From a virus, in the IMG/VR virus record IMGVR_UViG_3300021341_000003, positions 1 through 37,954 of that record: 37,954 nt of DNA. One strand, given 5' to 3'. Position numbers and translations under genes: made by a program. The notes beneath the pieces are model-generated. The model made no database searches and was not told where the DNA came from. It saw only the letters and a program-made list of their open reading frames with translations. Numbering within the stretch: the stretch's first letter is position 1; every line of letters starts with the position of its first letter. Positions 1 to 37,954 of this stretch are shown here, piece by piece.

Positions 1-86
1 ATTCTGAGACATGCTCAAAGTTCATGATGACACATGGTGTTGTCGCGGATTGGGCGTGTATGCCAGAAAGGCAACCACAAGGGTTC
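1..86. other. Host DNA left of the prophage
   Basis: Short host flank before the interrupted tRNA-Leu. No coding region is visible. It should hold the promoter of the host tRNA gene, but I see no convincing -35/-10 pair; a weak TATGCC at 59-64 is the best -10-like string. Whatever promoter is here now also points into the phage RNA polymerase gene. Confidence 0.6.
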
Positions 87-127
87 GCGCGCTTGGTGGA
101 ATGGTAGACACAGGGGACTTAAAATCC
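87..127 (+). tRNA. 5' half of host tRNA-Leu(UAA), cut by the prophage
   Basis: The acceptor strand GCGCGCT (87-93), the D arm and the 5' side of the anticodon stem (GGGGA, 113-117) with loop CTTAAAA are present, and then the sequence leaves the tRNA. The missing 3' half lies about 37.7 kb away at 37828-37882, where AGCGCGC pairs perfectly with this acceptor strand. Joining the two halves gives an 84-nt class II tRNA-Leu with anticodon TAA. The half-gene cannot make a tRNA by itself. At this junction a 5-bp stem with one G-U pair (GGGGA with TCCTC, 125-129) can still form, so the leader keeps an anticodon-like hairpin just before the polymerase ribosome binding site. Confidence 0.93.
116..127. 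other. attL: attL core
   Basis: The 12-bp string GACTTAAAATCC occurs here and at 37828-37839, at the two host/phage junctions. It covers the anticodon loop of tRNA-Leu(UAA). Reading across, attB would be GGGGACTTAAAATCCCC and attP AAAAGACTTAAAATCCTCG. The exact crossover point inside the core cannot be read from the sequence. Confidence 0.9.
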
Positions 128-139
128 TCGAGGTAATTG

Positions 140-2893
140 ATGACAACTAGCGACAATCAAAAATTAACCGCCACTTCCCCAGTGCCTACGGCTGATGCAG
201 CCAATGACAACAGCCCCTTTGAGGTGGTGGTAGACAACAATCCGCAATCGCAAACAGATAACGTGTCCGTGTCGGGAGACAGTGTCGAGACGGCACTGAC
301 ACCGGAGGAACGGTTCGACATCCGTGCCGGGGCGGAGATGCTGGAGCGTGGTATCGACCCTGCGCTGATCGACCGGCAGCGTGCCCGTGAGATCGAAGGC
401 GTGGACCTCGGCACGAAGAAGTTCGAGCGGTGGTGCGAGCAGCAGCTGAAGGCTGGCAACGTGGACAGCACACCGGGCGGCAAGGAGCTGGCCCGCCGTA
501 TGCTCGGCCCGATCTGCGAGGCCATCATCCGCTATCAGGCAGGGGAGGCTGGTCTCCTCGACGAGGTGTTCGAGCAGGCACAGAAGGCACGCCGTGGTCG
601 GCAGCCGGGTGGTCAGCTGCGGCACATGATCGAGGGGCTCGACCCGCTGGCCGTCGCCAACATCACGCTGCAGGCCATCCTTCAGGCGGGCTTCGTGGGT
701 GGGACCTACAGCCACGCCACGTCCAAGGTGAGCGAGGACCTCGAGCGATATGCCCGGTTCCGTGCGCTCTGGAAGGAGAGCCGCTTGCTGGCCAAGAACA
801 ATCAGAAGCAGGCAGCAGCACGGGCTGAGCCCCAGTGGAAGGCAGACAAGCGGATCGACACCTCGCTGGAGAACGTCGGCCTGACTGTCGAGCGGTGGAA
901 CAGGGCGGACGCCATGAAGCTGGGGTCGCAGCTGTGTCGCCTCATCATGGAGCGCACCGGCATCGCTCGCACCGTGACCCGCAACGTCAAGGGTGGACGC
1001 CGGTCGGTGACCGAGGTGGAGATTGCCGAGGAGTGGGTGGAGAAGTTCGACCAGGCCCAGGCACGGGCTGGGTTGCTGCACGCTCACGTCGAGCCGTCGC
1101 TGGTGCCGCCCCGCAACTGGTCGTCCCCCGTCGAGGGCATCTTCTGGTCCTACTCAGTGCGCTCCTTCACGATCCTCGGCAGGGACTTCAGCCGGGCACG
1201 TCTCGACAAGCTGTTCGAGCACCACCGCAACGGCCAGCTGGACACTGTGTACGCCGCCCTCAATACCATCCAGGCCACACCCTTCAGGGTCAACCGCAAG
1301 GTCCTCGACGTGCTCCAGTACCTGAGCGACGAGGGTACCTGTGTGGGTGGGGACATGGTGGTGCTCGAGCCGCAGGACCTGCCGGTCAAGCCGAAGCAGG
1401 ATGCCGGTGAGGAGGTGTGGAAGTCATGGTCGCAGCGTGCTGCCCAGATACACAGCGCCAACCGGCAGAGCCTGTCGAAGCGGGTGGCCATGCAGACTGC
1501 CCTCGACCTGGCCCACAAGCTGGCCCGCGAGGAGGAGTTCTATTACGGCTGGCACTGTGACTTCCGTGGACGGATGTATCCGGTGCAGTCTGGGCTGACG
1601 CCGCAAGGCACGGAGCTGGAGAAGGCACTGCTCGAGTTCGCCAACGCCGTCCCCATCACCGACGAGGGCGGGGAGATGTGGCTGGCCATCCACGGAGCCA
1701 ACAGCTGGGGCGAGGACACGCCATACGGCAAGGCCGACAAGCTACCCTTCGACCTGCGACACAAGTGGGTCCTCGAGAACACCAAGAAGATCGTCGCCTG
1801 TGCGGAGGACCCGATTGCCACGACGTGGTGGCGTCAGGCTGGGGACCCGTGGTTGTTCCTCGCCTTCTGCTTCGAGTGGGCAGCGTACCGGGAGCACGGC
1901 TACGGCTACGAGAGCCGCCTGCCCGTGTCGATCGACGGCACCTGCAATGGGCTGCAGCACCTGAGCGCCATGACGCGGGACTATGAGGGGGCCAAGGCCG
2001 TGAACCTCGTACCGGCTGACCGACCGGAGGACATCTACGGCGACGTCGCTGAGCGGACGATGGCCAAGCTGCGCAACTCTGTGCAGGACGGGACGGAGTT
2101 CGCCCGTGGGGCAGGGGACATGCTGGAGTTCGGCATCACCCGGAAGGAGACGAAGCGCACAGTCATGACGATCCCCTACGGCCTGAGCCAGCACAGCGCC
2201 AACGACTACATCCGCTCGGCACTCGAGGAGCGGGCGGAGAAGACGGGGCAGCAGGCACCGTGGCGCACGAAGGACGGCGACCTCGACCATGACCGCATCA
2301 GGGAGACCCGTGGCCACTGCGAGATCACCATTTGGCAGGCCGTGACGGAGACGATCGGCGCAGCCATGAGTGCGATGGCGTGGATACAGGAGTGCTGCAA
2401 CGTGGTCACGAAGGAGACGGGGCAGGACTTCGAGTGGACGTCCGCCTCCGGCTGGCCGGTGCTCCAGCGGTACCGTAAGACAAAGGAAATGCGCATTGAG
2501 AGTGACCGGAGAGGATCAGGTGCGGGTAGAGATCGCATGGTCCTCCAGCTGGAGACCAAGGAGATCAGCCCGAAGGATCACAAGAACGGGTCGGCCCCGA
2601 ACGTTGTGCACTCCTTCGACGCCGCTCACATGGTGTCGACCATCAATCGGTCTCGGGCGGCTGGGGTCAACGACTTCTTCATGATCCACGACAGCTTCGG
2701 CTGCCACGCCCAGGCGATGCCGGTTCTGCATGAGAACACCCGCCATGCGTTCGCTGATCTGTACCGCCGCAACATCCTGCAGGGCCTGAAAATCCAGTGG
2801 GAGCAGCTGGCCGGAGTGGAGCTGCCGGAGCCGCCTGTCGTCGGGACGTTCGACGTGGAGCAAGTGCGTAAGTCCTTGATGTTCTTCAGCTAA
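140..2893 (+). CDS. T7-like single-subunit DNA-directed RNA polymerase
   Basis: Homologue of T7 gp1 (about 883 aa); 917 aa from ATG 140. GAGG at 130-133 is spaced well for that ATG; a TTG one codon earlier is possible. The polymerase motifs are intact: motif A with DGTCNGLQHLSAM (Asp near residue 599), motif B with KRTVMTIPYG (about 672), motif C with IHDSFG (about 850), and a hydrophobic C-terminal FFS in place of T7 FAFA. The fingers/palm signature WHCDFRGRMYP lies near residue 475. It should transcribe the middle and late phage genes from phage promoters, which I could not identify by eye. Its ribosome binding site begins three bases after the att core, so integration changes what lies upstream: phage integrase and tRNA in the free genome, host tRNA promoter in the prophage. 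Confidence 0.97.
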   Translation: MTTSDNQKLTATSPVPTADAANDNSPFEVVVDNNPQSQTDNVSVSGDSVETALTPEERFDIRAGAEMLERGIDPALIDRQRAREIEGVDLGTKKFERWCEQQLKAGNVDSTPGGKELARRMLGPICEAIIRYQAGEAGLLDEVFEQAQKARRGRQPGGQLRHMIEGLDPLAVANITLQAILQAGFVGGTYSHATSKVSEDLERYARFRALWKESRLLAKNNQKQAAARAEPQWKADKRIDTSLENVGLTVERWNRADAMKLGSQLCRLIMERTGIARTVTRNVKGGRRSVTEVEIAEEWVEKFDQAQARAGLLHAHVEPSLVPPRNWSSPVEGIFWSYSVRSFTILGRDFSRARLDKLFEHHRNGQLDTVYAALNTIQATPFRVNRKVLDVLQYLSDEGTCVGGDMVVLEPQDLPVKPKQDAGEEVWKSWSQRAAQIHSANRQSLSKRVAMQTALDLAHKLAREEEFYYGWHCDFRGRMYPVQSGLTPQGTELEKALLEFANAVPITDEGGEMWLAIHGANSWGEDTPYGKADKLPFDLRHKWVLENTKKIVACAEDPIATTWWRQAGDPWLFLAFCFEWAAYREHGYGYESRLPVSIDGTCNGLQHLSAMTRDYEGAKAVNLVPADRPEDIYGDVAERTMAKLRNSVQDGTEFARGAGDMLEFGITRKETKRTVMTIPYGLSQHSANDYIRSALEERAEKTGQQAPWRTKDGDLDHDRIRETRGHCEITIWQAVTETIGAAMSAMAWIQECCNVVTKETGQDFEWTSASGWPVLQRYRKTKEMRIESDRRGSGAGRDRMVLQLETKEISPKDHKNGSAPNVVHSFDAAHMVSTINRSRAAGVNDFFMIHDSFGCHAQAMPVLHENTRHAFADLYRRNILQGLKIQWEQLAGVELPEPPVVGTFDVEQVRKSLMFFS

Positions 2894-2956
2894 ATGTTCT
2901 TTTCTTGTTCCGGTAGGTGACAGTTAACGACAGTCGATTAATTCCCCCCAGTATAT

Positions 2957-2978
2957 GGACACCCTTTCGCTAGTGTCC
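2957..2978 (+). other. Hairpin after RNA polymerase gene
   Basis: GGACAC (2957-2962) and GTGTCC (2973-2978) form a perfect 6-bp stem with a 10-nt loop. No U-run follows, so an RNA processing or stability hairpin fits better than a terminator. Confidence 0.45.
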
Positions 2979-3000
2979 CCCTCAAGTGCCTCCGACTTGG

Positions 3001-3034
3001 CCCTCTCAGTTCACGCTGAGGGGGTCTCTCTTTT
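3001..3034 (+). terminator. Rho-independent terminator of the RNA polymerase transcript
   Basis: CCCTCTCAG (3001-3009) pairs with CTGAGGGGG (3016-3024), 9 bp with one G-U, around a 6-nt loop. A T-rich tail TCTCTCTTTT follows. It lies about 110 bases after the polymerase stop codon. Confidence 0.75.
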
Positions 3035-3185
3035 GGCGGCACTTGCTGCGCCCTCATGGTCTCGATCCTAGTGTGTGAACTGCTCAGTGGATGTTGATAG
3101 GTGAGTGGAACCCCCGTGTTCCCTATGCCTATCCACTAGCTGGTACCACTGGATGAGTTCCCCAGGATGACACTGAAGTGGTCCC

Positions 3186-3205
3186 CTTAAGTACACCTTA
3201 AGTAC
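3186..3205. repeat. Tandem CTTAAGTAC repeat
   Basis: CTTAAGTAC occurs at 3186-3194 and again at 3197-3205, a period of 11 bases (one helical turn). Each unit contains the palindromes CTTAAG and GTAC. The position, about 80 bases before the next gene, suggests an operator or promoter element. No regulator can be assigned. Confidence 0.45.
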
Positions 3206-3286
3206 CCACCCAGCCGGGATAACCACGGAGGGAGCGCAGCGACTTATCCGCAACAGACTTTCTAGTCGCCTCCATTGGAGAAAAAG

Positions 3287-3916
3287 TTGACTTCTACCAA
3301 CATCACATTCAACCCCCTCGCCATCGCTATCCCGGCAGCCTGCTTTGCATTCCGCAACTTCGGTCCAGGTAACGAGGAGTCCGAGCAGGGGCATCTGCGT
3401 GCCGCTATCCTTGGCGACACCAACGCACTCATCGAAGCCTTCGCATGGCGCGAAGCTGGCGACTTCGCCTACTGGTCTGCCCGTCGCAACGGCAAGACCC
3501 CACTGTCGGTCGACGACGTCACCTTCCTGACCCGCCTCTACCAGTCTCGCGAGGAATACCTCAAGGCTGAGGAAGCCACTCGTGTCGAGGCCGAGGAGAA
3601 GGCGAAGGCGAAGGCTGAAAAGGAGAAGCTCAAGGTGGCGCGGCAGGAGTGCCTCACCCCCGACCGCCTCCTTATCGCCAATGCTGTGAAGCTCGCGACG
3701 TATCATGGTGACGAAGGGCGGGAAGCTGCCGCGCGTATCATTGAGGCAAACCCTGATGTGTACCTGCGGACATGCGGACTGAACCCGCATGTGAAGTGCC
3801 GCACCATCGCCAACATCGCCAGCGCTATCCGCGCCAACAGGTCGATCGAGTGGCGCACAAGCTGGCGCATCGCCCAGCAAATCAACAAGGAAGTGAAGGA
3901 GGCTCTCATTGATTAG
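3287..3916 (+). CDS. Hypothetical protein with charged coiled-coil centre
   Basis: 209 aa from TTG 3287, chosen because GGAG (3277-3280) sits six bases before it; an in-frame TTG at 3275 lacks such a site. Residues about 85-125 are a run of Glu, Lys and Ala (AEEKAKAKAEKEKLK), probably a single long helix or coiled coil. The C-terminal 80 residues look folded, with TYHGDEGREAAARI and two cysteines. I recognise no family. As first gene after the RNA polymerase terminator it probably belongs to the middle (class II) group. The next gene overlaps its end. Confidence 0.75.
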   Translation: MTSTNITFNPLAIAIPAACFAFRNFGPGNEESEQGHLRAAILGDTNALIEAFAWREAGDFAYWSARRNGKTPLSVDDVTFLTRLYQSREEYLKAEEATRVEAEEKAKAKAEKEKLKVARQECLTPDRLLIANAVKLATYHGDEGREAAARIIEANPDVYLRTCGLNPHVKCRTIANIASAIRANRSIEWRTSWRIAQQINKEVKEALID

Positions 3917-4181
3917 CGCCCTCTTCGCCATCGCCCTCTGGGTCGCCGCCTACCTCGCCATCGGGGGAGTGACGTTCGTCTTCTCCCTCATCGGCATCCA
4001 GATACAAGACGCCACCCGTGGCAACCAGCTCACCGCCCCTCAGGATACCCGCTGGGGTACCTGCATCGTGATCTGGCCTCTCTTCATTCTGGTCTGGGCC
4101 GCGCTCGGTGTCGTCACGTTTGCCGAATGGGTGCGTGACCGTATCGAGCAGCTCGAACACGCCCGCAAGAAACCTCAGTAA
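3909..4181 (+). CDS. Small two-TM membrane protein
   Basis: 90 aa from a TTG that overlaps the end of the previous gene (TTG 3909, stop of the neighbour 3914-3916), which suggests translational coupling. Two hydrophobic segments (about residues 3-28 and 50-72) are separated by a polar loop. The tail is charged (VRDRIEQLEHARKKP) and is probably cytoplasmic. I recognise no family. A membrane role (superinfection exclusion, holin-like or regulation of lysis) is possible, but the sequence does not decide. Confidence 0.65.
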   Translation: MISALFAIALWVAAYLAIGGVTFVFSLIGIQIQDATRGNQLTAPQDTRWGTCIVIWPLFILVWAALGVVTFAEWVRDRIEQLEHARKKPQ

Positions 4182-4197
4182 TCGGAGTACCCCACCC

Positions 4198-4452
4198 ATG
4201 ACTACCATCATCATCAAACGTGATGCAGCTCACAACGAGATCAGGGTGGGGGACACCGTCGTCTCCCTCTCAGGTAAGGGTCGCAACCGCGAAGCCCGCG
4301 CCTGGCTACAGGATACCCTGTTCCCGAATGAGCCTACCCCCCGCGCACTTCGACACCCGCAGAGTGGACCCGATGTCCCTCGGGATGGTCAACGCAACAA
4401 GCACGTCGCGAAGCGTCGTCGCTCTCGCAAGCGCAATCCAAGCAAAACCTGA
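4198..4452 (+). CDS. Small protein with basic tail, overlapping the next gene
   Basis: 84 aa from ATG 4198. The N-terminal 45 residues (MTTIIIKRDAAHNEIRVGD, then DTVVSLSGKGRNREARAWLQ) look like a small beta-rich nucleic-acid-associated domain. The C-terminal 40 residues are read in a second frame of the following gene and end in a very basic stretch (KRRRSRKR). Either the overlap of 125 bases is real, or a frameshift has extended this gene beyond its original stop near 4330. I recognise no family. Confidence 0.5.
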   Translation: MTTIIIKRDAAHNEIRVGDTVVSLSGKGRNREARAWLQDTLFPNEPTPRALRHPQSGPDVPRDGQRNKHVAKRRRSRKRNPSKT

Positions 4453-4696
4453 AGAAGAACGGCTCGTCGCAGCCGCCACATTCTTCACCCTGATCTGCAA
4501 GGTCTATGACCTCAACCCGCTCGAGATGTATGAGCGGTGCTGCAACCTCATGACCAGTCACGACAGCGGACACTGGAACCCAGAGTTCCGTGCCCTCCGT
4601 CAGTACCTGCAGGTCTGGTCCGACAACGGACAATCAACACGCCGCGATCGCAAGGCAGAGCTGCGCGAAGCGGAAACCTCCATCCTCAAATCATAG
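4328..4696 (+). CDS. Hypothetical protein
   Basis: 122 aa from ATG 4328; the frame is open further upstream but only shadows the previous gene there. The protein is mostly helical in appearance, with ERLVAAATFFTLICKVYDLNP in the middle and a charged C-terminus (RRDRKAELREAETSILKS). It lies ten bases before the SSB gene and is probably co-transcribed with the replication block. I recognise no family. Confidence 0.65.
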   Translation: MSLPPAHFDTRRVDPMSLGMVNATSTSRSVVALASAIQAKPEEERLVAAATFFTLICKVYDLNPLEMYERCCNLMTSHDSGHWNPEFRALRQYLQVWSDNGQSTRRDRKAELREAETSILKS

Positions 4697-4705
4697 GAAC
4701 TGTCA

Positions 4706-5401
4706 ATGACAGACAAACCCGTTCGCGTGAAGGTCACCACCCCGGTCGGCACTTTGGTGTGGCCGAACTTCGACCCGACCAAACCGGACAAGTTCAACAA
4801 GTTCGGCACCAAGCTGAAGCTCGACGCTGATGCGTACAATGAGCTGATGTCTCAGGTGCAGGACGACTTCGACGCAGCTGTTGCTGAAGGCGAAGAGAAG
4901 TTCAAGGCGCTGTCCCCGGCTGCCCGCAAGAAACTCAAGGAGCTGACGATCAACGAGATCGGCACCCCGGAGTACGACAAGGAAACCGAGGAAGAGACTG
5001 GCTTCTACCTCGTCAGCTTCATGAAGAAGTGTGGCGGCGAGAGCAAGAAGACCGGCAAGACGTGGCAAGCCCGCCCGATCCCGGTCTATGACGCAGCTGG
5101 CAAACCGCTGTCACCGTCCCAGACCGAGAAGGTGTGGTCCGGCTCGACGGCCAAGGTCGCGTTCTCGTACTTCCAGGACGGCTACTTCGTGCCCGGCACT
5201 GGTGCCTGCGGACTGTCCCTCGAGATCGAGGCAGTGCAGGTGATCGACCTCGCCGGTCCTGGTCAGCGTTCGGCATCGAGCTACGGCTTCGGTGTGGAAG
5301 ATGGCTTCTCGGTTGAAGACCTCGGCGGTGCTCAGGCATCTGCTGCGAACGACAACTCCGAAGCGTCCGACGACGACACTCCCGGCGCGGCTGACTTCTA
5401 G
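4706..5401 (+). CDS. Single-stranded DNA-binding protein (T7 gp2.5-like)
   Basis: 231 aa, almost exactly the length of T7 gp2.5 (232 aa). The start of the OB-fold region (TDKPVRVKVTTPVGTLVWP) is followed by a helical insert. The C-terminal tail is acidic and ends in an aromatic residue (DDDTPGAADF), the known feature by which gp2.5 contacts the polymerase and primase-helicase. It should coat single strands at the fork and promote annealing. It heads the replication block, directly before endonuclease I, as in T7. Confidence 0.92.
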   Translation: MTDKPVRVKVTTPVGTLVWPNFDPTKPDKFNKFGTKLKLDADAYNELMSQVQDDFDAAVAEGEEKFKALSPAARKKLKELTINEIGTPEYDKETEEETGFYLVSFMKKCGGESKKTGKTWQARPIPVYDAAGKPLSPSQTEKVWSGSTAKVAFSYFQDGYFVPGTGACGLSLEIEAVQVIDLAGPGQRSASSYGFGVEDGFSVEDLGGAQASAANDNSEASDDDTPGAADF

Positions 5402-5407
5402 GTCAGC

Positions 5408-5887
5408 GTGAGGCGTAAGCAAGTTAGCTCCACCCGTTACGGCGAATACCGTAGCGGGCTGGAGTTCCGCATCGCCAACCAGCTGGACGGACAAGGCGTC
5501 GAGTTCGAGTACGAACAACGCAAGGTCTGGTTCATCCAGCCCGCCAAGCTCAGCCACTACACGCCCGACTTCATCCTCCCGAACGGAGTGATTGTAGAAG
5601 GGAAGGGTCGCTTCCTCACGGACGACCGGCAGAAGCATAAGCACATTCGCGCCCTACACTCAGCACTCGACGTGCGCTTCGTGTTCTCCCGGTCGGCAGC
5701 CCCGATCAACAAGGGATCGAAGACGACGTACGCCATGTGGTGTGAGAAGTATGGCTTTCAGTATGCAGACAAACTGGTCCCGCAGACATGGCTCGATGAG
5801 CCGATCTGCCCAGACCGATGGCTCGCTATAGCCGCTGCACAAGACAAGCTCCAAGTCGAGAAACTCCTCCCGAATGGCAAGACGTAA
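5408..5887 (+). CDS. Endonuclease I, Holliday junction resolvase (T7 gp3-like)
   Basis: 159 aa from GTG 5408. The catalytic set of T7 endonuclease I is present at nearly identical positions: Glu19 (RSGLEFRIA), Asp54 (YTPDF), and Glu64/Lys66 (VEGKG); in T7 these are E20, D55, E65 and K67. It cuts branched DNA and, in T7, also takes part in host DNA breakdown and resolution of replication intermediates. The C-terminus is longer than in T7 and is overlapped by the endolysin start. Confidence 0.93.
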   Translation: MRRKQVSSTRYGEYRSGLEFRIANQLDGQGVEFEYEQRKVWFIQPAKLSHYTPDFILPNGVIVEGKGRFLTDDRQKHKHIRALHSALDVRFVFSRSAAPINKGSKTTYAMWCEKYGFQYADKLVPQTWLDEPICPDRWLAIAAAQDKLQVEKLLPNGKT

Positions 5888-6611
5888 ACCACCGGCCACC
5901 AAGCCGGAACCTGTGGTGCCAGAGCCCGACGTGACTGACGCGCCGGAATACTGCCAGGCCACCGCAGTCATCGACCGCACCTGCAGCCTGCTCGAAAAAC
6001 TCGAGGGTCTGCATGACGGTGACCCGTCGACCAAGGACATCTTCGAGATCGCCGCCGACCCGGCAGGCATAGCGACGGTGGGCTTCGGTCACGCACTGTT
6101 CAACCCGGACACTGGTCGTCCCCTCTACCTGTCCCGCCACGAGGACCGGCGCATTGCCTACGAGATGTACCCTGAAGGGGTCACGCTCGGGGAAGCCCGT
6201 GCGATCCTGCGCGGTGACGTCGTCGCTCGCTATGCGTCGGCACGTCAGGACGCCACGTTCGCAGCTGCCACAGAAGATGAGCAGGTCGCTCTGCTGTCGT
6301 TCATCTTCAACATTGGCGTACACAACTATCGCAAGTCGACACTCCGCGTCCTGATCGAAGCTGGTCAGGTCGAGTGTCACGCTTCAGACTTCGCCACCCT
6401 GTACAAGCAGATGGTGTCGAAGCTGCCGCCCCTCGAGATCGACGAGGCGTTCACCGCATGGTCACGCACTACGCTGGCTGACGGTCGCCGCACCCCGGTC
6501 GAGGGTCTGTTCACCCGCCGCTACATCGAGTTCCTCATCTTCACGGGCACGCCCGAGGACGAGGCAGTCGAAGCTGGCCGCAAAGCTCTCAAGGAGTTCC
6601 GTCATGGGTAG
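5874..6611 (+). CDS. Endolysin, GH24-type lysozyme (muramidase)
   Basis: 245 aa. A proline-rich N-terminal 25 residues precede a lysozyme fold with Glu44 (LEKLEG), Asp62 and Thr68 (ATVGFGHAL) as the likely E-D-T catalytic set, then LLSFIFNIGVHNY and GLFTRRYIEFLIF, which are typical of phage lambdoid/T4-type lysozymes. It cleaves peptidoglycan at lysis. It takes the place that T7 gives to the amidase gp3.5, so inhibition of the phage RNA polymerase by this protein cannot be assumed. There is no signal peptide; it therefore needs a holin, and two small membrane proteins follow at once. Confidence 0.9.
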   Translation: MARRKPPATKPEPVVPEPDVTDAPEYCQATAVIDRTCSLLEKLEGLHDGDPSTKDIFEIAADPAGIATVGFGHALFNPDTGRPLYLSRHEDRRIAYEMYPEGVTLGEARAILRGDVVARYASARQDATFAAATEDEQVALLSFIFNIGVHNYRKSTLRVLIEAGQVECHASDFATLYKQMVSKLPPLEIDEAFTAWSRTTLADGRRTPVEGLFTRRYIEFLIFTGTPEDEAVEAGRKALKEFRHG

Positions 6612-6762
6612 CGCAATTATGGGCGCAGTCATCGCAGGCATCGGCCTCAGCCTCTCGTTCGCGATGCAAGCCGACGACTTCGTTGGTCTGTACCGCTGGG
6701 TCGCTGGCATCAGCCTCGCCCTCAACGTGATCGGCGGTTTGATTATCGCCAGCAACGAATGA
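6604..6762 (+). CDS. Small membrane protein, holin candidate
   Basis: 52 aa from ATG 6604, overlapping the endolysin stop. Two hydrophobic segments (about residues 4-20 and 29-49) are joined by a short polar turn (ADDFVGLYR). This is the shape of a class II holin, and the position directly behind the endolysin supports that. It has little positive charge at the C-terminus. A clearer holin (16628) and an XhlA-like gene (27668) exist elsewhere, so the role stays open. Confidence 0.6.
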   Translation: MGSAIMGAVIAGIGLSLSFAMQADDFVGLYRWVAGISLALNVIGGLIIASNE

Positions 6763-6893
6763 TGAAGCACCCTCGTGATGACGAGCCGGGCAGCTACTTC
6801 CTGTTCGACGCATTCGTGACGATCTGGGTCTGCCTGCTCGCACTCTACTGGGTGTACGTGCTGTTCGAGAACGCATGTCTGAAAGCGAATTGA
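6762..6893 (+). CDS. Single-TM small membrane protein
   Basis: 43 aa from ATG 6762 (ATG 6759 is in frame and also possible). A polar, acidic N-terminus (MKHPRDDEPGS) precedes one strong membrane helix (about residues 15-36, rich in Trp, Tyr and Leu). It overlaps its neighbours on both sides: the stop of the previous gene and the start of the primase gene at 6875. It may be a lysis accessory (antiholin- or spanin-like) protein; there is no direct evidence. Confidence 0.55.
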   Translation: MKHPRDDEPGSYFLFDAFVTIWVCLLALYWVYVLFENACLKAN

Positions 6894-8521
6894 TTGAGAA
6901 GGGGCCGTGCGACAAGTGCGGCTCCTCCGACGCCTGTGCGGTGTACACTGACGGACACAAGTTCTGCTACAGCTGTGACACCTACTTCCACCCGGATGGT
7001 TCCGATGGTTCCTCAGCTGGACCACGCAAGGCCAGACCGGAAGACCTAATCGACGGCTCCGTCACCGACCTCCGCGCCCGCAAGCTCAACCAAGAGACCT
7101 GCGGCAAGTGGCGGTACGAGACGGGTTCGTTCAAGGGGCAACCTGTCCACGTCGTGAACTACTGCGACAAGGACGGCCACGTTGTGGCACAGAAGCTCCG
7201 TTTCCAAGACAAGTCCTCCATGCCGTGGCTCGGCAACAAGAAGGAGGCGGCACCGCTCTACGGCCAATGGCTGTGGAAGAACGGTGGTAAGCAGGTCATT
7301 GTCACCGAGGGTGAGCTGGACGCATTGTCCGTATCCCAAGTGTTCGGTAACAAGTGGGCTGTTGTCTCGGTATCAGGTGGCGCAGCTGGCGCTCACCGTG
7401 ACGTCGAGAAGGGCATCGACTTCCTGACCAAGTTCGACCGGGTCGTGTTCATGTTCGACATGGACGAGCCGGGCCAGGACGCAGCACGTCGGTGCGCATC
7501 CATCCTCCCTCCAGGTAAGGCACACATTGCCTCCCTCCCTCTGAAGGACGCGAGCGACATGCTCATGGCCGGACGTGTAAAGGAGATCAACGACGCCTGC
7601 TGGAACGCACGGGAGTACAGACCTGACGGCATCGTGTCGGTAGGGGACGTTCGCGACAAGGCGATCACCCCGTCCGTTATGGGCCGCAAATACTTCGTAC
7701 CCGGAATGACCGAGGCAACCTTCGGTATCCACGATGGCTACGTCATCATGATCGGTGCGGGTACGGGTGTCGGCAAGACCGACGCCCTGTCGGAACAGAT
7801 CGCCATGCAGCTGGATGAAGAGGAGGAGCCAATCGGCACCATCTTCCTCGAGACCCCAGCACCGGACCTCGTCAAGAGGATCGCCGGTAAGCGCAAGAGC
7901 AAGATGTTCCACATTGCTGACGGCAGCTGGACCCAGGATGAACTGGAGGAAGCTGTCGATGAGATCAGCTCCACCAACCGGCTCTACCTGTATGACAGCT
8001 TCGGGTCGGCAGACTGGAACCAGATCAGGTCAGTCATCACCCACTTCGCCGTGGGCTACAAGTGCAAGCACATCTACCTCGACCACCTCACAGCGCTCGC
8101 TGCGATGGAGGACGACGAGAAGAAAGCTATCGAGCAGATCATGGCTGAGCTGTCGGGCATTGCCCAGCAGTACGGCGTGGTCCTCTGGGTCGTCTCCCAC
8201 CTAGCCACCCCCGAAGGGAAACCTCACGAGGAAGGCGGGCGGGTCACCATCCGGCACTTCAAAGGCAGCCGCGCCATCGGCTTCTGGTCGCACGTCATGA
8301 TTGGTCTCGAGAGAAACCAGCAGGACGACGACGAGTACGAGCGCACTGTCACAACCTTCCGTATCCTGAAGTATCGGGACTACGGCAGAGCGGTCGGTCA
8401 GACCTTCCGCATGGCTTACGATCTGGAGACGGGTCGTTTGCACCCAGCACCGGCCAAGGACGAAGCCAAGCAACACGGCTTCACCACGGACGGACCCCCC
8501 ATCAGCACAGAGGACTTCTAA
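6875..8521 (+). CDS. DNA primase-helicase (T7 gp4-like)
   Basis: 548 aa (T7 gp4 has 566). Order of parts: zinc-binding domain with Cys12, Cys15, Cys31 and Cys34; primase/TOPRIM region with TEGELDALS (about residue 145) and FDMDEPG (about 194); then a RecA-type hexameric helicase with Walker A GAGTGVGKT (about 294-302) and YLDHLTAL (about 402). The acidic, Phe-ended tail (STEDF) matches the T7 contact with the polymerase. It unwinds the fork and makes primers for the lagging strand. ATG 6875 lies inside the end of the previous small gene. Confidence 0.95.
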   Translation: MSESELIEKGPCDKCGSSDACAVYTDGHKFCYSCDTYFHPDGSDGSSAGPRKARPEDLIDGSVTDLRARKLNQETCGKWRYETGSFKGQPVHVVNYCDKDGHVVAQKLRFQDKSSMPWLGNKKEAAPLYGQWLWKNGGKQVIVTEGELDALSVSQVFGNKWAVVSVSGGAAGAHRDVEKGIDFLTKFDRVVFMFDMDEPGQDAARRCASILPPGKAHIASLPLKDASDMLMAGRVKEINDACWNAREYRPDGIVSVGDVRDKAITPSVMGRKYFVPGMTEATFGIHDGYVIMIGAGTGVGKTDALSEQIAMQLDEEEEPIGTIFLETPAPDLVKRIAGKRKSKMFHIADGSWTQDELEEAVDEISSTNRLYLYDSFGSADWNQIRSVITHFAVGYKCKHIYLDHLTALAAMEDDEKKAIEQIMAELSGIAQQYGVVLWVVSHLATPEGKPHEEGGRVTIRHFKGSRAIGFWSHVMIGLERNQQDDDEYERTVTTFRILKYRDYGRAVGQTFRMAYDLETGRLHPAPAKDEAKQHGFTTDGPPISTEDF

Positions 8522-9192
8522 TGGAACGACACCCGTCTCCCCTCGAGCGTGACTTCTCGCTCACGACCCTCATGCACGCCAAGCTGCGCGCTGAAGAACG
8601 CCTCGCCCCTGCGCGAGATGTAATGGACAAGCTCTCTGAGCTGCTATCCACCAAGGTTATCCTTGCCGGTGGTGCTGTCCGCGATGCTCTGCTCGAGCGT
8701 CCAATCAAAGACTACGACCTGTTCGTCTCCGAAGATGTGTTCCCTGCGTGGAAGGCTATCATGGACGGTGACCATGCGCCGGGCTCCTTCGCGGATCATG
8801 TATCCACATGGGCCATACCGCTCGTCAGCGGGACATACGAAGACACTGCCTTCGGCTCCGAGATCGCCTCGATCTACGAGTTCCCGCACCCAGACACAGG
8901 CACCGAAGTGCAGGTGATGTTCCTCCGCAAGGCGGTCGTCGCCAACCAGAAACTGTCAGACTACGTATCTCGCATGGACCTCGGTCTCAGCAAGGTCGCA
9001 GTCCGCAGCGATGGTGATTGGTACATCTCCGAGCAATTCCGTGAAGACGTCCGCAATCGGAACATGACGTTTGTCGCGCGCGACCTGGGCTCCCAGGACG
9101 TCGAGCGCTCAACCCGTCGCTTCACCCGTCTCCACAACAAGTACCCCGGCTACACGTTCGTCGTGCCGGAAGAACTGGCAACACAGGGATAG
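8521..9192 (+). CDS. Nucleotidyltransferase of the poly(A) polymerase / CCA-adding head type
   Basis: 223 aa. The signature ILAGGAVRDALLERPIKDYD (about residues 47-66) is the G-G-x-V-R-D ... D-x-D active site of class II tRNA nucleotidyltransferases and poly(A) polymerases; both metal-binding acids are present (Asp63, Asp65). The rest is too short for the neck, body and tail of a full CCA-adding enzyme, so the substrate may be something other than mature tRNA ends. The start overlaps the primase stop, so it is part of the replication operon. Possible roles are tRNA end repair, RNA tailing, or modification of a host factor; these are inference. Confidence 0.8.
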   Translation: MERHPSPLERDFSLTTLMHAKLRAEERLAPARDVMDKLSELLSTKVILAGGAVRDALLERPIKDYDLFVSEDVFPAWKAIMDGDHAPGSFADHVSTWAIPLVSGTYEDTAFGSEIASIYEFPHPDTGTEVQVMFLRKAVVANQKLSDYVSRMDLGLSKVAVRSDGDWYISEQFREDVRNRNMTFVARDLGSQDVERSTRRFTRLHNKYPGYTFVVPEELATQG

Positions 9193-9196
9193 ACAC

Positions 9197-9355
9197 ATGC
9201 AAGACATTTACAACCGCCTGCAGGACGCCATCCAGAACCTCGAGGACATCGTCTCGTACGAGGCTTGGCATCCTACCTCCGAAGTGCAGTCCGACGTGGC
9301 TGACGAGGTGACCAAGCTGGTCGACCTCAAGAACGAACTGGAGCGTTACCTCTGA
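9197..9355 (+). CDS. Small acidic helical protein
   Basis: 52 aa from ATG 9197, four bases after the nucleotidyltransferase stop. It is acidic and probably two helices (DIYNRLQDAIQNLEDIVSYE and VADEVTKLVDLKNELERYL) with a short turn. Its stop overlaps the start of the next gene. The size and tight packing suggest a small partner or regulatory protein. I recognise no family. Confidence 0.6.
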   Translation: MQDIYNRLQDAIQNLEDIVSYEAWHPTSEVQSDVADEVTKLVDLKNELERYL

Positions 9356-9654
9356 TGCGACGCACAGCAGTCCGACGTCCATTCAAGGACGTGGCGAAGC
9401 TGGCGAAGACATCACCAAAGCACCTTCCAGCCTACCTGTTGCAGCTCTCGCTCAACTGGGCGGCTTGGGTGCTGGCTATCGTCATCGCCATCCCGTTCCT
9501 CCCGTTCATCCTGTGCTCGCTGTTTGGCCGGTACGTCCTCGAGTTCTTCGACGGCATCCACAGCTTCATCGCGCGGTACACATTCCGTCCGCTGCTGCGG
9601 AAGTCGAATGATATGTTCTTTGCCCTGAATAAGAAGGTGTTCAACCGTGACTAA
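9355..9654 (+). CDS. Membrane-associated protein
   Basis: 99 aa. A basic N-terminus (RRTAVRRPFKDVAKLAK) precedes a long hydrophobic stretch (about residues 26-60: WAAWVLAIVIAIPFLPFIL and onwards), which may be one or two membrane helices, followed by a basic C-terminus. Basic ends on both sides suggest that both face the cytoplasm. It overlaps its neighbours by a few bases. I recognise no family. Confidence 0.6.
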   Translation: MRRTAVRRPFKDVAKLAKTSPKHLPAYLLQLSLNWAAWVLAIVIAIPFLPFILCSLFGRYVLEFFDGIHSFIARYTFRPLLRKSNDMFFALNKKVFNRD

Positions 9655-9871
9655 AGCAGCACAACACGCAATGGCCCTCAAAGCTGCAGCCCTCATGGTG
9701 CAGCCCGAGGAGCCCAAGACGTTTGCCTATCCTCGCCGCCTCCGTAAGCGGACACGCAAGTATCCGGTGCGGGGCCAGACGATCGAGAGCCGCAACGCCG
9801 GTATCCTCAAGAAGCTGGTCGCGAACAACTCCCGGTACGGAACGCCGTTTCCGAACGGAGCCTACTCGTGA
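9647..9871 (+). CDS. Small basic protein
   Basis: 74 aa from GTG 9647. A helical alanine-rich N-terminus leads to a strongly basic centre (YPRRLRKRTRKYPVRGQ), which suggests nucleic-acid binding. The end overlaps the start of the next gene (GTG 9868). I recognise no family. Confidence 0.55.
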   Translation: MTKAAQHAMALKAAALMVQPEEPKTFAYPRRLRKRTRKYPVRGQTIESRNAGILKKLVANNSRYGTPFPNGAYS

Positions 9872-10440
9872 ACGAGCTTCAGCTCTACGCAACCGCAATC
9901 GTGGCGACGGTGGCTTTTGTCATCGCCGCCTCGGTGGCGTTCATCACATTCGACGAGAAGCGGAAGCTGGAGATGCAAGTCTTCGAGCTGAACACCGAAC
10001 TCGTCGCAACCCAGGTGAAGCTGAGTAACACTGAGCTGAACCTGTCGGACATGACGTCCAACAACACGACGCTCCGCAAGGCCAACCGCTACCTCAACAC
10101 TCAGCTCAGCAACATGATCGAGCGGCACTCACGCGCCGTCCGTGAGTTCGCTGAGAACAAGGCCAAGACCCTGGCACCCATCATGCGCTCCGTGCGCTAC
10201 GCCGGGACTGTGACTGAGGAGTACAGGGCCGAGGCTCACGCGACGTTCGCGATCACTGAGGTGCGCATCCCGCCACTGATGTACCGCACGACACTCCGCA
10301 ACGACGACCTGAGCTACGGTCTGTCTGCTGACATCCTCGACGAGGTGAAGCGCAGCTGTATCCACGCGATGGTCGAAGGCGTTGCCGAGCAGGTCTTCAA
10401 CAATCTCAGCTTCGTTGATAAGCGAAAGGAGGCCGATTGA
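9868..10440 (+). CDS. Membrane-anchored coiled-coil protein
   Basis: 190 aa from GTG 9868. One N-terminal membrane helix (about residues 8-27) is followed by a probable coiled coil (about 28-85: EKRKLEMQVFELNTELVAT and onwards) and a C-terminal folded part with two Cys-free beta-rich stretches and DEVKRSCIHAMVEGV. The layout resembles an inner-membrane spanin (Rz), but the C-terminal domain is larger than usual and no embedded outer-membrane partner was found. The stop overlaps the DNA polymerase start. Confidence 0.6.
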   Translation: MNELQLYATAIVATVAFVIAASVAFITFDEKRKLEMQVFELNTELVATQVKLSNTELNLSDMTSNNTTLRKANRYLNTQLSNMIERHSRAVREFAENKAKTLAPIMRSVRYAGTVTEEYRAEAHATFAITEVRIPPLMYRTTLRNDDLSYGLSADILDEVKRSCIHAMVEGVAEQVFNNLSFVDKRKEAD

Positions 10441-12410
10441 ACCGCAAGGTCTTCGACATCGAAACCAACGGGCTGCTGCCGCAGCTCACTAAGCTACACT
10501 CCCTGACAATTCAGGACCCAGATACTGGACAAGAGTGGAGCTGTGCAGACCAGCCGGGCTACATGCCCATCAAGGAGGGTCTCGCAATCCTAGCCGAAGC
10601 AGACGAGCTGATCGGCCACAACATCATCAACTTCGACATCCCTGCGATACAGAAGGTGTACCCTTGGTGGTCACCGAAAGAAGGCTGCAAGTTCTTCGAC
10701 ACAATCGTTGCAACACGGACCATGTGGCCGGACCTCTACGGTCTGGATGCAGGTCTCGTGAAGAAGGGGGTGCTCGACCCTGGGCTTATGAAGCGCCACT
10801 CCCTCAAGTCGTGGGGCCAACGGCTCGGCGTCATGAAGGACGACTTCGAGAGCCCCGATGAATGGCAGACCTGGTCGGTTGAGATGCAGGACTATGCGGA
10901 ACAAGACACCCGCGTAACTACCAGCCTCCTGAAGTTCATTGAGGAGCGTGACCCGCCGCGCGCTGCGATCGAGCTGGAACAGGACATTGTCCGCGTGCTC
11001 GACAAGCAGGAGGCGGCTGGCTTCCCGTTCGATATGGACGCTGCTCGTGAGCTGCAAGGCGATCTGGCGCAACAGCGTATCGAGGTCGAGAACGAGCTGA
11101 TCGAAACCTTCGGGTCATGGTGGGTGGCAACACCTATGGTGGCCAAGCGGACCTGCAAGAACAAGCTCAAGCAGTTCGATGACATCCGTGTGCCGCGCTT
11201 CTCCGATAAGACCGGCAAGCGTCTGAAGGACTATATCGGCCCTCCGCTGGAGACGATGACCAAGGGGGAGAAGTGGACGAAGATCACCCGCGTGACCTTC
11301 AACCCCGGCTCCCGTAAGCACATCGCCAAGGTCCTCAAGGAGCGCTTCGGGTGGGAACCTGAGCAGTACACCAAAGGCGGCGACCCGGTCGTCGACGAGG
11401 ACATGCTGTCCGGCCTCGCTCACATCCCAGAAGCTGCGCTGCTCATCAAGTACCTGGCCCTCACCAAGAGGGAAGGCGCACTGGCCAACGGTAACGGCTC
11501 ATGGATCAACCTCGCCCAACAGGACAAGGCTGGTACGTGGCGCATCCACGGCAGGGTCAACCACATGGGCGCTCCGACATCCCGCATGTCGCACTCCAAG
11601 CCGAACGTCACTGCCGTCCCCAAGGTCGGTAAGTTCCTCGGCGCTGAGTGCCGCGCACTGTACACCGCAGAACCTGGTAAGGTGCTGGTCGGTGCTGACG
11701 CCACCTCGGCCCAGCTCCGGTGGCTTGCTCACTACCTCGGTCGGTGGGACAATGGTGCGTACCGTGACGTTCTGCTGAACGGCGACCCTCACATCTATAC
11801 CGCTGAAATCTTCGGGTTCGAGGCCACAGCTGCTGGCTCACCGAAGGCGCGCGGCAAGACGATGAACTACGCCTACCTGTTCGGCGCGTTCGACAAGAAG
11901 TTGGGCTCGATCATCGACCCGTCTGCATCCGCCAAGGAGCAGCGCCGGTTGGGTGCTGAAGCTCGCGTGCTGATGGAGACCCGGATCGAAGGTCTCGGCA
12001 CACTGGTCGAGGGTCTGAACGAGAAGCTGCGCCAGACTGCGCGCTTCAAAGGCGGCAAGCTGGTCCCATCGTCTCAGTACATCAACGGTCTCGACGGTCG
12101 GCGTATCCCGATCAAGTCCGACTACACGGTGCTGAACTACCTGCTGCAATCGGCAGAGGCTATCGCCATGAAATGGGCTGACGTCCGCTTCCATCAGATC
12201 ATGACGGAACGGGGCTACGTGCACGGCGTCGACTTTACTCAGCACTCGTTCAATCACGACGAGCTGCAGGTGTCGGCCCACCCAGACATCGCTGAGGAAG
12301 TGGGGGAAACCCTGGTCCTCGCAATCCAACAATCCGGCGAGCACTTCCAGTCTCGCTGCCCAATCGACGGGGAATACTCCATTGGAGCCAACTGGCGTGA
12401 CACTCACTAG
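10437..12410 (+). CDS. Family A DNA polymerase (T7 gp5-like)
   Basis: 657 aa from TTG 10437, behind GGAGG. The 3'-5' exonuclease part shows FDIETN (Asp7, Glu9) and HNIINFDIP (about 61-70). The polymerase part shows motif A GADATSAQLR (Asp about 421), the O-helix with Lys474 and Tyr478 (KTMNYAYLFG), and motif C with HDE at 607-609. Tyr478 is the counterpart of E. coli Pol I Phe762. It is somewhat shorter than T7 gp5 (704 aa). It copies the phage genome together with the primase-helicase and SSB; the usual processivity factor is host thioredoxin, though I cannot verify a thioredoxin-binding loop here. Confidence 0.95.
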   Translation: MNRKVFDIETNGLLPQLTKLHSLTIQDPDTGQEWSCADQPGYMPIKEGLAILAEADELIGHNIINFDIPAIQKVYPWWSPKEGCKFFDTIVATRTMWPDLYGLDAGLVKKGVLDPGLMKRHSLKSWGQRLGVMKDDFESPDEWQTWSVEMQDYAEQDTRVTTSLLKFIEERDPPRAAIELEQDIVRVLDKQEAAGFPFDMDAARELQGDLAQQRIEVENELIETFGSWWVATPMVAKRTCKNKLKQFDDIRVPRFSDKTGKRLKDYIGPPLETMTKGEKWTKITRVTFNPGSRKHIAKVLKERFGWEPEQYTKGGDPVVDEDMLSGLAHIPEAALLIKYLALTKREGALANGNGSWINLAQQDKAGTWRIHGRVNHMGAPTSRMSHSKPNVTAVPKVGKFLGAECRALYTAEPGKVLVGADATSAQLRWLAHYLGRWDNGAYRDVLLNGDPHIYTAEIFGFEATAAGSPKARGKTMNYAYLFGAFDKKLGSIIDPSASAKEQRRLGAEARVLMETRIEGLGTLVEGLNEKLRQTARFKGGKLVPSSQYINGLDGRRIPIKSDYTVLNYLLQSAEAIAMKWADVRFHQIMTERGYVHGVDFTQHSFNHDELQVSAHPDIAEEVGETLVLAIQQSGEHFQSRCPIDGEYSIGANWRDTH

Positions 12411-12636
12411 TGGTGAGCCTGACACCCCACAGGGCCTTGAGGTCCTGAAACACATCATGCGCAACCCTCAAAGGGTCAAGGGTGAGTTCATCCGCGCTAA
12501 CATCCTGCAGGTCATGGAGCTGCTGGAGCTGAACCTCATCACCACCTATGATCCGACTACCGACAGTCGGGGTGGTACGATCTACCTCACACCTGAAGGC
12601 TACAAGCTGACATGGCAAAACGCACCGCTCTCCTAG
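12397..12636 (+). CDS. Small hypothetical protein
   Basis: 79 aa from GTG 12397, nine bases after GGAG; it overlaps the end of the DNA polymerase gene. An in-frame TTG at 12382 is less likely. The order of helices and the end (KGEFIRANILQVMELLELNL then GGTIYLTPEGYKLTW) look like a small winged-helix fold. Its stop lies inside the exonuclease gene. I recognise no family. Confidence 0.55.
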   Translation: MTLTSGEPDTPQGLEVLKHIMRNPQRVKGEFIRANILQVMELLELNLITTYDPTTDSRGGTIYLTPEGYKLTWQNAPLS

Positions 12637-13367
12637 ACGGAGACATGCTTGCCTTCCGCATTGCAGCCGGAGGTGAGGTACCGATCAAATGGGACGAGTG
12701 GCTCTGGACGCTGCACACTGACGAGGTCGCGTGTCAGCGTTACCTCGACGACCAGATCGAGTTCATCCTGAAGGAGACCGGCTGTTCAGAGGCACGCTTC
12801 GCTGTGTCCGGCAGTCACAACTTCCGCAGGACGATCTACCCCGAGTACAAGGCGAACCGCGCAGGCACCCGCAAGCCGATGGCTTTGAAGGCGCTGCTTG
12901 ATTACGGCATCGAGAAGTACAACGGGTTCCGCAAGGACGAGCTGGAGGCCGACGACGTGCTCGGCATCTGGCAGACCCGGTCGAAGCCAGGAACTACAGT
13001 GATCGTGTCCGGTGACAAGGACATGCGCACCGTTCCCGGCCTGCACTACAATCCGCTCAAGCCCAAGGAGGGCGTGGTCAAAGTCTCCCAGGAGGAGGCC
13101 GACCTTATCTGGATGCGGCAGGTCCTCACAGGGGACACTGTCGACAACATCCCAGGGTGTCCGACGTTCGGCCCCAAGACAGCCGCCAAGGTGCTCCCTG
13201 AGCCTGACCATCTGGTCGACCTCTGGGAGGTAGTCGTTGACTGCTTCATCAAGAAGGGCCTCGCCCCGGCTGATGCGCTGCTCAATGCCCGCCTTACTCG
13301 TATCCTTCAGTCCTCTGACTTCGACTTCGATGTCGGGGAAGTCATCCTATGGGAGCCTCCACAATGA
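12612..13367 (+). CDS. 5'-3' exonuclease (T7 gp6-like, FEN family)
   Basis: 251 aa. Metal-site motifs of the 5'-nuclease family are visible: LLDGDM (residues 7-12), ELEADDVLG (about 115), VSGDKDM (about 134) and the helix-hairpin-helix-type DTVDNIPGCPTFGPKTAAK (about 177). It removes RNA primers and degrades host DNA in the T7 scheme. It is shorter than T7 gp6 (300 aa). The stop overlaps the next gene as ATGA. Confidence 0.92.
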   Translation: MAKRTALLDGDMLAFRIAAGGEVPIKWDEWLWTLHTDEVACQRYLDDQIEFILKETGCSEARFAVSGSHNFRRTIYPEYKANRAGTRKPMALKALLDYGIEKYNGFRKDELEADDVLGIWQTRSKPGTTVIVSGDKDMRTVPGLHYNPLKPKEGVVKVSQEEADLIWMRQVLTGDTVDNIPGCPTFGPKTAAKVLPEPDHLVDLWEVVVDCFIKKGLAPADALLNARLTRILQSSDFDFDVGEVILWEPPQ

Positions 13368-13945
13368 GTAATTACGGTCACTGCCACGACTGCCCAAGTC
13401 GCAAGCGTTGCTCCACTGTCGGAAGCTGCGCTGTGCACGACAGGCCGGTAACCACTGAGGAGCCGACCAAGTGCAAACACGGTGTCCTCCACTGCGGAGA
13501 GCCTGGGTATATCTGGTGCGCCAGCTGCTCCGAGGAGCGACTGAAGACCTCCACAGTGGTGGACGTCAAACTCCGCAACCCGAAGGGTGTGGCTGCCAAG
13601 CACAAGGTGTGCGCTTCATTGGTCCCTGAGATCGCTACGATCGAGATGGCCCAGGTCTTCCGCCTGGGTGCAACCAAGTACGGTCCAATGAACTGGCGCT
13701 CCGAGCCGGTCGCAACGTCAGTGTACCTCGACGCCATCGAGCGTCACCTGCTCCGCTACAGGGCAGGGGAGGACATCGACCCTGAGAGCGGCCTGAGCCA
13801 CCTGACGCACATCATGTCAGGCTGTGCCATCGTGCTCGACGCTGAGCTGCAGGAGACACTGATCGACGACCGCATGAAGATGACGGACCCGTCCAAGGTC
13901 AACGCCCTGCTCGAGAAGTACAAGGCTCGGAATGAGCAAGCCTGA
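13364..13945 (+). CDS. dATP/dGTP diphosphohydrolase-like protein with Cys-rich N-terminus
   Basis: 193 aa from ATG 13364, which overlaps the exonuclease stop and has GGGAG eight bases upstream; an ATG at 13349 is in frame but less well placed. The C-terminal two thirds carry FRLGATKYGPMNW, YLDAIERHLLRYRAGED and DPESGLSHL, the signature of the phage family named dATP/dGTP diphosphohydrolase N-terminal (MazZ-type, MazG-like all-alpha). The N-terminus has nine or more cysteines (CHDCPSRKRC ... CKHGVLHC ... CASC), probably a zinc-binding module. It may adjust nucleotide pools for replication. I see no PurZ or other sign of a 2-aminoadenine genome. Confidence 0.75.
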   Translation: MSNYGHCHDCPSRKRCSTVGSCAVHDRPVTTEEPTKCKHGVLHCGEPGYIWCASCSEERLKTSTVVDVKLRNPKGVAAKHKVCASLVPEIATIEMAQVFRLGATKYGPMNWRSEPVATSVYLDAIERHLLRYRAGEDIDPESGLSHLTHIMSGCAIVLDAELQETLIDDRMKMTDPSKVNALLEKYKARNEQA

Positions 13946-14123
13946 TCTCGAACCCCCCGCGATCCCGGTGGGCCTGGTGGAGTTTCTCCGTCAGGTCTAC
14001 CCGGACACGCTCCCTCGCAAGGTCGAGGACATCTCCACCCTCCAGATCGCAAAGCAGGTCGGACAGCGGGAGGTGATCGACCTCCTGGAATCCCACTACA
14101 AGCAACAACTGGAGAGAGGCTAA
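13932..14123 (+). CDS. Small hypothetical protein
   Basis: 63 aa, overlapping the end of the previous gene. A proline-rich start (MSKPDLEPPAIPVGL) is followed by two helices (VEDISTLQIAKQVGQREVID and LESHYKQQLERG). Its stop TAATG overlaps the next gene. It may be a small virion-assembly protein, given the genes that follow, but this is a guess from position. Confidence 0.55.
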   Translation: MSKPDLEPPAIPVGLVEFLRQVYPDTLPRKVEDISTLQIAKQVGQREVIDLLESHYKQQLERG

Positions 14124-14308
14124 TGTGCCCACCCCGCCAGAAGAAAGCGGCTGAAGCCCCGGACCCGAGCGAGCAGGCAACTGCAGAAGCTCTGTCGATC
14201 GGAGGCAACCAGGACCCGGCGAAGCCAAAAGGCCGCTCGCAGGTCCGCACCCTCCCGGTCAACTCCGCTCTTAACATCCCGTCTCGGGCGTCTGGTCTGC
14301 AGATATGA
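14123..14308 (+). CDS. Tail assembly protein candidate (T7 gp7.3-like)
   Basis: 61 aa, directly before the portal gene, where T7 has gp7.3. It is disordered, with a Lys/Pro/Ala-rich start (MCPPRQKKAAEAPDP) and a short conserved-looking end (LPVNSALNIPSRASGLQI) that resembles the SVARSSGGGINI end of T7 gp7.3. The assignment rests on position and this C-terminal likeness. It starts with Met-Cys-Pro-Pro, as does the large internal protein at 22017. Confidence 0.6.
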   Translation: MCPPRQKKAAEAPDPSEQATAEALSIGGNQDPAKPKGRSQVRTLPVNSALNIPSRASGLQI

Positions 14309-15867
14309 GCAATCCCTCACCGCAGGGACGTGACATCGAGAAGGAATACGAGAAGCTAACGGGTCACCGCAACGAGCCGCTGCGCCGTGCGCGGGAGAAC
14401 TCCGCATTCTCCGTTCCCTCCCTGATGCCCCCTGACGGCCACAGTGAAACCTCCGTACTTGTCCAACCGTGGCAGTCGGTCGGTGCCCGTGGCTTGAACA
14501 ACCTTACCTCCCGCGTGCTGCTGACGCTGTTCCCTCCGAACACGGCCAACTGGCGCGGCAACATTTCCTCCAAGCGCCTTGAGGAAGCTGGTCTGTCTGA
14601 GGACGAGGCCGCTGAGTTCGACAGTGCGCTGTCTGGCTACGAGCAAGAGTTCCGTCGTAACTTCGAAGCGTCCGGTGACCGGGCCACGATCTTCGACGCG
14701 ATCCGCACCCACCTGTGTACAGGCGATGTGCTGCTCCGTATGCTGCAGAAGGAAGCGAAGCTCCGCTACTACAAGCTCGACCAGTTCGGCGTCCTGCGTG
14801 ACCTCGACGGCAACATCCTCAAGGTGATTGTCAAAGAGTGCATCGCGTACAAAGCCCTGCCGGAAGACCTGAAGGCTGTTGTCCCTGAGAAGGACCCGAA
14901 CACAGGGTCCGAGCGCAAGGAAGTGTCTGTGTACACTGTCCTCGAGCGCATGGAAGGGAAGCGGTTCCAGGAGTTCCAGTATGTCGAAGACGTCTACGTT
15001 GAAGACAGCCGGTCGGAATACCCGAACGAGGATGACATGCCGTGGCGCGTTCTGCGACACACGCAAATCCCTGGAGAGAACCACGGTCGTGCGTTCTTCG
15101 ACGACCTGATCGCTGACCTCAAGACTGTGGACAGCCTCACAGAGAGCATCGTCCAGGGTGTGGCCCTCATGGTCAAGACCATCCTGTTCGTGCGCCCTGG
15201 GTCGCCAATCTCACGCGACAAGCTGCAGAAGGCTGCGAACGGCGACGTCCTCATGGGCGATGCGTCCGACGTTACCGCCTTCCGTCTGGATAAGGTGGCT
15301 GACCTCCAGGTCGCCGTCTCATTTGTCGAGCGGATCGAAGCCCGCCTCGGAATGTCCTTCCTCATGAACACCTCAATCCAGCGTAACGCCGAGCGCGTCA
15401 CAGCTGAGGAGATCAGGTTCATGGCTCAAGAGCTGGAGAGCGCCCTTGGAGGCTTCTACTCCCGCCTCGCAACGGACCTCCAGGTGTGGTACATCCGCCA
15501 ACGGATCAAGGTCATGGAGAAGACCGGCGATGCGCCGCAGCTTCCGCAGGGCCTCGTCGACATCCAGATCATCACTGGCGTGGACGCACTGGGTCGCCGC
15601 AACGAATTGGACAGCCTCGACATCCTACTGGTCGGCATCCAACAGCAGTTCGGCCCGCAGTTGCTGGCCAAGGTCATCAACATGAACGAGTACATCCGTC
15701 GTCGCGCAGCCGCGCTGGGCATCGACACTCGCCGTCTGGTCAACTCCGAAGATCGGACGCAGGAAATCACGGACGAAGAGGGTACCAACGACCTCCTCAA
15801 GACGGCAACGCCAGAGGCAATCCGTCAGGTCGCACCGCTTCTCCAACAACCAACTGAGCAAGCATGA
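14305..15867 (+). CDS. Portal protein / head-tail connector (T7 gp8-like)
   Basis: 520 aa (T7 gp8 has 536). The N-terminal region with PWQSVGARGLNNLTSRVLLT and the following FPPNTANW are typical of T7-type connectors. The C-terminal region (RRNELDSLDILLVGIQQQFG) and a disordered Gln-rich tail also fit. Twelve copies should form the packaging vertex. It overlaps the genes on both sides by four bases. Confidence 0.95.
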   Translation: MSNPSPQGRDIEKEYEKLTGHRNEPLRRARENSAFSVPSLMPPDGHSETSVLVQPWQSVGARGLNNLTSRVLLTLFPPNTANWRGNISSKRLEEAGLSEDEAAEFDSALSGYEQEFRRNFEASGDRATIFDAIRTHLCTGDVLLRMLQKEAKLRYYKLDQFGVLRDLDGNILKVIVKECIAYKALPEDLKAVVPEKDPNTGSERKEVSVYTVLERMEGKRFQEFQYVEDVYVEDSRSEYPNEDDMPWRVLRHTQIPGENHGRAFFDDLIADLKTVDSLTESIVQGVALMVKTILFVRPGSPISRDKLQKAANGDVLMGDASDVTAFRLDKVADLQVAVSFVERIEARLGMSFLMNTSIQRNAERVTAEEIRFMAQELESALGGFYSRLATDLQVWYIRQRIKVMEKTGDAPQLPQGLVDIQIITGVDALGRRNELDSLDILLVGIQQQFGPQLLAKVINMNEYIRRRAAALGIDTRRLVNSEDRTQEITDEEGTNDLLKTATPEAIRQVAPLLQQPTEQA

Positions 15868-16628
15868 CGCAAGTCCCGAATGAAGTAACGACGCCCGCAA
15901 CTGTCACTGGTGCCACCGCACCGGAGGCTTCAGAGCGCCCGGACAATGTGCCGGAGAAGTTCTGGAACGCGGAGACGAAGTCGGTCAACACCGAAGCCCT
16001 CCTGGCATCCTACTCCGAGCTGGAGAAGGAGCGCAGCAAGGGCGCACAGAAGCCCGCCGAAACACCCACCGAAACACCGGCTGAAGAGACGCCATCGGAA
16101 GAAACTCCGAGTGCTGAAGAAGCTGGAGAGTTCGGCAAATACTTCACGGAGTATGCCGAGAAGGGTGAGGTGTCCGCTGAGAGCCGCGAGGAGCTGGCCA
16201 AGCTGGGCATCTCCGGTGAGATGGTCGACGCCTACATCAAGGGCGCAACGGCTGACGCCACTGCCGCTGTCACCTCGAGCAACGAGGCTATCCTCGCTGA
16301 GGTGGGTGGTAAGGAGAAGTTCGACGCCATCTCTGAGTGGGCAAAGACCAACGCCGACCCTGAGACCCTGAAGCTGTTCAACGAGGCTGCCGCCGCAGGT
16401 GAAGCCACGAAGGCCAAGCTCGCGATCGCAGCCATCAACGCTGCCTACGTGAAGGCCAACGGCACGACCGCTTCGAAGCGCGTGACCGGCGAGCAGGTTC
16501 CGGCCTCCGGTGCGGGTTACGACAGTCACGCCCAGTACATGGCTGACATGAACAACCCTCAGTACAAGTCTGATCCGGCCTTCCGTGAGAAGGTCGCAGC
16601 TCGACTGGCAGTCACCACCGCGTTCTGA
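15864..16628 (+). CDS. Capsid assembly scaffolding protein (T7 gp9-like)
   Basis: 254 aa. The N-terminal RPDNVPEKFWNAETKSVNTE and LLASYSELEKE are the typical start of T7-type scaffolds, followed by a Thr/Glu/Pro-rich linker (about residues 60-88) and an alanine-rich helical body. It guides prohead assembly and then leaves the shell. It sits between portal and capsid, as in T7, but here a holin and two tRNAs intervene before the capsid gene. Confidence 0.92.
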   Translation: MTQVPNEVTTPATVTGATAPEASERPDNVPEKFWNAETKSVNTEALLASYSELEKERSKGAQKPAETPTETPAEETPSEETPSAEEAGEFGKYFTEYAEKGEVSAESREELAKLGISGEMVDAYIKGATADATAAVTSSNEAILAEVGGKEKFDAISEWAKTNADPETLKLFNEAAAAGEATKAKLAIAAINAAYVKANGTTASKRVTGEQVPASGAGYDSHAQYMADMNNPQYKSDPAFREKVAARLAVTTAF

Positions 16629-17062
16629 TGGGCGACCTGTTCAGCGTGCTGGGCAAGGGTATCGTTGGGATCGTGGAGGACATCTTCGCGACCCAGCGCG
16701 CCACTGCCGCAGCCAAGATTGAGCTGGAGAAGGTCAAGGTCGAAAGCACCGCCCGTATCGCTGAGGCCCGCGTTCAAGCTGCCATCAACCTCGCTGCCAA
16801 TGCGCAGGCCCACGAGTTTGACTGGGAGAAGATCATGGCCCAGAACTCGGATCGGAGCTGGAAGGACGAGTATGTCCTGATCCTGTTCTCCATCCCGCTC
16901 GTCATGGCGTTCATCCCCCAGCTTCAGCCCTATGTTTCCCAAGGGTTCGAAGCCCTGGAGATTGCCCCTGACTGGTACCTCCAGATCGTCCTCGCTGGCG
17001 CTGCTGTCTCGTACGGCATACGCAAGCTGGTCGACATCCCGTTCCTCCGCAAACGGAAGTAA
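16628..17062 (+). CDS. Holin, gene-transfer-agent three-TM type
   Basis: 144 aa. An amphipathic, alanine-rich N-terminal half (about residues 20-65) is followed by RSWKDEYVLILFSIPLVMAF and two further hydrophobic stretches, then a basic end (FLRKRK). The WKDEY-L-FSIP pattern is characteristic of the three-TM holins first named in Rhodobacter gene transfer agents. It should open the inner membrane so that the GH24 endolysin can reach the wall. Its place between scaffold and capsid genes is unusual; the T7 holin (gp17.5) lies after the tail fibre. Confidence 0.85.
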   Translation: MGDLFSVLGKGIVGIVEDIFATQRATAAAKIELEKVKVESTARIAEARVQAAINLAANAQAHEFDWEKIMAQNSDRSWKDEYVLILFSIPLVMAFIPQLQPYVSQGFEALEIAPDWYLQIVLAGAAVSYGIRKLVDIPFLRKRK

Positions 17063-17105
17063 TTCGGTCGCCCCCTCTGCCTTCGGGTACGGGGCGGCTA
17101 TCTAT

Positions 17106-17181
17106 TCCCACCTAGCTCAGATGGTAGAGCACCCGGCTGTTAACCGGAAGGTCGATGGTTCGAAGCCATCGGTGGGAGCCA
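17106..17181 (+). tRNA. tRNA-Asn(GUU)
   Basis: 76 nt with encoded CCA. The acceptor TCCCACC pairs with GGTGGGA. The D arm is normal, the anticodon loop is CTGTTAA (anticodon GTT), and the T arm is GATGG-TTCGAAG-CCATC. The outermost anticodon-stem pair is a C-A mismatch; all else fits. One base separates it from the next tRNA. Confidence 0.95.
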
Positions 17182-17182
17182 T

Positions 17183-17258
17183 GTTGCCATCTTCTAAATG
17201 GTCAGGAAACCAGACTTTCAATCTGGCAATCCGGGTTCGATCCCCGGTGGCAACACCA
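17183..17258 (+). tRNA. tRNA-Glu(UUC)
   Basis: 76 nt with encoded CCA. The acceptor GTTGCCA pairs with TGGCAAC. The anticodon stem CCAGA/TCTGG surrounds loop CTTTCAA (anticodon TTC). The T arm is CCGGG-TTCGATC-CCCGG. It lies in tandem with tRNA-Asn, upstream of the capsid gene, and is probably processed out of the late transcript. Confidence 0.95.
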
Positions 17259-17427
17259 ATTCCTTGTGACTAGCCATCCTCTTTGAGGGGCACCTTCGGG
17301 TGCTGGCTCACCCGTCACGACACCTACCAGAATACGCTGGCCCTCCGAGGAGGATAACCTTCGTGTACGGAAAAGTAGTCGAGACGAGAGCGTTCAGATC
17401 AAACCTCTCTTCTCAAGGAATATCAAT
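17259..17427 (+). promoter_or_regulatory. Leader of the major capsid gene
   Basis: 169 bases with no open frame of note. A stable UUCG tetraloop hairpin (GCACC-TTCG-GGTGC, 17290-17303) and a second short inverted repeat CCTC/GAGG near 17342 are visible. AAGGA shortly before ATG 17428 is the ribosome binding site. A phage-polymerase promoter is expected here, as before T7 gene 10, but I cannot identify one. Confidence 0.5.
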
Positions 17428-18381
17428 ATGACTGATGCTGTAAACATCACTCACCCCGGTCAGATCAACGGCGCAGGCGCTGTCGACGCGACCTTCCTCA
17501 AACTGTTCTCCGGTGAAGTCCTCTCGGCCTTCCACCAGGAGCAGGTTACGATGGGCAAGTTCCTCGAACGGTCCATCTCCAGCGGTAAGTCCGCTACGTT
17601 CCCGGTCACGGGTCGCCTGAAGGCTTCCCTCCACACGCCGGGTGTGTTCATCGACGGTCAGAAAATGCTGCAGAACGAGCGGGTCATCCCGATCGACGGC
17701 AAGCTCCTGGCAGACAGCCAGACGTCTGACATCGAAGAGCTGCAGAACCACTACGACATCCGCTCGATCATCTCGACCGAGCTGGGTGAGGCCATCGCCA
17801 ACGTGTACGACCAGAACAACCTGCGTTGTGCCATCCTCGGCTCCCGCGACACGACCCCGCTTATCACGGGTGAGACTGACGCTGGTGAGGAAATCGTTGA
17901 CGCTGACGCTGACACGGTGGTTGCAAACCTCGTCGCTGCGATCGCATCCTCGAACACGAAGCTGACCGTGAAGCGTATCCCGAAATCGGATCGCAACACG
18001 TTCCTCGCTCCGGTTCAGTACGCACTGATCCAGCAGTCGAACCTGGTCACCAACCGTGACCTTGGTGGTATCGGCTCCTTCGCGCAGGGTGTCTCTGGTC
18101 CGATCCAGGGTACGTCCCTCATCGAAACGCTGAACCTCCCGCAGGTGGACGAGAGCGCTGACGCTGACGTCATCGCCAAGTACCGTGCAGACTACAGCAA
18201 CGTCGTTGCCGTCACGACCCACAAGTCGGCTGTCGGTATCGTCAAGCTGATGGGCATGTCCCTGGAAGTCTTCTGGGACGGTCGCCGTCAGGTCTGGGTG
18301 CTGATTGCCAAACAGGCAACCGGCCACGACTGGCTGCGTAACGCTGCCTCCTGCTCGATCGTGACTGCGGCTTCGGCCTAA
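17428..18381 (+). CDS. Major capsid protein (T7 gp10A-like)
   Basis: 317 aa (T7 gp10A has 345). VDATFLKLFSGEVLSAF, the stretch KSATFPVTGRLKA, and HDWLRNAASCSIVTA at the end are typical of T7-type HK97-fold major capsids. No frameshift extension (minor capsid 10B) is apparent; the gene ends normally and is followed by strong hairpins. Strong expression is expected from the long structured leader. Confidence 0.95.
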   Translation: MTDAVNITHPGQINGAGAVDATFLKLFSGEVLSAFHQEQVTMGKFLERSISSGKSATFPVTGRLKASLHTPGVFIDGQKMLQNERVIPIDGKLLADSQTSDIEELQNHYDIRSIISTELGEAIANVYDQNNLRCAILGSRDTTPLITGETDAGEEIVDADADTVVANLVAAIASSNTKLTVKRIPKSDRNTFLAPVQYALIQQSNLVTNRDLGGIGSFAQGVSGPIQGTSLIETLNLPQVDESADADVIAKYRADYSNVVAVTTHKSAVGIVKLMGMSLEVFWDGRRQVWVLIAKQATGHDWLRNAASCSIVTAASA

Positions 18382-18399
18382 TCTCGATCCCCTAGCTCT

Positions 18400-18483
18400 C
18401 CCGCCTAGCGCGGGATTGTAGCGCGTCCCCCCTCCCTTTGACCCCCAGTGTAACAGCTGGAGAGGAATGACTGGGAGGGGGGA
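18400..18483 (+). terminator. Paired hairpins after the capsid gene
   Basis: A small stem CCCGC/GCGGG (18400-18404 with 18410-18414) is followed by an 11-bp perfect stem: TCCCCCCTCCC (18426-18436) with GGGAGGGGGGA (18473-18483). The 36-nt loop holds a further CCAG/CTGG stem. The position equals that of the T7 terminator T-phi after gene 10. There is no U-run, so it may act on the phage polymerase or protect the 3' end of capsid mRNA. Confidence 0.6.
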
Positions 18484-18522
18484 TTGTCGCTCCTACATCC
18501 TCCCCAACAATCAAGGACACTC

Positions 18523-19140
18523 ATGTCTGAGTACACTATTCCGACCACGGAACTAGACGCTGTCAACGAGCTGTTGGCGAGCATTCAGGAAGCGCCTATC
18601 ACCTCCCTAGATGAGGCTGCTGAGCAAAGCTCCGATGCGGTGCTCGCTCGCCAGAAGCTCCATCTCGCGTCCCGCAGCGTTCAGTCTGTGGGCTACGCAT
18701 TCAACACCGACAAGTGCTATCCGCTGGCCCCAACCAATGCCGGTGAGATCGAAGTCCCGGCTGGCTTCCTCAAGGCGTCCTTCGAGGACTACTACCCGGA
18801 AGACAAGGGTCGCTTCGTCGTGCGCGGCAAGCGCGTCTACGACCGCCTCAAGCATACCTACAATATCGCGCGCACTCTATACGCCGACGTCACGGTGATC
18901 CTCGAATACGACGACCTCCCGCAGGCCGCTAAGGATTACATCACCAAGATTGCGACCCGAGCGTTTCAGACGCAGATCGAAGGCGAGACCGCCAACTATC
19001 GCTTCACTCGGGAAGACATCGAGAGTGCTGAGGTGAACCTTCAGAACACAGACGGTGACGCCGCAGACTACAATATGTTCAACGCTCCCGACCGCACGAC
19101 TATGAACATCGCCGGTCGCTTCTCTCCGCGATCGCACTGA
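18523..19140 (+). CDS. Tail tubular protein A (T7 gp11-like)
   Basis: 205 aa from ATG 18523 with AAGGA upstream (18513-18517); the frame stays open to 18484, but that region is part of the hairpin spacer. T7 gp11 has 196 aa. AVNELLASIQEAPITSLDE near the N-terminus and YITKIATRAFQTQIEG near the C-terminus are typical of this family. It forms the ring between portal and nozzle. Confidence 0.93.
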   Translation: MSEYTIPTTELDAVNELLASIQEAPITSLDEAAEQSSDAVLARQKLHLASRSVQSVGYAFNTDKCYPLAPTNAGEIEVPAGFLKASFEDYYPEDKGRFVVRGKRVYDRLKHTYNIARTLYADVTVILEYDDLPQAAKDYITKIATRAFQTQIEGETANYRFTREDIESAEVNLQNTDGDAADYNMFNAPDRTTMNIAGRFSPRSH

Positions 19141-21545
19141 TGGCTCGCGTCTCTGATGTAATCGACAACCTGATCCAGGGTATCAGCCAGCAGTCACCGG
19201 CCACCCGCCGACCCACTCAATCAGCCGCTGAGCTGAACACCCGGCACTCCGCCGTGGAGGGTCTTGGCAAGCGCCCGCCGTTGAACCTGATCGACGCCCT
19301 CGTCACGGACAACGTCGTGCCGTTCGCGCACTGGATCAATCGGGACCGCGTCTCCCAATACGTGGTGCTGATCCTCGACGAGACCCTGAAGGTGTTCGAT
19401 GTGTCTGATGGCACCGAGGTCGCGTCGTTCGCGCTCGCGTCAGGCCACCCGCTCTACAATGCGGGGACCGACAAGCGTTCGCAGTACGTCGCCTACACCA
19501 AGGCCGACACCACCTTCATTGCCTCCCGGTCTGTCACTGTGGCGGAAGATGCAGCAACGCATTCCGGTCGCCCCTATGAGGCGGTCATCAACGTGAAGTC
19601 CGGGGCGTTCTCCCGAGACTACGTGGTCCGCGTCAACGGTTCCGAGATCGTCTCCTACCTGACACCGGACGGTGCCCAGGCCAGCCAGGCTGTGTATGCC
19701 TCCACGGACACCATCGCTGACTACCTCGTGAATGGTGACCCAGGCATCGACATCCCAGGCACGCCCGACGACGTCATCGGCTCGCTCGATACGCTCGTGG
19801 CGTCCGGCTACACGATCACCCGCAACGGCTCCGTCATTGTCGTCTCCCATCCGACCACTGACTTCACGATCGACGTGGACGACGGGCAGGGCGGTAACGC
19901 CATGACGGTCATCAAGGGCTCGGTCAACAAGTTCTCTGACCTCCCTCGCGACACGCCGGTCGACGGCTTCACTATCCAGATCACAGGTGACGACCAGAAC
20001 CCGTACGACGACTACTTCGTCAAGTGGGACGCCACCCTGAACTCGTGGGTGGAGTGCGCAGCTCCTGGTTCCGTACAGGGGCTCGATGCCGACACCATGC
20101 CGTACCTGCTTCAACGCGGTGCCGGTGGTGTGTGGGCATTCGGTGCGGCCACCTGGCTTACCCGCGAAGCAGGCAGCGACGTCTCCAACGAGGCTCCGCC
20201 GTTCGTCGGTCAGACCATCACCGCGATCTCCTTCAACGACAACCGCCTCGGTATTGGCGCAGGCGAAGACCTGTACTGGTCCGAGACGGGTGACATCTAC
20301 AACTTCTACCGCAAGACTGTGACGCAGTACCTGCCGGACGATCCGTTCGGTGTGGTGTGCTCCGGCGACGAGGAGGAAAGTGTCTCGTCCGTGCGCTCCG
20401 TGCGCCGGTACAACGAGCGCATCCTGGTCGTATCCGATAACCTGCAGTCCGTGGTCGTCTCCGGCAACGAGTTCTCCGCAGGCTCAGTACGCGCCGTCCC
20501 CACCACATCTGTCGCAGTGGACCCAGCCGTACCAGCCCTGCTGCTCAAGTCAGACCTGATCCTCCCAACCGCCCACGGTAAGTGGTCCGGTATCAGCCAG
20601 CTGTTCGTGGACGCCCTGTCCGCCACGGCTGACGTCGAGGACATCACCGAGCATGTGCCCAAGCTGATCCCAGCTGACCTGCACACGTTCACTGGGTCGA
20701 AGACTGAGAGCATGGTGTTCTCCGGGTCGTACACGAAGCCCGCCTCTCTGTTCGTCTGGACCTATCTGTTGAAGCAGCGTGAGCGTCCGCTGTCGGCGTT
20801 CACTGAGTGGACCTTCGATACCGACGCGATCGTCTCCGCACGGGCCACCGGCTCGAGGCTAGACGCGATCCTCCGCAGAGGGATGACCCTGTATCTCCTG
20901 ACGTGTGACCTGTCCCAGGCTCTCACCGATGACGAGCAGGACTTCGTCACGCACCTCGACTGGCGCGTCACGGAAGCCGATTGCACGGTCTCCTACAATG
21001 CAAGCCTCGACATCACCACCATCACCCACCCAGTGGCCGACCTATCGGGCATCGCAGTGGTCTCCCGAGGTGGCGACGAAGAGGGGATAGGGGAGCGAGG
21101 TCAGATCGAGGACGCAGGTGCCGGTTACGTCACTGTCCAGGGTGACTGGTCATCGCGGCTGTTCTTCGCAGGTGTCGACTACACGATGTCGTACCAGTTC
21201 TCTCCGCTGTACGTCCGAGACAAGGAGACCGGCATTGCCCGCCAAGACGGCAGGCTCCAGGTCGCTCACCTCTATCTCGACTATGACCGTACTGGATACT
21301 TCCAGGTCACCGTCCAGCCAGAGGGCACCCGCCCAGCACGCACACGGACATTCGAAGGTCGCATCTTCGACAGCCCGTTCAACGTGACGGACGAAGTCTC
21401 TATCGCCAAGGGCCGCTTCTCGGTCCCGGTCATGACCAACGGCGAGACTGTCACCATCACCATCATCAACGATAGCCACCTTCCGTCCAACTTCGTTCTC
21501 GCGGAGTGGACAGGTAGCTTCACACCAAAGGCTCGAAGACTTTAA
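19140..21545 (+). CDS. Tail tubular protein B / nozzle (T7 gp12-like)
   Basis: 801 aa (T7 gp12 has 794). The N-terminal NLIQGISQQSPATRRPTQSA is the family hallmark. A beta-rich body follows, with ATWLTREAGSDVSNEAPPF and RLGIGAGEDLYWSETGD in the centre. It builds the tail nozzle. The start overlaps the stop of tail tube A, and the stop overlaps the next gene. Confidence 0.95.
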   Translation: MARVSDVIDNLIQGISQQSPATRRPTQSAAELNTRHSAVEGLGKRPPLNLIDALVTDNVVPFAHWINRDRVSQYVVLILDETLKVFDVSDGTEVASFALASGHPLYNAGTDKRSQYVAYTKADTTFIASRSVTVAEDAATHSGRPYEAVINVKSGAFSRDYVVRVNGSEIVSYLTPDGAQASQAVYASTDTIADYLVNGDPGIDIPGTPDDVIGSLDTLVASGYTITRNGSVIVVSHPTTDFTIDVDDGQGGNAMTVIKGSVNKFSDLPRDTPVDGFTIQITGDDQNPYDDYFVKWDATLNSWVECAAPGSVQGLDADTMPYLLQRGAGGVWAFGAATWLTREAGSDVSNEAPPFVGQTITAISFNDNRLGIGAGEDLYWSETGDIYNFYRKTVTQYLPDDPFGVVCSGDEEESVSSVRSVRRYNERILVVSDNLQSVVVSGNEFSAGSVRAVPTTSVAVDPAVPALLLKSDLILPTAHGKWSGISQLFVDALSATADVEDITEHVPKLIPADLHTFTGSKTESMVFSGSYTKPASLFVWTYLLKQRERPLSAFTEWTFDTDAIVSARATGSRLDAILRRGMTLYLLTCDLSQALTDDEQDFVTHLDWRVTEADCTVSYNASLDITTITHPVADLSGIAVVSRGGDEEGIGERGQIEDAGAGYVTVQGDWSSRLFFAGVDYTMSYQFSPLYVRDKETGIARQDGRLQVAHLYLDYDRTGYFQVTVQPEGTRPARTRTFEGRIFDSPFNVTDEVSIAKGRFSVPVMTNGETVTITIINDSHLPSNFVLAEWTGSFTPKARRL

Positions 21546-22045
21546 TGTCCGACGAAAATTACAGCGTTCATCCGCTCACATACGACATCGCGTGTGAGAT
21601 CGCAGCCCGTGTGCTTCCCCTCGACTGGGAAGAGTGCGAGGTCGCAACAGGAAACCATCCCGGCGATTGCCTCAAGGCTGTCGTCGAAACCAACCAGTTC
21701 GCCTTCGCAGTTGTCCGCAACAAGGACGACGAGGCGCTCGCCGCAATCGGCGCATACCCGATCGACAAGAAGTCCTTCGGAGTGTGGATGCTGGTCACGG
21801 ACGCTGTAACCGTCGCGGACGGAGTATTCGCCCGCAAACAACTGCCCGTAATGTTGAAGACATTGGGGAACCTCGTCGGATGTCGCGACGGCGTTCCTCA
21901 CTGTCTCGCATGGGAGGGCAACACAGTTCACATGCGGTGGCTGCACTCGGCAGGCTGGCGACCAACAGGTCTGAAGCAGCCGACGTCCACCGACAAACCC
22001 CTCAAGGAGCTATCCTATGTGCCCACCACCCACTCAGTCGGGTGA
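21545..22045 (+). CDS. Internal virion protein, T7 gp13-like (GNAT-like fold)
   Basis: 166 aa (T7 gp13 has 138). The segment LAWEGNTVHMRWLHSAGW matches the corresponding WVGNTSHIRFLKTIGA of T7 gp13, and its position after tail tube B is the same. T7 gp13 is needed for virion assembly. Its fold resembles acetyltransferases, but enzyme activity is not implied. The C-terminus overlaps the next gene by 29 bases. Confidence 0.8.
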   Translation: MSDENYSVHPLTYDIACEIAARVLPLDWEECEVATGNHPGDCLKAVVETNQFAFAVVRNKDDEALAAIGAYPIDKKSFGVWMLVTDAVTVADGVFARKQLPVMLKTLGNLVGCRDGVPHCLAWEGNTVHMRWLHSAGWRPTGLKQPTSTDKPLKELSYVPTTHSVG

Positions 22046-25000
22046 AGGTAACGGTCAGGGCTACCGCAATGCTGGTGCCGCACTCCAGATCGCAAGCGCG
22101 GTCAGCCTCTTCTACGCCGTACGCGGTACACTGAAGGGCGCTAAGGGTGACATCGAGGGTGCAGTCAAGGACGCCGACCTCGCTGAGGGAGCTGCTGAGG
22201 CAGCCGCCCGTGACGAGAAGTTCGTCGAGCCTGAGCAGCTGGCGCTGCCGCTCGAGGGCGCACCCAAAGCGGCCACCGAAGCGGCCACCGTTCCGGCCAT
22301 CGCAGGGAAAACCGCAGACAATGCAGGGGCTTCCGGCGCTGACGAAGCGGCCACCGAAGCGGCCACCGATCGTGGGCTTGAGGACATCCTCGACCCCGAG
22401 CAGGCCGACGAGTTCATGCAACGGGTCATCGGAAACATCCGAGCCCAGGACGACGCAGGCAACCGCATTGCCGGTGGCTTCGACTTCACCCAGGACTTCG
22501 ACCCGCTGACCGGCGTGAACCCGAAGTACCTCTCTTCGGAGCGTGGTGTGGTGGCCGTCGCAGAGGCCATCGGTAAGACCGCCTCAGAGCATGTGCGTGG
22601 AGCCCGTGGGCCGGACGTGCAGAAGTGGGACGACGTCATCGGCTCGGCTGAGAAGCTGGCCGAGGAGTTCACCACTGACGGTGCGACCCTGGCAGCCAAC
22701 GTGGCGCGCCTGACATCCCAAGGCCAGGACATCCCGGCAACCCTCACGGCCCTCCGGTCGATCGCTGAGAGTTCCCGTCGCAACGTCCTGCGCAATGCCG
22801 AAGCCTTCACCCACAACCGCTCCGGTGAGAACACGGCCCAGCTGCTGAACAGCATCCAGACCCTAGCCAACGTGCAGGGTGCCGTGAAAGGCTACAGCTC
22901 GAACATCGCCCGTGCCCTGAACATCCACAAGGCCGTCCTCTCTGAGGTCGACGGGGTGAGCAAGGCCCTGGCCGAGATCGACGACCCGAACCTCATCAAC
23001 GCTCTGGACCCAACCGGCGCAAGTGGTACGGCACAGGACGCTCTCGACAAGCTGACGGGTCGCATTCGCTCTGCCCGTGGCAACCCGAAGCGCCTCGCGC
23101 GTATCCTCGAGCCGTCCACCTTCCAGCGTGCACAGCGCATCGCTGAGACTTGGTACACCTCCTCCATCATGTCCGCCCCAGGCACCCTCGTGGTGAACTT
23201 CGGTGGTGGCCTCCAGCAGAACCTCTTGCAGCCGCTCGAGCGTGCGCTGGGTGGTGCCCTCGCGGGGAACCGTGAGCTGGCCCAGGAAGGGATCGACCAG
23301 CTGTACTACACATGGGCCTCCACCTTTGAGGCTGTCCGTGTGGGTGCACGAGCATGGAAGTCCAACACCCCGATCCTTGAAGGGTTCGAGGGCAGGGGCA
23401 ACACCATCCTCGGTGACGTAGATGCCGGTGGTATCTCCGCAGCTGATCTGGCCGTCCGGTCTGACAGTGCTGTTGGCAAGGTGCTCAACGGCATGAACTG
23501 GGTGACCAACACCACCTTCCGCAACATCCTCTTCACTGACGAGACGGTTCGGCAGATGGCGTTCCTCGGTCGACAGCGTTCGCAATTCGCCCGCGTTGGT
23601 CGCGGCAACGGTCTCTCCGGCAAGCGCCTGGCTGATTACGTCGACACTCAGATGGACACTGTCTATCGAGACGGCGCGGCCCTGCGTAACGACAAAGGCA
23701 ACATCATCGCTGAGCAGGCGGCTGAAGAAGGCCGCGCAGCTGTATTCCAGCAGAGGCTCGATCCTGGCTCCCTGTCCTACAAGACGGAGCGTGCCATCCG
23801 GGCTGTCCCTGGCAGCCGCATCTTCCTGGCCCCGTTCATCCGTACTCCCATCAACATCCTCAAGACGCAAATCCGCAGGACCCCAGGTCTTCGCCATGTG
23901 CTCGAGGACGTCCGCATGGACCTGAAGAGTGCAGACCCATCGGTGCGAGCAGCAGCTGAAGGCCGTATGGCTCTCGGCACCGGCATGTACTCCGTGGCCA
24001 TGATGCTCGGCTTCTCCGGTATGTTCACCGGGGCAGGCACAGGCGACTACCGCAAGAACCGTGCGCTGGAGCAATCCGGTGAGTTCCTGCCGTTCTCCTT
24101 CATCGCCCCTGACGGGAAGCACTACAGTATCTCCCGCAATGACCCGATCGCCGGTCACATTCAGGTGGCCGCTACGGTGGCAGACCTGACGATGCGTGCG
24201 ATTGCCAGCGGAGAGGAAGACGGTGACCTAGCCAAGATGGCCCAGGACGGAGCAGGCATCCTGTTCACCTCCCTCGTGTCCTCCCTCAAGGACAAGACCT
24301 ACCTGCAGTCCCTCGGTGACTTCTTCGAGGCCATCGACAAGGCAGGTGAGGAGGGAAGCGATGCAGGTATCCAGCGCTTCTTCGGCTCCAAGGCTGGTGG
24401 CTTCGTGCCGTCAATCGTGGCCGGGGGTGTGCTCGACGCTTCTCCTGACCCGGTCGCCAAGGTGACCAATGACTGGCTCGACCACGTTCAGAAGCGCCTC
24501 CCTGGTCTGCAGGAATATGTCGACGACAAGTACGACGTGTTCGGGCGTAAGCTCTCCAACGACCGTGGCTGGCCGCTGAACACCCTGAACGTCTCCCGCA
24601 CGAGCCTAGAGACGAGCGACCTTGGTGAGGAATACTCCCGCCTGTTGCTGACCTCTGGCAAACTCAAGGAGACTGTCGAGAAGAAGTACCGTGGTGTGGA
24701 CCTGACGAAGATCAAGTCCGTGGATGGTAAGCAGTCTGTGCACGCACGGTGGCAGGAGCTGTATGGTTCCATCCGCCTAGGCACGGACCTCACCCCCAAC
24801 CCCAGCGGACTGACGCTAGAGGAAACCCTCAACGCCCTCATCTCCTCCGACTACTACCGGAATGAGCTGACTGACGGGCAGGAGGGTGTGGCTGGTACTC
24901 GCCTCGAGAAGATCGGCTCCATCATGAGCAAGTACAAGAAGGAGGCGCGCAACGCCCTCATCTTGGAAACGCCTGCGCTGCAGGATGCTCTGGGTGAAGA

Positions 25001-25112
25001 GATCGACAAGAAGAAGAAAGCCACCGAAGCCGGGTCTGACCCGATCCCTGAGACGGGCCGTGAGAAACAACGCACGGTCTACACTGACTTCCTCCGTACG
25101 TACAGGAAATAA
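22017..25112 (+). CDS. Large internal virion (ejection) protein, single-gene form
   Basis: 1031 aa. The start MCPPPTQSGEGNGQG and a hydrophobic AALQIASAVSLFYAVRG resemble T7-type gp14 N-termini. An Ala/Thr/Glu linker with two copies of EAATEAAT (about residues 82-118) leads to a long, mainly helical body. One hydrophobic stretch (GMYSVAMMLGFSGMFTGAG) lies near residue 660. It occupies the place of T7 gp14-gp15-gp16 (together about 2260 aa) in one much shorter gene, and I see no lytic transglycosylase motif. It probably forms the ejected core. Fusion of gp14-like and gp15/16-like parts is inference. Confidence 0.75.
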   Translation: MCPPPTQSGEGNGQGYRNAGAALQIASAVSLFYAVRGTLKGAKGDIEGAVKDADLAEGAAEAAARDEKFVEPEQLALPLEGAPKAATEAATVPAIAGKTADNAGASGADEAATEAATDRGLEDILDPEQADEFMQRVIGNIRAQDDAGNRIAGGFDFTQDFDPLTGVNPKYLSSERGVVAVAEAIGKTASEHVRGARGPDVQKWDDVIGSAEKLAEEFTTDGATLAANVARLTSQGQDIPATLTALRSIAESSRRNVLRNAEAFTHNRSGENTAQLLNSIQTLANVQGAVKGYSSNIARALNIHKAVLSEVDGVSKALAEIDDPNLINALDPTGASGTAQDALDKLTGRIRSARGNPKRLARILEPSTFQRAQRIAETWYTSSIMSAPGTLVVNFGGGLQQNLLQPLERALGGALAGNRELAQEGIDQLYYTWASTFEAVRVGARAWKSNTPILEGFEGRGNTILGDVDAGGISAADLAVRSDSAVGKVLNGMNWVTNTTFRNILFTDETVRQMAFLGRQRSQFARVGRGNGLSGKRLADYVDTQMDTVYRDGAALRNDKGNIIAEQAAEEGRAAVFQQRLDPGSLSYKTERAIRAVPGSRIFLAPFIRTPINILKTQIRRTPGLRHVLEDVRMDLKSADPSVRAAAEGRMALGTGMYSVAMMLGFSGMFTGAGTGDYRKNRALEQSGEFLPFSFIAPDGKHYSISRNDPIAGHIQVAATVADLTMRAIASGEEDGDLAKMAQDGAGILFTSLVSSLKDKTYLQSLGDFFEAIDKAGEEGSDAGIQRFFGSKAGGFVPSIVAGGVLDASPDPVAKVTNDWLDHVQKRLPGLQEYVDDKYDVFGRKLSNDRGWPLNTLNVSRTSLETSDLGEEYSRLLLTSGKLKETVEKKYRGVDLTKIKSVDGKQSVHARWQELYGSIRLGTDLTPNPSGLTLEETLNALISSDYYRNELTDGQEGVAGTRLEKIGSIMSKYKKEARNALILETPALQDALGEEIDKKKKATEAGSDPIPETGREKQRTVYTDFLRTYRK

Positions 25113-25864
25113 TGTCCTTCTACTCCATTGCGACGTGGACCGGGGACGGAGTTACGACTTCGTTCTCGGTTCCGTTCCCCTATATCAACCAGTCCCACGT
25201 CCTTGTGTCTGTGGGCGGTGAGGCCGTAGCCTACAGCTTCACCTCACCATCGCAGATCACCTTCTCGGTGGCCCCTGCGAACGGCGCTGCGGTTTCATTC
25301 CAGCGCAAGACCCCGAGTGACGACCTGCTTGCCTACATCCAGGGTAAGTCGGTGCTCAAGAGCAAAGAGCTGAACCTCGTCTACACGCAGCTGCTGTACA
25401 TCATGCAGGAAGTGTTCGACGTTGGTGCGGGTCTCGAGGACAGCACGATTGAGGTCGGAGCTGCTCTCGCTGAGATCATCGCTGCTCTCGCAGAAATCCG
25501 CGTGGTCGCCTCCGCGATCGCCTACCAGTACGACGCGATTGTCTCTGTCCCGTACAACCCGCAGGTGGATGACACTGTCGCTCACTTCCCGGTGGTCCGT
25601 CCGCTCCTCCTCGAGCAGGATGCCCCTGGGTCTGAAGCCGACGCACTCTATCCGCCATCCTCATTACCCGCAGTGGTCAGCATTCGGAAGAATGACGTAG
25701 AGGTCGGCACTGTTACCTTCCTCGCCGGAAGCTCTGACGGCACCTTCAACGTGCCCGCAGACGTGACCTTCGTGGCAGGCGATACGATCTCCTACGTAGT
25801 CACATCTGCTGATCTGACCTTCCGCCACTTCGGCATCACCACCAAACTCAAGAGGACTGCATAA
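25112..25864 (+). CDS. Tail fibre adaptor with T7 gp17 N-terminal domain
   Basis: 250 aa. The first 130 residues (TWTGDGVTTSFSVPFPYI; QRKTPSDDLLAYIQGKSVL; ELNLVYTQLLYIMQEVFD) are the T7 tail-fibre N-terminal domain that binds the tail. A heptad-like helical rod follows (about 105-140: EVGAALAEIIAALAEIRV), then a small beta domain. There is no receptor-binding tip of its own, so it is probably a short adaptor or fibre root that carries the products of the next genes. Confidence 0.88.
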   Translation: MSFYSIATWTGDGVTTSFSVPFPYINQSHVLVSVGGEAVAYSFTSPSQITFSVAPANGAAVSFQRKTPSDDLLAYIQGKSVLKSKELNLVYTQLLYIMQEVFDVGAGLEDSTIEVGAALAEIIAALAEIRVVASAIAYQYDAIVSVPYNPQVDDTVAHFPVVRPLLLEQDAPGSEADALYPPSSLPAVVSIRKNDVEVGTVTFLAGSSDGTFNVPADVTFVAGDTISYVVTSADLTFRHFGITTKLKRTA

Positions 25865-26919
25865 TGGCCCTTCGCGCTATTGAAGGCTTCGACTGGTGTG
25901 CCTCGCTGGCGACCCTCGGAGCTGGCAAGAAATTCCGAACGATCGGCTCCTCCAGTGACATCACACTCACTGCGGGTCGTCTCGGGGGTAAGTGCCTGAA
26001 CCTCGCCAGGTCTTCCTTCGGCTCCCTCGGTGTGGCCGTCCTGTTCGACCAGGCTGTCACATCCGGTACGGTGCACATGGGTGTGGCCATCCGTGTGGAC
26101 AGCCTCGAGAACAACGAGCGAGCCCTGTTTAGTCTTGGCTCTGCCGGGTACCCGCACATGACCGTGAGCGTGAACGGTGCTGGCTACGTTGAGATCAGGG
26201 AGTTCGACAGCAACGCTCCAGTCGCCACGAGCGTCACCCACTTCCTGCAGCTGGGCCAGTGGTACTTCATCGAGGTGTCTATGCCGGTCGCTGGTACCGG
26301 GACGATGCAGGTGTTCGTGAACAACGAGCTTGCAGTGGCCTACTACGGTAACCTCCTTCCCAACCCGGACGGCCCCGCAGCTATCTCTGAGGTGCACTTC
26401 GGTTGCGCAAAGAGTGGTCGTGAGAACACGCAGGCGTCCTACGACGACTTTTACGCGCTGGACGAGACTGGCTCTGAGGCGAACTCTCGCCTTGGTGACA
26501 GCCGTATTGAATGGCGCCCACCCACTGCCGATGAGGAACTGGACTTCGCGATCGAAGGCGCCGAGGTGACAGGTTACGAGAGTGTCGACGACGCTACCGG
26601 TCACGACGGAGACGTCACTGCTATCTCAAGTGCCACGACCGGTCACCGCGCTGTGTTCTCCTCCGGTGCTGGTCTGTCCACTGTTCCGCGTAAAATCCAC
26701 GGCGTGTCCATCCTGCACGTCTCCCGTAAGGAGGGTGCCGATGCGAAGTCGCAGAAGGTTGTCCTGTCCTCCGGGGCTACTGAGGTGGCAGGCACCAGCC
26801 GGTCGCTTCTGGACACCTACGCCGCAAACGACGATCTGTTCGCAGTGGACCCAAACACGGGTATCGAGTGGACAGTCGGTGGTATCACCGCATCCAAGTT
26901 CGGCGTTGAGGTGACCTGA
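25864..26919 (+). CDS. Tail fibre / receptor-binding protein with LamG-like domain
   Basis: 351 aa. Residues about 1-205 look like a concanavalin/LamG-type beta sandwich (AIEGFDWCASLATLGAGKKF; LGQWYFIEVSMPVAGTGTMQ; SYDDFYALDETGS). The rest is beta-rich with RSLLDTYAANDDLFAVDPNTG. Such proteins are common as distal fibre or tip proteins that bind sugars. Start and stop overlap the neighbours by one base. Confidence 0.7.
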   Translation: MALRAIEGFDWCASLATLGAGKKFRTIGSSSDITLTAGRLGGKCLNLARSSFGSLGVAVLFDQAVTSGTVHMGVAIRVDSLENNERALFSLGSAGYPHMTVSVNGAGYVEIREFDSNAPVATSVTHFLQLGQWYFIEVSMPVAGTGTMQVFVNNELAVAYYGNLLPNPDGPAAISEVHFGCAKSGRENTQASYDDFYALDETGSEANSRLGDSRIEWRPPTADEELDFAIEGAEVTGYESVDDATGHDGDVTAISSATTGHRAVFSSGAGLSTVPRKIHGVSILHVSRKEGADAKSQKVVLSSGATEVAGTSRSLLDTYAANDDLFAVDPNTGIEWTVGGITASKFGVEVT

Positions 26920-27668
26920 TGCCTCTGCCCGTAACTGTGGTCAACCCGTCCTTTGAGGCGGGTGACCTAACAGGGTGGACAGCATACTCGACAGGCGCGA
27001 CTTACGCTGCCCCGGTGGTGACCACATCCTCACCGGGTCCGTACGACGGTTCCTACTACCTGAACGCTGGCAACCCAGATGCTGGTAACCACATTGGTGT
27101 GTATCAGGACATAACCATCGACCCGGCGTGGTGGGGCGTGGACCTGCTGCTGTCCGTCCAGACAAGGCAGTCGGCAAGTACAGGTGCTGCGTACTCTCAC
27201 GTTCAGTTCGACTTCTACGACAGCGGTGACGCCCTCATAGGCACGCCTGTTGTGTCGCAGATTGACCCGTACGCCCTGTTCGGAATAGAGACCTGGGGAG
27301 AGCACGCAGCAAGCGCGCCAATCCCGACAGACGCCGCCTACGTCCGAGTGAGGCTCGCGCGCTACAGGATTACCACCACCGGGGTGCGCATCCACTTCGA
27401 CGCCCTGACCATATCTGTGGACGTTGCCACAACCGAGGCGTGGGAAACCCAGTTAGGTCAGCAAGTCACGCTGTCTGACGAGGGTAGTCAGGACACCACC
27501 CAGGTGGGGCAGGAGGTCTCATTCTCCGAGACTGGTCAGGTGACTACCACACAGGTCATCATGCAGGTCCTGCGCTCCGTCTCCGGTGAGCAAATCCCTG
27601 TCACCATGCTCATCCCAACCGGATGGGACCCCGCTATCCCAATCCTCCCAACCATAACAGACGAGTAA
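26919..27668 (+). CDS. Tail fibre protein with carbohydrate-binding-like domain
   Basis: 249 aa. The first 170 residues begin VTVVNPSFEAGDLTGW, a typical opening of galactose-binding-like/CBM jelly-roll domains, and run to TTGVRIHFDALTISVD. A repeat-like tail follows (TQLGQQVTLSDEGSQ and VGQEVSFSETGQVTT). It is probably the second receptor-binding part of the fibre. Confidence 0.65.
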   Translation: MPLPVTVVNPSFEAGDLTGWTAYSTGATYAAPVVTTSSPGPYDGSYYLNAGNPDAGNHIGVYQDITIDPAWWGVDLLLSVQTRQSASTGAAYSHVQFDFYDSGDALIGTPVVSQIDPYALFGIETWGEHAASAPIPTDAAYVRVRLARYRITTTGVRIHFDALTISVDVATTEAWETQLGQQVTLSDEGSQDTTQVGQEVSFSETGQVTTTQVIMQVLRSVSGEQIPVTMLIPTGWDPAIPILPTITDE

Positions 27669-27892
27669 TGCCATCTGAACCCTTCAACATCCCTACCGCT
27701 GACGACCCCGCCTCTCGAATGGTGAGGGTTGAGACCAAGCTGGACGTGATCCTGTCCCAGCTCGCAGGCCACGAGCCGCGTATTCGTAAGGTCGAGAGTG
27801 CTATTGCTGCCCTGTGGGGTGGTGGTGGGCTCCTGGCTGGGATCGTCGCCACGTTCGGCGTGCTCGTAACCGTTTGGACGCAGACACGCTGA
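27668..27892 (+). CDS. XhlA-like holin candidate (T7 gp17.5 position)
   Basis: 74 aa from ATG 27668 (TAATG overlap). The N-terminal half is polar and amphipathic (RMVRVETKLDVILSQLAGHE), then comes one membrane helix (about residues 49-70) and a basic end. This is the layout of haemolysin XhlA and of many small holins, and the place between tail fibre and terminase equals that of T7 gp17.5. A second holin is encoded at 16628, so the division of labour is unknown. Confidence 0.7.
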   Translation: MPSEPFNIPTADDPASRMVRVETKLDVILSQLAGHEPRIRKVESAIAALWGGGGLLAGIVATFGVLVTVWTQTR

Positions 27893-28200
27893 TGTCTGAC
27901 GCCCCGTCGAACCTCCCCTTCGTGATGCCCGACTGGGACACGCTGAGGAAGTACGTGGACGAGGCGCGTATCCGCACCCTCCAGAACCTTCTTGCGAAGG
28001 CTCAGGACGGAACGGCCAGCGCCTCGGACTACACTGTGCTTTTGAAGGTCGCGAAGGAGGTAGAGGAACTGATCCCACACTCCGTACTCGGAGAAATGCA
28101 AGAACGATCGAAGGAACTGCTCGAAACTCCCGAAGAGGAAGTCATGTTCGGGGCAGATGACACCTACGATCCCGAAACTCCACTGGATAGCTTCCACTAA
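27892..28200 (+). CDS. Terminase small subunit (T7 gp18-like)
   Basis: 102 aa from ATG 27892, overlapping the previous stop (T7 gp18 has 89 aa). Helical N-terminus with FVMPDWDTLRKYVDEARIR and ASASDYTVLLKVAKEVEEL; acidic C-terminal tail (ETPEEEVMFGADDTYDPE). It should recognise the concatemer and start packaging with the large subunit, which begins six bases downstream. Confidence 0.82.
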   Translation: MSDAPSNLPFVMPDWDTLRKYVDEARIRTLQNLLAKAQDGTASASDYTVLLKVAKEVEELIPHSVLGEMQERSKELLETPEEEVMFGADDTYDPETPLDSFH

Positions 28201-28205
28201 TCAGT

Positions 28206-30020
28206 ATGGAAACATCCACCTCGTCCCGTGCGCTGGCCCTACCGGCCTCCGAAACGGGCGCAGTAACCGGGGACCCGCTCAAGGCTGACTTCAGGAACTT
28301 CCTGGTGGCCATGTGGCGGTTCCTCGGCCTGCCCAAACCGACACCCCTGCAGCTGGACATCGCGTATCACCTGCAGCATGGCCCCAAGCGTGACATCATC
28401 CAGGCTTTCCGGGGTGCTGCCAAGTCGTGGATCACCGCAGCCTACGTGCTGTGGCGGCTCTACTGCGACCCGCAGCTCCTGATCCTGGTCGTATCCGCCT
28501 CGGGTAACCGCGCAGCGAAGTTCACACGCTTCTGTCTGGACATCATCATGCGCTGGGAACGCCTCCGGCACCTCCGCCCCAAGCCCAACCAGCGGCAATC
28601 CTCACTCGGCTTCGACGTGGGACCCGCTGAGGACAGACCTGACCAGCAGCCCAGCATGGAAGCTAAGGGTATCACTGGTCAGATCACGGGTGGCCGTGCT
28701 GATGTTATCGTCGCGGACGACGTGGAGGTCCCCCGTAACTCCGACACGGAGACCAAACGGGAGAAGCTGCGGGAGCAGATCAGGGAATTTGACGCTATTC
28801 TGCGCCCTGACAATGCCGACGCGGTCATCAAGTACCTGGGTACGCCCCAGACTGAAAGCTCCATCTACTCCACACTGTCCACTCGTGGCTACGCTACGCG
28901 CATCTGGCCCATCCTGTTCCCCGATCCCTCCAAGCTGGACACGATCTGGGGCTCTCAGTTGGCCCCATCAGTGCGCAATGCAGTGATCCGCAGGCCGGAA
29001 CTCGCCGGTAAGACTGTGGAGCCCACCCGCTTCTCCAATGAGGACATCGCTGTCCGCCGTCTCTCGTACGGCTCCATTGGTTTCGCCCTCCAGTTCATGC
29101 TGGATACCCGAGCAGGGGACGCTAACCGCTTCCCTCTGAAGCTCAACGACCTCGTCGTGACCTCCTGTGGGGACCCTGAGAAGGGACCCGAGAGCCTGGC
29201 ATGGGCCGGTTCGAAGGAATACGCGATCGAGGACCTGGAGCACTTCGGGATGGAAGGGGATAGGCTGCACAAGCCTGCCTTTCTCAGTGACCATTGGGTC
29301 CCCTGGCAGTTCTCCCTCATGGCTATCGACCCCTCTGGCCGAGGCTCTGACGAAACCGCCTACTGTATCCTCCGCTTCCTCAACGGACGCCTCTTCCTGA
29401 CCTCCTTCGGGGGTATTGCAGGGGGCTATGACGAGGCAGTCCTGGAGAAACTGGGGAAGATCGCAGCAGTGAACCGCGTGAACCTTATCGTGGTCGAGGA
29501 CAACTTCGGCCAGGGCATGTTCGCCCAGCTCCTGAAGCCTCATGTGCACTGCACCGTGGAGACCGAACGGGTCACCACCCAGAAGGAACGCCGGATCATC
29601 TCCGCCCTGGAGCCTGTCATCAGTGGCCACCGCCTTGTCGTCGACAGGGAGGCCCTGGAGAAGGACCACGAGGTGTTCTCTCTGGACGTCAACGAGGACC
29701 GTGAGGAGGCAGTCGGGGAGGAGGGGAAGAGATACTACTCTCTCACCTACCAACTCTCCCGCATCACCTTCGAGAAGAACTCTCTGCCTCACGATGACCG
29801 CATCGACGTCCTGGGTCTCGCAGTCAAATACTACGAGGACCGCCTGGACCTCGCCACCGGCACCCTGGAGATCGCCTCCGAGGAGCGCCGCATCGAGTTC
29901 GAGATCGAGGAGTTCCTGTACGGCATCTTTGAAGGGACCCGCGAAGGGCTCCCCAACACTGGCCACATCGTGATCGGTCAGATGCCTGGCAACCCCAACA
30001 TCCTCAACCGCAACCGCTAA
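28206..30020 (+). CDS. Terminase large subunit (T7 gp19-like)
   Basis: 604 aa (T7 gp19 has 586). ATPase: Walker A-type QAFRGAAKSW (about 66-75), Walker B VIVADDVE (about 167-174). Nuclease: IDPSGRGSDETAY (about 374), VVEDNFGQG (about 428) and HDDRIDVLGL (about 529) supply the acidic metal-binding residues. It pumps DNA into the prohead and cuts the concatemer. Confidence 0.95.
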   Translation: METSTSSRALALPASETGAVTGDPLKADFRNFLVAMWRFLGLPKPTPLQLDIAYHLQHGPKRDIIQAFRGAAKSWITAAYVLWRLYCDPQLLILVVSASGNRAAKFTRFCLDIIMRWERLRHLRPKPNQRQSSLGFDVGPAEDRPDQQPSMEAKGITGQITGGRADVIVADDVEVPRNSDTETKREKLREQIREFDAILRPDNADAVIKYLGTPQTESSIYSTLSTRGYATRIWPILFPDPSKLDTIWGSQLAPSVRNAVIRRPELAGKTVEPTRFSNEDIAVRRLSYGSIGFALQFMLDTRAGDANRFPLKLNDLVVTSCGDPEKGPESLAWAGSKEYAIEDLEHFGMEGDRLHKPAFLSDHWVPWQFSLMAIDPSGRGSDETAYCILRFLNGRLFLTSFGGIAGGYDEAVLEKLGKIAAVNRVNLIVVEDNFGQGMFAQLLKPHVHCTVETERVTTQKERRIISALEPVISGHRLVVDREALEKDHEVFSLDVNEDREEAVGEEGKRYYSLTYQLSRITFEKNSLPHDDRIDVLGLAVKYYEDRLDLATGTLEIASEERRIEFEIEEFLYGIFEGTREGLPNTGHIVIGQMPGNPNILNRNR

Positions 30021-30044
30021 CCCCTACCAACTGGAAACACCCTC

Positions 30045-30449
30045 ATGTCCAACAATGTCATCACCAAGCTGGCTGCTGCAAACGAAGGCACGACCTCCCC
30101 GGTCTCCCACTTCACCGGCAGCGCTCAGTTCCTCCTCTTCCTCGACGCAGCCTTCACGGGTGCCGCTGACGTGAAGCTGCAGGATAGCGCAGACGGCGTC
30201 ACCTACGCTGATGTGGTCGCTCTCGGTGAAGCCGCTGCAGTGGTCTCCGCTGATGGCCGCTACGCATACCCCTATGTCCGCCCCTACGTTCGCCTCGTGA
30301 CAGGCGCTGGAGTGGGCACCACGACCGCCAAGTTCCGTGTCAACGAGATCGGCAACTTCCCCATCTCCCAGGAGGCCGTTCCGGCAGCCGCTGACGTGGG
30401 CTACGGCGACGTCTTCTACCGCTTCCTGGAGCAGGCGTTCGCTGAGTAA
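30045..30449 (+). CDS. Putative virion (head decoration) protein
   Basis: 134 aa, 24 bases after the large terminase gene. It is beta-rich with few charges (AQFLLFLDAAFTGAADVKLQ; YVRPYVRLVTGAGVG) and has no membrane segment. The pattern VKLQDSADGVTYADV and RPYVRLV resembles small capsid-associated beta-sandwich proteins known from other phages. The position, last gene before the genome ends, is where T7 has gp19.5. The function is inferred only. Confidence 0.6.
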   Translation: MSNNVITKLAAANEGTTSPVSHFTGSAQFLLFLDAAFTGAADVKLQDSADGVTYADVVALGEAAAVVSADGRYAYPYVRPYVRLVTGAGVGTTTAKFRVNEIGNFPISQEAVPAAADVGYGDVFYRFLEQAFAE

Positions 30450-30477
30450 TCAGATCCACCTACGGGGCGGGCCAACA

Positions 30478-30494
30478 GCACGCATACGCGCGCG
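30478..30494. repeat. Alternating purine-pyrimidine tract ending in (CG)n
   Basis: Seventeen bases in strict purine-pyrimidine alternation, ending CGCGCGCG, about 30 bases after the last late gene. (CG)n is the sequence most prone to form Z-DNA under negative supercoiling. Confidence 0.6.
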
Positions 30495-30659
30495 ACGGGC
30501 TCGCTCCACGGGTCTCTCCGGTACCAACTGACCGGCCCTCCTTACTGCCTCTCCTGGGGCATCCTGAGCGTTCCTCTGAGGGGGACACTGAGGGCGATGT
30601 TTGGGGGTCATATTTTCGAGGTACAGAAGTATAGCGGAGAGAGTGAGATACCCCCCGTG

Positions 30660-30925
30660 GGGGCGGGCACGCATATGAGCGCGACACACGCACGCCTGCG
30701 CACGTACACGCATGGGCACGCCTGTGTGCGCCTGCCGACACGCGTACGCGACACGCCTGCGCTCGATCCCCAACAACCACGGGCCTTGCCAACGGATTGC
30801 ATATCCCTCGCACGTCGCGGCGGGCCTGCGCGTGTGCGCCTGGGTGTGCCTGCGCGTGTGTATGCGCGGGGTTCCGCTCTGTGCGCGGGCGCGATGTGTG
30901 TGTGCTTGTGCGCGCATATGGGCGA
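30660..30925. repeat. GC-rich alternating tract with quasi-inverted halves
   Basis: The left half (about 30665-30770) is rich in CA/CG steps, the right half (about 30810-30925) in TG/GC steps, so the two are rough reverse complements (for example TGCGCACGTACACGCATG at 30697-30714 against TGCGCGTGTGTATGCGCG at 30851-30868). Both of these 18-mers alternate purine and pyrimidine without a break. The tract could form Z-DNA or a long imperfect hairpin. It is unlike any coding part of the window. Confidence 0.6.
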
Positions 30926-30933
30926 TTTTTTCG

Positions 30934-30965
30934 GTTAACAGACGGTTACTGTTGGTGATCGTCAC
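30934..30965 (+). promoter_or_regulatory. Early-region motif, copy 1
   Basis: GTTAAC, 11 bases, then GTTGGTGATCGTCAC (30951-30965). Two further copies lie at 31031 and 33267 with spacing of 12 and 11 bases. TTAACA could serve as a -35 box with conserved ATCGTC at -10 distance; a repressor operator is equally possible. Confidence 0.45.
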
Positions 30966-31030
30966 GCTTAATGGGCCGGCTGATGCAAGAAAAAACCTCA
31001 ATGTTTTCATCGGCTTGTGAACTTTCTTCG

Positions 31031-31064
31031 GTTAACGTGCATTTTTTTGTTGGCAATCGTCAAC
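31031..31064 (+). promoter_or_regulatory. Early-region motif, copy 2
   Basis: GTTAAC, 12 bases including a T-run, then GTTGGCAATCGTCAAC (31049-31064), which is itself a GTTG-N8-CAAC inverted repeat. The spacing TTGGCA-N17-TTATCT gives a weak sigma70-like alternative reading. Confidence 0.45.
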
Positions 31065-31177
31065 AGCTGTGGTTATCTCCAAATCGTCGGCAGGACGGAA
31101 ACGCCTTACCGACCCGAGGCCGCCAAATCACCTCCTCGGATTAGCCCCGCATTTGGGCACTAAGGTGGGCACCCTCA

Positions 31178-31194
31178 GTCACCTAACGAGTGAC
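31178..31194. promoter_or_regulatory. Inverted repeat GTCAC-N7-GTGAC
   Basis: GTCAC (31178-31182) and GTGAC (31190-31194) around CTAACGA, about 100 bases before the ribozyme. The size suits a dimeric regulator such as the MarR-like protein of this phage, but this link is inference. Confidence 0.35.
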
Positions 31195-31288
31195 AGAACG
31201 GGGTTGTTAGTTTGGTCTCAGCGGGCAAGTGCCCCTCCCTCGGCTGTAGGGGAGTAACGGAGATATGAGACCGGCGAGGGGACGACAC

Positions 31289-31361
31289 TAGTGTCACGGG
31301 CTTGATAAGCAACCTGCATCAGCCGCCCGTCTGATGAGCCTTAAGGAGAGGCGAAACACTA
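31289..31361 (+). ncRNA. Type III hammerhead ribozyme
   Basis: All parts of a hammerhead are present in order. Stem III 3' strand TAGTGT (31289-31294); cleavage nucleotide C 31295 in the GTC context; stem I ACGGGC (31296-31301) with GCCCGT (31325-31330); stem I is extended past an internal loop by TGAT/ATCA (31303-31306 with 31318-31321); core CTGATGA (31331-31337); stem II GCC/GGC (31338-31340 with 31350-31352) around a 9-nt loop; core GAAA (31353-31356), whose last A opens stem III ACACTA (31356-31361). Stem III is open at the ends, which is type III. Every conserved core base is intact, so cleavage after C31295 is expected. Loop II carries the AAGGAG Shine-Dalgarno sequence of the first early gene, and its ATG (31361) begins on the last paired base of stem III. 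Confidence 0.92.
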
Positions 31362-31534
31362 TGTCTAGCATGAGCCAACGCGATTACTTCCACACGGTTG
31401 AGGGCAAGCAGCGCCAGCTGCGCGAGCTGAAACATGACCTGTACCAGACGGAAGATTGGGAGCAGCACGACGAGATCAAAGACCGTATGCGCGCACTCAA
31501 AGCAGAAATCCGTGCCATGCAGGCACCCAACTAA
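31361..31534 (+). CDS. First early protein, small and helical
   Basis: 57 aa from ATG 31361. The Shine-Dalgarno AAGGAGAGG (31343-31351) lies inside loop II and stem II of the hammerhead, and the start codon begins at the edge of stem III. An ATG at 31334 falls in the ribozyme core and has no ribosome binding site. The protein is highly charged and helical (KQRQLRELKHDLYQTEDWEQ; IKDRMRALKAEIRAMQ), probably a helical hairpin. I recognise no family. As first early gene it may act on host enzymes or defence. Confidence 0.75.
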   Translation: MSSMSQRDYFHTVEGKQRQLRELKHDLYQTEDWEQHDEIKDRMRALKAEIRAMQAPN

Positions 31535-31544
31535 GGAGGAAACC

Positions 31545-31640
31545 ATGAAAGCCATCGCACTAAGCGCCTTCGGGCTGGCAGTCTGGGTGGGGGTAGTGGG
31601 TTCTATCTTTGCCCAGATTGTTGACAACCTCCCACAATAG
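31545..31640 (+). CDS. Very small single-TM protein
   Basis: 31 aa from ATG 31545 behind a strong AAGGAGG. Almost the whole protein is one membrane helix (AIALSAFGLAVWVGVVGSIF) with a short polar end (DNLPQ). It resembles the many tiny membrane proteins of phage early regions; a role in superinfection exclusion or membrane modulation is possible. Confidence 0.6.
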   Translation: MKAIALSAFGLAVWVGVVGSIFAQIVDNLPQ

Positions 31641-31656
31641 GCAATAGGAGACATTT

Positions 31657-31974
31657 ATGTACAAGCCAGAGAGCAGGCCCGGCGAGGCCGCAGTCGCCAA
31701 GCGCGTTATCCGCGAGTGCCTCAAGCAGGGGTACACGGTGAGCGTGCATGACGGGGAGGAGTGGGCTGTGAAACAGTCAGACGACTTCGACGCAATCTTT
31801 GACGCGGTGGGGGAGACCGATAGCGACACCCTCAGACTACGCAAGGGGGCGAACAAACCCACAGGCGAGCTGTACCTGATATGGGGCAACGCGGCGGACG
31901 GTAGCGAGCTGCTGGCAGACCATACCGACAATGAGGCTATGAACGCGATTTACAGCGCGGTCTACCCAGAGTGA
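31657..31974 (+). CDS. Conserved-looking phage protein of unknown function
   Basis: 105 aa. Order of features: helical start with AKRVIRECLKQGYTVSV, then HDGEEWAVKQSDDFDAIFDA, and GELYLIWGNAADGSELLADH near the end. This arrangement (DGEEW, TDSDTL, WGN, DNEAM) looks like a small alpha/beta protein that I have seen across unrelated phages without known function. Acidic overall. Confidence 0.65.
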   Translation: MYKPESRPGEAAVAKRVIRECLKQGYTVSVHDGEEWAVKQSDDFDAIFDAVGETDSDTLRLRKGANKPTGELYLIWGNAADGSELLADHTDNEAMNAIYSAVYPE

Positions 31975-32036
31975 CCAACGGTTAGGGGAGGGAGGCAACG
32001 CCTTCCCCTTTCCTCTGTTCACTGAAGGAGGCAGCA

Positions 32037-32246
32037 ATGCCGAAACACTACACACCAGCCCGCCTTCCTGCCCACGCATGGAACGTCGGGGACTTCCTCC
32101 TAGTGGGAGGCAAGGTGAGACGCATCAAAAGCCTGCAAATCATAGGCGACAAGGTGCACGTCAAGGTCGCGTGGATGCCCAAGTACACGGGCATATTCCC
32201 GGCCTATCAAGAGCAGACAATCGGAAAGGCGGTGAAGCATGGCTAA
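32037..32246 (+). CDS. Small basic beta-rich early protein
   Basis: 69 aa from ATG 32037, with GGAGG nine bases upstream. The centre (WNVGDFLLVGGKVRRIKSLQ and KVHVKVAWMPKYTG) suggests a small SH3- or OB-like barrel with basic charge, perhaps nucleic-acid binding. The end overlaps the next gene by eight bases. I recognise no family. Confidence 0.6.
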   Translation: MPKHYTPARLPAHAWNVGDFLLVGGKVRRIKSLQIIGDKVHVKVAWMPKYTGIFPAYQEQTIGKAVKHG

Positions 32247-32415
32247 GCGCAAGGCAACAGTCCGCCTAGAGCGGCACCGGTACGCGCCAGAGCTGAATAA
32301 GCTGGCCCTTGTGGACATGAAAACAGGGGAGGTGCTGGGGGAGAAGGCAACGCCGCAATGCGTGACCATTGGCGAGGCTGAAGAGTACCTGAAGGAGAGG
32401 GGGGAGACCCTATGA
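32239..32415 (+). CDS. Small early protein
   Basis: 58 aa from ATG 32239. A basic start (MAKRKATVRLERHRY) is followed by KLALVDMKTGEVLGEKATPQ and an acidic helix (TIGEAEEYLKERGETL). The stop overlaps the next start (TATGA). I recognise no family. Confidence 0.6.
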   Translation: MAKRKATVRLERHRYAPELNKLALVDMKTGEVLGEKATPQCVTIGEAEEYLKERGETL

Positions 32416-32669
32416 AACGCACACTGCAAGGCCCTTGCGGGTACCGCGTTGAGCTGGACACCGACAAGGTGATCCCTGACGATCCCGGCGCGGATACTCC
32501 CGCCCTTATCTATGACCGGTGGGGCAACGTCGGCACCTACTGGTGTGCATGGGACACGGGCTACGTTGAGGAGCGCTTCATCAGCGCCAAGGCGGTGCAC
32601 GAATGGCTCGATGAAATCAATGAGGAAGTGAACGCCTTCCTGTACCCGGAGGAAACCGGCAATGTTTGA
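32412..32669 (+). CDS. Small acidic early protein
   Basis: 85 aa from ATG 32412. A central WGNVGTYWCAWDTGYVEERF with several aromatic residues and a C-terminal acidic helix (AVHEWLDEINEEVNAFL). Overlaps its neighbours on both sides. The acidic character would suit a DNA mimic, but that is only a possibility. Confidence 0.6.
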   Translation: MKRTLQGPCGYRVELDTDKVIPDDPGADTPALIYDRWGNVGTYWCAWDTGYVEERFISAKAVHEWLDEINEEVNAFLYPEETGNV

Positions 32670-33264
32670 ACGTGACCAAGCACTGATTGCGGAGTACGCG
32701 CAAGCCTCGCCTGAGAACATGGCAGGGGTATACCGTTTCGTGCTCGCTACCATACAGCAGCCCCTCGAGCAGGTGGGTGAGATCAAGGCTGACTTTGAGG
32801 AAAAAGGGGAGGCGTCTCGCTACGCCTTCGCCAGTAAGCGGACGGCTTTGCAGTGGCTGGCTGACCCGGCCAATGTGGACAGCATGTATGCAATCGCGAT
32901 GGCCCGTAAAGAGGCGGGACGCGATGCCCTGCTGGCTGTGTTCGCTGAGCTTCCCGGCCTTGGCATTGTGAAGGCTGGCTTCATGGTGCAGCTGTGCTTC
33001 GGTGTGAGTGGGTGCCTTGATACCCACAACATGAAGCGGCTGGACATCAACCCTAACCGGTTCGCTGCGGCACGCTACAAGGGGGCCAAAACAGAGGCCA
33101 CTAAGCAGGCCATTCGTGACGAGTATCACGCGGCGGTCGATCGCCTGGGAGGGTGCGAGGCCCTCTGGAATAGCTGGTGCGATTACGTCGCCACCCTGAG
33201 ACCGGCCAAGTGGGAGAGTGGAGACGTGGTTTCACGCTACCATTCCGCCGTGATTGCAAATTGA
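32662..33264 (+). CDS. Helix-hairpin-helix protein, possibly DNA-glycosylase-like
   Basis: 200 aa, all-helical in appearance. The segment ELPGLGIVKAGFMVQL followed by GCLDTHNMKRLDINP (about residues 105-135) has the LPG-x-G helix-hairpin-helix and the trailing Asp of the HhH-GPD glycosylase fold, with the usual distance of about 20 residues between Lys and Asp. There is no iron-sulfur cluster motif, and the remainder is not an obvious match. If real, it could remove modified or deaminated bases from host or phage DNA. Overlaps the previous gene by eight bases and ends the first early group. Confidence 0.6.
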   Translation: MFERDQALIAEYAQASPENMAGVYRFVLATIQQPLEQVGEIKADFEEKGEASRYAFASKRTALQWLADPANVDSMYAIAMARKEAGRDALLAVFAELPGLGIVKAGFMVQLCFGVSGCLDTHNMKRLDINPNRFAAARYKGAKTEATKQAIRDEYHAAVDRLGGCEALWNSWCDYVATLRPAKWESGDVVSRYHSAVIAN

Positions 33265-33266
33265 TT

Positions 33267-33298
33267 GTTGACAGGTAGCCACAGTTGGCAACCATCAC
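33267..33298 (+). promoter_or_regulatory. Early-region motif, copy 3, before the second early group
   Basis: GTTGAC, 11 bases, then GTTGGCAACCATCAC (33284-33298), with the same 17-base offset as copy 1. TTGACA (33268-33273) is a perfect -35 box; ACCATC or CCATCA lies at -10 distance but is a poor -10. The element occupies the only intergenic gap inside the early block and is followed by TAAGGAG and ATG 33323. Confidence 0.5.
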
Positions 33299-33322
33299 AT
33301 ACACACATAAGGAGACCAACCC

Positions 33323-33973
33323 ATGACCAACGCCATTCAAATTGAGGACAACAACCCCGGTGGCATCCAGCCGTGGTCACGCCGGGCGATGCCCGTGGTG
33401 ATCTTCGCGGTGAGTGAGTACGCCGCTGACCATACCGACCCTGACGCCATCGAGGCGGGGATCATCAGTGACCTGACAAGGGCAGGCATCAAGGTGGTGG
33501 ACCTACATGGCGTCTACAAAGGCAAGCCTGAGCGCAGCTACATGGTGACCCTGAGCGATTACGAGGGACGGGTGCTGAACCGTATCGGCTACGCCCTGCA
33601 ATTCGAGGAGACAATCCTCCTCCTCGGATCACACCGCGACAGCCGCGCTCGGCGGGAAGCTACACTGTGCCACCCGGTGACACTGCAGGAGGTGGCTGCA
33701 CTGGGCTACATGGGGGAGGTGAAGGCGGAGGACCGTGACCAGTTCGAGGGTCTCACCACCCGCATGATTGGCGGGGAGGAACGCTACTTCACAGCCATGC
33801 CGTTCGCTGACTGGTGCAAGTACGAGGACATCAAGCGGGACGGTGTGCAGCTGGCTGAGCTGGGTGCTGACTGGCGCAACGCTTCCAAGCTGTGGACCTG
33901 CAGCACTGGGGTGCACTCGCCACGCCGGACGGCTGAGGAAAACATCGCCATCACCCAAGCAGGTGCAGCATGA
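33323..33973 (+). CDS. Early protein of unknown function
   Basis: 216 aa, the largest early protein, with TAAGGAG before ATG 33323. Alpha/beta in appearance: PVVIFAVSEYAADHTDPDA, GIKVVDLHGVYKGKPERSYM and EETILLLGSHRDSRARREAT. Motifs such as LLGSHRDS hint at an enzyme, but I recognise no family. Overlaps the next gene by four bases. Confidence 0.65.
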   Translation: MTNAIQIEDNNPGGIQPWSRRAMPVVIFAVSEYAADHTDPDAIEAGIISDLTRAGIKVVDLHGVYKGKPERSYMVTLSDYEGRVLNRIGYALQFEETILLLGSHRDSRARREATLCHPVTLQEVAALGYMGEVKAEDRDQFEGLTTRMIGGEERYFTAMPFADWCKYEDIKRDGVQLAELGADWRNASKLWTCSTGVHSPRRTAEENIAITQAGAA

Positions 33974-34308
33974 GGGGCAAGCAGACAGTATACGAATGGT
34001 GCATCGAGACCGTGTCGAAGGACGGGGACATCGTTGACCACAACCATCGCGACAAGCTGGAGAACTACCACGTAAGCGAGCTGCTCGAGGACGAGGAAGG
34101 TTACACCAAGCGCCTCGTGCTGGTGCGAGATGTGTTCAGCTACGGCGATCTGGTCTGCCGGTCATGGGCTTACCTGACTGGGCCTGACCGGGTGCTGCCC
34201 ACCCACTTCAACGACACCAGCTGCGACGTGGCACCTGTACCTAAGCGGTTCCCTCTGGAGCTGACCCGGTGGCGCGCAAACCTGAGAGCGAAGGGAGCTA
34301 AGACATGA
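33970..34308 (+). CDS. Early protein, hypothetical
   Basis: 112 aa from ATG 33970. It opens KQTVYEWCIETVSKDGDIVD and continues HNHRDKLENYHVSELLEDEE, a small alpha/beta layout seen in several phage early proteins of unknown function. C-terminal part is basic. Overlaps both neighbours by four bases. Confidence 0.6.
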   Translation: MRGKQTVYEWCIETVSKDGDIVDHNHRDKLENYHVSELLEDEEGYTKRLVLVRDVFSYGDLVCRSWAYLTGPDRVLPTHFNDTSCDVAPVPKRFPLELTRWRANLRAKGAKT

Positions 34309-34637
34309 CCAATGGCTACGAATACTACGAGGTCTGGCCCGTACGTAAGACGAAGAACGGTGGGGTCGAGCGCATCCTGCAACCATCACTCGAAGCGCTC
34401 GAGGCGTCAGGTGAGAAGCCAGACTTCTGGTCCCTGTACGGGGTGTACGGAGGAGAGGCCGAGGCCATCGGTGACTTCGTGTCATGGGAGGCAGCGTACC
34501 GGGTGATGAACCTGATCCTTGCCCCTCTGGCTGAGGTGCGTGACGTGCTCGAGTGCCACGCCTGTACCGGGAAGGGCGGCATCCTCCGCCACGTCGAGGA
34601 CATCATCAATCAATCATCCAATGAGGAGCGCTTCTGA
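34305..34637 (+). CDS. Early protein, hypothetical
   Basis: 110 aa. It starts MTNGYEYYEVWPVRKTKNGG and contains DFWSLYGVYGGEAEAIGDFV, then ECHACTGKGGILRH with two cysteines (CHAC) near the C-terminus. Its opening resembles the previous product (YEW..ETVSKDG against YEYYEVWPVRKTKNG), so the two may be distant duplicates. Overlaps both neighbours. Confidence 0.6.
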   Translation: MTNGYEYYEVWPVRKTKNGGVERILQPSLEALEASGEKPDFWSLYGVYGGEAEAIGDFVSWEAAYRVMNLILAPLAEVRDVLECHACTGKGGILRHVEDIINQSSNEERF

Positions 34638-34903
34638 TGGCTGCGAAGAAGTTCAAGGAGATCGAGGTGTACGGCATGAAGAAGATGCCGGACGGGAGCG
34701 ACGGCCTCGCCCCTCGGGAGGAGGTGGAATACTGGGACGTCTGTGTACGGGAGACCGAGGACACGGACGACCCGGAGTGGACCGGCGAGATCAACATTCT
34801 CGAGGAGTACGAGTACCTCACCGCTGAGCAGGCATCGCAGGTGGTGGTGGAGATGCGCGCCAAGTACCCGGACGCATCGGAAGACGATTGGATCACAGCT
34901 TAG
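34637..34903 (+). CDS. Small acidic early protein
   Basis: 88 aa. Opening KKFKEIEVYGMKKMPDGSDG then a strongly acidic centre (VCVRETEDTDDPEWTGEINI) and a helical end (TAEQASQVVVEMRAKYPDAS). Starts on the stop of the previous gene. High negative charge would suit an inhibitor of DNA-binding proteins; no family recognised. Confidence 0.6.
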   Translation: MAAKKFKEIEVYGMKKMPDGSDGLAPREEVEYWDVCVRETEDTDDPEWTGEINILEEYEYLTAEQASQVVVEMRAKYPDASEDDWITA

Positions 34904-34912
34904 GAGGGAACC

Positions 34913-35164
34913 ATGAAGACAGTTTATGTGGTGCTACAGACCAGCCTCGGAAACGACAGCCACGTCGCTGCGTTCTCCACCCTCGAGAAGGCGAGAGCGT
35001 ACGCCCTGAAGCTGACGCTCAACGTCGCCTCGGATCATGACCTGACCGAGAAGGTCGAAGGTCTCACCCATCATTCGGAAGTGAGCGGAGTGCTGTTCGA
35101 CAACGACGTGTACGACGGCGTCGAAATCCTCTCGCCCGACATCGACATCCACGCAGACCAGTAA
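34913..35164 (+). CDS. Small early protein
   Basis: 83 aa from ATG 34913 behind AGGAGGG. It opens MKTVYVVLQTSLGNDSHVAA then FSTLEKARAYALKL, a beta-alpha layout common in small phage proteins of unknown function that report or respond to nothing known. Acidic C-terminus (DGVEILSPDIDIHAD). Confidence 0.6.
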   Translation: MKTVYVVLQTSLGNDSHVAAFSTLEKARAYALKLTLNVASDHDLTEKVEGLTHHSEVSGVLFDNDVYDGVEILSPDIDIHADQ

Positions 35165-35175
35165 GGAGGCAGATC

Positions 35176-35346
35176 ATGCCGAAGTTCAAACTGCGCACCA
35201 GCATCCGCACCTACTACGAGATCGAGGTGGAGGCTGAGAGTGAGGCTGAGCTGAGTAGCGAGTGGCGCGACGTCATCATGGACGAGGGCCACGGCAAAGA
35301 GATCGACAGTGATGCAACAGATTTGGAGGAGATCATCCCATGCTGA
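35176..35346 (+). CDS. Small acidic early protein
   Basis: 56 aa from ATG 35176 behind AAGGAGG. Beta start (FKLRTSIRTYYEIEVEAESE) followed by an acidic helix-rich part (EAELSSEWRDVIMDEG; DSDATDLEEIIPC). The stop overlaps the start of the next gene. I recognise no family. Confidence 0.6.
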   Translation: MPKFKLRTSIRTYYEIEVEAESEAELSSEWRDVIMDEGHGKEIDSDATDLEEIIPC

Positions 35347-35552
35347 CACTCAAGGCGACGGCGCGTGCACTTCAACAGGGAGAGGAAGTGCGCGTGTCCC
35401 ACATTCAACACGGATACCGGGGCCAGGCGCGTAAGCTGGCACGGAAGAAGTACCGCATCGGGCAGACGGTGGAGGGCAACGTGGTCCTCTACAACCCACG
35501 CTTCGGTGCCTCCTCAGTGGTCCGCGACGTGGGCGATCGGAGGGCTGCATGA
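35340..35552 (+). CDS. Small basic early protein
   Basis: 70 aa from ATG 35340. LTLKATARALQQGEEVRVSH looks like a short helix-turn start, then HGYRGQARKLARKKYRIGQ is strongly basic and VEGNVVLYNPRFGASSVV is beta-rich. Nucleic-acid binding is plausible. Last gene of the tight early series; a looser region follows. Confidence 0.6.
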   Translation: MLTLKATARALQQGEEVRVSHIQHGYRGQARKLARKKYRIGQTVEGNVVLYNPRFGASSVVRDVGDRRAA

Positions 35553-35599
35553 GCAGTGCACTGTAAACGTGAGCGCTGAAGGGCAGAGACCTGAGCAAC

Positions 35600-35701
35600 T
35601 TGCCGGTATCTGTTGTCAAGGTGTTAACGGGTGACCTTGTTGAAGGGACCCATGCGACGGTGATGGGACTGTCGGAATTAATCAACCATTGCAGATGGTG
35701 A
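35600..35701 (+). CDS. Possible very small protein
   Basis: 33 aa if started at TTG 35600 (an in-frame GTG lies at 35621). The sequence (PVSVVKVLTGDLVEG then GLSELINHCRW) looks protein-like, but no good ribosome binding site is visible. It would fill the 165-base gap before the next gene, which otherwise contains GTTAAC at 35623-35628 and TATAAG near 35711. Confidence 0.25.
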   Translation: MPVSVVKVLTGDLVEGTHATVMGLSELINHCRW

Positions 35702-35717
35702 ACAAAGGGTATAAGTA

Positions 35718-36170
35718 ATGCACGTAAATGCAGCAGGAATGGAACTGCAGTTTGTCAATGGGGTTATGCTAATCCGCCTTGGAAGAGGAAGCGTATTAGT
35801 CTCATGGTGCAATGATTTCGGTCGGGGCTGGAAGAAGGAGGCAATCGACAATGAGCAAGAACGGGGACAGCGCTGGACGAATGGGAGGTGGGAGATCATC
35901 CTCTCACGCCGAGCGTCTAAGCGCCGAGGAAAAGGCACGGGCTCTGCGGGCTCGTCGGGCTCTGGCTCTCTTCATGGAGCAGATGCCGGGGGCGGTGGTG
36001 ACGGACGTAGCTCTGCTACTATCCATTGCCTCGGAACATATCGGGCAAGGGGAACATGCGGAGCGCCTGGGCCTGGACCGGAGTGGGGCGAGTGTAGCGG
36101 TGAGGCGGCTTGGACAAGGTGGCCGTGGCGCTTACAGGAAGGGCATGGACTGGGTCGCTTACGAGCCTGA
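35718..36170 (+). CDS. Hypothetical protein overlapping the regulator gene
   Basis: 150 aa from ATG 35718. The first 55 residues (MELQFVNGVMLIRLGRGSVL; SWCNDFGRGWKKEAIDNEQE) look genuine and lie in relatively AT-rich DNA. From about residue 45 the frame runs inside the MarR-like gene in another phase and becomes Gly/Ser/Arg-rich (GTGSAGSSGSGS), as expected of a shadow. The real protein may be the N-terminal part only, extended by loss of its stop codon, or a small activator partner of the regulator. Confidence 0.4.
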   Translation: MHVNAAGMELQFVNGVMLIRLGRGSVLVSWCNDFGRGWKKEAIDNEQERGQRWTNGRWEIILSRRASKRRGKGTGSAGSSGSGSLHGADAGGGGDGRSSATIHCLGTYRARGTCGAPGPGPEWGECSGEAAWTRWPWRLQEGHGLGRLRA

Positions 36171-36261
36171 CCCGAACGACGACCGAAGGAAGATACCTGT
36201 GTTGACGGCAAGTGGCGAGATGATGGTCCGCACCTTGCTTGACGCACTGGCTCCAAACTAG
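35851..36261 (+). CDS. MarR-like winged-helix transcription regulator
   Basis: 136 aa from ATG 35851 with AAGGAGG nine bases upstream; the frame is open further back without a better start. After a disordered start, LSAEEKARALRARRAL and a helical dimer-type part lead to a helix-turn-helix (ERLGLDRSGASVAVRRLGQG) and a MarR-type wing (YEPDPNDDRRKIPVLTASG) and final helix. MarR proteins bind short palindromes as dimers. Its place directly before the integrase suggests control of lysogeny, for which T7-like phages have no CI-type repressor. Binding sites and targets are unknown; inverted repeats at 31178 and the three-copy motif are candidates. Confidence 0.8.
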   Translation: MSKNGDSAGRMGGGRSSSHAERLSAEEKARALRARRALALFMEQMPGAVVTDVALLLSIASEHIGQGEHAERLGLDRSGASVAVRRLGQGGRGAYRKGMDWVAYEPDPNDDRRKIPVLTASGEMMVRTLLDALAPN

Positions 36262-36271
36262 GGGGGAACCC

Positions 36272-37291
36272 ATGAGTAAGACTGAAACGCTGCCCGCTGG
36301 GATGCACCAGCGGAAGGACACCGGCGCCTATACTGTTGACTATACCGATCAATCCGGCACTAGGCACCGTCGCTCATTCAAAACATTCGAGGCGGCACAC
36401 GCCCGGCTCAAGCAGCTGCAGGAAGCAGACGGTGAGGGCGGGGTAAACGAGCACGGCAAGGTGCGCACGCTTCAGGACGCACTCGACCTCGCCCTGAAAC
36501 GCTGGGACAAACAACGCGCGCCGCTCACCCAGCTGAAGAACGCCAAGGCAGCCATCGACTTCTTCGGTGAGAAACTGCTGGTCGAGTTCACGGTGGCGGA
36601 CATCCGTGCCTACAAGGCACACCTCGTGGCCAAGGGTAACGGAGACGGCACGATCAACCGGAAGCTCAGTGCCCTGAGTGTCATGTTCAAGGAGGCCATC
36701 GACGAGGGGGCCATCACATCCATGCCGCAGATCAAGCGGGTGCGTGAGGTCGCCAACCGTATCCGCTTCCTGACGGCGGAGGAGGAGGCCAAACTGGACG
36801 CCCTGATCCGGTACGTGAGCGAGGAGGCAGCGGACATCTGCCTGTTCCTGATCGACACCGGCCTGCGTGTGCAGCAGGAGGGACTGGCCGTGGAGGTGCA
36901 CCACATGGTGCGAGACCGTACCGGCAAGGTGCAGCTACTCGTCACTGACGGGAAGGGCGGCAAGGCACGGAGCATCTACCTCACGGCTCGCGCGGAGACC
37001 ATCGCAGCCAAGTACACAGAGCAGGCGAAGGAGGCTGGCCGGTCGCTGCTGTTCTCCCTGAACTACGACGCACTGTACCGCATCTTCGTCACCGCTCGGC
37101 GGAAGCTGGAGCTGGACGACGTGACCATCCACACCCTGCGCCACACCTGTGCATCCCGCATGGCCCAGCGCGGGGTCGCCCTCCAGGTCATCAAGGCGTG
37201 GATGGGGCACACATCTATCAACACGACCATGCGCTACGTCCACCTCGCGACGGAGCATCTGGTCTCAGCAGTGGAGGCAATGGAACAATGA
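36272..37291 (+). CDS. int: Tyrosine-type site-specific integrase
   Basis: 339 aa from ATG 36272 behind GGGGGG; an upstream in-frame ATG (36239) lies inside the regulator gene. N-terminal arm-binding-like part, core-binding helices (about 60-150), and a catalytic domain with Arg198 (DTGLR), Lys near 230 (GKGGKAR), His286-x-x-Arg289 (HTLRHT), His312 (MGHTS) and nucleophile Tyr322 (TTMRY). It recombines attP with the tRNA-Leu anticodon-loop site. The gene ends ATGA, overlapping the next start. Confidence 0.95.
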   Translation: MSKTETLPAGMHQRKDTGAYTVDYTDQSGTRHRRSFKTFEAAHARLKQLQEADGEGGVNEHGKVRTLQDALDLALKRWDKQRAPLTQLKNAKAAIDFFGEKLLVEFTVADIRAYKAHLVAKGNGDGTINRKLSALSVMFKEAIDEGAITSMPQIKRVREVANRIRFLTAEEEAKLDALIRYVSEEAADICLFLIDTGLRVQQEGLAVEVHHMVRDRTGKVQLLVTDGKGGKARSIYLTARAETIAAKYTEQAKEAGRSLLFSLNYDALYRIFVTARRKLELDDVTIHTLRHTCASRMAQRGVALQVIKAWMGHTSINTTMRYVHLATEHLVSAVEAMEQ

Positions 37292-37458
37292 GCGACAAGC
37301 CTGTTGACTGGGAGGCTGCCTTCAAGGAGCTGGCCGGGCTATTCACTGAGGGTGGCGGCTTCATACACTGGCCGTGGATGGACAGTGTCACCCTCGACGA
37401 CGTAGCAGAGCCGTGGCTGGTGGAGCTGGTCGCGAAGCACACAAAGGAGATCAAATGA
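37288..37458 (+). CDS. Small acidic protein after the integrase
   Basis: 56 aa from ATG 37288 (ATGA overlap with the integrase stop). Acidic and aromatic (DWEAAFKELAGLFTEGGGFI; HWPWMDSVTLDDVAEPWLVE). Its coupling to int and nearness to the att site make it a candidate directionality factor, but it lacks the basic winged-helix look of known excisionases. Confidence 0.6.
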   Translation: MSDKPVDWEAAFKELAGLFTEGGGFIHWPWMDSVTLDDVAEPWLVELVAKHTKEIK

Positions 37459-37670
37459 ACAAGACACCTATCACCACCGACATCCAGACCCTGGGCATGG
37501 GCATCCTCATGGGCACGCAGTCGTCCCCCGAGCAGAGGGACCTGCTGTGTACCAGCTTCGCCACCCTCCTGAACCTGAACCACGACAACACCCGTGAGCT
37601 GGGCCGGTGCGCCGGGCTCGACGAGGCAGGGCAACAACGCCTTGTTGAGATCGTGCATGAAGCCGACTAA
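37455..37670 (+). CDS. Small protein after the integrase
   Basis: 71 aa from ATG 37455 with AAGGAG upstream, overlapping the previous stop. Helical in appearance (TTDIQTLGMGILMGTQSSPE; LCTSFATLLNLNHDN; EAGQQRLVEIVHEAD). No family recognised. It is the last phage gene before the phage tRNA and attR. Confidence 0.6.
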   Translation: MNKTPITTDIQTLGMGILMGTQSSPEQRDLLCTSFATLLNLNHDNTRELGRCAGLDEAGQQRLVEIVHEAD

Positions 37671-37676
37671 GACTGC

Positions 37677-37699
37677 CGACACGGAGGCTCCCCGTGTCG
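37677..37699 (+). repeat. Hairpin and GACAC/GTGTC repeats before the phage tRNA
   Basis: CGACACGG (37677-37684) and CCGTGTCG (37692-37699) form a perfect 8-bp stem with a 7-nt loop. GACAC/GTGTC units are repeated just downstream (to about 37732). It may be a transcription terminator without U-run, or a set of arm-type integrase or excision-factor sites beside att. Confidence 0.5.
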
Positions 37700-37731
37700 T
37701 GACACGGTGTCGCGGCCCCCAAATACGACAC

Positions 37732-37818
37732 GCGGGCGTGGTGGAACGGTAGACACGAGGGGCTTAAAACCCCTTTGCTTTCAAGGCAGTGCGGGTTCAA
37801 GTCCCGCCGCCCGCACCA
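37732..37818 (+). tRNA. Phage tRNA-Leu(UAA), intact
   Basis: 87 nt, class II with encoded CCA. The acceptor GCGGGCG pairs with CGCCCGC. Anticodon stem AGGGG/CCCCT around loop CTTAAAA (anticodon TAA, 37765-37767). Variable arm with TGC/GCA. T arm GCGGG-TTCAAGT-CCCGC. It has the same anticodon and loop as the host gene that the prophage interrupts, but differs from it in acceptor stem, variable arm and T stem, so it is no copy made by the insertion. It ends nine bases before the attR core. Confidence 0.95.
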
Positions 37819-37827
37819 GTACAAAAA

Positions 37828-37839
37828 GACTTAAAATCC
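37828..37839. other. attR: attR core
   Basis: Second copy of GACTTAAAATCC, the right host/phage junction. The bases to its left (GTACAAAAA) are phage DNA and cannot supply the 5' side of the tRNA. Confidence 0.9.
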
Positions 37840-37882
37840 CCATCCTTCGGGAGTGTGGGTTCGAGTCCCACAGCGCGCACCA
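37828..37882 (+). tRNA. 3' half of host tRNA-Leu(UAA)
   Basis: Anticodon loop, TCCCC stem strand, variable arm with a UUCG loop, T arm GTGGG-TTCGAGT-CCCAC, acceptor strand AGCGCGC (37872-37878) and ACCA (37879-37882). It is the exact complement of the 5' half at 87-127. No promoter or 5' half precedes it, so it cannot be made into a tRNA here. Confidence 0.93.
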
Positions 37883-37954
37883 CCCCGTTTTCCCCGTTTA
37901 TTTTTTCAAAGCCTGATCTCCGCACGTTTGGCCCGGCTGCAGGCGGCTGTTTGG
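37883..37954 (+). other. Host DNA right of the prophage
   Basis: 72 bases of host flank. A C/T-rich start with TTTATTTTTT at about 37897-37908 may end the original tRNA transcript. No gene is visible. Confidence 0.55.

Follow-up and report, generated by a model that had tools for sequence, protein, structure and literature searches.

In the stretch of viral DNA analysed here, hereafter the window (37,954 nt, the IMG/VR virus record IMGVR_UViG_3300021341_000003), a type III hammerhead ribozyme sits at the head of the early region of an integrated temperate T7-like phage, and hammerheads of the same type recur at the same place in related temperate phages. It is likely that this hammerhead forms the 5' end of the early transcript of the prophage, where self-cleavage would trim the leader and, in relatives, would also cut the early polycistron. 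The hammerheads lie at defined spots of the early region, the processing of whose transcript is known from T7, and their pattern fits a role in the cutting of early mRNA. Their recurrence suggests that temperate T7-like phages cleave their early mRNAs by themselves and do not depend on a host enzyme for this step.

An Integrated T7-Like Prophage

Besides an RNA polymerase of the T7 type and a terminase, the window codes for a primase/helicase, a DNA polymerase, an exonuclease, a portal, a major head protein and tail proteins (profile matches), and the gene order is T7-like, namely T7-type RNA polymerase, primase/helicase, DNA polymerase, tail tube proteins and terminase. An integrase is located beside the early region, and the phage is integrated into a tRNA gene. 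The main features, all on the plus strand, are as follows:

116-127, +, attL core GACTTAAAATCC, in the anticodon region of the split host tRNA-Leu gene
137-2893, +, single-subunit (T7-type) RNA polymerase (protein family match)
28206-30020, +, T7-like terminase large subunit; in the integrated form, the final late gene ahead of the early region
31011-31288, +, leader 5' of the ribozyme, the expected 5' cleavage product
31361-31534, +, first early gene (57 aa), without a PHROG family
31361-35552, +, early genes, tightly packed or overlapping
35812-37291, +, transcriptional regulator (phrog_9665) and tyrosine integrase (phrog_1; 36239-37291), both from PHROG matches
37732-37818, +, intact phage-borne tRNA-Leu gene with anticodon taa, i.e., the same as the split host gene
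37828-37839, +, attR core GACTTAAAATCC, next to which lies the 3' half of the host tRNA-Leu gene

The 12-bp GACTTAAAATCC is present in the window at 116-127 and 37828-37839 only. When the outer flanks are rejoined at the att cores, a whole host tRNA-Leu gene (taa) is obtained, and neither end alone yields a tRNA; the window is therefore a complete integrated prophage. This agrees with an earlier note on the same DNA, made from the sequence alone, where an integrated T7-like phage had been recognised. No DNA similarity to phage records was detected for positions 30500-33300, and a close relative of the window phage was not encountered among them.

Some minor features of the window can be added. 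Two adjoining tRNA genes, i.e., Asn gtt and Glu ttc (17106-17258), are found amid the structural genes. The protein encoded at 8521-9192 has a weak match, just below the Pfam cut-off, to the head domain of poly(A) polymerase/tRNA nucleotidyltransferase. After the terminase region, positions 30450-30900 form a low-complexity stretch rich in GTGTGC/GCGCGC, possibly a virion end or terminal-repeat region.

A Hammerhead at the Head of the Early Region

The first element of the early region, between the terminase and the first early gene, is located at 31289-31361 on the plus strand and reads TAGTGTC/ACGGGC-loop-GCCCGT CTGATGA GCC-TTAAGGAGA-GGC GAAA CACTA (the first slash indicating the predicted cleavage site). 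Every base of the hammerhead core is present, and the parts are distributed as follows:

31289-31294, +, stem III 5' strand, i.e., TAGTG (31289-31293) and U16.1, pairing with 31356-31361 (TAGTG with CACTA at 31357-31361, plus the pair U31294-A31356)
31295, +, C17 of the GTC triplet, with the cut predicted at 31295/31296 from the NUH rule of the hammerhead core
31296-31330, +, stem I hairpin, i.e., ACGGGC (31296-31301) with GCCCGT (31325-31330) and an extension of TGAT (31303-31306) with ATCA (31318-31321), from sequence and RNA folding
31331-31337, +, catalytic core strand CTGATGA (sequence and RF00008 match)
31338-31352, +, stem II and loop II, GCC TTAAGGAGA GGC, with a Shine-Dalgarno sequence in the loop; stem II is GCC/GGC, or five pairs if U-A and U-G are included
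31353-31356, +, catalytic core strand GAAA (sequence and RF00008 match)
31357-31361, +, stem III 3' strand CACTA, whose final base is also the first letter of the first early gene's ATG

With the core CUGANGA ... GAAA and an NUH cleavage site, an open stem III and loop-closed stems I and II, the element is a type III hammerhead by core and topology, one which scores below the Rfam cut-off and whose cleavage is predicted. The claim of the earlier note that a complete hammerhead (core, GTC context and three helices) heads a T7-like early region is thereby borne out, all parts having been located after the terminase and directly before the early genes that start at 31361.

The type III model of Rfam (RF00008) covers 31288-31362 end to end with 37.4 bits (E=2e-6 for 701 nt searched against all 4227 families; E=1.6e-4 in a 54-kb search). 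Shared with RF00008 are all the core nucleotides, the helix order and topology and the GUC triplet; the window element differs by its long, internally looped stem I, the Shine-Dalgarno sequence in its loop II and a score under the Rfam gathering score of 48.5 bits, a cut-off that is an annotation convention and no biochemical definition. A default Rfam search does not list the element because its score is under this cut-off, and relatives are also below it, e.g., G001 with 36.3 bits or the prophage G110 of Brucella tritici with 35.1 bits (E=1.6e-5), the sole hammerhead match in a 5.2-Mb genome. Of the significant plus-strand covariance-model match that had been predicted, the significance was thus obtained but the curated threshold was not reached. 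A strict hammerhead descriptor returned exactly one site in the window (both strands), 31289-31361, and 0 matches in 100 mononucleotide shuffles of the window, in line with the earlier opinion that a chance origin is very unlikely.

By RNA folding, the minimum-energy structure consists of the three stems, the energy itself being unremarkable (z -1.7). Between loop I and loop II, the window shows 3 complementary bases only, with no clear contact for its long stem I; over 12 elements, the complementarity of these loops was slightly higher than for reassigned loops (p about 0.05) and higher than for shuffled loops (p about 0.01). As the loop-loop signal was just weakly above controls, it was not kept as proof of the fold. 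The stem I hairpin is shorter in relatives (17-20 nt), and an alignment of 13 type III elements by MAFFT misplaced stem III of the window on account of its long stem I; the stems were parsed by hand instead.

Upstream of the window ribozyme no sigma-70-like promoter was recognised, no boxA-like leader motif was found in the window, and neither Rfam nor the descriptor revealed a second ribozyme or another Rfam RNA in the early region (31361-35552). A perfect 12-bp palindrome, GACACTAGTGTC (31284-31295), ends at the cleavage site and could be an operator or a hairpin of the 5' fragment; absent from every relative, it was dropped as a part of the mechanism. In the untranslated stretch before the early genes (30926-31070) stand two imperfect repeats, TTTTTTCGGTTAAC and TTTCTTCGGTTAAC, possibly a promoter/operator pair, each followed by a GTTGG-GATCGTCA-like sequence.

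A Ribosome-Binding Site Inside the Ribozyme

AAGGAG at 31343-31348 lies in loop II of the window element; after a gap of 12 nt, the last pair of stem III contains the first base of the start codon (ATG, 31361) of the first early gene. With the Shine-Dalgarno sequence in loop II and the ATG in stem III, the ribosome-binding site is thus part of the window ribozyme. The same loop II arrangement is present in the Mycobacterium phage jiawei, and pattern scans for it returned ten viral contigs, three of which bear a real hammerhead (L285, L291 and L289); L285 and L291 carry temperate T7-like genes. In L289 (7190-7240), the Shine-Dalgarno sequence is in loop II and the ATG after stem III, on a contig without matches to the T7-like proteins of the window, so that the arrangement may extend beyond temperate T7-like phages. 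A first pattern search, for a loop II containing AGGA, picked up, in other phages, type I hammerheads close to tRNAs along with further unrelated sites, and was set aside.

Recurrence in Temperate T7-Like Phages

The loci of relatives were found via the terminase or the RNA polymerase, not via hammerheads, and roughly twenty temperate T7-like phages were covered. A type III hammerhead is present at the head of the early region in 11 of these, i.e., the window, three viral contigs (G001, G002 and G003), four integrated prophages (G110, G121, G247 and G817) and three cultured phages (RHEph01, RHEph21 and jiawei). The earlier note had regarded a hammerhead heading the early transcript of an integrated T7-like phage as something unusual, a view which does not withstand this recurrence. 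One extra base follows CUGAUGA in G002, G110, G121, G817, jiawei, L285 and L291. Stem III is of just 2 bp in RHEph01, RHEph21 and G247, and the activity of these copies is doubtful judging from their sequence. No recognisable hammerhead was found in LUZ100, ProddE, Lo5R7ANS, Pasto, YIMV22061, CRP-361, G288 and G344, i.e., about half of the temperate T7-like phages examined, and the element is therefore dispensable for this lifestyle.

Just 5' of the head hammerheads of four phages, a TTCTTTGACA motif resembling the boxA of alphaproteobacterial rRNA leaders was observed (RHEph21, L243 520-545; RHEph01, L247 638-665; jiawei, L249 rc about 320; L285, about 114), which may recruit host antitermination. 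At its left end (L098 rc 1-280), G003 carries tandem repeats of about 12 bp (CACCCTAGGCAC...).

Hammerhead Type Follows Position

Hammerheads are also present between early genes in G002, G003, G093 and RHEph01, and are absent there in the window. In G003, nine type II hammerheads come after the head type III element and occupy almost all the gaps between genes as far as the integrase, one per gap, and G002 likewise possesses a head type III and nine type II elements. The start of many type II elements of these two contigs falls at -2 to +25 nt relative to the preceding stop codon, the next start codon being usually 17-45 nt further. G003 shares one early gene with the window (48% identity), and the window is devoid of type II elements all the same. 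The cultured Rhizobium phage RHEph01 unites all three types in a single early region (L247 2572-2638), with a head element of type III, a type II between genes and a type I where the operon ends.

Altogether, the 13 head elements are all of type III, and the 26 internal elements comprise 25 of type II and 1 of type I. The association of type with position gives a Fisher p of about 1e-10, or 8e-9 without the loci found by hammerhead patterns, both values being overstated, since related phages were counted as if independent. In three rounds with shuffled early regions, five weak matches appeared (best score 13), against 42 in the real ones, nearly all with a score of at least 13.

Proposed Mechanism and Alternative Explanations

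In coliphage T7, RNase III cuts the early transcript at its head and between the early genes, which results in hairpin-bounded mRNAs. The predicted cut sites of the hammerheads share this placement, both at the head (the window and ten others) and between genes (the four phages with internal hammerheads), whereas the agents differ: in T7, a host protein acts on RNA duplex sites and leaves a 5'-phosphate and a 3'-OH; in the window, a predicted self-cleaving RNA would leave a 5'-OH and a 2',3'-cyclic phosphate. Hammerhead cleavage generates the cyclic phosphate on the 5' fragment and the 5'-OH on the 3' fragment. After cleavage, the ribozyme body remains with the downstream mRNA for type III and with the upstream mRNA for type I, while type II cleavage provides a 3' hairpin for the upstream mRNA and a 5' hairpin for the downstream mRNA.

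In the window, host RNA polymerase would copy the early region, and the RNA would fold and cut itself after C31295. The upstream leader, ending in a 2',3'-cyclic phosphate, would be discarded, and the first nucleotide of the remaining early mRNA would be 31296, bearing a 5'-OH, with the stem I hairpin directly at this 5' end. Loop II together with the stem III 3' strand would then provide the ribosome-binding site and the start of the first gene. From hammerhead chemistry and the known biology of RNase E, such a 5'-OH early mRNA would be a poor substrate for 5'-end-dependent RNase E. We infer that the element would cut in the cell and stabilise the mRNA, and that it would be the equivalent of an RNase III site. 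In relatives, type II hammerheads would cut between early genes, and the whole arrangement would work like the T7 RNase III sites, free of protein. Type III would be used where just the downstream gene needs an end, type II where both sides do, and type I after the last gene; the observed placement of the types is what would be expected if their job is to give structured ends to each early mRNA.

Stated more broadly, and tentatively, as an account whose chances we put a little short of even, temperate T7-like phages may have replaced the early-mRNA step of host RNase III by self-cleaving RNAs, the type of which would be set by position (type III for the head, type II for the gaps between genes and perhaps type I for the operon end), so as to provide structured ends to each cistron without a protein; in some phages, including the window, the head ribozyme would double as ribosome-binding site, with translation and self-cleavage in competition. 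If true, a classic step of T7 biology that depends on the host would here be replaced by one without protein, and the ribozymes that incorporate a ribosome-binding site would be naturally occurring equivalents of the switches engineered from ribozymes. Cultured carriers, namely RHEph01, RHEph21 and jiawei, make the idea open to direct testing.

The built-in ribosome-binding site can also be read as a translation switch, where ribosome binding and self-cleavage are mutually exclusive or where cleavage frees the start codon. Consistent with such a switch are the five elements (window, jiawei, L285, L291 and L289) whose loop II holds the Shine-Dalgarno sequence and whose ATG follows at a distance of 9-12 nt, within stem III or adjacent to it, the complementarity of loop I (TCCT) to the Shine-Dalgarno sequence (AGGA) in jiawei and L285, and the modelled unpairing of the window AUG, from 0.02-0.17 before cleavage to 0.20-0.44 after. 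The modelled change is, however, absent or reversed in jiawei, L285, L291 and L289, most head hammerheads have a separate downstream Shine-Dalgarno sequence, and three of the five examples come from searching for that very pattern. Since cleavage, as modelled, releases the AUG modestly in the window and not at all in the others, cleavage-gated translation was dropped as the main mechanism, and translation gating was kept as a rival, which we consider rather unlikely.

Less probable still is that the hammerhead cuts without lasting benefit, as a neutral relic or an easily gained motif. Many phages are without a hammerhead, the copies with a 2-bp stem III may be inactive and, according to a 2011 study, hammerheads arise readily from random RNA (PMC3088659), but the element is found at the same place in eleven phages, the type-by-position pattern is strict, and the stems are perfect despite unrelated sequences, with 0 mismatches in 177 parsed pairs, a count for which the search itself required pairing. 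As for an inactive, hammerhead-like sequence due to chance, the single copy in the window and the sub-threshold Rfam score would fit, but the intact core, the empty shuffles and the same location in relatives make it highly improbable.

Relation to Known Systems

Hammerhead processing of phage RNA is not a new idea. In Perreault et al. (2011; PMC3088659), thousands of hammerheads were described, with clusters flanking prophage genes, and were proposed to cut long phage transcripts; tandem phage hammerheads of Agrobacterium, Azorhizobium and Clostridium cut in vitro, and the Agrobacterium set also in E. coli. The triple set of A. tumefaciens is arranged around ardA, marR and integrase, i.e., as in the relatives of the window, hammerheads flank phage genes, and this context would resemble the temperate T7-like early region. 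According to the same paper, the hammerhead of haloviruses HF1/HF2 (HHphage) lies, as in the window, directly ahead of an early polycistron, 13 nt before its first gene, and the mRNA 5' end was mapped within 3 nt of the cleavage site; unlike the window, this is an unrelated, archaeal lytic virus in a high-salt setting, with a core insertion near C3. In a later review (2017; PMC6155905), the role of prokaryotic hammerheads is considered open, with a persistent phage link.

The layout of the window, namely early genes, MarR-like regulator, integrase, tRNA-Leu and RNA polymerase, is that of LUZ100, Pasto and RHEph01 (PMC10134795); unlike the window, LUZ100 and Pasto have no hammerhead by the descriptor, and the LUZ100 paper does not mention ribozymes. 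For the hammerhead clusters of PMC3088659, the available part of the paper describes neither a T7-like early region, nor a type-by-position rule, nor an embedded ribosome-binding site. Among open-access papers, to which the search was confined, none was found that names both Autographiviridae and hammerhead ribozymes. To the extent of the checks made, three points appear new, namely the recurrent presence of hammerheads in the temperate T7-like early region, the type-by-position rule and the embedded ribosome-binding site.

When 90 type II hammerhead records were scanned with PF00940, T7-like phages accounted for a minority (5 of 90), which ruled out type II hammerheads as a T7-like-specific feature. 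Type I hammerheads were observed directly 3' of tRNA genes in unrelated phage contigs (L002 520-584 and L003 8753-8777).
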